IMG/VR virus record: IMGVR_UViG_3300034159_000067
Span: 1 to 42,086 of that record
DNA length: 42,086 bases
Direction: 5' to 3' (one strand)
Origin: a virus
Below are positions 1 through 42,086 of the stretch, one piece after another. The notes under the pieces were generated by a model. The model made no database searches and had not been told where the DNA came from. It saw only the letters and a program-made list of their open reading frames with translations. How positions within the stretch are numbered: position 1 is the stretch's first letter; each line of letters starts with the position of its first letter. Both the position numbers and the translations under genes were made by a program.

Positions 1-115
1 GAGCCTCGTAGTAGGCCCGGACGGGTACCCGAAGCCTCCCGGACGTGCGGGTGCGAACCGCAACGCGCAGGACGCCGCGTCCGTTCGGGCGGCGCTGACA
101 AAAGTCAGCTCCACC
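1..115. other. Left host flank
   Basis: Chromosomal DNA up to the prophage edge. If the prophage is removed, base 115 joins 40344. A minus-strand frame opening with GTG inside the target duplication (reading VELTFVSAARTDAAS) stays open to the window edge, so this may be the 5' end of a host gene reading left; I do not recognise it. A short perfect palindrome, GCTGAC-aaaa-GTCAGC, lies at 94-109. Too little sequence is present to name a product. Confidence 0.5.
111..115. repeat. Target-site duplication, left copy (CCACC)
   Basis: The five bases directly before the TG end of the prophage are CCACC. The same five bases follow the CA end at 40339-40343. A 5-bp duplication is what Mu-family transposases make, so the pair fixes both boundaries. 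Confidence 0.95.
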
Positions 116-255
116 TGTGACGCGCCAGTTCTTATGGCACTTACGGGATCGCCCGGAAAATCCCGGAAGCGTTCGGGAACGTCAATGTTTATCGAGGCTT
201 GGGCGCCTTCACCCGGTCGCCCGCGGTTCGGCCGTCGCGCCAGTTCAAATGGCAC
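116..255. promoter_or_regulatory. Left phage end with transposase sites L1 and L2
   Basis: L1 at 121-140 reads CGCGCCAGTTCTTATGGCAC. L2 at 236-255 reads CGCGCCAGTTCAAATGGCAC and differs from L1 at two positions. Both have the same orientation, and the matching sites at the right end are inverted. L1 lies five bases inside the terminal TGTGA. The sites are spaced 115 bp, comparable with the gap between L1 and L2 in Mu. I infer MuA binding from position and symmetry. Confidence 0.9.
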
Positions 256-305
256 CGGGCGCCGGCCCCGACCGCGAAAGTGGCCGTTTTCCGCGCATCG
301 CCTTC

Positions 306-353
306 CGAACTGGGAATCGAAACGAGCTTCCGCGCCGGCCGATTCCCAGTTCG
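306..353. repeat. 14-bp perfect inverted repeat
   Basis: CGAACTGGGAATCG at 306-319 is followed by its exact reverse complement at 340-353, with a 20-nt loop. The arm is the same motif that recurs in tandem at 417-443. It lies about 135 bp past the MuF stop codon and could fold as a terminator stem for leftward transcription, or bind a dimeric protein. No T-run follows on either strand. Confidence 0.7.
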
Positions 354-416
354 CCGGTTTGCAGGAAATCCCCGTCCAGCACTGACTTCCCCGATTCCGT
401 CGCCGGACCGCCGACC

Positions 417-443
417 CGAACTGGGAAATCGAACTGGGAAATC
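417..443. repeat. Two tandem 13-bp copies of GAACTGGGAAATC
   Basis: GAACTGGGAAATC occupies 418-430 and again 431-443, without spacing. With the inverted pair at 306-353 this makes four copies of one motif within 140 bp, all between L2 and the MuF gene. Confidence 0.75.
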
Positions 444-487
444 CGGAGCCGCCCAAAACGGCCCGCGAAAACGGTTTGAACCCCACT

Positions 488-1258
488 TCAATCACCCCCC
501 AAATCCGGCATCTCGCCGGGCCGATAGGCGAAGCCCGGATCGATTCCGTCGGGCACCTCGATCGTGCGCAGGCTGCCGTCCGATTGCCGCACCTGCCGCT
601 CGACCATGACGGATTCGGGCGCCTGGTCGGCGACGCTCCAGCCGTAGCGGCCAAGGTCGCTGTCGCTGACGCTCATCACTGAGCAATGACAAAACCAGCC
701 GTTCGGCGGGTAGTGCGTCAGCCACCAATCGTCGTCGACCGGCAGGATCAGCCCGTGCCATGCCTGATGTTGTGGCCGCGGATTCTGCTGGCCTTCGAGG
801 TGGACGTAGCGCAGATAGGGCCGCGTCCGCTTGACGCGCTGGATCTGCTCCCAGCGGCCGGCCGCATAGGCGGTCGAGATGTTGGTGTCGAAGATCACGC
901 GCGATCGCCAGCCGCGCGAACCGTTGTAGCTCCAACCGTGTTCTTCGACGATGCGGTCGAAGTCGCCGCGGAAATCCTCGATCGTGAGGCCGTCGTCGAT
1001 CGCCCGCTGCACGGCGTCGTGGAAGTCTTTCACCAGCGCATCGGTCTGCGCGCCCGCGACGGTGAACGCGGCCGAATGTTCGGCCTGCCACAGATCGGTC
1101 CAGGTCGCGGTCGGCATATCGACCTTGCGGCGCAGGAAGTCGATAGCCTCCTGCGGGTCGAGCGAGAACGGCGTCACCTTGGCGTGCAGCGCGATCGCCG
1201 CGCCGCCGCAGCAAGCGCAGACCGAACCGTGCAGCGGCGCGCCGTGAACTCTAAGCAT
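488..1258 (-). CDS. Phage head morphogenesis protein (MuF / Mu gp30 family)
   Basis: Minor head protein of 256 aa that in Mu associates with the portal and DNA-ejection apparatus. The MuF signature lies at about residues 123-194: DTNISTAYAAGRWEQIQ, then an RYVHLEG stretch, HGLILPVDDDWW, and a closing YPPNGWFCHCSV with the paired cysteines. The N-terminus has a CACC motif. It is shorter than Mu gp30 (about 400 aa) because the usual long C-terminal region is absent. Its ATG overlaps the portal stop by 8 nt. It is the last gene of the leftward operon; in Mu the next gene would be the protease, which here lies 20 kb away on the other strand. Confidence 0.9.
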   Translation of the reverse strand: MLRVHGAPLHGSVCACCGGAAIALHAKVTPFSLDPQEAIDFLRRKVDMPTATWTDLWQAEHSAAFTVAGAQTDALVKDFHDAVQRAIDDGLTIEDFRGDFDRIVEEHGWSYNGSRGWRSRVIFDTNISTAYAAGRWEQIQRVKRTRPYLRYVHLEGQQNPRPQHQAWHGLILPVDDDWWLTHYPPNGWFCHCSVMSVSDSDLGRYGWSVADQAPESVMVERQVRQSDGSLRTIEVPDGIDPGFAYRPGEMPDLGGD

Positions 1259-2873
1259 CGCTGAGGTTCGCCCGACCGGTGAGGTTTGCGATCACGCGCG
1301 CCATCCGCATCAGTCCGGCGAGCTGCGCTTCGGCGACGCCGGGCTTCAGCGCGCGCAGCTTGTCTTGCACCTGCTGCAGCGACGTACTGCCCTCGATCAC
1401 CGCGCGCACTTCGTCGATCAGCGCATCGCCGCCCGGCGCGCACAGCTGCGCCGCCTGATCACTCATCGCGGCGATCGGATCGCGCACGTCGTGGAGCTGC
1501 TGCGCGTTCAGCGCCGGCCGCGCCGACGTCGCGCCGAACGACGGATCGAACGCCGAACCGAACGGCGACGCCGGCGCCGGCGCGGTCAGCAGCTCGGCGC
1601 CGGCCGCCGGAATCGGAATGCCCAAGAGATCGTTCGCCCAGCTCTTCTCGACCTGCAGGCCCATCGGTGCCAGCCGCACGATGCCGTCGATGATCTGTGA
1701 AACGTTCTTGCTATCAGGCCGGCCGATGCGCAGCCGCGGATAGGCTTTCTGCGGGCCGAATTCGAGCTGGACCCACGCCTGCACCAAGTCGCGGTTGAGG
1801 ATCGCGCTCAACGCCTTGGCGTCGGCGGCCTCGATATCCTCCTGCACCTGCCGGTGCTCCTGACCGACCGCGTGGCCGCCGGCGATCGCGTCGGTGGTGG
1901 CGGTCTGGCCGAGCACCGCCTTCGACATCTGCTGATCGAGCCAGTCGCAGCGCTCTTTGTAGAGCGCGTGGCTGGCGCCGACATTGCTGCTTTCGATGAA
2001 CTCGATCAGCATCGATTCCGGAATGATCGCCGCGCAGTCGCCGGCGATATTCGCCACCGCGCGAAACAGCGTGTCCTTGTCCTTCTCGCTGCTACCTGCC
2101 GGATATTTGCCGACCCGCACCGGCTGGCCGAAGGTCTGGGTGAACACCGCCCAATCGCGCTGCGTGAAGGCCTTGAACATCCAATGCCAGGCCGCGACCC
2201 GGCCGAGGCCGGAGCGCACCGGCAGGCCGCTCTTGGCGCGGATCACCGCGCTGATGAATTTGAACGCCGGCAGCGGCGCGTAGCCGGCGCCGTTCGGGCC
2301 GGCCGGCGGCAGGCCCTGCGCGAACGCATCCTGATTGACGTCGACGCGCAGCAGCGGCGTGACGCCGTCGCGGATGTCGGGCTTGAACCAGCGCTGGTCG
2401 CGCCGCTCCAGCCGCATCGGCATCCATTGCCCGGTCGAGGTGTCCCAGATGATTTCGGTGAAGCTCCAGCCCTTGCCGATCGCGTCGAGAATATCGAACA
2501 GTTCGCCCTGCAGCTCGTCGCGGCCGAGCCAGGCCTCGATCATGTCGGCATGCGCCTTGCCGTCCGGCGTGTCGTCGGCCGCCTCGATCTGGATATCGAG
2601 CTGCGCCACCGAGCGCTTGCGGGTGCCGAGCACGCCGAGGTAATGCGCGTCGCGCTCCTCGATCTGCTCGCACAGTTCGAAATACTGCACCGGATCGCCC
2701 TGATCCGCCGCGCGCAGGATCGACGCCAGCCGCCGCGGATTGAGCCCGTCGGCCGGATAGTCGGCGAACGGCGAGCGCACGCCGGTGATGGTCGGTCCGG
2801 CGATCTCGGTCGTCAGCACCTCGCGCCGGATCGGCGCGCCGTCAGGACCGTAGAGGATCGGGGCGTCAGCCAT
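1251..2873 (-). CDS. Portal protein (DUF935, Mu gp29 family)
   Basis: Portal of the Mu type, about 540 aa: the dodecameric ring through which DNA enters and leaves the head. Family-like stretches include PADGLNPRRLASILRAADQG near the N-terminus, YLGVLGTRKRSVAQLDI, GKGWSFTEIIWD, and FTQTFGQPVRVGKYPAG in the middle. An in-frame TTG at 2906 exists, but ATG 2873 follows an AAAGGA ribosome-binding sequence at good spacing and begins MADAPILYGPDG, so I prefer it. It lies between the terminase/DUF6197 genes and MuF, the Mu order except for one extra gene. Confidence 0.93.
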   Translation of the reverse strand: MADAPILYGPDGAPIRREVLTTEIAGPTITGVRSPFADYPADGLNPRRLASILRAADQGDPVQYFELCEQIEERDAHYLGVLGTRKRSVAQLDIQIEAADDTPDGKAHADMIEAWLGRDELQGELFDILDAIGKGWSFTEIIWDTSTGQWMPMRLERRDQRWFKPDIRDGVTPLLRVDVNQDAFAQGLPPAGPNGAGYAPLPAFKFISAVIRAKSGLPVRSGLGRVAAWHWMFKAFTQRDWAVFTQTFGQPVRVGKYPAGSSEKDKDTLFRAVANIAGDCAAIIPESMLIEFIESSNVGASHALYKERCDWLDQQMSKAVLGQTATTDAIAGGHAVGQEHRQVQEDIEAADAKALSAILNRDLVQAWVQLEFGPQKAYPRLRIGRPDSKNVSQIIDGIVRLAPMGLQVEKSWANDLLGIPIPAAGAELLTAPAPASPFGSAFDPSFGATSARPALNAQQLHDVRDPIAAMSDQAAQLCAPGGDALIDEVRAVIEGSTSLQQVQDKLRALKPGVAEAQLAGLMRMARVIANLTGRANLSDA

Positions 2874-2902
2874 CACGAGGCATCCTTTGCTATGTCGATT
2901 GC

Positions 2903-3220
2903 TCAATCGAGCGCAGCGAGAACGTCGTCGATCGTCCGCCCTCGCGCATCATTCCAAGCCGTCAGATCGCGGCTGTTGTCGACACCGGCTGCCTCACAAA
3001 GAAAGCCAACTGCCCGTCTGGTAGCGAGAGGGCCACCGAGCACCCGATTTACAAGGGCGTCGTAGACGCAGTGCCATCCAATAAAGCCGTGCTCTCCCTC
3101 GAAACCACGTTCGCCGCCATAAGCACCGGGCTGTCCCCACCCTTCGTCCAGCAACTTTTGTTTCGTTGCAATGAGAACACCTGACGGAGTCCCAAGACTT
3201 TCCTGCGCGGTGGCAATCAC
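2903..3220 (-). CDS. Small DUF6197-like protein
   Basis: A 105-aa protein starting at GTG 3220, which overlaps the terminase TGA (GTGA) and follows GAGAGGTGG. It contains LLDEGWGQPGAYGG, then GFIGWHCVYDALVNR, and ends with LTAWNDARGRTIDDVLAALD. The W-N-D...R-T...D-V-L-A ending and the central GWHCVYDAL (compare CxxGAL) resemble the DUF6197 family, whose function is unknown. It sits between terminase and portal, where Mu has no gene, so it looks like accessory cargo translated with the packaging operon. The family call is from memory of the motif. Confidence 0.7.
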   Translation of the reverse strand: MIATAQESLGTPSGVLIATKQKLLDEGWGQPGAYGGERGFEGEHGFIGWHCVYDALVNRVLGGPLATRRAVGFLCEAAGVDNSRDLTAWNDARGRTIDDVLAALD

Positions 3221-4854
3221 GCTCCACCTCTCAATCCGGCGCCGAGCGGCTGCCGCCACCAATCGCGCGCATTGTCGTCGCTGTCGTCGGGGCCGTCGTT
3301 GGAATCGTCGCGCGCGGAATCGCTGCCGACGCCCCGATAACCGAATTCGACCAGCGCGCCGCGCGTCTGCGCATAGGCCAGCACCAGGGCGACCGCGAAG
3401 TCGCCATGGCGCTTCTTGCCGTCGGTTCCCTTGGTGCGCAGCGGCGGGATCTGCGGCACGCCGCGGATCGTCGTCACGAGCGCGAGATCGTCGAGCAGGT
3501 CGGCGTCGCGCGGCACCCACAGCGCGCCGTCTTCGAGCGCCGCCTTCATCGGGGCGAAATTGTCGAGATACCATTGCGCGGTGAGATGCACTTGCTCGAT
3601 CCGCAAGGCGCCGTATCTCTGCGCCGCGACTTCGGCCAGATACGCGCCGTTGCCGCCGGCATCGAGCTTGCCGCCGATGAAGCGCGGCAGCCGATCGCAG
3701 ATGTAGCGCAGCACCTGCCATTGCTGTTCGAACGGAATGCCGCGCAGCTCGACCACGAACGGCACCGTGCGTTTCGTCGTGGCGCCGATCTCGATCGGCG
3801 CGAACACCGTGAGATCGCCGACGCGGGCGAAGTCCTCGCCGAAGCCGTGCTGGCGGTTCTGGTCGAGCGCCTTCAACAGCGGTTCAAGCGTCGCTTTGCA
3901 CCACGCCTCGATATCGCTCTCGCGCAGCTCCTTGGCTAGATAGGTGAACTCGGCCGGCCGCGTCAGCCGGATCACCGGCGCCTCGAACATCCGTCCCTCG
4001 ATCAGCGGCCGCGGCAGATAGATGCCGCCGCCTTGCGAGGGAATGCAGAACAGTTCTTCGTCGGCGGCGTCGCCGTAGAACGCGATGATGCTGGCGCGCC
4101 ATTGCGCCTCGGCCTCCGGTGACCAGATCTTTCCGGTCACCAGTGCGATCCGCTGATACAGACCGTCTTCGAGCGCTTCGTCGAAGGTCAACCGCATCAG
4201 CGCGCCCGGCCGCCGCCCGGCGCGCATCTCTTGAACCAGCTTGTTGAACTCGTTCTCGTCGCCGAAATGCGTCGAGATCACCAGCACCTTGCCGCCCCAC
4301 ATCAGCAGCGCCAGTGCCGCCTGCAGCAATCCCTTGAGATCGTCGTGGAACGCGGCTTCGTCGACGATCACATAGCCCTGCCGGCCGCGCAGCGAGCGCG
4401 GGCGCGACGACAGCGCGATGATCTCGTAGCCGGACGCGAAGGCGATGCGGAACGCCTTGATGTTGGAATCCGGTTCGCCATCGTCGAACACGAATTCCTC
4501 GACGCCGGCATCGGTGACGGCCTCGTTGAATGACCGTGCCCACATTGCGCAGACGTCGATGAATTCGCGCGCCATGTCGAGATTGTAGCCGATGTACAGC
4601 GTATCCATGCCGCCGGCGCCGCGCGCAGCCGCCGACGTCAGCACCGCATCGGCGCCGGCCGCCCAGGTCACGCCGGTGCGGCGGGACTTTTCCACCACCG
4701 TGAGCGCGTTGACCGCCGTCGTCGACAGCAGTTTCTTCTGGTAGGAGATCAACACGTCCGGAATGCCGCCGGCCTCGATCACCAGCTGCGGACCGGCCTG
4801 CACGCCGGCGCGCCGGATCTCGGCCCATTCGGCTTCGGTGATGGCGCGAGTCAA
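3217..4854 (-). CDS. Terminase large subunit (Mu gp28-like)
   Basis: ATPase/nuclease of 545 aa that packages DNA by the headful mechanism. A Walker A-like EKSRRTGVT lies at residues 55-63 and Walker B YVIVDEA at 161-167. The C-terminal nuclease fold contains KLDAGGNGAYLAE and KRHGDFAVALVLAYA, both typical of gp28. No ATG is available near the start. TTG 4854 overlaps the upstream TGA (TTGA) and has GGAGG seven bases before it, which supports a TTG start. It is separated from gp27 by three accessory genes. Confidence 0.94.
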   Translation of the reverse strand: MTRAITEAEWAEIRRAGVQAGPQLVIEAGGIPDVLISYQKKLLSTTAVNALTVVEKSRRTGVTWAAGADAVLTSAAARGAGGMDTLYIGYNLDMAREFIDVCAMWARSFNEAVTDAGVEEFVFDDGEPDSNIKAFRIAFASGYEIIALSSRPRSLRGRQGYVIVDEAAFHDDLKGLLQAALALLMWGGKVLVISTHFGDENEFNKLVQEMRAGRRPGALMRLTFDEALEDGLYQRIALVTGKIWSPEAEAQWRASIIAFYGDAADEELFCIPSQGGGIYLPRPLIEGRMFEAPVIRLTRPAEFTYLAKELRESDIEAWCKATLEPLLKALDQNRQHGFGEDFARVGDLTVFAPIEIGATTKRTVPFVVELRGIPFEQQWQVLRYICDRLPRFIGGKLDAGGNGAYLAEVAAQRYGALRIEQVHLTAQWYLDNFAPMKAALEDGALWVPRDADLLDDLALVTTIRGVPQIPPLRTKGTDGKKRHGDFAVALVLAYAQTRGALVEFGYRGVGSDSARDDSNDGPDDSDDNARDWWRQPLGAGLRGGA

Positions 4855-5198
4855 AGCCCGACCTCCGCAAGGAAGCCTTCGATCCCCACCGGCCGCTCCG
4901 GCGTCACGAAGTAGCGCTTGATCCGGTCCCAGTTCGCATCGAACCGGGCCTGCATCCGATCGCGCAGCTCGTCGACCTGCGCCGGTTCGATGCTACGTGC
5001 CACAATGCGCTTGGCGATCAGCCGCAGCATTTTCTTTTCGTGCCGGCGCAGCGACCGATGCTTGTTGCGGAACTCACTCGGCAACGCGCGAAAGCATTTG
5101 CCGCAGATGATCTCGTCACCTTCGAACTTCGCCCCGTCAGCCGTTCGCCGGCAGCGCGGATTGATGCACGGGATGCGGTTGGCGCGGGGCGCGGTCAT
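4851..5198 (-). CDS. Small zinc-ribbon-like hypothetical protein
   Basis: A 115-aa basic protein. Residues 10-35 carry two cysteine pairs, CINPRC and CGKC, spaced as in a zinc ribbon, followed by the basic stretch FRNKHRSLRRHEKKMLR. The rest is predicted helical. It is coupled at both ends: its ATG overlaps the ASCH-gene stop and its TGA overlaps the terminase TTG. No family recognised; a nucleic-acid-binding accessory protein is a guess from charge and the cysteine motif. Confidence 0.7.
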   Translation of the reverse strand: MTAPRANRIPCINPRCRRTADGAKFEGDEIICGKCFRALPSEFRNKHRSLRRHEKKMLRLIAKRIVARSIEPAQVDELRDRMQARFDANWDRIKRYFVTPERPVGIEGFLAEVGL

Positions 5199-5695
5199 TC
5201 GTCACCGAACAGCGGCAGCAACGATGCCGCGGCGGCAGCGGATGCTGCAGCATAGTTCGGGTTCATCCACTTCGCCGGCGGCGGCACGATCGCGGTGTCG
5301 GCCGGCTTCCACTTGAAGTAGCCGAGCGCGCCGGACGATGGGATGAAGTCGCACGGCTTCGGATCATCGATCACCAGCCCGCGCGGGCCGACGAACCACG
5401 GGCTCTCGCTGTCCTTCACCACGCCGGTAATCATCACCGAGCCGATGATGCCGCCGCGCAGCAGATCGGCCGGCGCCGGGCACGCGATGCCGATCTCGGA
5501 CGCCATGAAATCGCGGGCGTCTTCGTATTCCTCGCGCGTCATACCCTTCGCGGCGTGGATCGCGCGCCGGCCGGTCAGCGGCAGCATGAATTTGATCGCG
5601 CCGGCCGACCGGTTCTCGTAGGTCTTGCCGGCGTGGATCAGCGCCCAGGCCCAAGGCTGGCGCACCGAGATGGCGAGTTCGGGGAAATCGGTCAC
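5195..5695 (-). CDS. ASCH-domain protein
   Basis: A 166-aa protein. The N-terminal ISVRQPWAWALIHAGKTYENRS is the typical ASCH/PUA-like opening, in which the RQPW and GKxxENR elements line a nucleic-acid or nucleotide-binding groove. RRAIHAAK and GGIIGSVMITGVV follow as in other members. The start is GTG 5695, preceded by AGGA. ASCH proteins bind RNA or modified nucleosides and are common phage cargo. Here it lies between the Acb2-like and zinc-ribbon genes. The C-terminal ~35 residues (A-rich) look unstructured. The domain call is firm; the substrate is unknown. Confidence 0.85.
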   Translation of the reverse strand: MTDFPELAISVRQPWAWALIHAGKTYENRSAGAIKFMLPLTGRRAIHAAKGMTREEYEDARDFMASEIGIACPAPADLLRGGIIGSVMITGVVKDSESPWFVGPRGLVIDDPKPCDFIPSSGALGYFKWKPADTAIVPPPAKWMNPNYAAASAAAAASLLPLFGDE

Positions 5696-5722
5696 GGTCC
5701 TGAGTCCGTTTCGGTGAGAGTG

Positions 5723-5965
5723 TTACGCGGTGATCGACTTGACGGCCCACATCACCGCTTCCTCGATCTTCGTCTTGGCGATCGAGATCTCGCGGCTAGC
5801 GCCCAGACCGTCGAGCAAGGCGAGGAAGTCCGCGCCGGAGTCCTTGACCTTCAGCATCATTGCCTTCTCGTCTTCCGTGAGAACGCGGTACTGATGTCGA
5901 ACCGAATTATTGGCGGTGCGATCATCACTCTCGGATTTGACAAGAACCGTGTGGTAACTGCTCAT
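5723..5965 (-). CDS. Acb2/Tad1 hairpin-domain protein, putative anti-CBASS cyclic-nucleotide sponge
   Basis: An 80-aa protein. Residues 26-44 (YRVLTEDEKAMMLKVKDSG) and 57-79 (SREISIAKTKIEEAVMWAVK plus SIT) form two helices whose pattern (Y-R-x-L-x-x-x-E, I/VK-x-x-G, then S-R-E-x-S-I-A-x-T-K-x-E-E-A-V-M-W-A-V-K) matches my memory of the Acb2/Tad1 hairpin family. Acb2 binds cyclic di- and trinucleotides and blocks CBASS signalling. Members are known from Mu-like Pseudomonas phages. The ATG overlaps the gp27 stop (ATGA), so it is translated with the packaging genes. The family assignment rests on motif recognition; sponge activity is inference. Confidence 0.75.
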   Translation of the reverse strand: MSSYHTVLVKSESDDRTANNSVRHQYRVLTEDEKAMMLKVKDSGADFLALLDGLGASREISIAKTKIEEAVMWAVKSITA

Positions 5966-6594
5966 GCCTTCGCTCCCTTGCTGGTGTCGATGCCGAGGAT
6001 CTTCGCCTTGATGGCGTCGACGGTTTCGGCGGTGAGGCCCTTGGTCTTGGCGACCTGGTCGATCGCCTTCGTGGCCTTGCTGTTCAGCTCGGCCTCGATC
6101 TTGCGGCGGCCGTCGGCGCTGATGCGTTTCGCAGTCTCGGCTGCGGCGAGCGCGCGGGCGGTCATCATCAGCATTTCGGCGGTGTCGCCGTCGGCCTTCA
6201 GCTCTTCGGCGTTGCCGAGCATTTCGCTGATCAGCGTCTTGATCGTCTCCGCCACCATCAGAGTCAGCGAGTTGTCGCCGGCTTCATCCAGCTTTGGCGC
6301 GATCACCGCGGCGATCTCGCGGGTCTCCTCCAGCCGCCGCGACAGAATCGCGATGCGGATCGCGGTGCGGTTGAACGCCGAGCGCGATATCGTCGGCGGA
6401 TCGGTGATGCCCTGTTCGAACGCCGCGACCTTCAAACGGCCGTTGAAGCCGTCGAGGATTTCGAGCTGGGTGAGCTTGCGCTCCTTGAGCTGCTCGAACG
6501 CCCACAGCTTCGCCTCGTCGGCCCATTCCGGCAGCTTGTCGAGTTCGGACAGCCGGCCGCGCTTTGCCTTCGGTGCTCGCTTGCCCGCCGCCAT
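5962..6594 (-). CDS. Terminase small subunit (DUF3486, Mu gp27-like)
   Basis: A 210-aa protein of the DUF3486 family, thought to be the DNA-recognition subunit of the Mu terminase. Basic N-terminus (KRAPKAKRGRLSELDKLPEW), then WAFEQLKERKLTQLEILDGF with N-x-x-L, and ISRSAFNRTAIR, the family's helix-turn-helix-like core. A long helical, coiled-coil-like C-terminus follows. It lies just downstream of the ArsR-like gene (4-nt gap), as in Mu-like operons. Confidence 0.92.
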   Translation of the reverse strand: MAAGKRAPKAKRGRLSELDKLPEWADEAKLWAFEQLKERKLTQLEILDGFNGRLKVAAFEQGITDPPTISRSAFNRTAIRIAILSRRLEETREIAAVIAPKLDEAGDNSLTLMVAETIKTLISEMLGNAEELKADGDTAEMLMMTARALAAAETAKRISADGRRKIEAELNSKATKAIDQVAKTKGLTAETVDAIKAKILGIDTSKGAKA

Positions 6595-6598
6595 CGGA

Positions 6599-6892
6599 TC
6601 AGCTTTCCGGCGGCGACGGCCGCTTCACGCCCTCGATCACCAGCCGGCGCTCGACATGCTCGACGCCCTTCGCCTGCAGCCGCGCAACGATGACGCTGCC
6701 ACCGGAGACGCACGTCACGGCGCCCAGGCGCTCAAGATAGCGCAGCTCCTCGTGAACCCACTCGCGCGGCCGGGCGATACCCCAGGCTTCGAGGTGTTGC
6801 TGCAGCAGCGAGCTGTTCAGCGTGTAGTTGGTCTCGTCGTGCAGCGCCCGAAGCATGACGAGGCGCGCGTCCTCGCGAATAATGTCCCGCAT
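6599..6892 (-). CDS. Small winged-helix phage protein (VpaChn25_0724-like)
   Basis: A 97-aa protein beginning MRDIIREDARLVMLRALHDE. The helical core with LNSSLLQQHLEAWG, then REWVHEELRYLERLGAV and a beta hairpin (VIVARLQAKG), has the shape of an ArsR-like winged helix. Similar proteins are found next to gp27 in many Mu-like phages. ATG 6892 coincides with the last base of the upstream stop. The role is probably DNA binding during packaging or late regulation, unproven. Confidence 0.8.
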   Translation of the reverse strand: MRDIIREDARLVMLRALHDETNYTLNSSLLQQHLEAWGIARPREWVHEELRYLERLGAVTCVSGGSVIVARLQAKGVEHVERRLVIEGVKRPSPPES

Positions 6893-7287
6893 CAGCTCAT
6901 CACCTTTTCCATCACGACTTCCTGCCACCGATCCGCGATTGCGGCGATCGGCTTGATCTTCTCGGTCAACCCGCGCATCTCGCCTCGCATTTCGCTGATC
7001 GAGACTTCGAGACGGTGGGTCGTATCCTTGTCGGGCAGATGCCTCATATCGTTTTCGACGATCGTGACGCGGTCCTCGACGAGATCGATCTTCCCGGCCA
7101 GAACACCGACCTGCTCGCGAGAGGCCTTCGCCTCGATCCACGTTTTCAACGACTCGTGCCCGGTCTCCAGCTTTTCGATCTTCTTGTCGGTCGCCTTCGA
7201 TCGGTTGGTGCTGATCGCGTACCAGAGCGTCGCCGCCGACATCACGATTGCGACCCACGGCGCAATTTCTGAAAGGACGATCGTCAT
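6892..7287 (-). CDS. DUF2730-like membrane protein (Mu gp25/26 position)
   Basis: A 131-aa protein with one N-terminal membrane segment (residues 5-24, IAPWVAIVMSAATLWYAIS) followed by a long charged helical region (about 30-125) with heptad-like spacing. This architecture is typical of the DUF2730 proteins between lysis and terminase genes in Mu-like phages. I chose the ATG at 7287 rather than upstream codons because translation there begins directly with the membrane segment. Function unknown. Confidence 0.82.
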   Translation of the reverse strand: MTIVLSEIAPWVAIVMSAATLWYAISTNRSKATDKKIEKLETGHESLKTWIEAKASREQVGVLAGKIDLVEDRVTIVENDMRHLPDKDTTHRLEVSISEMRGEMRGLTEKIKPIAAIADRWQEVVMEKVMS

Positions 7288-7289
7288 CG

Positions 7290-7631
7290 TCACTTCCCCT
7301 TCGCCAGGCGCTCGCGCTGGCCGGCCTGGCACTCCCGCGTCGCGTCGATGTTGCCGTTGGCCTCGCCGAGCGCGACCGCGTATTGACCGATCACCCGCCA
7401 CGGGTCCGGCTTGGCGCCGAGCTGCGGATCGTCGACATTGCGCGCGAGGTTTTCGCAGTCGCGCGGGATCTGCACGCCGTTACGCCCGGCCGGCGGTGGC
7501 GGATCGCCGCTGGAGGTGACGCAGCCAATCACGATAACCGGGAGGAGGAATGCACTTGCGCACGACGCGAGTTCCCTTCTCAGCCGGCAGCTTGCGCTCG
7601 CCGTCGCAGCCGAATTTTTCGCAATACCCAT
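7290..7631 (-). CDS. Rz1-like outer-membrane spanin lipoprotein
   Basis: Lipoprotein encoded partly inside the Rz-like gene in another frame (overlap 7480-7631). The N-terminus has a basic RLRREL, a hydrophobic stretch and a lipobox ending VIVIGC, followed by SSGDPPPP; proline-rich tails are usual in Rz1. The mature part is longer than lambda Rz1 and holds two further cysteines. The start is uncertain: ATG 7631 gives a long n-region, and a later alternative start is possible. With the Rz-like protein it should bridge the envelope in the final step of lysis. Confidence 0.75.
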   Translation of the reverse strand: MGIAKNSAATASASCRLRRELASCASAFLLPVIVIGCVTSSGDPPPPAGRNGVQIPRDCENLARNVDDPQLGAKPDPWRVIGQYAVALGEANGNIDATRECQAGQRERLAKGK

Positions 7632-8028
7632 CGAGCTTCCCCTTGGCCAAGGCCGCCTTCGCCTCGGCATCCTTGCGCAGCCGGTCGGCATCGGCCGCCG
7701 TGGTGGCTGCGGTTTCGAGCTGGAATGTTTTGAAGGTGAGTTCGTCCTTGATCCGCGCCAGATCGGCGCGCTGATCGGAGACGGAAAATCCGATCAGGAA
7801 CATCAGCACGGCGGCGGCGGCAATCGCCACGATGCCGGCGATCCGCTGATATGCAGCCACCGCCGGAAGCCACCGGCCGATCAGCGGCACATGCGCCACC
7901 ACGAACGCCGCCAGCGCGACGAGGCCGACGATCACCAGCACCGGCGCCGAGGTGGCGACGTTCCAGAACAGATCCGCGGTGAAATCCTTGAACAGATCGC
8001 CGACGTCGCGAGCGAAGCGCATGATCAT
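7480..8028 (-). CDS. Rz-like inner-membrane spanin, two membrane segments
   Basis: A 182-aa protein with two hydrophobic segments (about 29-50 and 62-82) followed by a coiled-coil stretch (about 86-135: SDQRADLARIKDEL, then DADRLRKDAEAKAALAKGK) and a periplasmic tail with cysteines. Lambda Rz has one anchor; the extra segment could give holin-like ability. The start codon at 8028 overlaps the endolysin stop at 8025-8027. No separate holin gene is visible in this cassette. Confidence 0.72.
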   Translation of the reverse strand: MIMRFARDVGDLFKDFTADLFWNVATSAPVLVIVGLVALAAFVVAHVPLIGRWLPAVAAYQRIAGIVAIAAAAVLMFLIGFSVSDQRADLARIKDELTFKTFQLETAATTAADADRLRKDAEAKAALAKGKLDGYCEKFGCDGERKLPAEKGTRVVRKCIPPPGYRDWLRHLQRRSATAGRA

Positions 8029-8906
8029 GCCGGCTGTCCTTCCGGCACGACAGCCATGATCTCGCCGTCGATCGCGCGCTGCGCCCGCTTGGTCTTGTGC
8101 GCGGACCACAGCGCATAGCCGAAGGCACCGAGACCGATGACGACGGACAGCAGCGTCAGCGCGGTGAAGATCTGGTTGATCCACTCGCTCGATCCGACCA
8201 GCGGCGCGAGCTGGCCCTTTGCGCCGTCGAGCATCGCCGCCACCGTGGTGCCGCCGAGCCCGCTCTTGACCGAATTGCCGGCATCGACCGCCGGCTGGTC
8301 GACGTCGCTCGCATAGGCCTTGGCGTCGCCGCTGATCAGGTGCACGGCTGCCGGCTGCGGCCCGACCGATCCGGTCGCCCAGGCCTGCGCGATGCTCTTG
8401 CAGCTCGCCACGCGCGCGCCCCAGCCGTCGCCGAAGTCGTTCCAGGTCTTGAGCTGCTTCAGCATGCCGAGCCGGCGCGACGCCATGTCGGCGATCAGCG
8501 CGTCGTGGTCGGGATGGGCCTGCAGCGCCCCAATCGTGCCTTCGCCGATGTGGCCGTCGGCGTCGATGCCGAGCGCGCGCTGCAGCCACTTTGCCGCCTG
8601 GAACGGCCCGGAGTTCACCGCACTGTCGAACAGGAATAGATCGACGCCTTCGGGCAGCTCGTCGCCGCGGATCGCATTCCAGTATTGCAGCCGATAGATC
8701 GTGTTGCGCTCGGCGATCCAGTCCGGGGTGCGGCGCATCTCGGCGGTGAGCGCGCGCTGCGGCAGGCCCGCGCGGGCGCGGTAGCCATCATAGACGCGCT
8801 GGATCACGCCTTCGAGGGTGACGCCGCCGGGATCGCGCGGATGGTTGGAGTAGCCACCCTCGTAGCGGAGGATGACGGGCATGCATTTGGTGAAGCTGGA
8901 TTGCAT
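8025..8906 (-). CDS. Endolysin, glycoside hydrolase family 108, with C-terminal membrane segment
   Basis: N-acetylmuramidase-type lysin of 293 aa. The GH108 signature RYEGGYSNHPRDPGG is at residues 14-28, with Glu16 as the likely catalytic acid. The domain continues to about 180, including VDLFLFDSAVNSGP and WLQRALG (peptidoglycan-binding-like C-half). Residues about 245-268 form a membrane segment (IFTALTLLSVVIGLGAFGYAL) and the tail is basic. A C-terminal anchor is unusual for an endolysin and would hold it at the membrane. I chose ATG 8906 because the conserved domain starts soon after it. Confidence 0.9.
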   Translation of the reverse strand: MQSSFTKCMPVILRYEGGYSNHPRDPGGVTLEGVIQRVYDGYRARAGLPQRALTAEMRRTPDWIAERNTIYRLQYWNAIRGDELPEGVDLFLFDSAVNSGPFQAAKWLQRALGIDADGHIGEGTIGALQAHPDHDALIADMASRRLGMLKQLKTWNDFGDGWGARVASCKSIAQAWATGSVGPQPAAVHLISGDAKAYASDVDQPAVDAGNSVKSGLGGTTVAAMLDGAKGQLAPLVGSSEWINQIFTALTLLSVVIGLGAFGYALWSAHKTKRAQRAIDGEIMAVVPEGQPA

Positions 8907-8909
8907 CGC

Positions 8910-8931
8910 GAGACCCCGGCGGCGAGGTCTC
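8910..8931 (-). promoter_or_regulatory. Hairpin just upstream of the endolysin start
   Basis: GAGACC (8910-8915) and GGTCTC (8926-8931) pair around a 10-nt loop. The stem ends three bases before the endolysin ATG at 8906, so on the leftward mRNA it could limit ribosome access. No better ribosome-binding site is visible outside the stem. Confidence 0.45.
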
Positions 8932-8964
8932 AGCAATCCCGCAATTTCCCGAAATTCCCGATGC

Positions 8965-8996
8965 TGACAGCTGTCACACGGTTTCCTGTGAAACCG
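8965..8996. promoter_or_regulatory. Two palindromes between mor and the lysis operon
   Basis: TGACAGCTGTCA (8965-8976) is a perfect 12-bp palindrome. CGGTTTC-CTGT-GAAACCG (8979-8996) is a perfect 7-bp hairpin. They fill the only sizeable gap in the leftward half between the regulatory genes and lysis/packaging genes. An operator for the Mor-like activator plus a weak terminator is a reasonable inference. I could not define a clear promoter. Confidence 0.5.
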
Positions 8997-9007
8997 GACT
9001 GATCGGG

Positions 9008-9418
9008 CTAGAACAGCGAGCCCTGATCGTCGTTGCCGCCGCCGCGGTGGCGCTCGCGATGCCGGAACACGGTGCGCTGCGTCAGGCCAAGCCTACCTGC
9101 AATTTCGCTCGACGACAAACCGGCCTCGTTCAGCTCGTGCATCTGCCGGGACAACGACCGCAGAAACTGCCGGTAGGTGCCGGTGGCATGCAGTGGAATC
9201 TCGATCTGCGCGCCGCGCCGGCGGTCGACCGCAAAATGCGTGCAGAGCCTGGTCGCGGCCTCGATGCCGACCAGGGCGGTCAGCCAGTGGTCGTCCGGGC
9301 CCGGCCGCGCCGGGATGTAGACGCGCTTGCCGCCATACTGCGCGGCGATCTTCAGCGCCGCGGCTTCGCCCGCGACCTCCGCGATCTCCTGCAACATCGC
9401 TGGTAGCGCCTTCGCCAT
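9008..9418 (-). CDS. Mor/C-like transcription activator
   Basis: A 136-aa member of the Mor transcription activator family, which turns on middle or late phage genes as a dimer. The family's beta-strand element with GGKRVYIP is at residues 29-36. The C-terminus has a helix-turn-helix (about 101-122: LSSSEIAGRLGLTQRTVFRH). It ends the early operon and is followed by palindromes and the lysis operon, as in Mu-like phages. Its targets here should include both the leftward lysis/packaging genes and the rightward head/tail genes. Confidence 0.88.
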   Translation of the reverse strand: MAKALPAMLQEIAEVAGEAAALKIAAQYGGKRVYIPARPGPDDHWLTALVGIEAATRLCTHFAVDRRRGAQIEIPLHATGTYRQFLRSLSRQMHELNEAGLSSSEIAGRLGLTQRTVFRHRERHRGGGNDDQGSLF

Positions 9419-9651
9419 CAGCGATCCTCGATCACGGTGACGAGCACGCCGCCGGCGACGACGTAGCGCAGGCCGTCGGCGGTCACCACATAGTCGGCCT
9501 GGCCGATCGCGCCGGCCGCGATCGTGGCGCGTTTCAATGAGGCTTCAACCGCCGCCCGCAACGTCTCGACATCGAGCCCGCCGGCGCGCTGCAGGATGCG
9601 CAGCAGCGCGTGGTCGGAGACCCGAAGCCTGGCCGTGCGGGCGGCGGTCAT
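9418..9651 (-). CDS. Hypothetical protein
   Basis: A 77-aa protein reading VSDHALLRILQRAGGLDVE, then a helix, then YVVTADGLRYVVAGGVLVTVIED. The S-D-H-A-x-x-R start with a closing beta hairpin recalls small DUF4258-like or RelE-like folds, but no catalytic set is evident. It is directly coupled to mor (shared base at 9418). Genes of this kind often precede mor in Mu-like alphaproteobacterial prophages. Function unknown. Confidence 0.7.
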   Translation of the reverse strand: MTAARTARLRVSDHALLRILQRAGGLDVETLRAAVEASLKRATIAAGAIGQADYVVTADGLRYVVAGGVLVTVIEDR

Positions 9652-9821
9652 GACGCGGCCGCCTTGCGCTTGACGGTCTTGTCGAACTCGGCCTTCACCG
9701 CCCAGGCGAAGCCCGAGCCGTGCTCGTCGGCCAGCGCGATGATCCGCTGATGCCGCTCGTAGTCGGTGAGCGGCTTCAGCTCGCGCAGCAGCTTCTGCAT
9801 CCGCTCGTCAGCGCTGGCCAT
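9648..9821 (-). CDS. Small hypothetical protein
   Basis: A 57-aa protein, MASADERMQKLLRELKPLTD onward, ending in the basic KTVKRKAAAS. ATG 9821 has GGGAGG eight bases upstream. It overlaps the GcrA-like gene by 14 nt and the next gene by 4 nt. No family recognised. Confidence 0.65.
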   Translation of the reverse strand: MASADERMQKLLRELKPLTDYERHQRIIALADEHGSGFAWAVKAEFDKTVKRKAAAS

Positions 9822-10389
9822 CGACGCCTCCCTGGCGCGTGCGGCGGGCATCGTTCGCGGAGCCGGCCTGGTGCGCGCGGCGCATATGCGCCTTGCAGTA
9901 CGGATCGGCTTCGCCATCGACCACATCGACGTCGACCGAGCCGCAGAAGAAGAACTCGGGCGCCAGCGGATCACCGACCGGCCAATGGCAACAGGCGTCG
10001 GTGAGGTCGATCAGTTGCTTGCGTTGTTCGACCGGGATCTGCGTGTCGACGATCGGCGGCACGTCGCTCCGCGCGGCCTGCTTCTGCGCGGCGGTTTTCG
10101 GTCGGCCGGATTTCGGCCGCGGCGCCGGCAAGCGTGCCGACGCCGGCGTGCGCGGATTGGTAGTCCGGCCGGCGCGGATCTCGTTGCCCGGCGTCGCCGG
10201 CTGGCCGCGCTCGCGGTGAACATGGCCGATCACCGCGTTGCGGGTGATGCCGCCGATCAGGCATGCGATCTGCGACGCCGGCACCTTGGCGTTCCACAAC
10301 TGCAGCGCTACGGCACTGCGGGTGTCCGTCCAGCCGGTCTCGCGCTGCGCCTGGCGCAGCAGGTCGTCGGGAACGACGTTGATGCTCAT
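9808..10389 (-). CDS. GcrA-like cell-cycle regulator
   Basis: A 193-aa protein with both ends of GcrA. Residues 20-60 carry the DNA-binding region (GWTDTRSAVALQLWNAKVPA, then SQIACLIGGITRNAVIGHVHR). The C-terminus has the metal-site set CCHWPVGDP, FFFCG and PYCKAHMRRA. GcrA binds DNA methylated at GANTC and recruits sigma-70 RNA polymerase in alphaproteobacteria. A phage copy in the early/middle operon could redirect host methylation-dependent transcription or replace GcrA on phage promoters. All hallmark residues seem present, so it is probably functional. Confidence 0.9.
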   Translation of the reverse strand: MSINVVPDDLLRQAQRETGWTDTRSAVALQLWNAKVPASQIACLIGGITRNAVIGHVHRERGQPATPGNEIRAGRTTNPRTPASARLPAPRPKSGRPKTAAQKQAARSDVPPIVDTQIPVEQRKQLIDLTDACCHWPVGDPLAPEFFFCGSVDVDVVDGEADPYCKAHMRRAHQAGSANDARRTRQGGVDGQR

Positions 10390-10399
10390 CGCCGCGCCC

Positions 10400-10804
10400 T
10401 CACGTGCCAGACGACGCGTCGAGCGCCCAGGGCGGCAGCGTGATCTCGACGGTGTCGCCGTCGACCAGCTCGGCCGCGCAGGCCACTCTGTCGCGCACCT
10501 GAGCACCGAAGTAGTCCGTTTTCCCGGCGTGCAGGATCGCGCCGCCCGCGGCCGTGAAGCAAAGCTTCAACGAACCTTCCGCGTCGCGAACGAGGCGGAT
10601 GATGCCTTTGTCTTCGCCGGTGCCGATCAGCAGCGAAAAACGTTCGGCCGGATCATCCGGAAGATCGCCGACGAAGGATTTTTTGAAGCCGATATGAAGC
10701 GAGGGCAGCTTGGCCTTGCCTCGCTTCGTGAGCGAGATCGTCGCCGGCAGATCGGACTTCACGTTGGGGCTCTTGTATTTCGTCACGAGTTTCTCGAAGG
10801 CCAT
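10400..10804 (-). CDS. Hypothetical phage protein
   Basis: A 134-aa mostly beta protein: MAFEKLVTKYKSPN, then ATISLTKRGKAKLPSLHIGF, FVGDLPDDPAERFSLLIG and a C-terminal TVEITLPPWALDA. It is encoded between gp16 and the GcrA-like gene and separated from each by only a few bases. I recognise it as a type that accompanies gp16 in alphaproteobacterial Mu-like phages, but not by family or role. Confidence 0.7.
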   Translation of the reverse strand: MAFEKLVTKYKSPNVKSDLPATISLTKRGKAKLPSLHIGFKKSFVGDLPDDPAERFSLLIGTGEDKGIIRLVRDAEGSLKLCFTAAGGAILHAGKTDYFGAQVRDRVACAAELVDGDTVEITLPPWALDASSGT

Positions 10805-10809
10805 TGCGA

Positions 10810-11508
10810 CTACTCCTCGGTGGGGGTTTCGGATTGGCTCTGTTCGGCGAGCGCGCGGCGCAGCTTGCGGCCGAGCGCGTTCTGGACCTGGTCGAGTTTG
10901 GGGCCGTCGAAGTAGCACCAGCCGTTCGAACCGCCGACCCTGAAGGCATAGCTGTCGAGATCGTCGAGCGGCTTCGTCGCATTGAACGGACGCACGACGT
11001 TCAGCGCGATCAGGCGTAGCCATTGCGCGTTGAGCACGGCGCGCTTGGCGGCGATCACGTCGCGGCGATCTGCCGGCCAGTCGATCGCGGCGGCGCGCGC
11101 CAGCCAGGCGCGCAGCCCGTCGATCGCCGATGCGCCGGCGCCGGCGTCGGCGAGAAACCGCGTATGCGACACGCCGGTCTGGCGTTCCAGATAGGCCAGC
11201 ATCGCGCGGTCGCTGCGGTCTCGCACCACCCCGCAATCATAGGCGACGATCCACAGCGCGCGCAGCTTGGCGCCGACGCCGCTGTCGAGGCCGGCGACAG
11301 CGCCTTTCATTCCGTATTCGCCGGTGAGCTCGCGCAGGCGATCGATGACGCGGCCGGCCTGCGTCACGGTGAGATAGCGTGAGGAGTCCTGGCCGGTGAG
11401 CTGCTTCAGCAGATCGCGATAGTCGTCGTCGTCGAGCTTGGCCTTGGCCTTCAGCACGTGGATGGTGGCGATCATCGAGGTGGTGGATTTGTGGGTGGAG
11501 AGTTTCAC
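10810..11508 (-). CDS. Mu gp16-like regulatory protein (DUF1018)
   Basis: A 232-aa member of the gp16/DUF1018 family. The signature is near the N-terminus: IHVLKAKAKLDDDDYRDLLK followed by LTGQDSSRYLT. The C-terminal half (LNAQWLRLIALNVV) is also family-like. GTG 11508 overlaps the upstream stop (GTGA) and has AGGAG eight bases before it, better than ATG 11475. The family is a constant member of the Mu early operon and is annotated as regulatory, although its mechanism is not established. Confidence 0.88.
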   Translation of the reverse strand: MKLSTHKSTTSMIATIHVLKAKAKLDDDDYRDLLKQLTGQDSSRYLTVTQAGRVIDRLRELTGEYGMKGAVAGLDSGVGAKLRALWIVAYDCGVVRDRSDRAMLAYLERQTGVSHTRFLADAGAGASAIDGLRAWLARAAAIDWPADRRDVIAAKRAVLNAQWLRLIALNVVRPFNATKPLDDLDSYAFRVGGSNGWCYFDGPKLDQVQNALGRKLRRALAEQSQSETPTEE

Positions 11509-12014
11509 GATGCGTCTCCTGACTTCGCGGTACGGGGTTTTCTGCGGACCATGCCGTTGCGGTCGCGCGTGCCGATCGGCACGATGGCGAGTTCGAGATC
11601 GAGCGCGTTCAGCACCGCGTCGAACACGTCGAGCAGCGGCATGCTGCGGCCGCGCCAGGTCGACAGCGTCTCGGTGTTGACGCCGGCGCGACTGCCGACC
11701 TCGGCGCGCGTCGCCTGCTGTTCGTTCATCTCGACGAACAGACCGCGGACGCAGGGATGGCAGCGCTCCGGAACCGCGAAGCCGCGTCGCGGCCGCTCGG
11801 CGATGCCTTCGAGCTTGCGGCGGTGAAAGTCCGGATCGAAATTGCGCGCGGTGAGTTCGGCCGACTTCGCCGCGCGCCGCTCCGGCGACCAGTCACTCTG
11901 GCCCTTGCGGCGGCGCGCGACGAAATCGGGGTCGCCGTTGAGAGCACTCATCATCGCCGACTGCGCCGCGCGGCGCTCCGGCGACCAGCCGGATTTCTGC
12001 CGGGACGGGCTCAT
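11505..12014 (-). CDS. HTH protein with duplicated WSPERRAA repeat
   Basis: A 169-aa protein. Two copies of a ~33-residue unit (about 9-36 and 42-70) share WSPERRAA, then SA, N-x-DPDF and RR/RK-G. This recalls NUMOD3-type DNA-binding repeats. The C-terminal half (about 95-150) is a helix-turn-helix with AEVGSRAGVNTETLSTWRGR, similar to Xre-type domains, followed by LDVFDAVLNALDLELAIVP. It is therefore a probable two-part DNA-binding regulator. Its ATG overlaps the neighbouring stop (ATGA). Confidence 0.75.
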   Translation of the reverse strand: MSPSRQKSGWSPERRAAQSAMMSALNGDPDFVARRRKGQSDWSPERRAAKSAELTARNFDPDFHRRKLEGIAERPRRGFAVPERCHPCVRGLFVEMNEQQATRAEVGSRAGVNTETLSTWRGRSMPLLDVFDAVLNALDLELAIVPIGTRDRNGMVRRKPRTAKSGDAS

Positions 12015-12397
12015 GACCGTCCTCCCTCGAATGCGCAGGCTCGCGGCGGATCAGCTTCCATCTGATCGAGAAAGAGCGTGACGGCATCCGCCACCACGTC
12101 GCCGGGATCGTCGCCGGTCGACGCGCAGTAGCGCCGCAGCTTGGCCTCGATGTGCGGCGGCAGCTCCCCAGGGGGTCTCGGCTCCAACGTGATGGTGCGG
12201 CTGAGGCGCGGCTTGAAACGGATGTAGCCACGATCCTTCAGCGCCTGCACGATGACGGTGACGCGGCCCTTGGAGCTGAGGCCGATCCGTGTCCGCAGAT
12301 CCTCGATCGACGGCGAGCAGCGGTTCACCGCGATGTAACTTTCAATCGCGGCGAGGCAGTCGCGCTGCCTCGGCGTCAGTCCGGCCGCCGCGCTCAT
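12011..12397 (-). CDS. LexA-like winged-helix protein
   Basis: A 128-aa protein whose N-terminal ~65 residues match the LexA DNA-binding domain: LTPRQRDCLAAIESYIAVNR, PSIEDLRTRIGLSSKG and IVQALKDRGYIRFKPRLSRT. There is no S24 peptidase domain, so it cannot self-cleave. The C-terminus (IEAKLRRYCASTGD onward) resembles a ribbon-helix-helix-type tail. It may compete for or regulate SOS-type operators, by inference. It is coupled to Gam by a 4-nt overlap. Confidence 0.82.
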   Translation of the reverse strand: MSAAAGLTPRQRDCLAAIESYIAVNRCSPSIEDLRTRIGLSSKGRVTVIVQALKDRGYIRFKPRLSRTITLEPRPPGELPPHIEAKLRRYCASTGDDPGDVVADAVTLFLDQMEADPPRACAFEGGRS

Positions 12398-12942
12398 TCC
12401 GCCGCCTCGGCGGTTGCGGTTTCGGGCAGTTTGGCCTTGTCGGGTTTGATCTCGAACGCCTCAGAGCCTTCGACAATCTCGATCCCCGGCACCTTGGAAA
12501 CCAAGTCGGGACGGTTGAGGGCGAACACCCGGTTGATCGCGAAGGTGGCGCGCAACAGATCCGACAGCTCTTTGTCCTCGGAGCGGCGGATGAAGTCGAT
12601 CAGATCGTCTTCGTTGCCGGTGAAAGCCACCTTGGCGGGCTGGTTTTTCCACGACACCTTGCCGACGCCGAAATTGACCGTCTTGGTCTTGCCGGCCTTA
12701 GTAAGGTCGCTGCGGTTGGCCTCGCAGAACGCCTGAATGGCGCTCGACAGCGTTTCCGCCTTGGCGGTCAGCGGCTGCGCGCGGGTGTAGTAGTCGCGCT
12801 TGATCTCATCGAGCCGGGCGTTCATCTCGATCGTGAGCTGAGTGACGGCGCGGTCGATCTCGGCATATTCGGCCAGCGCCTTGCAAGCGTCTTCGCGAGT
12901 CTGCGGCACTGGGTTGGCGGGGGATTTCGACTTCAAGGCCAT
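12394..12942 (-). CDS. Host-nuclease inhibitor Gam (Mu Gam family)
   Basis: A 182-aa Gam protein, a Ku-like dimer that coats DNA ends against RecBCD/AddAB exonucleases. Typical features are the long N-terminal helix pair (ALAEYAEIDRAVTQLTIEMN, then LDEIKRDYYTRAQPL), VNFGVGKVSWKNQPA, and a C-terminal PGIEIVEGSEAFEIKP. Length and order agree with the family. The N-terminus is slightly extended by a basic, proline-containing segment. Confidence 0.92.
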   Translation of the reverse strand: MALKSKSPANPVPQTREDACKALAEYAEIDRAVTQLTIEMNARLDEIKRDYYTRAQPLTAKAETLSSAIQAFCEANRSDLTKAGKTKTVNFGVGKVSWKNQPAKVAFTGNEDDLIDFIRRSEDKELSDLLRATFAINRVFALNRPDLVSKVPGIEIVEGSEAFEIKPDKAKLPETATAEAAE

Positions 12943-12943
12943 T

Positions 12944-13315
12944 TCAAGTTTCCTTCTGGGCTTCGGTGGTGGTGGGTGAATCGGCGGCGTAGCCGAGCGT
13001 TTCGAGCTGTGCGCCGACGTCGCCGATCTGCTGGATGGTGACGGCGCGCAGCGCGGCCATTGCGGCGGCGTCGATCGGCGCGTCGGACTGATCCTCGGCG
13101 CGCGGGTTGAGCAGCTCGTAGGTCAGCGACGCCAGCGTCTCGAGCGCGAGCAGCCGGTGCGCCATCGCCACGATGCCGACCGTCGAGGCGCTCATCGCGC
13201 CGCGCACGCCGAGGGCTGTGATGCGCGACGCCAGCTCGACGGTGTCGATCGCCGTGGTGGCGGCGACCTTGTCGTTAAAGCTCGGCCGCGGCGGCAGGGT
13301 TGCGGCGGCGGTCAT
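12944..13315 (-). CDS. Hypothetical early protein
   Basis: A 123-aa, alanine-rich, mostly helical protein. The middle reads GIVAMAHRLLALETLASLTY and the tail is acidic with TTTEAQKET. It lies between Gam and another small gene with a 4-nt overlap and one-base spacing. No family recognised. Confidence 0.62.
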   Translation of the reverse strand: MTAAATLPPRPSFNDKVAATTAIDTVELASRITALGVRGAMSASTVGIVAMAHRLLALETLASLTYELLNPRAEDQSDAPIDAAAMAALRAVTIQQIGDVGAQLETLGYAADSPTTTEAQKET

Positions 13316-13593
13316 CGCGCGACCCCTTCGCCGGCCGGCCGCACGATGCGCTCGCGCGGGAACGCGATCAGTTGCGCGCCGGGCGGCCCGTCCTCGATCG
13401 GCACGATGGTCTCGATCGGCACGTCGGTATCGAACACCTGCGGATCGACGCCGATTTCGAGCATCACCGCCTTGGCGGCCGCATGCTTCAGCCGGCGTTC
13501 GAAAGCTTTCGCCTCCGGCACGGTGAATTTGGTCCGTCCGTTGATCCAGTCGCTGAACGCGACATAGAGGTCGCGCAGGTCATGACTGAGCAT
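13312..13593 (-). CDS. Hypothetical early protein
   Basis: A 93-aa protein starting MLSHDLRDLYVAFSDWINGR and ending IAFPRERIVRPAGEGVAR. The N-terminal helical half carries several aromatic residues; the C-terminal half contains an acidic, proline-containing stretch (DTDVPIETIVPIEDGPPG). The start is inside the end of the next gene upstream, so it is translationally coupled. No family recognised. Confidence 0.6.
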   Translation of the reverse strand: MLSHDLRDLYVAFSDWINGRTKFTVPEAKAFERRLKHAAAKAVMLEIGVDPQVFDTDVPIETIVPIEDGPPGAQLIAFPRERIVRPAGEGVAR

Positions 13594-13987
13594 CGTCGCT
13601 CTCCTGATTGATGCGGGAATGCGGGCAGTCGCCGCTGCGGCAGGCGCGATACAGCTTGGCGCGGATCGACGAGGCGCCGGTGTTGCTCATCCGCTGTTCG
13701 TCGAGGCAGCGGTCGCGGCCGATCTCGCCGACGATCGGGCAGTCGACGGTGAGGCCCATCAGCGCGCCGCGGACCTTGGCCTCGACGCGGGCGACGTCGC
13801 CCGGATAGGATTTCGAAAGCACGTAGCTGATCACCGCGCCCGAATAGCCGATGCGTTTCGAGGCGGCCGCCGCGGTGGTGCGGTCGGCTTCATTGGCGAG
13901 TTCTTCGATCCAGTCGGGCGGCTTATCGCCCCAGGCCGATTTCGCCTTGGCGAGGTAGTCGACCTTGGCTTTGGAGGAGCGGCTCAT
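13580..13987 (-). CDS. Putative transcriptional regulator with cysteine cluster
   Basis: A 135-aa protein. Residues 30-62 contain a helix-turn-helix-like stretch (AAASKRIGYSGAVISYVLSK). The second half has CPIVGEIGRDRCLDEQ and, further on, ACRSGDCPH, a four-cysteine pattern that could bind metal. The combination of a YSxxxxSxxL helix and CP..GEI..D.C is common in regulators of the Mu early region. ATG 13987 overlaps the stop of the upstream gene. Target unknown. Confidence 0.75.
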   Translation of the reverse strand: MSRSSKAKVDYLAKAKSAWGDKPPDWIEELANEADRTTAAAASKRIGYSGAVISYVLSKSYPGDVARVEAKVRGALMGLTVDCPIVGEIGRDRCLDEQRMSNTGASSIRAKLYRACRSGDCPHSRINQESDDAQS

Positions 13988-14361
13988 GCTTGCTCCTCCG
14001 AAATGATCTTCTCGCCGATCGGACAGCGGGCGTTGTCGTCCCACACCATCGTCAGCTGAATGATGCGCGGCGGCTTCGGCCCGGTGTTGGCGCCGGGTTT
14101 CAGAAACCAACTCTCGGTGCGGTCGGCAGCATTGCGATGTGAAGTCACGATGCCGACGAACCGCAGGCGCTCTAGATAGGCACGCGCCTTTTTCAGGTTG
14201 ATCGCCTTGTCGTCTGTGGATGCTGCGAACAGCAGCTCGGCTACCGAGAACCGGCGCAGGCTACGCATCGCCGTCCAGAGGTATTGTTCGGTGCGACGCT
14301 CGGGTGCCTTCTCCGGCACCCGGATGCGTAGCCGCACCGCCTGTCTGTCGCGGACCGGCAT
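13984..14361 (-). CDS. Small early protein, winged-helix-like
   Basis: A 125-aa protein. Residues 28-72 read LWTAMRSLRRFSVAELLFAA, then LKKARAYLERLRFVGIV, a helix-turn-helix shape with a following wing (SHRNAADRTESWFLKPG). The tail has TGPKPPRIIQLTMVWDDN. It is encoded directly after MuB with a one-base overlap. Similar small proteins follow MuB in related prophages, but I know no function. Confidence 0.7.
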   Translation of the reverse strand: MPVRDRQAVRLRIRVPEKAPERRTEQYLWTAMRSLRRFSVAELLFAASTDDKAINLKKARAYLERLRFVGIVTSHRNAADRTESWFLKPGANTGPKPPRIIQLTMVWDDNARCPIGEKIISEEQA

Positions 14362-15140
14362 CAGGCGGCCCTCACGGTTTTGCGCGAGAACATCTCGACC
14401 TGGCGCGGCGTCGGCGGCTCGCCGGTGAAGAACCGGTCGGCGCCCCACGATTTGAGATCGAGCGACGACGCGCTGGTGTTGCGCGCCAGTTCGGCGGCGT
14501 GCGCGAGGTTGACGACGATGCGCCGGGCCCGGCCGCCGGACTGCGCACGGATCGCCTCCATCAGATCCTCGGCGATCTTGACCTTCGGCACGAACGCGCG
14601 CGCCAGCTCGCGGACGTCGTCGAGATCGCAGGGCTGCGCCGGAAACCAGTCGAGCACGCGGTTGTGCATCCGCTCGACGGTCAGGAGCTTCGCCGGCAGC
14701 TTCTCCTCGCCGATCAGGATGACGGGCGCGCCGGAGGATTCCTGCAGCTCGCGCACGATCTCGATCATGCCCTTGTCGACCAGCTTGTCGGCTTCGTCGA
14801 CGATCAGCGGCCGGCCGGGATCGTCGCCGAGCGCCGCGATCGCGCGCTCCGACAGATCGGCGATCGGCGCGCGCTCGCGGACGTTCTCGCCGAACTCGCG
14901 CAGGATCGCGCGCAGGAAGGTGCGACGCGTCCAGCTGTCGCCGACCTCGACGCGGATCGCGCGGGTCTTGTTCTGCGCGTAGATCGACGCGTAGGTCTTG
15001 CCGTAGCCCGATGGCGCGTGGCAGACGCCGAAGCCCGGCAGATGCGGCGGGCGCTCGATCAGCCGCATCGTCATCGCCATGAAGGAGGCGACGTTCTTGA
15101 GGGCGACGGGGCCGTGGTGAGGTCTTGCTGTGTTGCTCAT
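14361..15140 (-). CDS. MuB-like AAA+ ATPase, transposition target protein
   Basis: A 259-aa ATPase that, in Mu, coats target DNA and delivers it to the MuA complex. Walker A APSGYGKT is at residues 42-49 and Walker B PLIVDEAD at 111-118. A sensor-like ILIGEEKLP follows. It lacks the long N-terminal helix-turn-helix region of Mu's MuB, so it is shorter (259 against 312 aa). It lies 33 nt after the transposase gene and is likely co-transcribed. Confidence 0.93.
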   Translation of the reverse strand: MSNTARPHHGPVALKNVASFMAMTMRLIERPPHLPGFGVCHAPSGYGKTYASIYAQNKTRAIRVEVGDSWTRRTFLRAILREFGENVRERAPIADLSERAIAALGDDPGRPLIVDEADKLVDKGMIEIVRELQESSGAPVILIGEEKLPAKLLTVERMHNRVLDWFPAQPCDLDDVRELARAFVPKVKIAEDLMEAIRAQSGGRARRIVVNLAHAAELARNTSASSLDLKSWGADRFFTGEPPTPRQVEMFSRKTVRAA

Positions 15141-15173
15141 GGTGTCCTGACCTGATGAGGGGGTGGTTGATAC

Positions 15174-17357
15174 TCAGACGCTGATGCTGGTCGACTCCTC
15201 GACGCCGGTGGTGGCTTGAACCTCGCCGTAAGTCATCCTGAAGCCGCGATATTCCGGGCCTTCGCGGTAGCCGCCGAGCCACAGCGCATCGGCCGGATCG
15301 ACGAACTGATCGGCGGCGATCCGCTCCTCGATCGCGCGGGCGCGGTTCCAGCGCTGGTGCGCGGTCTCCTCGTTGCGCAGCGGCTTGATCTTGGCGCGCG
15401 CGATCACGCCGGCATCGTCTTCGGCGCGCATCCGCTCGGCCATCGCGGCGACCGCATCCGAATGCCCGACCGTCTCGCCGGCGGTCGCGACGCTGCGCGC
15501 AGCGGCGAGCGACGGCGTGTCGTGGCTGCTCGTGGCTTTGGGAAATTCGATCAGCGTGCCGGCGTCTTTCAGCGCCTGGCGGTGGATCGCGCCGGCGAAG
15601 TCGCGGGCCTTGATGGTGCGGGCGGCCTTCTTGGCGTCGGCGATGCTGTCGTCGAGCAGCTGCTTCTGCTCGGCCCGCATGGCGCGCGCGGCGACAGCCG
15701 GGTCGATGCCGAGCAGCTCGGGGGAGATCGCCTCGCCCAGATAGGTCTCGCCGTTCTGATCGAACACATAGGCGCGGCCCATGTCGGCCTCGTCCATCCG
15801 CACCAGCACGGTGCGGCCGATGTCGAGCCCGAGAAATCCGCCGCTGTAGTAGGTATCGTTGATCCGCAGCCCGGACTTGGTGACGGTGCGCAGCCCGTCC
15901 TTGCCGGCGACCGGCGCCAGCAGCATGTCGAGCGCGCGCAGATCCTCGATCCTGCGAATTGCGCCGCCGCTCATCGCCGCCACCGCGAACGGCGTCTGCC
16001 CCTTCAGCCCGGCATGCGGCGCCTGGCCGTAGACGTCGGCGCACCAGGCGTCGAGGCGCTGCTGCAGATCCGCGGCGGTGAGCGCCACTTCGAACATGTC
16101 CTCAGGCGTCTCGCCGAGCCGCGCCGAAAACGCCTTACGATTCTCGATCACCTTGCGGTCGGCGACGCTGTGGCCGATGAAGCCTTCGAGCGTGCGCATC
16201 AGTCCGCGCTGCAGCGTGCCGATCGCGCGCTCGACGTGACCCTTCTGTTCGGGGCTGAACGGCGCCGAGGTTTCGTGGTCGATGCCCAGCGCTGCGAACA
16301 GCCGTTGCGTGGTGCGGGCGATGAAGTCCGAGCCGTTGTCGGTCTTGATCCGCTCCGGCACGCCCCAGGCGACGATCGCCTTGCGGATCAGGAGGCCGAC
16401 CGCGGCGGCCCGCGCCGTCTTGCTGACGGTCGCGATCATGCGGCGCGAATACACGTCGAGGCAGACATAGATGGTGTGACGGCCGTCTTTCAGCAGCGCG
16501 TCCGCCGGCGAGGCGTCGATCTGCCAGACCTCGTTGAGGCGCTGCGCCGGCACCGCGACGCGGGCGGCGAACCGCATCGTCGATTTGAAGCCGTCCGGAT
16601 TGCGGATCGATTCCAGCTCGACGCGGTAGCTCTGTTTCCAGACCTTCAATATCTTTTGAAAGGTGCTGACCGGCGGCAGCGGCTGGACGCGATCGCCGAC
16701 CCGGACGGATGGAAAGCGATCCGCCGCCAGCGCGCGGATATGGTGGGCGGTGAGCTGCGGTTGCTTGGCGATCAGCGCCAGCACATAGGTGCGGACCTCG
16801 CCGCCATTGGCGCGATCGAGCACGCCGGTGCCGCGCCGGGCCGCCGCGCGGTCGACCGCGAGTTTGGATTTGTGGCCGGCCTTGGCGAAGGCGCGCCAGC
16901 GCGCCAGCGTGCGCGGTGTGATGCGCCGGACCGCGGCCCTGATCCAGGACGCCGCGTCGACCTGTCCGGCATTGTAGCAATCGCAGAAATACGCGTCGGC
17001 GCGCTTGCGGCCGATGCCGGCCTGCGCCGCGATGGTGTCCGCCAGTGTCAGCACGGCGAGCCTTGCGTCGCGCGCCTCGGCGGCCGGCGCGCCGAGCAGG
17101 GCCGCCTCCGGCTCGCTTGCGGCCTCGCGCGCCAGCGAGGCTGGTAGTTCGATCTCGTCGACATGGTGGCCCAGATAGGCGATGCGGGCCTCAGCCGGCA
17201 GCGAGGCGAGCGCGTATTCGACCCCGCCGCCGCGACCGGCACGCTCGCGCGCGTCCCAGCCGCCGCGCTCCGCGGCGAACAGCACGCCGCGTTTCGTGGC
17301 CGGCAGGCCGGGCAGCGCGAGCGCTGCAAGTTCGGCGGCTGAGAGATAGTCCTTCAC
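15174..17357 (-). CDS. MuA-like DDE transposase
   Basis: A 727-aa transposase. The N-terminus (about 5-60: SAAELAALALPGLPATKRGV, then GGWDARERAG) matches the Mu DNA-binding domain that contacts enhancer or end sites. DDE residues appear as D281 (WQIDASPADA), D340 (IKTDNGSDF) and E376 (QKGHVERAIG). The C-terminal Mu-transposase beta-barrel follows (DLRALDMLLAPVAG, then GLRINDTYYSGGFLGLDIG). It starts at GTG 17357. The visible terminal sites and 5-bp duplications imply an active enzyme at insertion. Confidence 0.96.
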   Translation of the reverse strand: MKDYLSAAELAALALPGLPATKRGVLFAAERGGWDARERAGRGGGVEYALASLPAEARIAYLGHHVDEIELPASLAREAASEPEAALLGAPAAEARDARLAVLTLADTIAAQAGIGRKRADAYFCDCYNAGQVDAASWIRAAVRRITPRTLARWRAFAKAGHKSKLAVDRAAARRGTGVLDRANGGEVRTYVLALIAKQPQLTAHHIRALAADRFPSVRVGDRVQPLPPVSTFQKILKVWKQSYRVELESIRNPDGFKSTMRFAARVAVPAQRLNEVWQIDASPADALLKDGRHTIYVCLDVYSRRMIATVSKTARAAAVGLLIRKAIVAWGVPERIKTDNGSDFIARTTQRLFAALGIDHETSAPFSPEQKGHVERAIGTLQRGLMRTLEGFIGHSVADRKVIENRKAFSARLGETPEDMFEVALTAADLQQRLDAWCADVYGQAPHAGLKGQTPFAVAAMSGGAIRRIEDLRALDMLLAPVAGKDGLRTVTKSGLRINDTYYSGGFLGLDIGRTVLVRMDEADMGRAYVFDQNGETYLGEAISPELLGIDPAVAARAMRAEQKQLLDDSIADAKKAARTIKARDFAGAIHRQALKDAGTLIEFPKATSSHDTPSLAAARSVATAGETVGHSDAVAAMAERMRAEDDAGVIARAKIKPLRNEETAHQRWNRARAIEERIAADQFVDPADALWLGGYREGPEYRGFRMTYGEVQATTGVEESTSISV

Positions 17358-17382
17358 GTGCCCCGTGCCCCTTCGTCCGTCG

Positions 17383-17583
17383 TCAGATCGCGCGTGCTGC
17401 GCGATCCATCGCGGCGGCTTCCTGTTTGAGTTCGTCGGCGAGCAGCGGCAGATCCGCGGCCCTCACGGCGATCGCCATCGCGTCGAGCTTGAGCGCGCTG
17501 CGCTGCATCTGGCTGCGCAGCCGGATGATGCGGACGGTCGGCGGGATGTTGGCGGCGCGGAGTTTTGGCGCGGCGTCGGTCAT
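17383..17583 (-). CDS. Small early hypothetical protein
   Basis: A 66-aa protein, MTDAAPKLRAANIPPTVRII onward, ending in a helical ADELKQEAAAMDRAARAI. ATG 17583 overlaps the upstream stop (ATGA). No family recognised. A helical coiled segment is the only visible feature. Confidence 0.62.
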   Translation of the reverse strand: MTDAAPKLRAANIPPTVRIIRLRSQMQRSALKLDAMAIAVRAADLPLLADELKQEAAAMDRAARAI

Positions 17584-17918
17584 CGGCGCGGCTCCACGAT
17601 GGCCACGGCGCCGAGCGCGGCTTCGGCTGCGTCGCGCGCGCAGATCATTCGCGATGACCACACCGCGCCGGAGACGTTGGTCGCGGACATCGCTTCGTCG
17701 AGTGCGGCAGTGAGTTCGGCGAGCGCGGCGCGAAGCTGTGGCGTCGCGATGATCAGGACGTGATCCGATGCCGCGCGCGGGTTGATCTTGCTGCCGTACA
17801 TCACGCCGATCTGACGGCCATCCTCGGCGGCGAGAATGCGCGCTTCGGTATTTCTGTTCGTGGGGGCCTGCACGTAGAGGTCAATCGCCTTCCACGGCAC
17901 GTTCGTCATGGCGTTCAT
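17580..17918 (-). CDS. Early hypothetical protein
   Basis: A 112-aa protein. I chose ATG 17918 because it overlaps the upstream stop (ATGA) and has a purine-rich GGAGGGCAGG before it; ATG 17933 is the alternative. Sequence: PWKAIDLYVQAPTNRNTEAR, then KINPRAASDHVLIIATPQLR and helices with a CARDAAEAAL end. No family recognised. Confidence 0.65.
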   Translation of the reverse strand: MNAMTNVPWKAIDLYVQAPTNRNTEARILAAEDGRQIGVMYGSKINPRAASDHVLIIATPQLRAALAELTAALDEAMSATNVSGAVWSSRMICARDAAEAALGAVAIVEPRR

Positions 17919-18385
17919 CGTCCTGCCCTCCATTCCGCATCTGCGGATTCGATTTCCTGATTGAGACGGTCGCGTAGTTCCTTGGCGACCTCACGCCGGA
18001 TCAGCGCCTCGTGCCGGCGCGACACCGCGATCGCGGCGGTGTCTTCGAGCAGCGCGTTGATCAGGCGGATGTCGCCGGTGACGGCGAACAGCGCGACCAG
18101 GCGGTGCGCCGGGATGTTGGAATTCTCGTTGGCGCCGGAGACGTACTGATCGAGGATCTGCGGCGAGACGCGCTCGCCGAGGTAGTCGCTGATCTCGGCG
18201 GCGATCGCCTCGCGCGACCGGCCGGCCTCGCGCAGGGTTTCCTTCAGCGCCTGCTTGATCCGCGCCGAGGCGCGCGACGCCCGCACCCGCTCGGTCGAGA
18301 ACCGCTCGATCACCGGCCGCGGCTGATACGCGCCGAACAGATCGACGCCTGCGGGCTCGCTGTCGCGCCGGCGGCTCACAGCCAT
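17915..18385 (-). CDS. Putative DNA-binding early protein
   Basis: A 156-aa protein. Residues about 46-90 read RIKQALKETLREAGRSREAI, then ISDYLGERVSPQILDQYVSG, which looks like a helix-turn-helix (the SPQILDQY element being the recognition helix). The C-terminus is a charged helix. Its position between ner-like and MuA genes is where Mu-like prophages of alphaproteobacteria encode a protein of this type. Role unproven. Starts at ATG 18385. Confidence 0.72.
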   Translation of the reverse strand: MAVSRRRDSEPAGVDLFGAYQPRPVIERFSTERVRASRASARIKQALKETLREAGRSREAIAAEISDYLGERVSPQILDQYVSGANENSNIPAHRLVALFAVTGDIRLINALLEDTAAIAVSRRHEALIRREVAKELRDRLNQEIESADAEWRAGR

Positions 18386-18645
18386 TCCTCCGGCAGCGGC
18401 ATCACGATCCAAGCCTTCTGCGGCTGGCCGGTGCCGATTGAGTCGATGACGTCGAGCAGGCCGACGATCAGTTCGGCGACAACGCGGCTGTCATAGGCGC
18501 GGGCCTTGTCGGGCTCGCCGGTGGTGATCAGCGGCACCGTGCGCAGATCCGGCGTCGTCGCACCGAAGGCGACGAAGAAGGTCGGCACGCCGCCGATCAG
18601 CCGGGCGACCGCGTAGGTTTCGGCAGGAAGCGGGAGCGCGGTCAT
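18376..18645 (-). CDS. Early hypothetical protein
   Basis: An 89-aa protein beginning MTALPLPAETYAVARLIGG and ending KAWIVMPLPEEWL. It overlaps both neighbours (10 nt and 4 nt). No family recognised; no signal or membrane segment strong enough to call. Confidence 0.6.
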   Translation of the reverse strand: MTALPLPAETYAVARLIGGVPTFFVAFGATTPDLRTVPLITTGEPDKARAYDSRVVAELIVGLLDVIDSIGTGQPQKAWIVMPLPEEWL

Positions 18646-18932
18646 GACAACCTCCGCACGCCGAGCGGATTGCCGCAGGTCGGGCAGCAGCGCTCCACCG
18701 GTGCCGACGGGGCCCGCACGGCGGCGAAGCCGAACTCGGTGCCGTCCAGCGCCCAGCGGCAAAATGCCGAATGGGAGATTTCGCGCAGCCCAAGCCGCTT
18801 CAGTTCGGTGTTGAGCCGCATCCAGACGTCGCGCTGAGTGACGCGACCGGATTGCAGCGCCTCGATCGCCCAGGCCCGAATCGCATCGGCAGCCGGCGGC
18901 AACAGGTCGACGCTCTTGCGGCGGGTGCTCAT
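18642..18932 (-). CDS. Small early protein with DUF3486-like helix region
   Basis: A 96-aa protein. Residues 16-60 (IRAWAIEALQSGRVTQRDVW, then N-x-x-L and EISHSAFCRWALD) follow the same WA.E.L....TQ.....N..L....IS.SAF.R.A pattern as the gp27 terminase subunit at 5962-6594. It ends in a CCPTCG zinc-knuckle-like motif instead of the long coiled tail. It may recognise a phage DNA site early in infection, by inference. ATG 18932 overlaps the ner-like stop. Confidence 0.7.
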   Translation of the reverse strand: MSTRRKSVDLLPPAADAIRAWAIEALQSGRVTQRDVWMRLNTELKRLGLREISHSAFCRWALDGTEFGFAAVRAPSAPVERCCPTCGNPLGVRRLS

Positions 18933-19213
18933 GACCGCACCCGATTCAGGTTTCGGCTGCGTTTCTGACTCGACGGAGAGGACGCCGCATGTAGTTTTGC
19001 GGCATGTACCTTGTGGCCAAAGACCCACCGATCATCCCAGGGCAGCCGTCGCGCCTTGGCGGCGTCGCGAATCCGACTGAGGGCGGTGGCGGGCACTCGG
19101 CTCTTAGCGGTCTCCCATCGGGAAATCGTCGGCTGGCGCACGCCAGCGATCTCGGCCATTTCGATCTGGCTTACCTCGAAGACCTTGGTTCGGATGTCGC
19201 GGACTTGGATCAT
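18929..19213 (-). CDS. Cro/Ner-like HTH protein, first gene of the leftward early operon
   Basis: A 94-aa Xre-type regulator: VFEVSQIEMAEIAGVRQPTI plus SRWE is the helix-turn-helix (about residues 11-34). The basic tail contains KRSRNLNRVRS. It is divergent from the repressor, the place of Ner in Mu. I favour ATG 19213 over ATG 19225 because the only reasonable promoter (TTGCAT at 19250-19245, TATGTA at 19226-19221) would start transcription at about 19214, giving a leaderless message. Neither ATG has a ribosome-binding site. Confidence 0.8.
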   Translation of the reverse strand: MIQVRDIRTKVFEVSQIEMAEIAGVRQPTISRWETAKSRVPATALSRIRDAAKARRLPWDDRWVFGHKVHAAKLHAASSPSSQKRSRNLNRVRS

Positions 19214-19306
19214 GAGAATATACATAAACGTATACGGTTAAAGAATGCAATAGATTTATGCGAACTCGGATTAGACCGGGGGATGAGGCGTTCCTATAAG
19301 GACGCC
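19214..19306. promoter_or_regulatory. Early divergent promoter/operator region
   Basis: An AT-rich 93-bp gap between the Ner-like and repressor genes. The palindrome CGTATACG is at 19229-19236; TATAC repeats at 19219-19223 and 19231-19235; CATAAA (19223-19228) and TTTATG (19255-19260) form an inverted pair. The leftward promoter is proposed as TTGCAT (19250-19245)/TATGTA (19226-19221). A rightward promoter for the repressor must also lie here but I cannot place it. AAGGA at 19298-19302 is the repressor ribosome-binding site. Confidence 0.7.
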
Positions 19307-19960
19307 ATGGAGATGAAAGCCTTGATCAGGGCGCTGCTCGACGCCCGCGACTGGACTCAGGCAGACTTGGCCGCAAGGCTGCGCACGACTCAGGTCACTG
19401 TTTCTCGGTGGCTAGACGGCACCGAACCGCGTGGCTTGATGCGGGACAGAATCAGGGACCTGGCTGAGGAGACCGGCCTGATCGAGAAGCCCGGCGATAA
19501 ACACGTGATCGCCATCATGGGGTACGTCGGTGCGGGCGCGGTCATTGAGCCGGACTTCGAACAGGTGCCGGATGATGGCCTTGAGCAGATCGAGCTGCCG
19601 TTCGCGAACGATGATGACCTCATCGGTTTTCAGGTTCGGGGCGATTCAATGATGCCTAAATACGATCCGGGCGAGATACTGGTGGTTGCGCGAGAGCAGC
19701 CGATGTCGTTCGATAGTATGATTGGTCACTTCGCGATCGTTCGAACCAAGGATGGGCGGAGGCTGGTCAAGCGGATCATGCCGGGCCCGAAGCCGAGTCA
19801 CTACAATCTCGAAAGCGCAAACGCCGAAACGATGGTTGGCGTGCGGCTCGACTGGGCCAGCCCGGTTCGATTTCTGATCCCAAGTATCCAATTGCGCCGC
19901 CTCGATTCAAAGGCGAAAAAAACTGGCAGAGGTGCGCGCTCTTCACCACGGAAATCGTAG
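19307..19960 (+). CDS. LexA/CI-type phage repressor with S24 peptidase
   Basis: A 217-aa repressor. The helix-turn-helix is at residues 16-38 (WTQADLAARLRTTQVTVSRW). The S24 domain has catalytic Ser114 in RGDSMMPKYDPGE and Lys155 in RRLVKRIM. A GYVGAGAV stretch (72-79) provides an Ala-Gly autocleavage site at 76-77. Self-cleavage would make lysogeny RecA/SOS-responsive, unlike the ClpX-sensitive Mu repressor. I chose ATG 19307 for its AAGGA at 5-nt spacing; ATG 19283 and 19313 are alternatives. Confidence 0.9.
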   Translation: MEMKALIRALLDARDWTQADLAARLRTTQVTVSRWLDGTEPRGLMRDRIRDLAEETGLIEKPGDKHVIAIMGYVGAGAVIEPDFEQVPDDGLEQIELPFANDDDLIGFQVRGDSMMPKYDPGEILVVAREQPMSFDSMIGHFAIVRTKDGRRLVKRIMPGPKPSHYNLESANAETMVGVRLDWASPVRFLIPSIQLRRLDSKAKKTGRGARSSPRKS

Positions 19961-19975
19961 GCAGTGGAGGGTAGG

Positions 19976-20446
19976 ATGGCCTGGTCGAAGTTTGTAGTCG
20001 GCCTGTGCTGCGCGGTCTTGGCGGCGCCGACGTCGGCGGGTGCGTTCAGCTTGTCCGACCTGTTCGGCACGAGCGTTTCGGCGCAGATGATCGCCGCCTG
20101 TGAAGCCGCCTTGAAGAAACGCCTGGTGCAGCCGTCGAGTTATCGGCAGATCGAGGCGGTCGCGCGGGTCGAACCGTTGGCGCTCGACGTCTACTACGCG
20201 CTGAATACTGGCGAGAGCAAAGCCGTCCAAAACTTTCGGCGGCAGAGCGGTGCGACCGCGCAGCGTGTCGTCGCGGTCCTCGACTACAACGCCGCGGTGC
20301 CTGCGGGCGGCACGGTCCGCCGAGCGGCCGAATGCACCTACGAGACCATCGGCAAGATCGACGGCATTTCCGAACATGTGGTCCGGATCGACGGTAAAAG
20401 CCACACCGAATGGCTGGTGACCCAGCTCCCCCGGCCCCCCCACTGA
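19976..20446 (+). CDS. Secreted protein next to the repressor, candidate lysogenic-conversion gene
   Basis: A 156-aa protein with a Sec signal peptide (MAWSKFVVGLCCAVLAAPT, cleavage near SAGA-F). The mature part has two cysteines and the segments ACEAALKKRLVQPSSYRQIE, VFDYNAAV-like VLDYNAAVPAGG and AECTYETIGK. ATG 19976 follows GGAGGG. It is on the repressor strand 15 nt after it, so it is probably expressed in the lysogen. I recognise no named family; domain-like similarity to small periplasmic proteins of the host group is possible. Confidence 0.75.
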   Translation: MAWSKFVVGLCCAVLAAPTSAGAFSLSDLFGTSVSAQMIAACEAALKKRLVQPSSYRQIEAVARVEPLALDVYYALNTGESKAVQNFRRQSGATAQRVVAVLDYNAAVPAGGTVRRAAECTYETIGKIDGISEHVVRIDGKSHTEWLVTQLPRPPH

Positions 20447-20777
20447 CAGGCTTTCGGCCCGGCGGGCGCCGGGCGCGATCGGGGCGCCGGGACGCCCGGA
20501 TGCCGCGGGATTTTATTTAAACTGAAATTCAAGCGCCCCAGCCCCGGCGCGGGGCTATCCGGACCGGCTGGCGACCCCGGATTCCCGGCCGGACCCGGAG
20601 GGGGGTTGTTTTTCGTCAAAATCGGGTAGGATCAGCGGCGCCCGGCCGGTGCTTCGCGCGAGCCCGGTCGCCGCCGCCGGTCCGGCCTCCGGTCCGGCCA
20701 CAGATCCGGCTCGCATCCCGACCCGACTGACACCCGTCAGGGTTATCGATCCCGGATCGCCGCTCCAGTGTGGCGGC
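20447..20777. other. Intergenic region before the structural operon
   Basis: A 330-bp gap. The first part is very GC-rich with overlapping palindromes (CCCGGCGGGCGCCGGG and GGCGCCGGGACGCCC), a likely terminator zone for the lysogenic transcript. An AT-rich island at about 20508-20533 (GATTTTATTTAAACTGAAAT) and a TTGTTT-N15-TAGGAT pair at about 20606-20632 are candidate promoter elements for the head operon. No gene is supported here, although the protease frame stays open upstream to 20649. Confidence 0.5.
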
Positions 20778-21884
20778 ATGTCGGGACACAGCCACACACC
20801 TCCAACGTTGATGACGGCGCGCGGGATCGGCCAGCCGATCGCGCTGAACGCCGAGGGCGCCGCCCCGGACTGGATCATGCTGATCCCGGCCGGCGCCGGC
20901 GGCGTGCTGTCGACCGTCGACGGCCGCGGCCCGTTCCGCGTTGCCGATGCCGCCAAGCTCGCCATCCACAGTATGGCGGCGGCGGGCGGCCAGATCCTGA
21001 TCGACGAAAATCACGCCACCGATCTCGCCGCGCCGAAGGGCGAGCCGGCGCCGGCGCGCGGCTGGATCAAGGAATTGCAGGCGCGCGCCGACGGTATCTG
21101 GGGTCGGGTCGAGTGGAGCGCGGCCGGCGCCGCGCTGATGGCCGATCGCGCCTATCGCTTCATCTCCCCGGCGCTGCTGTGCGATCGGGCCGACAACGTT
21201 CTGGCGCTGCTACGCGCCTCGCTCGTCAACTCACCGAACCTGCGCGGCATGGCCGCTCTGCATCAACAGGAGACTTCAATGGACTTCCTCGCAAAGTTGC
21301 GCGCGCTGCTCGGCCTCGACGAAGGCGCCGACGAAGCCGCCGTGATGGCCAAGCTCGAAAGCATGATCAAGGACAAGAAGGGTGACGGCAACGGCGACGT
21401 CACCGCCGCGCTGAATGCCGCGCTGGCGCCGATCGCTGCCGCGATCGGACTCGGCGCCAATGCGGATGCAACGGCGATCGTCACCACGGTCAAGACGCTC
21501 GCCTCCAGCAAGGTCGACGGCGGCGTCATCGTGGCGCTGCAGAGCGAACTCAAGGACGTCACCACCCAGCTCAACGCGCTGCGCGCCGACAAGTCGAAGG
21601 ACGCCGCCACCGCGTTCGTCGATGCGGCGATCCGCGACGGCGTCGTCGGCGTCAAGCCGCTGCGCGATCACTACATCGCCCGCCATGCCGCCGACCCCGC
21701 CGGCGTCGAGAAGGAAATCAGTTCGTTCCCGAAGCTCGGCGCCAGCGGCACGCTGCAGACCGCGCCCGCCGTCAGCACCGACGGCAAGGTGTCGCTCAAC
21801 GCCGAGCAGCTCAACGCCGCCAAGATCCTCGGCATCAAGCCCGACGACTACGCCAAGACGCTCGCCGCCGAACAGGCCGGCTGA
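20778..21884 (+). CDS. Prohead protease/scaffold (Mu gp32 family)
   Basis: A 368-aa maturation protease. Family motifs are PIALNAEGAAPDWIMLIPAG, VDGRGPFRV, ILIDENHATDLAAPKGEPAP and GWIKELQARADGIWGRVEWS, then YRFISPALL. The histidine in ENHA is the likely catalytic residue. After residue ~165 the protein becomes helical scaffold. Start codon uncertain: ATG 20778, ATG 20811 (MTARGIGQPIALN) and GTG 20649 are all in frame, with no clear ribosome-binding site for any. In Mu this gene follows MuF; here it heads the rightward operon. Confidence 0.88.
   Translation: MSGHSHTPPTLMTARGIGQPIALNAEGAAPDWIMLIPAGAGGVLSTVDGRGPFRVADAAKLAIHSMAAAGGQILIDENHATDLAAPKGEPAPARGWIKELQARADGIWGRVEWSAAGAALMADRAYRFISPALLCDRADNVLALLRASLVNSPNLRGMAALHQQETSMDFLAKLRALLGLDEGADEAAVMAKLESMIKDKKGDGNGDVTAALNAALAPIAAAIGLGANADATAIVTTVKTLASSKVDGGVIVALQSELKDVTTQLNALRADKSKDAATAFVDAAIRDGVVGVKPLRDHYIARHAADPAGVEKEISSFPKLGASGTLQTAPAVSTDGKVSLNAEQLNAAKILGIKPDDYAKTLAAEQAG
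21279..21884 (+). CDS. Nested scaffold protein, internal start within the protease gene
   Basis: The in-frame ATG at 21279 has AGGAG seven bases upstream, far stronger than any signal at the protease start. The product (201 aa, MDFLAKLRALLGLDEGADEA onward) is the helical scaffold part alone. The same arrangement is known for Mu I/Z and lambda C/Nu3, where scaffold made from the internal start outnumbers the protease form. The long helices (VIVALQSELKDVTTQLNALR) suit a scaffolding rod. Confidence 0.82.
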   Translation: MDFLAKLRALLGLDEGADEAAVMAKLESMIKDKKGDGNGDVTAALNAALAPIAAAIGLGANADATAIVTTVKTLASSKVDGGVIVALQSELKDVTTQLNALRADKSKDAATAFVDAAIRDGVVGVKPLRDHYIARHAADPAGVEKEISSFPKLGASGTLQTAPAVSTDGKVSLNAEQLNAAKILGIKPDDYAKTLAAEQAG

Positions 21885-21942
21885 TCACGCCCGTTGAACC
21901 TCACTTGAAACGCGCGGCCAGGCCGCAACCAGGAGACTCCCG

Positions 21943-22716
21943 ATGACGGCACTATCCGCCGACCGCAATACGCCCCGGCTCGAAGGCGACCGCCGCGTCG
22001 GCTCCGCTGCCGCGGTCAAGATCTTCGCCGGCGCGCTCGTGATGCGCGACGCCTCCGGCTTCATCACCAAGGGGCAGACCGCGCTCGGCCTGCGCGGCGC
22101 CGGCCGCGCCGAGCGCGCTGTCGACAACTCGGCCGGCAGCGCCGGCGATCGCGACGTACCGTACCGGGCCGGCTTGTTCCGCTTTGTCAATTCGGCCTCG
22201 GCCGACGAAATCACCGCGGCCGATATCGGCAAGCTCTGCTACGCGGTCGACGATCAGACCGTCGCCAAGACCAACGGCAGCAATACGCGCTCGGCCGCCG
22301 GCATCGTCGCCGGCGTCGACAGCCTCGGCATCCATGTGCTGGTCGACGAGACGCTGCTCGCCGCCTATCTGGCGAACCGCCGGGTGTTCGTGCCGCTGCG
22401 CATCGCCACCCTGGTCGGCAGCAATGTCTACCGCACGCTGGCGCCGGTCGCGGGCCGCGTCGTCAAGATCTGGTCGATCACCGAAGGCGCGCTGACCACC
22501 GGCGACGCCACGCTGACGGCGAAGATCGGCGCCACCGCGATCACTGGCGGCGTCATCACCATCACCCAGTCGGGCTCGGCGGCGGGCGACAAGGACAGTG
22601 CCGTCCCGACCGCCGCCAACATCACCGCGGTCGGCGACGAACTCTCGCTCACCGTCGGCGGCAGCAACGCCACCGTCACCGTCGCCAACACGGTGTTCGA
22701 GATCGAGATCGACTAA
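21943..22716 (+). CDS. Head decoration-like protein (DUF2190-like)
   Basis: A 257-aa protein. The N-terminal half (GSAAAVKIFAGALVMRDASG, GLRGAGRAERAVDNSAG, TRSAAGIVAGVDSLGIHVLV) resembles the DUF2190-like decoration proteins encoded before Mu-type capsid genes. The C-terminal ~85 residues (VGSNVYRTLAPVAGRVVKIW onward, rich in T/G/A) look like an added beta domain, perhaps exposed on the capsid. AGGAG lies just before ATG 21943. Confidence 0.78.
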   Translation: MTALSADRNTPRLEGDRRVGSAAAVKIFAGALVMRDASGFITKGQTALGLRGAGRAERAVDNSAGSAGDRDVPYRAGLFRFVNSASADEITAADIGKLCYAVDDQTVAKTNGSNTRSAAGIVAGVDSLGIHVLVDETLLAAYLANRRVFVPLRIATLVGSNVYRTLAPVAGRVVKIWSITEGALTTGDATLTAKIGATAITGGVITITQSGSAAGDKDSAVPTAANITAVGDELSLTVGGSNATVTVANTVFEIEID

Positions 22717-22750
22717 GCGCTCCGTAACGCATCCAAGGGAACGAACCACC

Positions 22751-23644
22751 ATGCTGATCAATCGCGCCAACCTCGACTCGCTCCGGGTCGGTTTCAAGAC
22801 GACTTTCCAGGCGGGCCTCGGTGCGGCGCCGTCGATGTATCCGCGCGTCGCCACCGTGGTGCCGTCCAGCGTCCGCGAGGAGAAGTACGGCTGGCTCGGC
22901 AAGATCCCGAGCGTCCGCGAATGGATCGGCCCGCGCGTCGTGCAGAACATTTCCGAGTACGACTACGCGATCAAGAACAAGTCGTGGGAGCTGACGATCG
23001 GCGTCGATCGCGACGACATCGACGACGACAACCTCGGCATGTACACGCCGCTGTTCACCGAGATGGGAATGTCGACCGGCTCGCACACCGACCAGCTGGT
23101 GTTCTCGCTGCTCAAGGCCGGCTTCACCACCGGCTGCTACGACGGCCAGTATTTCTTCGACACCGATCATCCGGTGCTCGACGCCAATGGCGTGCCGCAG
23201 TCGGTCGCCAACACCGACGGCGGCTCCGGCACGCCGTGGTTCCTGCTGTGCCTCAATCGCGCGATCAAGCCGGTGATCTTCCAGAAGCGCAAGGACTGGC
23301 AGTTCGTCTCGCGCGACAAGCTCGAAGACGACGTCGTGTTCAACAATAAGGAATTCCAGTACGGCGCCGACGCCCGCGGCAATGTCGGCTTCGGCCTGTG
23401 GCAGCTCGCCTGGGGTTCGAAGCAGACGCTCGACGCCACCAACTACAAGGAGGCGCTGTCCGCGCTCGAAGGCATGAAGGGCGATTTCGACCGGCCGCTC
23501 GGCCTGTCCAACTTCACCCTCGTGGTGCCGCCGTCGCTGCGCGAGAACGGTCAGAAGCTGATCGTCTCCGAATACGCGTCCGGCGGCGAGAGCAACCCGT
23601 GGAAGGGCACCGCCGAGCTGCTCGTCGTGCCGTGGCTGGCGTGA
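22751..23644 (+). CDS. Major capsid protein (Mu gpT family)
   Basis: A 297-aa capsid protein. The MLINRANLDSLRVGFKTTFQ start and the stretches YPRVATVVPSSVREEKYGWL, IPSVREWIGPRVVQNI, and NKSWELTIGVDRDDIDDDNL are the hallmark of Mu gpT. GQYFFDTDHPVLDANG is also conserved. The length is typical. It follows the decoration gene with a 34-bp gap. Confidence 0.95.
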   Translation: MLINRANLDSLRVGFKTTFQAGLGAAPSMYPRVATVVPSSVREEKYGWLGKIPSVREWIGPRVVQNISEYDYAIKNKSWELTIGVDRDDIDDDNLGMYTPLFTEMGMSTGSHTDQLVFSLLKAGFTTGCYDGQYFFDTDHPVLDANGVPQSVANTDGGSGTPWFLLCLNRAIKPVIFQKRKDWQFVSRDKLEDDVVFNNKEFQYGADARGNVGFGLWQLAWGSKQTLDATNYKEALSALEGMKGDFDRPLGLSNFTLVVPPSLRENGQKLIVSEYASGGESNPWKGTAELLVVPWLA

Positions 23645-23652
23645 GGCCGGCG

Positions 23653-24156
23653 ATGGCGAAGAAACCGAAAGCCGAGAAGAAGCCCAAGGTGGATGCGGCA
23701 ACGCCGACTCCGCCGCCGCTCGCGGACGTGCTGGCGACCGCGGCGGAGGCCGAGCGGCTCGCGGCCGAGGCGCAGCAGATCGCGGCCGAACTCGACGCGT
23801 CGATCGCCGCCACCAATGCGGCTGCGGAGGCTGAGATGGCGGCGAAGGCCGGCGCGGAAAGCAAGTATCTCAACGTCCTCCTCGATTCCAAGACGATCAT
23901 CGATCAGCCTGCGCTGCGATACGAGGGGGCGGCCGAGGCGCGCGATGCGGCGGCGGCTCAGGCCGGTGCCGAGTTCGGCCCGCCCGCCATCTGGGTCAAA
24001 GCGAAATCCGAGCGCGGCCGGCGCCGCGCCGGCTTCGCCTTCACTCGCGAGCCGATGCTGATCTATCTCGAAGATCTGCACGGGTCCGGAGAGATCGAGG
24101 CGATCCTCAGTGATCCGGAGCTGATCGTCACCAAGGCAACCGACACGGCGGGATAG
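23653..24156 (+). CDS. HI1506-related head-neck protein
   Basis: A 167-aa protein. The lysine-rich, Ala/Glu-rich N-terminal half (about 1-80) is a probable coiled coil. The C-terminal GRRRAGFAFTREPMLIYLED, then EAILSDPELIVTKAT, matches the HI1506-related family (Mu gp35 position): a conserved R-x-G-F/A-F and D-P-x-L-x-V. The last 10 nt, including the TAG stop, are shared with the following tRNA. Confidence 0.8.
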   Translation: MAKKPKAEKKPKVDAATPTPPPLADVLATAAEAERLAAEAQQIAAELDASIAATNAAAEAEMAAKAGAESKYLNVLLDSKTIIDQPALRYEGAAEARDAAAAQAGAEFGPPAIWVKAKSERGRRRAGFAFTREPMLIYLEDLHGSGEIEAILSDPELIVTKATDTAG

Positions 24157-24223
24157 CGCAGCCCGGTAGCGCGGCGGGCTCATAACCCGCAGGTCGGTGG
24201 TTCGAATCCATCTCCCGCAACCA
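24147..24223 (+). tRNA. Initiator-like tRNA-Met (anticodon CAT), phage-encoded
   Basis: A 77-nt tRNA with encoded CCA. Acceptor stem GCGGGA/TCCCGC (positions 2-7/66-71) with an unpaired G1/A72, the 1:72 mismatch typical of bacterial initiators. D arm GCGC-AGCCCGGTA-GCGC; anticodon stem GCGGG/CCCGC with loop CTCATAA, so three G:C pairs sit next to the loop, the P-site hallmark of initiator tRNA; T arm GGTGG-TTCGAAT-CCATC. All arms are complete. It overlaps the preceding coding sequence by 10 nt and lies within the head operon, so its processing would cut the operon mRNA. Confidence 0.92.
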
Positions 24224-24241
24224 ACACAGCAAGAGGACACC

Positions 24242-24457
24242 ATGACCACCACCGTGAAGGTTCACGTCAACGGCCAGTACCGAACGACCGTGAAGCAAAC
24301 CGACTCGTTCGGCCACGTCGTCGAGACAGTGATCGAGGGCAACTACAACGGCGGCAGCGGCGAAGCGTCGTTCTATCTCAGCCACCCGGCCACCGGCACT
24401 TTCGAGATCACCGAAGTCTACGTCACCGACGACGACAAGCGTCCCGCCGAAGGCTGA
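24242..24457 (+). CDS. Small hypothetical protein
   Basis: A 71-aa mostly beta protein: VKVHVNGQYRTTVKQTDSFG, then VIEGNYNGGSGEASFYLSHP and FEITEVYVTDDD. AAGAGGA before ATG 24242 is a good ribosome-binding site. It starts 18 nt after the tRNA. Similar short beta proteins accompany head genes in related phages, but I recognise no family. Confidence 0.72.
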   Translation: MTTTVKVHVNGQYRTTVKQTDSFGHVVETVIEGNYNGGSGEASFYLSHPATGTFEITEVYVTDDDKRPAEG

Positions 24458-24534
24458 CGCCCGTTTCGAAATCCTGCGCGCCGCAGACGTCCTGACCTGA
24501 TGCGCGCTCGATCGGTCGCCTCGTGCGGCTCCTT

Positions 24535-24565
24535 CCTGCCGCGGTGCTCGTACCACCGCGGCGGG
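24535..24565 (+). promoter_or_regulatory. Stable 12-bp hairpin in the gap after the tRNA
   Basis: CCTGCCGCGGTG (24535-24546) pairs with CACCGCGGCGGG (24554-24565), with one G-T pair and a 7-nt loop CTCGTAC. It lies in the 136-bp gap before the gene at 24594. No T-run follows, so it could be a terminator needing other factors, an mRNA-stability element, or a processing signal. Confidence 0.55.
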
Positions 24566-24593
24566 ACTCGGGTTCAACCAGAGGGGTGCCGCG

Positions 24594-24860
24594 ATGGCCA
24601 AACAACCGCCTTTCAAGATCGACGACGAGTCCTACCGCGAGGGCCGCGACGCCTTCACCCGCGGCGCGACCCTGCGCTCGATCGTCGAGCAGCTCGCCGC
24701 TTTCGGCGCCGACCAGGTCGAGGATCAGAAAGCCTTCAGCGGCGTACTCGGCTTCGCCGACGCGCTGCTCGATCACATCCGCAAGCCGCTGATCACCTGT
24801 CAGCTCGGCGGTCTCGAGCACGCATCGGTGTGGCCGAGCGACGACAAGGTGACCCGATGA
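24594..24860 (+). CDS. Hypothetical head-operon protein
   Basis: An 88-aa protein: FKIDDESYREGRDAFTRGAT, then a helix with VEQLAAFGADQVED and FADALLDHIRKPL. GAGGGG precedes the ATG. The stop overlaps the gp36 start (ATGA). No family recognised. Confidence 0.68.
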   Translation: MAKQPPFKIDDESYREGRDAFTRGATLRSIVEQLAAFGADQVEDQKAFSGVLGFADALLDHIRKPLITCQLGGLEHASVWPSDDKVTR

Positions 24861-25285
24861 CCTACGCGTCGCAAGCCGATCTGGTCGACCGCTACGGCGC
24901 GCCGATGCTGGTCGATCTCACCGATCGCGCCGAGGTGGCGACCGGGGCGATCGACGATGCCGTGATCGCGCGCGCGCTGGCCGATACCGACGCGGCGATC
25001 GACGGCTATCTGAAGGGCCGCTACGCGCTGCCGCTGCCGACGACGCCGCCGGCGCTGCGCGACATCGCGCTGTCGATCGCGGTCTACAAGCTGCACCGCG
25101 ATGCGGTCTCGGAGAAGATCCGCGTCGACTATGTGGACGCGATCAAGTCGCTGGCGCTGATCAGTAGCGGCACGATCCGGCTCGACGTCGCCGGCATCGA
25201 GCCCGAGGCGTCGGGCGCGACCGGCGTGCGCTTCACCGATCGCGACCGGCCGCTCACCGCCGACAGCCTCAAGGGCTACATCTGA
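24857..25285 (+). CDS. Head-tail connector (DUF1320, Mu gp36-like)
   Basis: A 142-aa DUF1320 protein, a neck/adaptor family. MTYASQADLVDRYGAPMLVD, then ALADTDAAIDGYLKGRYALP and PPALRDIALSIAVYKLH are the canonical motifs. It lies between small head genes and the virion morphogenesis gene, as expected. Confidence 0.92.
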   Translation: MTYASQADLVDRYGAPMLVDLTDRAEVATGAIDDAVIARALADTDAAIDGYLKGRYALPLPTTPPALRDIALSIAVYKLHRDAVSEKIRVDYVDAIKSLALISSGTIRLDVAGIEPEASGATGVRFTDRDRPLTADSLKGYI

Positions 25286-25848
25286 TGACCGGCGCGCTGC
25301 TCGATGTGAAACTCACCGATGCGGAGGACGCGCTGGCGCCGCTCGCCGGCTACATCGCGCGCGCCGGCGACACGCGCGGGCTGTTCGAAAACATCGGCGC
25401 ATCGGTGCAGACCTCGACGATGCACCGCTTCGAGACCGGCAAGGCGCCGGACGGCTCGCCCTGGCCGCCGTCGCTGCGCGTCAAGCAACATGGCGGCTTC
25501 ACGCTGCGGCTCACCGCGCGGCTGATGCGCTCGATCACCTATCTGGCCGACTCGGCCAGCGTCGAGATCGGCACCAATGTGGTGTATGCGGCGATCCATC
25601 AGCTCGGCGGCATCATCAGCCAGGCGGCCCGCACCGCGGTGCTGCATTTCAAGACCAGCAAAAAGACCGGCAAGACGCTGTTCGCCAAGCCCGGCAAGGC
25701 GGATCGGGCGCAGAAGGCCGCGATCGGCGCCCGCACCATCACGATGCCGGCGCGGCCGTTCCTCGGCCTCGACGACGACGACAATCGCGAGATCCTCAGC
25801 ATCGCCGAGCAATGGCTCGCGGGCGAACGCGGAGGCGCGGTCGCATGA
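25285..25848 (+). CDS. Phage virion morphogenesis protein (Mu gpG-like)
   Basis: A 187-aa protein of the virion morphogenesis/tail completion family. RFETGKAPDGSPWPPSLR, GFTLRLTARLMRSITYLADS, IGTNVVYAAIHQLGGII and TITMPARPFLGLDD are the conserved order G-x-P-W-P, L-x-x-S-I, N-x-x-Y-A-x-x-H-Q-x-G and P-x-R-P-F-L-G. In Mu gpG lies next to MuF; here it has stayed with the tail half. TGATG coupling to gp36. Confidence 0.9.
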   Translation: MTGALLDVKLTDAEDALAPLAGYIARAGDTRGLFENIGASVQTSTMHRFETGKAPDGSPWPPSLRVKQHGGFTLRLTARLMRSITYLADSASVEIGTNVVYAAIHQLGGIISQAARTAVLHFKTSKKTGKTLFAKPGKADRAQKAAIGARTITMPARPFLGLDDDDNREILSIAEQWLAGERGGAVA

Positions 25849-26291
25849 GCCTGATCGTCGACGTCAAGGAACGGCTGGAGGTCGAGGTCGCGGATCTGGC
25901 CGGCAAGCTCGACTACGTCGCCGAGCTGGCGGCGCTGACCAATGCGGGCGCGCCGCCGCAGCGCGAGGTCTCGGCCTTCGTGATTCCGCTCGGGCTCGAC
26001 GATCGCGGCGGCGCTGGCGCATCGGCCGCAGGGCTGCATACGCAGATGCTGGGCGAGACCGTCGGCGTCATCCTCTGCGTCAAGGCACTCGGCGACGCCA
26101 AGGCGCGCAAGGCTCTGCCGACGATCGACACGCTGACCGACGCGGTGATCGACGCGCTCGCCGGCTGGGGACCGGACGATGCCGCCGGCGTGCTGATGTT
26201 CGTGCGCGGCCGCCTCGTGTCGGTGACCGCCGGCCTTGTCGTCTACCAGCTCGAATTCGTGCTTCTCGATCAACTGAGGATCGCCCGATGA
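25845..26291 (+). CDS. Tail terminator-like protein (gp37 position)
   Basis: A 148-aa protein with VDVKERLEVEVADLAGKLDY, AFVIPLGLDDRGGAG, TVGVILCVKALGDAKARKAL and a beta ending VTAGLVVYQLEFVLLDQ. This alpha/beta layout and position (after gpG, before the tube protein) fit the gp37/minor tail terminator family of Mu-like siphophages. ATGA-type overlap at both ends. Confidence 0.75.
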   Translation: MSLIVDVKERLEVEVADLAGKLDYVAELAALTNAGAPPQREVSAFVIPLGLDDRGGAGASAAGLHTQMLGETVGVILCVKALGDAKARKALPTIDTLTDAVIDALAGWGPDDAAGVLMFVRGRLVSVTAGLVVYQLEFVLLDQLRIAR

Positions 26292-26512
26292 CTCATCCCC
26301 GCAAGGGCGGCAGCTACATCCGCCAGGCCGACGGCACGCTGCAGCAGACTCGGTTCCCGTCCAGCGCGGGCAGTTCCATCGACGGCACGCCGAGCAGTGT
26401 GGCCGACGATTTGATCAAGGCGGCCAACGAAGCCGCGATCGCCACCACACCCGCGAACAAACAGCCCGCCGACGCCAAGAAGCCGGCGCGCAAACCCCGC
26501 ACGGAGACGTAA
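26288..26512 (+). CDS. Small protein in the tail operon
   Basis: A 74-aa hydrophilic protein, MTHPRKGGSYIRQADGTLQQ, with a KKPARKPRTET tail rich in lysine, proline and alanine. It overlaps the tail-terminator stop and is followed two bases later by the tube gene. In Mu this place is held by gp38; I see no clear sequence match to that family. Confidence 0.65.
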   Translation: MTHPRKGGSYIRQADGTLQQTRFPSSAGSSIDGTPSSVADDLIKAANEAAIATTPANKQPADAKKPARKPRTET

Positions 26513-26514
26513 CG

Positions 26515-27450
26515 ATGGTCGACCAGGTGTTCTTCCGCCGCATGGTGCTGCTAGCGAAACTCGAATCCGCTTACGCCACCGACCCGACGCTGACCGGCGC
26601 CGCCAATGCGATCCTCGCCAGCGACATTACGCTGCGGCCGATGGAAGGCCAGGACGTGCCGCGCAACCTGATCCGGGACTACCTGTCGGGCGAAGCCACG
26701 ATCCCGGCCGGGCTGCATGCGGTGATCGAGTATTCGACCGAACTCGCCGGCTCCGGCACCGCCGGCACCGCGCCGGCGTGGGGGCCGCTGATGCTCGCCT
26801 GCGGTTTTACCGAAACCATCGTGGCCGACACCTCGGTGGCCTACACGCCGGTCAGCGACGACATGGATAGTCTCTACATCAAGTTCTGGCTGGGCTCGAC
26901 GCTGCACGCGCTGAAGGGCGTGCGCGGCAACGCCACCATCGGGCTCGACGCGCAGGGCATCCCGCGGATTCGCTGGACCTTCACCGGGCTGTGGGTGCCG
27001 CCCGCCGAGGTCAGCCGCGCGACGCCGACGCTGACGGCGTTCAAGAAGCCGAAGATCGCCGCGGCGGCGAATACCAGCTTCGAACTCAACAGCGTGGCGC
27101 TGGCGCTGCGCAGCTGGAGCCTCAATCTCGGCAACCAGGTCGAGGGCCGCTTCCTGGTCAACACCGAGAAGGTGATCATCTCGGACCGCGCCGAGACGCT
27201 CGATCTCACCGTCGAGGTGACGCCGCTGTCGGACTTCGATCCGTTCGCTCTGGCCGAGGCGGGCACGCTGGTGCCGGCCGAGATCGTGCACGGCACCACG
27301 GCCGGCAACATCATCACCATCGCGGCGCCGACCTGCCAGTTGAAGCGGCCGGGTGCGGCCACCAACAACCAGGGCATCGCCGAACGCCCGCTGTCGCTGT
27401 CGCCGCTGCCGACCTCCGGCGACGATCAGTTCTCGCTCACGCTCACCTGA
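26515..27450 (+). CDS. Major tail tube protein
   Basis: A 311-aa tube subunit for a non-contractile tail. The start FRRMVLLAKLESAYATDPTL, then TLRPMEGQDVPRNLIRDYLS and GTAPAWGPLMLACGFTET, is typical of the tube proteins of B3/D3112-like Mu siphophages. The central TALxALxG-like HALKGVRGNATIGLDAQGIP also fits. No sheath gene is present anywhere, so the tail is siphovirus-like, not contractile as in Mu. Confidence 0.87.
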   Translation: MVDQVFFRRMVLLAKLESAYATDPTLTGAANAILASDITLRPMEGQDVPRNLIRDYLSGEATIPAGLHAVIEYSTELAGSGTAGTAPAWGPLMLACGFTETIVADTSVAYTPVSDDMDSLYIKFWLGSTLHALKGVRGNATIGLDAQGIPRIRWTFTGLWVPPAEVSRATPTLTAFKKPKIAAAANTSFELNSVALALRSWSLNLGNQVEGRFLVNTEKVIISDRAETLDLTVEVTPLSDFDPFALAEAGTLVPAEIVHGTTAGNIITIAAPTCQLKRPGAATNNQGIAERPLSLSPLPTSGDDQFSLTLT

Positions 27451-27473
27451 CCACGCAACCGACAGGACACGCC

Positions 27474-27803
27474 ATGTTCAAGATCGTCCCCAATCCGACC
27501 TTCACCCACGACGTCACCGTGATGACGCCGATCGACGGCGGTTTTGCCGACGAGACGCTGATCGTCACCTTCAACTATCTCGACACCAATCAGGCGGAGA
27601 AGTTCGAGATCAACACAGTGGACGGGACGACGGCGTTTCTCAATGCAATCGTCGTCAAGCTCGACGGGCTCACTGACGTCGAGGGCAAGCCGATCGCGTG
27701 TTCGCTGGATCTGCGGGAGAAACTGTTGCGGACCAACACCGTCCGCCGGGCGATCCTGCAGCACTACGCCAACGCCGTGAACAAGGTCAAAGAGGGAAAC
27801 TGA
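27474..27803 (+). CDS. Tail assembly chaperone (lambda G-like)
   Basis: A 109-aa protein: MFKIVPNPTFTHDVTVMTPI, then LIVTFNYLDTNQAEKFE and LDLREKLLRTNTVRRAILQH. It is followed by a frameshift site and then the DUF1799 frame, the lambda G/GT layout. It should bind the tape measure and recruit tube subunits. Its last two sense codons before TGA are GGA AAC, part of the slippery heptamer. Confidence 0.85.
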   Translation: MFKIVPNPTFTHDVTVMTPIDGGFADETLIVTFNYLDTNQAEKFEINTVDGTTAFLNAIVVKLDGLTDVEGKPIACSLDLREKLLRTNTVRRAILQHYANAVNKVKEGN

Positions 27804-28249
27804 CATGGGCCGCCCGGCAATGGGCTCGCATCGCGCGGCCGGCGGCCCCGACCACAGCGGCCCGCGACGACGATGCCAAGGCGCTGGCGGATGCGCGCGC
27901 GTTCGGCCTGGACGACGACTCGCTGGCCGAACTGACCGACGCGCTGTCGTCGCCGCCGCCGATCGCCGAGGCGGACTACGCGGGCGTCTGGCTGGTTCAT
28001 GCCGAGATCGTTCGGGCGTTTCTGGCGGTGTCGACGCAATGGCGCACGGCGTCGATCGGCGGTGGCGGCTTCGTGGTGATGGGCGGCGGCGCCGCGGCGC
28101 CGCGGCGGCTGGTGTTCGTCAGTCTGGACTACGCATCGGTGCGGGCCGGGCTCGATGCCGAGGAGATCGCGGTGACGCCGGAGCTGTGGCGCGGCCTGCG
28201 GATCATGGAAGCCGCGGCCTGCGCGGCGCTGAACGAAAGTAACAACTGA
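27474..28249 (+). CDS. Chaperone-DUF1799 frameshift fusion (lambda GT-like)
   Basis: The predicted minor product reads 27474-27800, slips back one base and continues to 28249, giving about 258 aa. The added part is G-K-L-T-W-A-A-R-Q-W-A-R followed by the DUF1799 core: DYAGVWLVHAEIVRAFLAVS, then LDYASVRAGL and LWRGLRIMEAAACAALNES. DUF1799 proteins are the T-domains of tail assembly chaperones in Mu-like siphophages. The downstream frame alone has only an internal ATG at 27698 overlapping the chaperone, without biological sense. Confidence 0.85.
27794..27800 (+). promoter_or_regulatory. Programmed -1 frameshift site GGGAAAC
   Basis: The heptamer G GGA AAC fits X-XXY-YYZ in the chaperone frame and is followed immediately by the TGA at 27801-27803. 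After a -1 slip, reading becomes GGG AAA CTG ACA TGG, entering the DUF1799 frame, which has no good start of its own. No stop codon intervenes. Confidence 0.88.
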
Positions 28250-28251
28250 CG

Positions 28252-30333
28252 ATGCGGGTCTCACTGGTCATCGATGGCGACAGCAAGGAAGCGGTGCAAG
28301 CCGCGACCGACGCACGCCAGGCGGTGACCGAGCTCGGCAAGGCCGCCGGCGACACCTCGAAGGGGCTTGAAGACGGTTTCAAGAAGGCCACCGGTGCGGC
28401 CGGCAATCTCAAGGGCTCGACCGAAGCGGCCGGCGGCGCCAACGACAATCTGATGGGGTCGGTGTCGGGTCTTGCCGGCAAGTTCGGCGAGCTGGTCGGA
28501 AAGGTCAAAGGATCGGGCGACGCGCTGGCGCAGGCGACCGGCCAGGCCGGCGGCTTCGCCAAGGGCGTCGCCGACCTGGTGCGGTCCGGCGCCGGCGTCG
28601 GCCTGCTGACCGGCGGCATCGGTCTTGCGGTCTCGGCGGCGACGACGTTCTACGGGATCTGGTCGAGCGCGCAGGCCGCCGCCGCCGAAGCACGGCTGCA
28701 GGAACAGGCGCGGCTGGTCGATCTGGTGCGCGGTGCCTACACCAATGCGACCAACGCCGCCGGCGACTTCCTCACCCAGAGCAAGGAAGTCACCAAGTTT
28801 CAGCTCGAGCAATCGATTGCCGGGCTGAAGGACGATCGCAGCAAGGCCACCAAGACCGCCACCGGCAGCTACACCACCGACTACGCGACCGCCGGTCTCA
28901 GCCAGATCAACAACCCGTTCAGCGACGGCAGCGAGACCCGCTCGATCGAGCAGTTCCGCGGCGCGGTCGAGGATCTCGAACGCGCGCTGCAGTCCGGCGA
29001 CCCGAACATCCGGCAGTATCAGGATCGCATCGTGGCGATCGCCAATGCGGCGCGCGCGACCAATCCCGAACTGGCCGCGACCGCCAAGCGGATCCTCGAC
29101 CAGGCGAAGCCGGCGGCGGAGCTGTCGTCGAAGATCGACACCGCCGAGGCCGCGCTCGCCAAACTCAACGGTACCGCGACCCCGACGCAGGAGAAGATGC
29201 TCGGCCTGTCGAAGTCGACCGGCGATGCCGGCAACCGTTTCGAGTCGCTCGCCAAGTCGATGGATCGCCAGGCCGCGAGTGCCGAGGCCGAAGCGGCTGC
29301 GACCGGACGATCCGCCGGCGAGATCGCCAAGATGCGGATCGAGGCGGTGCTCACCGAAGCCGCGCAGCAGGCCGGCGGCGGCGCGGCGGAGAAGTACGCT
29401 GACCGCATCAAGCAGATTGGCGATCGCGCCGGCGAGGCCGCGCAGAAGCTGGCGCTGGCGCGGGTGCAGTCCGACGCCGCGTTCGGGCGCCAGACGCTGG
29501 GTCTGTCGGCCGACGACGCGCAGATCGCCGAGCAGCTGCGCGGCGCCTATGGCAACGACGTCACCACCGCGCTGAACAGCGGCGCGGCCGAAGCGCTGAA
29601 GTTCAACCAGAATATGCAGCAGCTGAAGAACACCACGCTCGACGTCAGCAAGGGCGCGTTCAGCGATTTACGCACCCAGATCCAGCAGGGTGCGACCGCG
29701 ATGGAGGCGCTCGGAACCGCCGGCGTCAACGCGCTGAACCGGATCGCCGACAAGATCGTCTCGTCGCAGCTCGACAGCCTGGTGTCCAAGCTGTTCGGCT
29801 CGGCGACCGGCGGCGGCACCAGCTGGCTGTCGTCGCTGTTCGGCGGCAGCAGCGGCTCGTCGGGCGCCACGGACACGATCACGGTCGGCAGCCAGACGTT
29901 CCCGAAATTCGCCGCCGGCGGCACCTTGCAGTCGGGCTGGGGCGTGGTCGGCGAGGAAGGTGCCGAGCTGATCAAGGTCCATGGCGGCGGCGTCACGGTG
30001 TTTCCGCATCATGTCAGCAAGCCGTATCTGCCGGGCTTCGCGGAGGGCGGCTCGCTCGACAGCCTCGGCAACATCGCGCGGCTGCCCGGCGCGGCGCCGT
30101 CGGCCGCCGACAATGCCGCCGCCGCATCCGCCGCATCCGCATCGGCGCCGCAGGGCGTCGCGGTATCGGTCGGCGTCAGCGTCGACGATCAGGGCAGCCT
30201 CAAGGCCTACGTCAAGAAAGTCGCGCAGCAGTCCTCGGCCGGCGCCGTCAGCGCGTTCGCCAAGAGCCCGCAATTCGTCGACCACGTCGCCAACGCCAGC
30301 AACACCGGCCGGGCGCTGAGGAAGCTGCGATGA
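28252..30333 (+). CDS. Tape measure protein
   Basis: A 693-aa helical protein setting tail length. The N-terminus (SLVIDGDSKEAVQAATDARQ) is followed by Gly/Ala/Lys-rich helices, a membrane-prone segment at about 108-128 (GLLTGGIGLAVSAATTFYGI), long coiled regions to about 480, then a glycine-rich part and GVVGEEGAELIKVHGGGVTV, a common tape-measure C-terminal motif. Short for the class, so the tail should be shorter than lambda's (853-aa ruler). Confidence 0.92.
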   Translation: MRVSLVIDGDSKEAVQAATDARQAVTELGKAAGDTSKGLEDGFKKATGAAGNLKGSTEAAGGANDNLMGSVSGLAGKFGELVGKVKGSGDALAQATGQAGGFAKGVADLVRSGAGVGLLTGGIGLAVSAATTFYGIWSSAQAAAAEARLQEQARLVDLVRGAYTNATNAAGDFLTQSKEVTKFQLEQSIAGLKDDRSKATKTATGSYTTDYATAGLSQINNPFSDGSETRSIEQFRGAVEDLERALQSGDPNIRQYQDRIVAIANAARATNPELAATAKRILDQAKPAAELSSKIDTAEAALAKLNGTATPTQEKMLGLSKSTGDAGNRFESLAKSMDRQAASAEAEAAATGRSAGEIAKMRIEAVLTEAAQQAGGGAAEKYADRIKQIGDRAGEAAQKLALARVQSDAAFGRQTLGLSADDAQIAEQLRGAYGNDVTTALNSGAAEALKFNQNMQQLKNTTLDVSKGAFSDLRTQIQQGATAMEALGTAGVNALNRIADKIVSSQLDSLVSKLFGSATGGGTSWLSSLFGGSSGSSGATDTITVGSQTFPKFAAGGTLQSGWGVVGEEGAELIKVHGGGVTVFPHHVSKPYLPGFAEGGSLDSLGNIARLPGAAPSAADNAAAASAASASAPQGVAVSVGVSVDDQGSLKAYVKKVAQQSSAGAVSAFAKSPQFVDHVANASNTGRALRKLR

Positions 30334-30956
30334 CGATCTCCTTCCCCATCGCCGGCATGCTCGACGGCATCGGCTTTTCCGGCGATCCGCTGATGCTGAT
30401 GTCGCGGCAGGAACTGAGCCGGATCGCGGACGGCCGCGCCATCGGTAAGAATTTCGGCTCGGCGATCTGGCATGCGAACTACGTCACCGAGCCGCTGCGC
30501 AATGCGCGCGCGCTCGAACTCGAAGCCGATCTCGACGCGCTCGACGGCGTGATCAATCCGTTCGAGGCCTACGACCTGCGCCGCCCGACGGCGCTGCATT
30601 ATCCGGACGGCTCGGCCTATGACGGCGTGCTGTCCGCCGTCGTCGCCAACAAGGCGATCACGCTGATCGGATTGCGGCCCGGACAGATTATCGCCAAGGG
30701 CGACTATCTGTCGTTCGATTTCGACAACGGCCGCCGCGCGCTGCACCGCGTCAGCGAGCGCACCGTCGCCAATGGCAGCGGCGTCACGCCGTCGTTCGAG
30801 GTGCGGCCGCGGCTGCGGCTGGGCTGGACGCTCGGGCTGTCGATCCGGCTGCTGGCGCCGCGCGGCCTGTTCAACCTCAAGCCGCAGTCGGTGCAGGTCA
30901 AACAGTACAACGACACCCACTGCGTGGTGTCGTTCGCCGCGGTGCAGATTCCATGA
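30330..30956 (+). CDS. Distal tail-like protein
   Basis: A 208-aa mainly beta protein: MSRQELSRIADGRAIGKNFG, HANYVTEPLRNARALELEAD, INPFEAYDLRRPTALHYPDG and SIRLLAPRGLFNLKPQSVQV. It lies directly after the tape measure and before DUF2163, the place of the distal tail protein in gene-transfer-agent-like and Mu-siphophage tails. The assignment is by position and fold pattern. Confidence 0.75.
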   Translation: MTISFPIAGMLDGIGFSGDPLMLMSRQELSRIADGRAIGKNFGSAIWHANYVTEPLRNARALELEADLDALDGVINPFEAYDLRRPTALHYPDGSAYDGVLSAVVANKAITLIGLRPGQIIAKGDYLSFDFDNGRRALHRVSERTVANGSGVTPSFEVRPRLRLGWTLGLSIRLLAPRGLFNLKPQSVQVKQYNDTHCVVSFAAVQIP

Positions 30957-31003
30957 GCGAAGCGGTGAATCTCACATTGAGCGAAGCGGTGAAACTCACA
31001 TGA
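30953..31003 (+). CDS. 16-residue minicistron MSEAVNLTLSEAVKLT
   Basis: ATG 30953 overlaps the distal-tail stop (ATGA) and the frame ends TGA 31001-31003, which overlaps the DUF2163 start ATG 31000 (ATGA). The peptide is two copies of an eight-residue unit, made by the 24-bp tandem repeat below. It could be a translational relay between the two tail genes, or a chance by-product of the duplication. Confidence 0.4.
   Translation: MSEAVNLTLSEAVKLT
30954..31001 (+). repeat. 24-bp tandem duplication
   Basis: Two adjacent 24-bp units at 30954-30977 and 30978-31001, each TGAGCGAAGCGGTGAA..CTCACAT, differ at one base. They fill the junction between the distal-tail and DUF2163 genes, so the duplication added 24 bp to it while keeping both start/stop overlaps. 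Confidence 0.85.
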
Positions 31004-31674
31004 GGGCGGTGTCGGACGAGATCGCAACGGCGCTGGCGGCCGGCGGCCTCGACAGCCGCGACTTCATCTGGTTCGTGGTGAAGGAGCGCGACACCGGGGC
31101 GCCTGTGGTCGACGGCTACTGGTCGGACGTCGGACCGATCACCTGCGAGGTGCTCGATCCGGACACCGGCGGCGCGCAAAGCCGGGAGTTCTTCGGCGCC
31201 AACGCGCTGATCGATATTTCCGACATCGAGATCGTCATGGGCATCACGGTGCAGACCGTCACGGTGACGCTGTCGCAATGCGCCGACCGGGTCAACAATC
31301 TGATCCGGACCTACGAGTGCAAATACGGCCGCGTCGAAGTCTTCCGCGGGCTGTTCGACCCCGACAGCGGCGAGATGGTCGGGCCGGCCTGGCCGCGCTT
31401 TCTCGGCTTCATCAACCACATCGAGGTGACGACGCCGCCCGAGGGCGACGAAGGCGACGTCGTGCTGAGCTGCGTCTCGCATGCGCAGGAACTGACGCGG
31501 TCGAATCCGGACACGCGCTGCGACGCGTCGCAGCGGCTGCGCCATCCCGACGACGGTTTTTATAAGGACGTCGTAACCGTCGCCGATTGGGAGGTGAACT
31601 GGGGCGTGTCGACCGGCACGGTCGGCACGATCTCGATGGACGAGGCCCGCCGGATCGCCGGAGGGTTCGTCTGA
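31000..31674 (+). CDS. DUF2163 tail protein
   Basis: A 224-aa baseplate/hub protein of the DUF2163 family (phage BR0599-like). LDSRDFIWFVVKERDTGAPV, ALIDISDIEIVMGITVQTVT, GRVEVFRGLFDPDSGEMVGP and RFLGFINHIEVTTPPEG are family-like, then SCVSHAQELTRSNPDTRCDA and QRLRHPDDGFY. The start at ATG 31000 is coupled to the minicistron. In the gene transfer agent and related tails this gene precedes an NlpC/P60 peptidase, absent here. Confidence 0.88.
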   Translation: MRAVSDEIATALAAGGLDSRDFIWFVVKERDTGAPVVDGYWSDVGPITCEVLDPDTGGAQSREFFGANALIDISDIEIVMGITVQTVTVTLSQCADRVNNLIRTYECKYGRVEVFRGLFDPDSGEMVGPAWPRFLGFINHIEVTTPPEGDEGDVVLSCVSHAQELTRSNPDTRCDASQRLRHPDDGFYKDVVTVADWEVNWGVSTGTVGTISMDEARRIAGGFV

Positions 31675-32156
31675 TGATCCGCGCTGCGCTGCCCGCCGAC
31701 AAGACCCGCGTGATCCGGCTGCTGCAGGACTCCCGCGCCGGCGCCGGCTTCGACGATCCGAACGGGCCGAGCGGCTTCGTATTTCCGTTCGACCCGGCCT
31801 ATGCGGCGCGGCTGTTTCTGAACTACGCGAACCGGCCCCGCCGCGTCTGCTTCGTCTTCGAGGCCGACGGCGCCGCGCAGGGCGTGCTGATGGCGCACGC
31901 CTTCGAGTATGATTTCGGCCCGGTGTGGTTCGCGCAGGAGCGGCTGTGGTGGATCGACCCGGCGCATCGCGGACGCGCGGCGATCCGGATGCTGGACGCC
32001 GTCGAGCAATGGGCGGCCGAATCCGGCTGCGCGTATCTCGGCATGGCCGGCATGGGCGAGGATCCGGATGTCGGCGTGCTGTATCGCCGGCGCGGATATG
32101 TCGTGGCGGAACGGAATTTCTTGAAACCCCTGACTTTGAAGGGGGCTTCACGATGA
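31674..32156 (+). CDS. GNAT-family acetyltransferase in the tail operon
   Basis: A 160-aa N-acetyltransferase fold. MIRAALPADKTRVIRLLQDS opens as usual; CFVFEADGAAQGVLMAHAFE is the central beta hairpin; LWWIDPAHRGRAAIRMLDAV holds the acetyl-CoA loop (H98-R-G-R-A-A); VGVLYRRRGYVVAERNFLKP is the closing motif. Such phage GNATs often sit in tail modules. It takes the place of the usual cell-wall peptidase. Substrate unknown: a virion protein, an aminoacyl group or a host factor are all possible. Confidence 0.88.
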   Translation: MIRAALPADKTRVIRLLQDSRAGAGFDDPNGPSGFVFPFDPAYAARLFLNYANRPRRVCFVFEADGAAQGVLMAHAFEYDFGPVWFAQERLWWIDPAHRGRAAIRMLDAVEQWAAESGCAYLGMAGMGEDPDVGVLYRRRGYVVAERNFLKPLTLKGASR

Positions 32157-35100
32157 TTTTCACCGCAATCGGTGCGGCGGTTTTCGGCGCCGGGACCTTC
32201 CTGGCGGGCGCCACCGCGGCGGTGCTGTCGGTCGGCGCATCGCTCGGCCTGAACTATCTCACCCAGTCGCTGTCCGGGCAGGACAATAAGCAGCAAGGCT
32301 TCTCGATCCAGGGCAAGCTGCAGTCCGGCGGCACCGTGCCGCGCTCGTTCATCGCCGGCTACTACGCGACCGGCGGGTCGCTGGTCTATCACAACTTCTG
32401 GGGCGAGAACGGCGAGACCCCGAACGCCTATCTGACGCAGGTGATCGCGCTGTCGGACCTGCCGAGCGGCGCGCTGCGCGAGGTGTGGGTCAACGGCGAG
32501 CTGTGCACCCTCAACACCGGGGCGCAGCACGCCGAGTTCGGCTATCCGGTCAGCCAGTATTACAAGGATGATCAGAACTATCTGTGGGTTAAATACTACG
32601 ACGGCACCCAGACCGCCGCCGACCCGTATCTGGTGTCGCGCGTCAGCTCGACGGACCGGCCCTACGGCACCGACCGCGTCGGCTACGGCATCAGCTATGT
32701 GATCGTGACGTCGCTGCTCAACGACAAGCTGTTTTCGTCCGGCGTGCCGGAACTGAAGTTCGCGCTCGACGGCACCCGATTCTACGACCCGACCAGAGAC
32801 TCCTCGGTCGGCGGATCGGGGCCGCAGCGCTACGCGAACCCTGCGACCTGGGGCGGCGACGGCGATCACCTGCCGGCGGTGCAGGCCTACAATCTGCTGC
32901 GCGGCATGTTCTACGGCGGGCGCTGGTTCTACGGCCTGCAGAAGATGACGGCCGCGCGGCTGCCGACGGTGAACTGGCTGGTGCAGATCGACAAATGCCG
33001 GGCCGGCATCATCGGCAAAGACGGCCTGGAGCCGACCTATCGGGCGGGCGGGCAGATCAACGTCAACGTGCAGATCGCCAGCACGCTCGAGGCGCTGCTG
33101 GCGTCGTGCCAGGGCAAGGTCGCGGAGATCGGCGGGTCGTTCAAGATCCATGTCGGTGCGCCCGGCACCCCGACATTCTCGTGGACCGACGACGATCTGC
33201 TGTCGACCGACGAACAGATCTACCGGCCGTTCTTCGCTCTGTCGGATTCGACCAACGGCGTCGTGGCGACCTATCCGGACCCGGCGCAGGGATGGAACGT
33301 CGCGACCGCGCCGGCCTATCAGCGGACCGACCAGGTCGAGATCGACGGCGGCATCGAGCTGTGGGCCAATCCGGCGCTGGACTTTGTGCCCTATCCCGAA
33401 CAGGTGCAGCGGCTGCAGAAGAGCGCGGTCGAGGAAGCCCAGCGCGCCCGCACCCATGTGGTGACGTTCCCGCCGGCGTTCTGGATGATCGAGCCGTTCG
33501 ACATCGGGCAATGGACCTCGGCGCGCAACGGCTACACCAACAAGAGCTTCCGCGTCGACAAGGTGGTGGACCGCGCCAACCTCGACGTGCCCGCCGCCGT
33601 CACCGAAGTCGATCCGGCGGACTACAGCTGGAGCCCCGAAGAGTACATCCCGCCCGGGATCGGCGGCACGCGGCTGCCGCGGCCGGCACCGCAAGGCCTG
33701 CTTGATTTCAGCGTCGCGGCTGGTGTCGATATCGACGAGACCGGGCTGCAGCGCAGGCCGACGATCGACCTGTCGTTTGACAATTCGCTGCCCGGCATCG
33801 CCGGCATCGCCTTCGCGGTGCGCCGGGCCGCGACGCTGGTGGTGGTGTATCGGGGGCAAGCCGACTACGGGCTGTCCGAAGGCACGGTGCGGATCACGCA
33901 AGGCATCCTGCCGCTCACCGACTACGAGGTGCAGGCACAATACATCCCGACCGCGCCGCGCGACGTCATCCCGTCGGACTGGATTCCGGTGACGACGGTG
34001 GACGTCCGGCTGTCGCTCGTCGATTTCGAAGCGGCGGTGAAGCACCAGGTCACCAAGGCGATCGAGGAATTCAAGGAGGACTACGAGCGCTTCAAATCGC
34101 TGGCGTCGTCGGTCGTCGCCGTCAATACCGCGCGCAACTGGATCGACAAGAAGGAAACCCGCCGCGAGTTGGCGTCTGTCACCGGCGAGGCCAATGCGCA
34201 GATCACCGAATTGTGGGTTGTGGCGACCGATCTCGACGCCTCGCTGGCGGCGCGGACGGAGGAATACAATTCCCGGTTCGGCACGGTCGAGGGTTCGATC
34301 ACCACCGAGATCCAGACCCGGTCGGCCGCCGACGGCGCGCTGTCGGCGCGGATCGACACGCTAACCGCACAGACCACGACGAGCTTCGCCGAAGTCAACA
34401 CCGCGCTGATCGCGCAGGCCAGCGCGACCTCGACGCTGGCCGGCCAGGTCGGAAGCTTCACAACGACGCTGAACGGCCACACCGCGACGTTGAACGTGCT
34501 GTCGGCCAGCATCGACGGCCACAAGGTTCAATACGGCGTCACCGGCACGATCGACGGCGTCACCGGCGGCTTCGTGCTGACCGGCGCGCGCCGGCTCGAC
34601 GGCGGCGCCGCCTTCAGCCTCGTGATCCGCGCCGACGTGATCCTCGACGGCACCATGACCGGCTCGAAGTTCATCGCCGGCACGATCGATGCGATCTATC
34701 TGCGGGCCAATTCGATCGACTCGTCGCGGATCGCAATCAACGGCGTCGACCTGCTCAACCTGATCGATGGTGCGGCGAGCAATACGCAGGGCGTTGCCAT
34801 CACGCCGGTATCGAACGCCAGCGGATGGGTGACGCTGGCGTCGACGACGGTGAATATCCAGGGCGGCCGCGCGCTGGTGATCGGCCAGGTGCGCAACGAC
34901 TCCAACGGCAATTGCGGTCTGAAGCTATTGGTCGATGGCTCCGAGCGGACGCCGTACCAATGGACTGCGCCGGACATCGTGACGGTGCAACCGACCGGCG
35001 TCGTCAGCATCAGTACCAATCAGGGCTACGCGGCGGCATCGCTGGTGGTGACCGATGCGATCTTCGGCCTGTCGGAAGGCAATCACTCATTCGCCCTGCA

Positions 35101-35158
35101 GGGCTACGGCAAGCTGCTCAATGCCGGCGCCCTGATCGTCATCAACAACCGAAGGTAG
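32153..35158 (+). CDS. Tail tip/central fibre protein (lambda J-like)
   Basis: A 1001-aa protein. The N-terminus has a membrane-like GAAVFGAGTFLAGATAAVLS, then NYLTQSLSGQ and GTVPRSFIAGYYATGGSLVY. The central part (about 200-540) is the hub domain with PTVNWLVQIDKCRAGIIGKD and VTFPPAFWMIEPFDIGQWTS. The C-terminus (about 640-800) is a coiled region with EEFKEDYERFK and SARIDTLTAQTTTSFAEVNT, as in DUF1983-type fibres. A final beta domain ends GYGKLLNAGALIVINNRR. It carries host recognition or fibre attachment. Confidence 0.9.
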   Translation: MIFTAIGAAVFGAGTFLAGATAAVLSVGASLGLNYLTQSLSGQDNKQQGFSIQGKLQSGGTVPRSFIAGYYATGGSLVYHNFWGENGETPNAYLTQVIALSDLPSGALREVWVNGELCTLNTGAQHAEFGYPVSQYYKDDQNYLWVKYYDGTQTAADPYLVSRVSSTDRPYGTDRVGYGISYVIVTSLLNDKLFSSGVPELKFALDGTRFYDPTRDSSVGGSGPQRYANPATWGGDGDHLPAVQAYNLLRGMFYGGRWFYGLQKMTAARLPTVNWLVQIDKCRAGIIGKDGLEPTYRAGGQINVNVQIASTLEALLASCQGKVAEIGGSFKIHVGAPGTPTFSWTDDDLLSTDEQIYRPFFALSDSTNGVVATYPDPAQGWNVATAPAYQRTDQVEIDGGIELWANPALDFVPYPEQVQRLQKSAVEEAQRARTHVVTFPPAFWMIEPFDIGQWTSARNGYTNKSFRVDKVVDRANLDVPAAVTEVDPADYSWSPEEYIPPGIGGTRLPRPAPQGLLDFSVAAGVDIDETGLQRRPTIDLSFDNSLPGIAGIAFAVRRAATLVVVYRGQADYGLSEGTVRITQGILPLTDYEVQAQYIPTAPRDVIPSDWIPVTTVDVRLSLVDFEAAVKHQVTKAIEEFKEDYERFKSLASSVVAVNTARNWIDKKETRRELASVTGEANAQITELWVVATDLDASLAARTEEYNSRFGTVEGSITTEIQTRSAADGALSARIDTLTAQTTTSFAEVNTALIAQASATSTLAGQVGSFTTTLNGHTATLNVLSASIDGHKVQYGVTGTIDGVTGGFVLTGARRLDGGAAFSLVIRADVILDGTMTGSKFIAGTIDAIYLRANSIDSSRIAINGVDLLNLIDGAASNTQGVAITPVSNASGWVTLASTTVNIQGGRALVIGQVRNDSNGNCGLKLLVDGSERTPYQWTAPDIVTVQPTGVVSISTNQGYAAASLVVTDAIFGLSEGNHSFALQGYGKLLNAGALIVINNRR

Positions 35159-35165
35159 GCCTCTC

Positions 35166-35375
35166 ATGACAACGAAATCATTCTTCATTGGCCGTACCGA
35201 CGTCGACCAGCGATCAGGGTTGCAGCGCAGCTTCGGCATGTTCGACACCGAGGACGCTGCCGCCTCCTATGCGGCCGGCCTGCCGATGGCTGGGACCTTC
35301 ACGATCTTCGAAGGGCGTCCGGTGCGCGAAATCGTGCTCGCACCGCAGGCGCCGCAAGTGACGTCGCTGCGCTGA
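35166..35375 (+). CDS. Small hypothetical protein
   Basis: A 69-aa protein: FFIGRTDVDQRSGLQRSFGM, then DTEDAAASYAAGLPMAGTFT. It starts 7 nt after the tip gene and precedes the fibre cluster. No family recognised; probably structural or an assembly factor by context. Confidence 0.62.
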   Translation: MTTKSFFIGRTDVDQRSGLQRSFGMFDTEDAAASYAAGLPMAGTFTIFEGRPVREIVLAPQAPQVTSLR

Positions 35376-35388
35376 ACAAGGGCCAACC

Positions 35389-36357
35389 ATGACCGCATTC
35401 CCCAGCTACGCGATCGGCACCGTCTCGGTCATCAATGGATCGACGATCGTCACCGGCAGCGGCGTGATCTGGTCGGGCTACAATGCGCGGCCGGGAGACA
35501 CCATCGTGATCGCCGGCCAGGCCGCGTTCGTCGATGACGTCACCGACGACAATCATCTGGTCATTCCGGAATGGCCCGGCGCCGATCTCACCGGCACCAG
35601 CTACGCGATCTACAAGAGTTCGCCGCTGCGGTTTGCCGGCGGCGACGTCATGCTCGACGTTCAGAAGCTGGTCGCGGCCTGGAACGCCATCGGCTTCTTT
35701 GTCTACGTTCCGGCTGGCGCAACCGAGCCTGATCCATCGCTTGGCGAAGAGGGGCAATCCGCCCGCCAGCCGTCGACCAGCAAGGAATGGTACAAGGAAG
35801 GCGGCGTCTGGAACTACACCGGCGTCTACGCCAATATCTCGTTTTCGGAGGATCCGTGGTCGAGCGAGACGGCCTATGGCGCCCGCACAGTGCTGCCGCA
35901 TTCCGGCAAGCTGTGGATAGCCAGGCGCAACAACACCGGCGTCGAGCCCGGCACCAGCGCGGCCGACTGGGGTGTGTTCTATCCGTTCCCGACGCAGTCG
36001 AGCGTCACCGTGTTTCTGGATAGCGGCGGCAGCGAGATCGCAGACGGCAAGGTTCTCGATCTTCCCGTCGGCGTCGCCAGCATCATCCGCCGCGTCACGC
36101 TTCGCGCCGACGGTGTCGGCGACATCATCATCGACATTCGCAAGAAGGCATTTGCATCGGGCCTGCCCGGTCCAGGGGACAGCATCTGCGGATCGAGCAA
36201 GCCGACGCTGTCGGCCGCCCGCGACTACCTCGACAGCGCTTTGACGGGATGGGCCAAAGAATTGTCCGACACCGATGCGCTCCAGTTCGTCGTCGAGTCC
36301 TGCAGTGGCCTCACGAGCGTTTCCGTCACACTCCACACCGATCGCATCTTCACCTAG
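35389..36357 (+). CDS. Tail fibre/appendage protein
   Basis: A 322-aa protein. The N-terminal module (about 1-110: YAIGTVSVINGSTIVTGSGV, then IPEWPGADLTGTSYAIYKSS) is a beta unit I recognise from several alphaproteobacterial Mu-like phages. SFSEDPWSSETAYGARTVL with W-I-A-R-R-N-N-T-G resembles a carbohydrate-binding-type (chitin-binding-like) motif. The C-terminus has DIIIDIRKKAFASGLPGPGD. It probably forms part of the fibre. Confidence 0.72.
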   Translation: MTAFPSYAIGTVSVINGSTIVTGSGVIWSGYNARPGDTIVIAGQAAFVDDVTDDNHLVIPEWPGADLTGTSYAIYKSSPLRFAGGDVMLDVQKLVAAWNAIGFFVYVPAGATEPDPSLGEEGQSARQPSTSKEWYKEGGVWNYTGVYANISFSEDPWSSETAYGARTVLPHSGKLWIARRNNTGVEPGTSAADWGVFYPFPTQSSVTVFLDSGGSEIADGKVLDLPVGVASIIRRVTLRADGVGDIIIDIRKKAFASGLPGPGDSICGSSKPTLSAARDYLDSALTGWAKELSDTDALQFVVESCSGLTSVSVTLHTDRIFT

Positions 36358-36371
36358 GAAAGGGTTGCCAG

Positions 36372-36815
36372 ATGGCAGTTACGTTCGCGCTCTTCGATTC
36401 GTTCTTCGGCAATGTCGGCGGCGGCCGCATTGATCTCGACACCGATACGTTCAAGGCCATGCTGACGAACACGGCGCCAAGCATCTCGGCTGATGACGAG
36501 CTGGCCGACATCACCCAGATCAGCAACGGCAACGGCTACACGACCGGCGGCGTCACGCTGACCTCGGTCACGTGGACCGAGCCGGATTCGAACGGCGTCT
36601 GGAAATTCGCGTCGGCCAACTTTCAATGGTCCGCGTCCGGCGGGTCGATCGGGCCGTTCCGCTACATCCCCATCTACAGCGACACATCGACGGGCGACAA
36701 GTTGGTCGGCCGCTACGATTTCGGCTCCGAACTCACCATTCCGGACGGCTCGGTTTTCGAGGTCGAGATCGGAACGGACGGCATCATCCGGTTCGGCGTC
36801 GGAACGCTCGCGTAA
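36372..36815 (+). CDS. Phage structural protein of the tail-fibre cluster
   Basis: A 147-aa beta protein: VTFALFDSFFGNVGGGRIDL, DTFKAMLTNTAPSISADDEL, DITQISNGNGYTTGGVTLTS and FRYIPIYSDTSTGDKLVGRY. This family is frequent among phage tail genes across many hosts, usually without a defined role. The start has GGTTGCCAG just before; spacing 14 nt after the previous stop. Confidence 0.75.
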   Translation: MAVTFALFDSFFGNVGGGRIDLDTDTFKAMLTNTAPSISADDELADITQISNGNGYTTGGVTLTSVTWTEPDSNGVWKFASANFQWSASGGSIGPFRYIPIYSDTSTGDKLVGRYDFGSELTIPDGSVFEVEIGTDGIIRFGVGTLA

Positions 36816-36827
36816 GGGGATGCGATC

Positions 36828-37064
36828 ATGTCGAAAACTCTCACCGTCGATGAGATCAAGGCCAAGGCGGCCGGCTTGGCGCCGGACGCCGCCCTGACGT
36901 TGATCCGCGCCGAGCGCGAAAAGGCCAATACCGCCAGGACCGAGGCTCATGCGCGAGGTGTCGCGCTGTCGCGGCTTCTGAGCGCGATGGAGACGGCTGC
37001 GAATCCGTCCAAGACTCCGAGGCGCGGGATGACGAGCTACACGATCAAGCCGGTGACGACGTAA
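36828..37064 (+). CDS. Small hypothetical protein
   Basis: A 78-aa helical protein: MSKTLTVDEIKAKAAGLAPD, AALTLIRAEREKANTARTEA, and a basic KTPRRGMTSYTIKPVTT end. AAGGGG lies upstream. It is between two fibre genes; an assembly role is possible, no family recognised. Confidence 0.6.
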   Translation: MSKTLTVDEIKAKAAGLAPDAALTLIRAEREKANTARTEAHARGVALSRLLSAMETAANPSKTPRRGMTSYTIKPVTT

Positions 37065-37065
37065 C

Positions 37066-38025
37066 ATGTTTGGTCGTTCCGCGTTCGGTCGGGACGGGTT
37101 CGGCCGATCGACGGTCGCGGCCGGCGAGACGATCACACTCGAGACTGCCGCAGGGCAGGTCGTCGCGCATGGCTCCGCAGGCCTGCTGCGCGTCGGGCTG
37201 GTGGCGAGCGCCGCACAGATCGTTGCGGTGTCCGGACAAGCGTCGGGCCGGATCTCGGGCGGTGCGACCGCGAGCCTGGTTGCGCAGGGCTCCACGGTCG
37301 CACTCGTCACCAGGATGCAGTCCGCGCCGGCAACGGTCGTTGCCGTGGCCGGCACCGCGCCGCGCGGCGTGGTTTCCGGCAGCGCCCATGCGACGATCGT
37401 CGCCCAGCCTGCAACAGCCGACGCTGTGCTGCGCGCGGCGACGTCGTCGGCGACGCTGACGGCGGCATCCGGAGCCCTGACAGCGCGGGTGAAGGCATCG
37501 CCGGCGACCGCGGCGCAGATCGTTGCAGAAACTAGGCCGGCCGACACCGCGCTGCGATCATTGGCGGTGCCGGCTGTCGCCATCGCCAGCCCCGGCGAAT
37601 TCCACCCGCTGGTGCGGATTGGCACAGCCGCTGCTGTTCTTGTCGCCGAGCCGCAGTCCGCCAGCGCGGGCATCCCGGGTACGACAGATTCTCTGGAGTT
37701 TGTCGCCGCTGGCGGCGCTCTTCATGGCCGCGTCGTCGCGGTCCCTGGCGAACTTTATCTCAGCGCCCGTGAGCATGCCTTCGGCCGGGGAGGGTTCGGC
37801 CGCGGCGGCGACATCGCCAGCACACTGGCGCCATCGCGCACGATCGTCGCGCAACCGGGTCGCGTTTCGGTGTCGATCCATCACGCGGCCGACACCGTTC
37901 AATTGGTCGCTCAAGCCGCCCCGGCCGACACCGCAATCTCGATGCTCACCATGGCCGGAATCATCGCCGCATCAAGCCGCCCGATCTCGCTGCGCCCGCG
38001 CGTCTCCGTTTCAATCTTCGACTGA
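37066..38025 (+). CDS. Repeat-rich fibre protein (about 20-residue repeats)
   Basis: A 319-aa protein rich in Ala, Val, Gly and Ser. From about residue 18 to 225 it consists of roughly ten ~20-residue repeats with the pattern A-x-I/V/L-V-A-x-x-G/P then x-x-R-V, for instance AAQIVAVSGQASGRISGGAT, ATVVAVAGTAPRGVVSGSAH and AAQIVAETRPADTALRSLAV. FGR-x-x-FGR clusters occur at both the N-terminus (FGRSAFGRDGFGRS) and at about 242 (AFGRGGFGRGGD), followed by a second short repeat block. Probably a beta-structured fibre shaft. No family recognised. Confidence 0.7.
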   Translation: MFGRSAFGRDGFGRSTVAAGETITLETAAGQVVAHGSAGLLRVGLVASAAQIVAVSGQASGRISGGATASLVAQGSTVALVTRMQSAPATVVAVAGTAPRGVVSGSAHATIVAQPATADAVLRAATSSATLTAASGALTARVKASPATAAQIVAETRPADTALRSLAVPAVAIASPGEFHPLVRIGTAAAVLVAEPQSASAGIPGTTDSLEFVAAGGALHGRVVAVPGELYLSAREHAFGRGGFGRGGDIASTLAPSRTIVAQPGRVSVSIHHAADTVQLVAQAAPADTAISMLTMAGIIAASSRPISLRPRVSVSIFD

Positions 38026-38034
38026 GGAACACCG

Positions 38035-39570
38035 ATGGCAAAGAAGGCATTCAACAACGTCCGCCACCTGATTTCCACCCCGGGGACGGGCACCCTGACG
38101 CTCGGCTCGGTCCCGACCGGGTGGCAATCGTTTTCGGCGGCGGGGGCGGTGGATGGTGACCAGCCGCCCTACGAGCTGCGCGACGGTGATGCCTGGGAGA
38201 ACGGATACCTCACCCTTGGCGGAAGCGTCACGACAGCGACCCGCACTGTGATCGAATCCAGCAACAGCGACACGGCGCTCGACCTGAGCGGATCCGCTGT
38301 GCTGACCTGCGTCCCGCTCGCCAGCAGCATCAACGACGACGTGGTGTCGTTCGTACGGACGCAGTCGCCGGACAGCACCGCGAAGGGGATCGCGCAGACG
38401 AACCTGGGCATGACGGCGACCGGCAAGGCTCTGGCGACGGCGATGAACGCCGCGGATGCGCGGGACACGATTGGTGCAACCACGGTGGGAAGCGATCTGA
38501 TCACGGCGGCCAATGCCGCGGCGGCGCAGACTGCGGTCGGCATGACAGCCACCGGCAAGGCGCTGGCGACGGCGGCTGATGCCGCAGCGGCGCGCAGCGC
38601 GATCGGGCTCGGCGAATTTGGCTTCATCAACCGCATCATCAACCCGCGCGGGTCTGTTGCCCCGGTGACGCCTGGATCAATTTCAGACGGCGCCATGTCG
38701 GCAATGACCAGCTGGTTCAGCCTGACGCAATCTAACCCGGTGACGGAGGCTGCCTCACCATTTGGCGGCCCTGGCGTCTACTATATGATGGCGCAAACTC
38801 AATCGAATGCCTCTGCACAGCGCCACGGGCGCGGACAGTGGCTTGAATTCGAGAATGTCATCGACCTTCGCGGGCAATCCGTCACGCTTTCTGCACAGGT
38901 CGCCCATTCGTCAAGCACCACGATCCGATATGCTATTCTCGAATGGACTGGAACCGCCGATGCCCCCACCCGAGACGTTGTGAATGATTGGACTTCGGGG
39001 ACGTTCACGACGGGTAATTTCTTCAAGTCAACCAGTTTAGCTGTGGTGGCAACCGGATCTCTCTCGGCAACATCAGTATTCACGCGCATTTCGCTGTCCG
39101 GCAGTGTTTCGACATCCATGAACAATCTAGGGGTGTTCTTCTGGACAGATGCAACGCAGGCGACGGGTACGATTCTATACCTCAGCGAAGTCCAGCTCGA
39201 ACGTGGGGCGACAATGAGCCCGTTCGCTCGCCGAAGCATTCAGGATGAGATCAATCTGTGCGGGCGCTATGTTCGCGTTATCATCGGGCCGGCGCTGGTC
39301 GGCGTGGTGATGTCGGGCATCGGCCCGCAGAACATGCAGATGGCGCTGTCTCCGCGCATGTTCCGGGCTCCGGACGTCTATGTAATAAACGCAATCTCGA
39401 TCACCACGGGCGTGACGTCCGGCACAATTACTGCTAGTACCACCAACTACAGTTCGACGATGGCGGTCAATTTCAAACCGTCTTGTACTGGCTCATTCCC
39501 GACTGCCGGCTTGCCTGTGATTGCTCAAGGCGATGGCGCCATCGTGCTCGACGCCACCTTCGGCGCGTAG
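38035..39570 (+). CDS. Tail fibre with receptor-binding C-terminus
   Basis: A 511-aa fibre. The N-terminal module (LISTPGTGTLTLGSVPTGWQ, DGDAWENGYLTLGGSVTTATR) is for attachment; then come two copies of MTATGKALATA with an A-A-x-A-R-x-x-I-G ending (about 125-195). The C-terminus (about 230-400) resembles carbohydrate-binding jelly rolls, with ILYLSEVQLERGATMSPFAR plus RSIQDEINLCGRYVR, the common end of phage fibres. The DNA from about 38740 to 39480 is distinctly less GC-rich than its surroundings, consistent with exchange of the receptor-binding part. Confidence 0.87.
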   Translation: MAKKAFNNVRHLISTPGTGTLTLGSVPTGWQSFSAAGAVDGDQPPYELRDGDAWENGYLTLGGSVTTATRTVIESSNSDTALDLSGSAVLTCVPLASSINDDVVSFVRTQSPDSTAKGIAQTNLGMTATGKALATAMNAADARDTIGATTVGSDLITAANAAAAQTAVGMTATGKALATAADAAAARSAIGLGEFGFINRIINPRGSVAPVTPGSISDGAMSAMTSWFSLTQSNPVTEAASPFGGPGVYYMMAQTQSNASAQRHGRGQWLEFENVIDLRGQSVTLSAQVAHSSSTTIRYAILEWTGTADAPTRDVVNDWTSGTFTTGNFFKSTSLAVVATGSLSATSVFTRISLSGSVSTSMNNLGVFFWTDATQATGTILYLSEVQLERGATMSPFARRSIQDEINLCGRYVRVIIGPALVGVVMSGIGPQNMQMALSPRMFRAPDVYVINAISITTGVTSGTITASTTNYSSTMAVNFKPSCTGSFPTAGLPVIAQGDGAIVLDATFGA

Positions 39571-39621
39571 CCCGCGCGACTGCCGCGCGCATATTCAAAT
39601 CCAAAGCACGGAGCCACCACC

Positions 39622-39745
39622 ATGCCGATCAAGCTCACGGCCGCCGACTGGCGGGCGATATTTCCGCGCGCGCCGCAACAGGTGATCGATGCCCTTTGCG
39701 GCCAAGCAGGCCGTGCTCGACAAGGCCGGCATCACCGCGACTTAG
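39622..39745 (+). pseudogene. Remnant of a GH19 chitinase-like lysin, frameshifted and truncated
   Basis: The start MPIKLTAADWRAIFPRAPQQ plus VIDA matches the N-terminus of GH19 chitinase-type proteins found near fibre genes in related phages. After GCC an extra C (in GCCCTTTGCGG) shifts the frame; correcting it gives FAAKQAVLDKAGITAT and then TAG (39743-39745). The family should continue for about 150 more residues (catalytic E and the rest), which are missing. AAGCACGGAGCC precedes the start. The stop overlaps, on the opposite strand, the end of the lipoprotein gene. Confidence 0.72.
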
Positions 39746-40155
39746 AAAGCGGGGCAACTTTGATCACCGTCCGCCCAGGCCAGCACCAGCGATTTGTAGC
39801 GCTCGGCCGCGAGGGTGTTGCCGGTCCGGACGGTGAGCCTGGCGCCGGCCGGAACCTGCTTCTCGATCTTGGCCGAGATGTAGTAATTCCGGGTGCCCAT
39901 GTTGATCAGAGACAGCGTGGTGTCGCCATAGCCGAGATCGGGATAAAGCTCCGAGTCGACCGCGAACGACGCATAGGCGCCCACATTGCCGGCAAAGCAC
40001 CGCTTGGCGGTGCTCGAAACCCGGCGGTAGATCTCCTGGTAGTTTTCGACGTAGGTTTTTACGGTGGGGGTTGTGGAGGCCTCAAGCTCGGCCGGCGAGC
40101 TGGAACATCCCGCGAGCGCAATGGTGACGATCGCGGCGACCCAAAATCGGGTCAT
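39742..40155 (-). CDS. Lipoprotein at the right end, candidate lysogenic-conversion gene
   Basis: A 137-aa lipoprotein. MTRFWVAAIVTIALAGCSSS is a signal with lipobox LAGC; mature Cys16 would be lipidated. The exported part has RRVSSTAKRCFAG and a later DQSCPAF. It runs opposite to the fibre genes and lies between them and the right phage end, so it is separate from the late operon and probably expressed in the lysogen. No family recognised. Candidate effects are surface modification or superinfection exclusion. Confidence 0.82.
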   Translation of the reverse strand: MTRFWVAAIVTIALAGCSSSPAELEASTTPTVKTYVENYQEIYRRVSSTAKRCFAGNVGAYASFAVDSELYPDLGYGDTTLSLINMGTRNYYISAKIEKQVPAGARLTVRTGNTLAAERYKSLVLAWADGDQSCPAF

Positions 40156-40291
40156 CTAACAGCGACCTCAGCCTCGAAACCGGCGAGGTCGACGGTATCA
40201 AAAAGGATCATTGGAAAGGCCTTCAAAGCTGGGTGGAACTCTCCCCAGCCTGCGACCGGCCCGAGCGACCGTCAATCCCGAAATTCGGGGG
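40156..40291. other. Gap between the lipoprotein and the right end
   Basis: 136 bp. It holds the inverted pair GACCTC (40164-40169)/GAGGTC (40185-40190), which may be an operator or transcription signal for the lipoprotein. A TTGATA hexamer (minus strand, about 40200) lies upstream, but no good -10 partner is seen. Confidence 0.4.
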
Positions 40292-40338
40292 GTGACATTT
40301 GAACTGGCGCGCGGTGCCATTTGAAATGGCGCGCTACA
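40292..40338. promoter_or_regulatory. Right phage end with transposase sites R1 and R2
   Basis: Read on the minus strand from the end: TGTAG, then R1 CGCGCCATTTCAAATGGCAC (40333-40314), then R2 CGCGCCAGTTCAAATGTCAC (40311-40292). The two sites are 22 bp apart start to start, the same spacing as R1 and R2 in Mu. R1 differs from L2 at one base and R2 differs from L2 at one base. The order and inversion relative to L1/L2 are those of transposon ends. Confidence 0.93.
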
Positions 40339-40343
40339 CCACC
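40339..40343. repeat. Target-site duplication, right copy (CCACC)
   Basis: CCACC immediately follows the terminal CA, identical to 111-115. Confidence 0.95.
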
Positions 40344-40557
40344 GAACCATCGTTCCGGACCGGTTGCCCGGCCCGTCGATCTGTCCCGCTTGTACGACGC
40401 CTCGCGAAGCGCCCCTCACGGACAGGACGAAGCGGACTATAATCATAATAGGAATGTTGTCAAGAATCGGCTTGGCGAAATTCGGTGATGTGCTGATCAT
40501 GTCCGAGGCGGTCGCGCGCAGCATTGTCGAACGGATATTGCGGACGGCCCAGTCGGC
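40344..40557. other. Right host intergenic region
   Basis: 214 bp of host DNA between the duplication and the ferric-reductase-like stop. It holds a clear leftward promoter, listed separately, and no gene I can support. The minus-strand reading from 40524 that crosses the phage end is not considered a gene. Confidence 0.5.
40435..40462 (-). promoter_or_regulatory. Leftward host promoter
   Basis: On the minus strand, TTGACA and TATAGT are separated by a 16-bp AT-rich spacer (reading ACATTCCTATTATGAT). This is close to the sigma-70 consensus and stands out from the GC-rich surroundings. It reads toward the prophage's right end, and before insertion toward the left host flank. So it probably served the gene in the left flank. 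Confidence 0.65.
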
Positions 40558-41187
40558 TCACCGTTGCGCAGGGTTCTGTTCGCGCCAACCGGCTCGCTTT
40601 CTCCACACCCGAAGGTCGACCATGACCGTTACGGCCGCCGCGACGACCAGCGCGCAAAGCGCCGCCTTCGACATCGTTTCCATCGTCCCCTCGATCAGCA
40701 TGCCATGGACGACGCTCCCGACGACGATCACCACGGCGAGCAGCATGTGCGCCATCCGCCACTGTCGCGGCCGCAGGCCCGATCGTCGGCGGAAGCCTGC
40801 GAGCAGCGCAACAGCGAAGATCGCCCACATCGCGACCACGCCCCACGGCGAGAATGGCGTCGGCGACGTGAATGTCAGCGCGTCGATCATGTCCGGCGGG
40901 CTGGTGAACCACAGACCGCCGACATGGATCAGCACCGCGACCACCAGCGTGCCGCCGATCCAGCGATGCGCGCGCCGCGCGCGAAAGGCCGACAGTCCCG
41001 GCAGGTAGCCGCCGATCAGCAAAGGCTGAACCAGGACGAGACCGAGCGCGACGATCCCCGCGAACCCCGCCAGGATGTAAACCGGACCTCGCCACGCGAG
41101 CAAAGGACTCATCGCTGCGGCGACCATCGGTACGCCGATGGCGACCGCGAGAGCTGCCCAGACCAGGGTCGCGCGGACCCGGTTCAT
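40558..41187 (-). CDS. Ferric-reductase-like membrane protein (host)
   Basis: A 209-aa protein with five to six membrane segments. Histidines lie within or near segments (RAHRWIGG, VAVLIHVGG, WRMAHMLLAV, GSVVHGMLI), a four-histidine set suited to two b-type haems as in ferric reductase/cytochrome b561-like domains. It starts 20 nt after the dioxygenase-like gene, so the two form an operon. Confidence 0.78.
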   Translation of the reverse strand: MNRVRATLVWAALAVAIGVPMVAAAMSPLLAWRGPVYILAGFAGIVALGLVLVQPLLIGGYLPGLSAFRARRAHRWIGGTLVVAVLIHVGGLWFTSPPDMIDALTFTSPTPFSPWGVVAMWAIFAVALLAGFRRRSGLRPRQWRMAHMLLAVVIVVGSVVHGMLIEGTMETMSKAALCALVVAAAVTVMVDLRVWRKRAGWREQNPAQR

Positions 41188-41206
41188 GCCTTCGTCTCCA
41201 ACTCGG

Positions 41207-41698
41207 TCAGGCCGGCTGAAGGACGAAGTGTGCTTCCAGGCTGGTGTCTTTTGCGCTGCGCATCACCGGACGCAAGAACACGGTCTTGAATTCGTCGCTG
41301 TCATAAGCGAGGTGCCCATGCGGCTGGCCGAACACGGGAATGATCTGCGGCATCTCGAGACGGAACTCGCCGTTCTTGTCGGTGAGCGTGGCGCCGTGAC
41401 TGCGCTGCTCGTGCTCCTGCCCTTCAACCGTATGCGCCCAAATCTGGATCCGCTGCCCGGCGAGCGGAGCGCCGTCACCCGCACGGCGAACGCTCCCGCT
41501 CATCCAAAATCCACCTCCGCCGATCCGCTCCACGATCTGGGCGCCTTTGCGATAATTGTTGGCCCCGCCCGACATCGACGCAGTCGGTGCGAGGCCTTCC
41601 GCGCGGGCAGGTCGCAACAGCCCGGACGACAGACCGGCTGCCAGGAAGGAACCGCTGGCAATGAGCAGCTTGCGGCGGTTCAGAACGACCGTGCTCAT
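41207..41698 (-). CDS. Tat-exported intradiol-dioxygenase-like protein (host)
   Basis: A 163-aa protein. The signal MSTVVLNRRKLLIASGSFLA, with twin arginines, is followed by an ARA-E cleavage site. The mature part has GGGFWMSGSVRRAGDGAPLA, AGQRIQIWAHTVEGQEHE, TLTDKNGEFRLEMPQIIPVF and GQPHGHLAYDSDEFKTVFLR, the beta-sandwich pattern of intradiol ring-cleavage dioxygenase-like proteins. The iron-ligand Tyr/His set is not fully seen, so it may not be a classical enzyme. I chose ATG 41698 over 41704 because AGGAGG lies seven bases before it. Confidence 0.75.
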   Translation of the reverse strand: MSTVVLNRRKLLIASGSFLAAGLSSGLLRPARAEGLAPTASMSGGANNYRKGAQIVERIGGGGFWMSGSVRRAGDGAPLAGQRIQIWAHTVEGQEHEQRSHGATLTDKNGEFRLEMPQIIPVFGQPHGHLAYDSDEFKTVFLRPVMRSAKDTSLEAHFVLQPA

Positions 41699-41704
41699 GT
41701 TCAT

Positions 41705-41988
41705 TCCTCCTGGGGACTGTTCGGCTGCTGCGATGGAACAGCACCGAACCTGTCTTCTGAACTTAGCAACGATGCTCTCGAATACCAGCCAGGGCGGCGA
41801 GCGGCACCGCGAGTCACAATAAAAGTCTTGTGAACGGGAGCGTTACTCTGCCTGATGCAGGCGACCTCGCGACATCAGTGACAATTGAGCTGCTGCGGCA
41901 CAACGCAGCAGGTGGTGCCCCGCCTGCCGGACGCTGGACGCGCGAGCGCTCGATCGATCGATCCGAGGCACCTTGCCACACGTACTGA
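41705..41988. other. Host intergenic region upstream of the dioxygenase-like operon
   Basis: About 280 bp without a supported gene. AGGAGG at 41706-41711 is the ribosome-binding site of the operon. The rest presumably holds its promoter; I see no strong consensus match. Confidence 0.4.
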
Positions 41989-42086
41989 GTCCTCATCCTG
42001 AGGAGCCCGGCGAAGCCGGGCGTCTCGAAGGATGGGGCCACGCAGTGCCGGTGGCGCATGGTTCGAGACGGCGCTGCGCGCCTCCT
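41989..42086. repeat. REP-like palindromic intergenic element (host)
   Basis: CATCCTGAGGAGCCCGGCGA continues into AGCCGGGCGTCTCGAAGGATG: the halves CATCC...GGATG and GCCCGGCGAAGCCGGGC form a long hairpin. I recognise this kind of palindrome as a dispersed intergenic repeat in Bradyrhizobium/Rhodopseudomonas genomes. The element runs to the window edge with GTTCGAGACGGCGCTGCGCG. Confidence 0.7.

Follow-up and report, generated by a model that had tools for sequence, protein, structure and literature searches.

An initiator-type tRNA gene recurs at the capsid/head-tail adaptor boundary of Mu-like phages of alphaproteobacteria

We describe a 77-nt tRNA-Met(CAT) gene of initiator type, with an encoded CCA, at positions 24147-24223 (+ strand) of an IMG/VR virus record of 42,086 bases (hereafter the window, meaning the whole stretch of DNA that was analysed). 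It is one of 12 distinct intact tRNA-Met-like genes that all lie where the capsid module meets the head-tail adaptor gene in alphaproteobacterial Mu-like phages, and this recurrence at one module boundary is a new observation. Judging from sequence comparisons, we give a probability of roughly 55% to the reading that the gene encodes a functional initiator-type tRNA and is accessory, occupying a hypervariable slot that separates the capsid genes of these phages from the connector genes, with the raising of initiation late in infection as the leading reading of what it would do there. Why phages carry tRNAs is a long-standing question, usually seen in terms of codon supply or nuclease evasion. 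An initiator-type tRNA is of no use for supplying elongation codons, and the anticodon loop of this one matches that of the likely host; the recurrence suggests that an extra starter tRNA, the cutting of viral messages, or both, may matter. At this site the element occurs intact, with an altered anticodon, as a non-decoding form or not at all, and this natural series, a small temperate phage with one tRNA and a relative in a cultured host would together permit a direct separation of initiation supply, mRNA processing and passenger status.

Among the open reading frames of the window are those for a Mu-type transposase, Mu Gam, GemA, a portal, Gp27, a gpF-like protein, a head protease and gpT-type major head proteins, and a Mor-like protein scores slightly below the cut-off. 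This Mu-type gene set indicates that the window is a Mu-like phage, in all appearance a Mu-like virus of alphaproteobacteria. The transposase is a Mu-type DDE enzyme (phrog_310, PF09299). Of the relatives found, the closest is L083, a prophage of Rhodopseudomonas pseudopalustris DSM 123, whose head protein is 91% identical to that of the window over the match and 96% identical over the tree columns; it is via this prophage that R. pseudopalustris was assigned as the likely host. The major head protein ORF, of gpT type (22598..23644, +; phrog_371, E 1.3e-117; homology from about residue 52), is followed by a HI1506-like ORF (23653..24156, +), which encodes 167 aa from its likely ATG and matches phrog_27280 weakly (E 2.3e-05). 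The 10-nt overlap between this ORF and the tRNA, claimed in the first-pass annotation, is confirmed, as its TAG stop codon (24154-24156) falls inside the tRNA and forms U8 A9 G10. Starting 18 nt past the tRNA CCA is a 71-aa ORF (24242..24457, +), which has a good ribosome-binding site and gave no family match in PHROG and Pfam searches. It is probably an insertion beside the tRNA, because it is absent from L083 while the tRNA is present there. The head-tail adaptor (24860..25285, +; phrog_195, E 2.6e-41) is the first connector gene past the accessory site. No sigma-70 promoter match was found in 20400-25400, which spans the genes from protease to adaptor, and terminator matches in the same interval were at chance level only. 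As there is no promoter match between the protease and adaptor genes, the tRNA was taken to be a member of the head operon, which would place it on the late head transcript. ARAGORN additionally called a tRNA-Pro at 1519-1592 (-), which is without Rfam support, lies inside the Mu portal gene (1251-2906, -) and is probably a false positive.

For the tRNA-Met itself, said in the first-pass annotation to be complete, ARAGORN returned the same coordinates, while cmscan matched Rfam RF00005 at 24147-24220 with 61.5 bits and E 4.6e-11, the gathering score being 29, and our model R1 gave 101.7 bits. Its letters are GGCGGGA TA GCGC AGCCCGGTA GCGC G GCGGG CTCATAA CCCGC AGGTC GGTGG TTCGAAT CCATC TCCCGCA A CCA. 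In the acceptor stem, GGCGGGA/TCCCGCA, G1 (24147) is unpaired with A72 (24219). The anticodon arm GCGGG-CTCATAA-CCCGC (24174..24190) has three G:C pairs adjoining the loop and the anticodon CAT at 24181-24183, and the T arm, 3' acceptor strand, A73 and CCA (24196..24223) make up the part that is best kept in the non-decoding relatives described below. The initiator hallmarks listed at first pass (G1·A72, GGG:CCC, CAT and an encoded CCA) can all be read in the sequence.

The main bacterial initiator determinants are a weak 1:72, G2:C71/C3:G70 and GGG:CCC, and those for formylation are a weak 1:72, G2:C71, C3:G70 and G4:C69. The window tRNA has the initiator features of no strong 1:72 pair, three G:C pairs at 29-31:39-41, CAT and A73. 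Bacterial initiators also have A11:U24, purine 11:pyrimidine 24 being a minor determinant, and this one feature is missing: the D stem of the window tRNA has C11:G24, which is elongator type, whereas the initiator of the likely host (L172) has A11:U24. In the comparison with host tRNA-fMet proposed at first pass, the window tRNA shows 83% identity to host initiators, as against 79% to host elongator tRNA-Met and 61% to an Ile2-like tRNA; it has the anticodon loop of L172 and departs from L172 at 11:24. In R. pseudopalustris the model scored best on three genes: the copy in the prophage, the host initiator L172 and the elongator L180. G1·U72, itself weak, is frequent in the elongator tRNA-Met genes of these hosts (L180, L182, L183 and L184), so a weak 1:72 says less here than it would in E. 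coli. By single-sequence fold energy the tRNAs were not separable from shuffles (z -0.8 for the window), so fold energy was not taken as evidence for tRNAs.

Comparison with L083 shows that the tRNA is well conserved. The two copies are identical at 76/77 positions, and the sole difference turns G50·U64 into G50-C64, which preserves the T-stem pair. Identity is 136/150 over the 150 nt before the tRNA and 108/127 over the spacer after it, and over the whole interval from the head protein stop to the tRNA the figure is 338/442. The conservation excess of the tRNA is clear over the downstream spacer and modest over the nearest flank, since the flank adjoining the tRNA is well conserved too. The possibility of a pseudogene, raised at first pass, is contradicted by both the tool scores and the near-identity to L083: the window tRNA is neither decaying nor a pseudogene by tool score or conservation. 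L083 also has, as does L003, three tandem tRNA-like pieces between the head protease gene and the head gene that follows it (7124-7310 in L083), which comprise D and/or T arms with the anticodon arm reduced or absent; the best of them, at 7172-7243, scores 45.2 bits to model R1. The only candidate for a counterpart in the window was a 19-nt acceptor-like match at chance level (E 0.41).

Relatives were gathered by head-protein-seeded searches of viral contigs and genome contigs, and 186 distinct head-protein-to-adaptor intervals were delimited. An intact tRNA-Met-like gene is present in 11 of these, most relatives having no tRNA, and a family-wide genome search added one more intact copy (L520) to give the 12 distinct sequences. 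Across these same-site copies 95.6% of helix cells are paired, 10 pairs have changed on both sides, and the covariation score is 0.469, compared with 0.142 for shuffled alignments and at most 0.089 for slid ones. Position 1:72 is unpaired (G·A, C·A, A·A or A·C) in eight copies, U:A or A:U in four and G:C in none, and G2:C71, C3:G70 and G4:C69 are invariant (12/12). The GGG:CCC anticodon stem is found in the window, L083 and L059, with one pair changed in most other copies. Some features point the other way: 11:24 is elongator-type (C:G or U:A) in 9/12 copies and A:U in only 3/12, L010, L089 and L204 have bodies that resemble elongator tRNA-Met more closely and are without the third G:C pair, and L520 has C73. 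All same-strand tRNAs at the site are tRNA-Met(CAT) except that of L135 from Roseobacter insulae (8952-9026), which is of the same type with a changed anticodon. This initiator-like tRNA has a TAT anticodon and A1·C72, and lies 9 nt past the stop of the major head protein gene; it may be decaying, or it may initiate at AUA/AUG with a different amino acid.

Two further tRNAs were noted in the course of these searches. Prophages of Agrobacterium vitis and Allorhizobium carry an Ile2-like tRNA (CAT, G1:C72) in this accessory slot, encoded on the other strand (L141, 9259-9334, and L142, 9288-9363, both -). A phage-like region of Xanthobacter autotrophicus AM3 has an initiator-like tRNA with U1:A72 (L176, 1501-1575), which was set aside as a same-site case, as it is not in a head operon as far as that region was read and its contig differs from that of the Mu-like prophage.

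The constant feature of the position of these elements is the boundary between capsid module and adaptor. In 10 of the 13 elements measured, the element starts 5-12 nt past the upstream stop codon; the 10-nt overlap with the upstream ORF is seen among them in the window and L083 only, and for L059 the limits used gave no clear ORF upstream. Most elements follow a HI1506-like gene; those of L013, L100 and L267 follow a different small gene, and that of L135 follows the gene for the major head protein. The capsid-to-adaptor gap is highly variable (220-1385 nt, 5-95%) compared with a median of about 0 for the next gap. Presence of the tRNA is unclustered on the head-protein tree, with 12 changes against a shuffled mean of 12.7 and 131/500 shuffles as low, counts that rest on a quick FastTree tree in which many branches are weakly supported. 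In the close pair L122 and L108, of which the former has the tRNA and the latter does not, the downstream spacer is common to both. From the scattered presence and the hypervariable interval we infer an accessory slot with frequent gain and loss.

In three lineages the same site holds a structure that is tRNA-shaped and has no usable anticodon, with acceptor pairing and terminal CCA kept. In L522 and L540, two prophages of one genome, the acceptor, D and T stems and the CCA are present and a 17-nt anticodon loop replaces CTCATAA. In L267/L268 the acceptor stem, T arm and CCA are kept and another hairpin replaces the D and anticodon arms; their relative L266, of the L013 type, has an intact tRNA. 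L098/L012 have a GC-rich cloverleaf ending in ACCA, with unrelated arms and a fold z of -4.2, and with flanks that resemble those of L089 in a by-eye comparison. These elements start 12 nt (L267, L522 and L540) or 8 nt (L098) past a stop codon. The genome with L522 and L540 (G044) has three Mu-like head-protein copies, the third being L542, and two of the three have the same non-decoding element; the downstream flanks of the element are nearly identical and the upstream flanks more divergent, a pattern that suggests recombination near the element. Together these forms argue that decoding may be lost while the tRNA shape persists, as would be expected for an RNase P substrate. Gene decay could account for them just as well, given that there are only three lineages and that the covariance model favours forms that keep their stems.

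Under the initiator reading, the tRNA would be transcribed with the late head mRNA, host RNase P would cut this transcript at G1 to free the tRNA 5' end, and host tRNA processing would trim the 3' end to the CCA. MetRS would then charge the phage tRNA, and after formylation IF2 would use it, raising the supply of initiator tRNA at the time when virion mRNAs dominate. Cutting of the polycistronic head mRNA would be a by-product, possibly a selected one. In the window the predicted RNase P cut lies inside the upstream ORF, 7 nt ahead of its stop codon, so a given transcript could give rise to the complete upstream protein or to the tRNA but not to both. Such exclusion would follow from the layout and would apply to the window/L083 type only.

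The elongator-type 11:24 in most copies, the elongator-like bodies of L010, L089 and L204, the TAT anticodon of L135 and the absence of a tRNA from most relatives count against the initiator reading, and the lineages of L522/L540, L267/L268 and L098/L012 would show that decoding is dispensable there. The main role could instead be RNA processing, with a tRNA-shaped RNase P/3'-processing element cutting the head mRNA between the genes of the abundant capsid module and the low-copy connector genes, and decoding as a by-product that can be lost. The acceptor/T half with CCA is the minimal RNase P substrate, and it is what the non-decoding structures retain at the same site, a short way past a stop codon in L267, L098, L522 and L540; these forms favour processing in some lineages. 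Pure processing has no need for a weak or unpaired 1:72, yet this is kept in all 12 intact copies, which favours initiator use, and L098, in which the tRNA sequence is lost, has a G1:C72 pair. The three lineages may moreover be pseudogenes in decay, found by a model that favours stem-keepers, and other CCA-ending minihelices are in no clear excess in the 186 regions (16 regions have one, 10 of them as intact tRNAs, where shuffles give about 4). We consider a main role in processing unlikely, although it is the best placed of the alternatives. There is also a mixed account, on which a captured initiator tRNA serves as RNase P-cut punctuation between the capsid and connector cistrons that is non-decoding in some lineages and also a late initiator supply in others; this we hold to be doubtful.

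The tRNA might also be a neutral or weakly selected passenger in a slot that gains and loses genes. The variable capsid-to-adaptor gap, the unclustered presence on the capsid tree, the minus-strand tRNA in L141/L142 and the window-specific 71-aa ORF adjoining the tRNA all agree with this, but a passenger would not account well for same-strand tRNAs that are all tRNA-Met(CAT) or the L135 variant, for the strong covariation or for the near-fixed spacing past the stop codon, and we regard it as improbable. Finally, the first-pass annotation had suggested that the phage tRNA might make good the loss of host initiator tRNA to anticodon nucleases, VapC being the example given. For cleavage of initiator tRNA by VapC, PMC10264068 cites Winther and Gerdes 2011, and the phage anticodon stem does differ from that of the likely host (GGG:CCC vs AGG:CCT in L172). 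The nuclease-evasion hypothesis, however, rests on anticodon-loop changes relative to the host tRNA (PMC10264068), and rescue is disfavoured here because the loop CTCATAA is the same in the window and in L172. In addition, a Pfam search of 30 window ORFs gave no PIN/VapC domain, and phages generally avoid encoding tRNA-fMet where VapC(-LT2) targets it (PMC10264068). We consider this suggestion very improbable, and the initiator reading, with raised initiation late in infection, remains the leading one.

Phage initiator tRNAs are common, and the first-pass view that phage tRNAs are usually elongators proved too strong. Using a narrow initiator pattern in IMG/VR, a tRNA was confirmed by ARAGORN in 68/80 loci read, among the matches listed, and it was often the only tRNA of its locus; the kind is therefore already known. 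CCA is encoded in 22 of the pattern loci, 20 of which are without G:C at 1:72 (again among the matches listed). A same-strand upstream ORF of at least 80 aa lies within 350 nt, at variable distance, in 35/68 confirmed loci among the matches listed, and these 35 give no capsid preference, nudix hydrolases being commonest. An annotated example of tRNA-fMet is found in Stenotrophomonas phage vB_Sm_QDWS359. Nocardia phage NTR1 (L397) has an unannotated tRNA-Met-like match at about 3001-3078, in the gap directly after the major tail protein gene, which is a possible parallel, in an unrelated phage, of a tRNA behind a highly expressed structural gene.

Several known systems invite comparison. Varshney and colleagues have reportedly described unconventional Rhizobiales initiator tRNAs with an AGG:CCU anticodon stem. 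The likely host's own initiator (L172, AGG:CCT) is of this type, and several phage copies likewise have one of the three G:C pairs changed; the window tRNA differs in having the canonical GGG:CCC. Punctuation by tRNAs, with RNase P processing of polycistronic RNA, is familiar from mitochondria and E. coli operons. The element studied here resembles such systems in that a tRNA lies directly between coding sequences, probably on one transcript, the cutting being in this case a prediction, and no tRNA-punctuated phage head operon was found in the open-access papers searched. In tRNA-dependent lysogeny, which requires a site-specific integrase acting at a host tRNA gene (PMC10865867), the phage is likewise temperate with a single tRNA gene. 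We rejected this system as a candidate; it does not fit because the phage transposes, and it is a Mu-type DDE transposase, rather than an integrase with an attB site, that was found among the window ORFs searched.

A further parallel is given by the known phage initiator tRNAs, which similarly occur as one or few tRNA genes with a CAT anticodon and an initiator-type acceptor end. They include those of temperate phages of alphaproteobacteria, as here, and Sinorhizobium phiLM21-like prophages carry tRNA-fMet (PMC12429752). In contrast to these, the present gene belongs to a transposable Mu-like phage, sits in the putative head operon and overlaps a coding sequence, and its site recurs in relatives, sometimes with a non-decoding form. 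The distinctive part is the tight embedding behind the capsid module, and it is this operon-embedded, recurrent and sometimes non-decoding form that is new.
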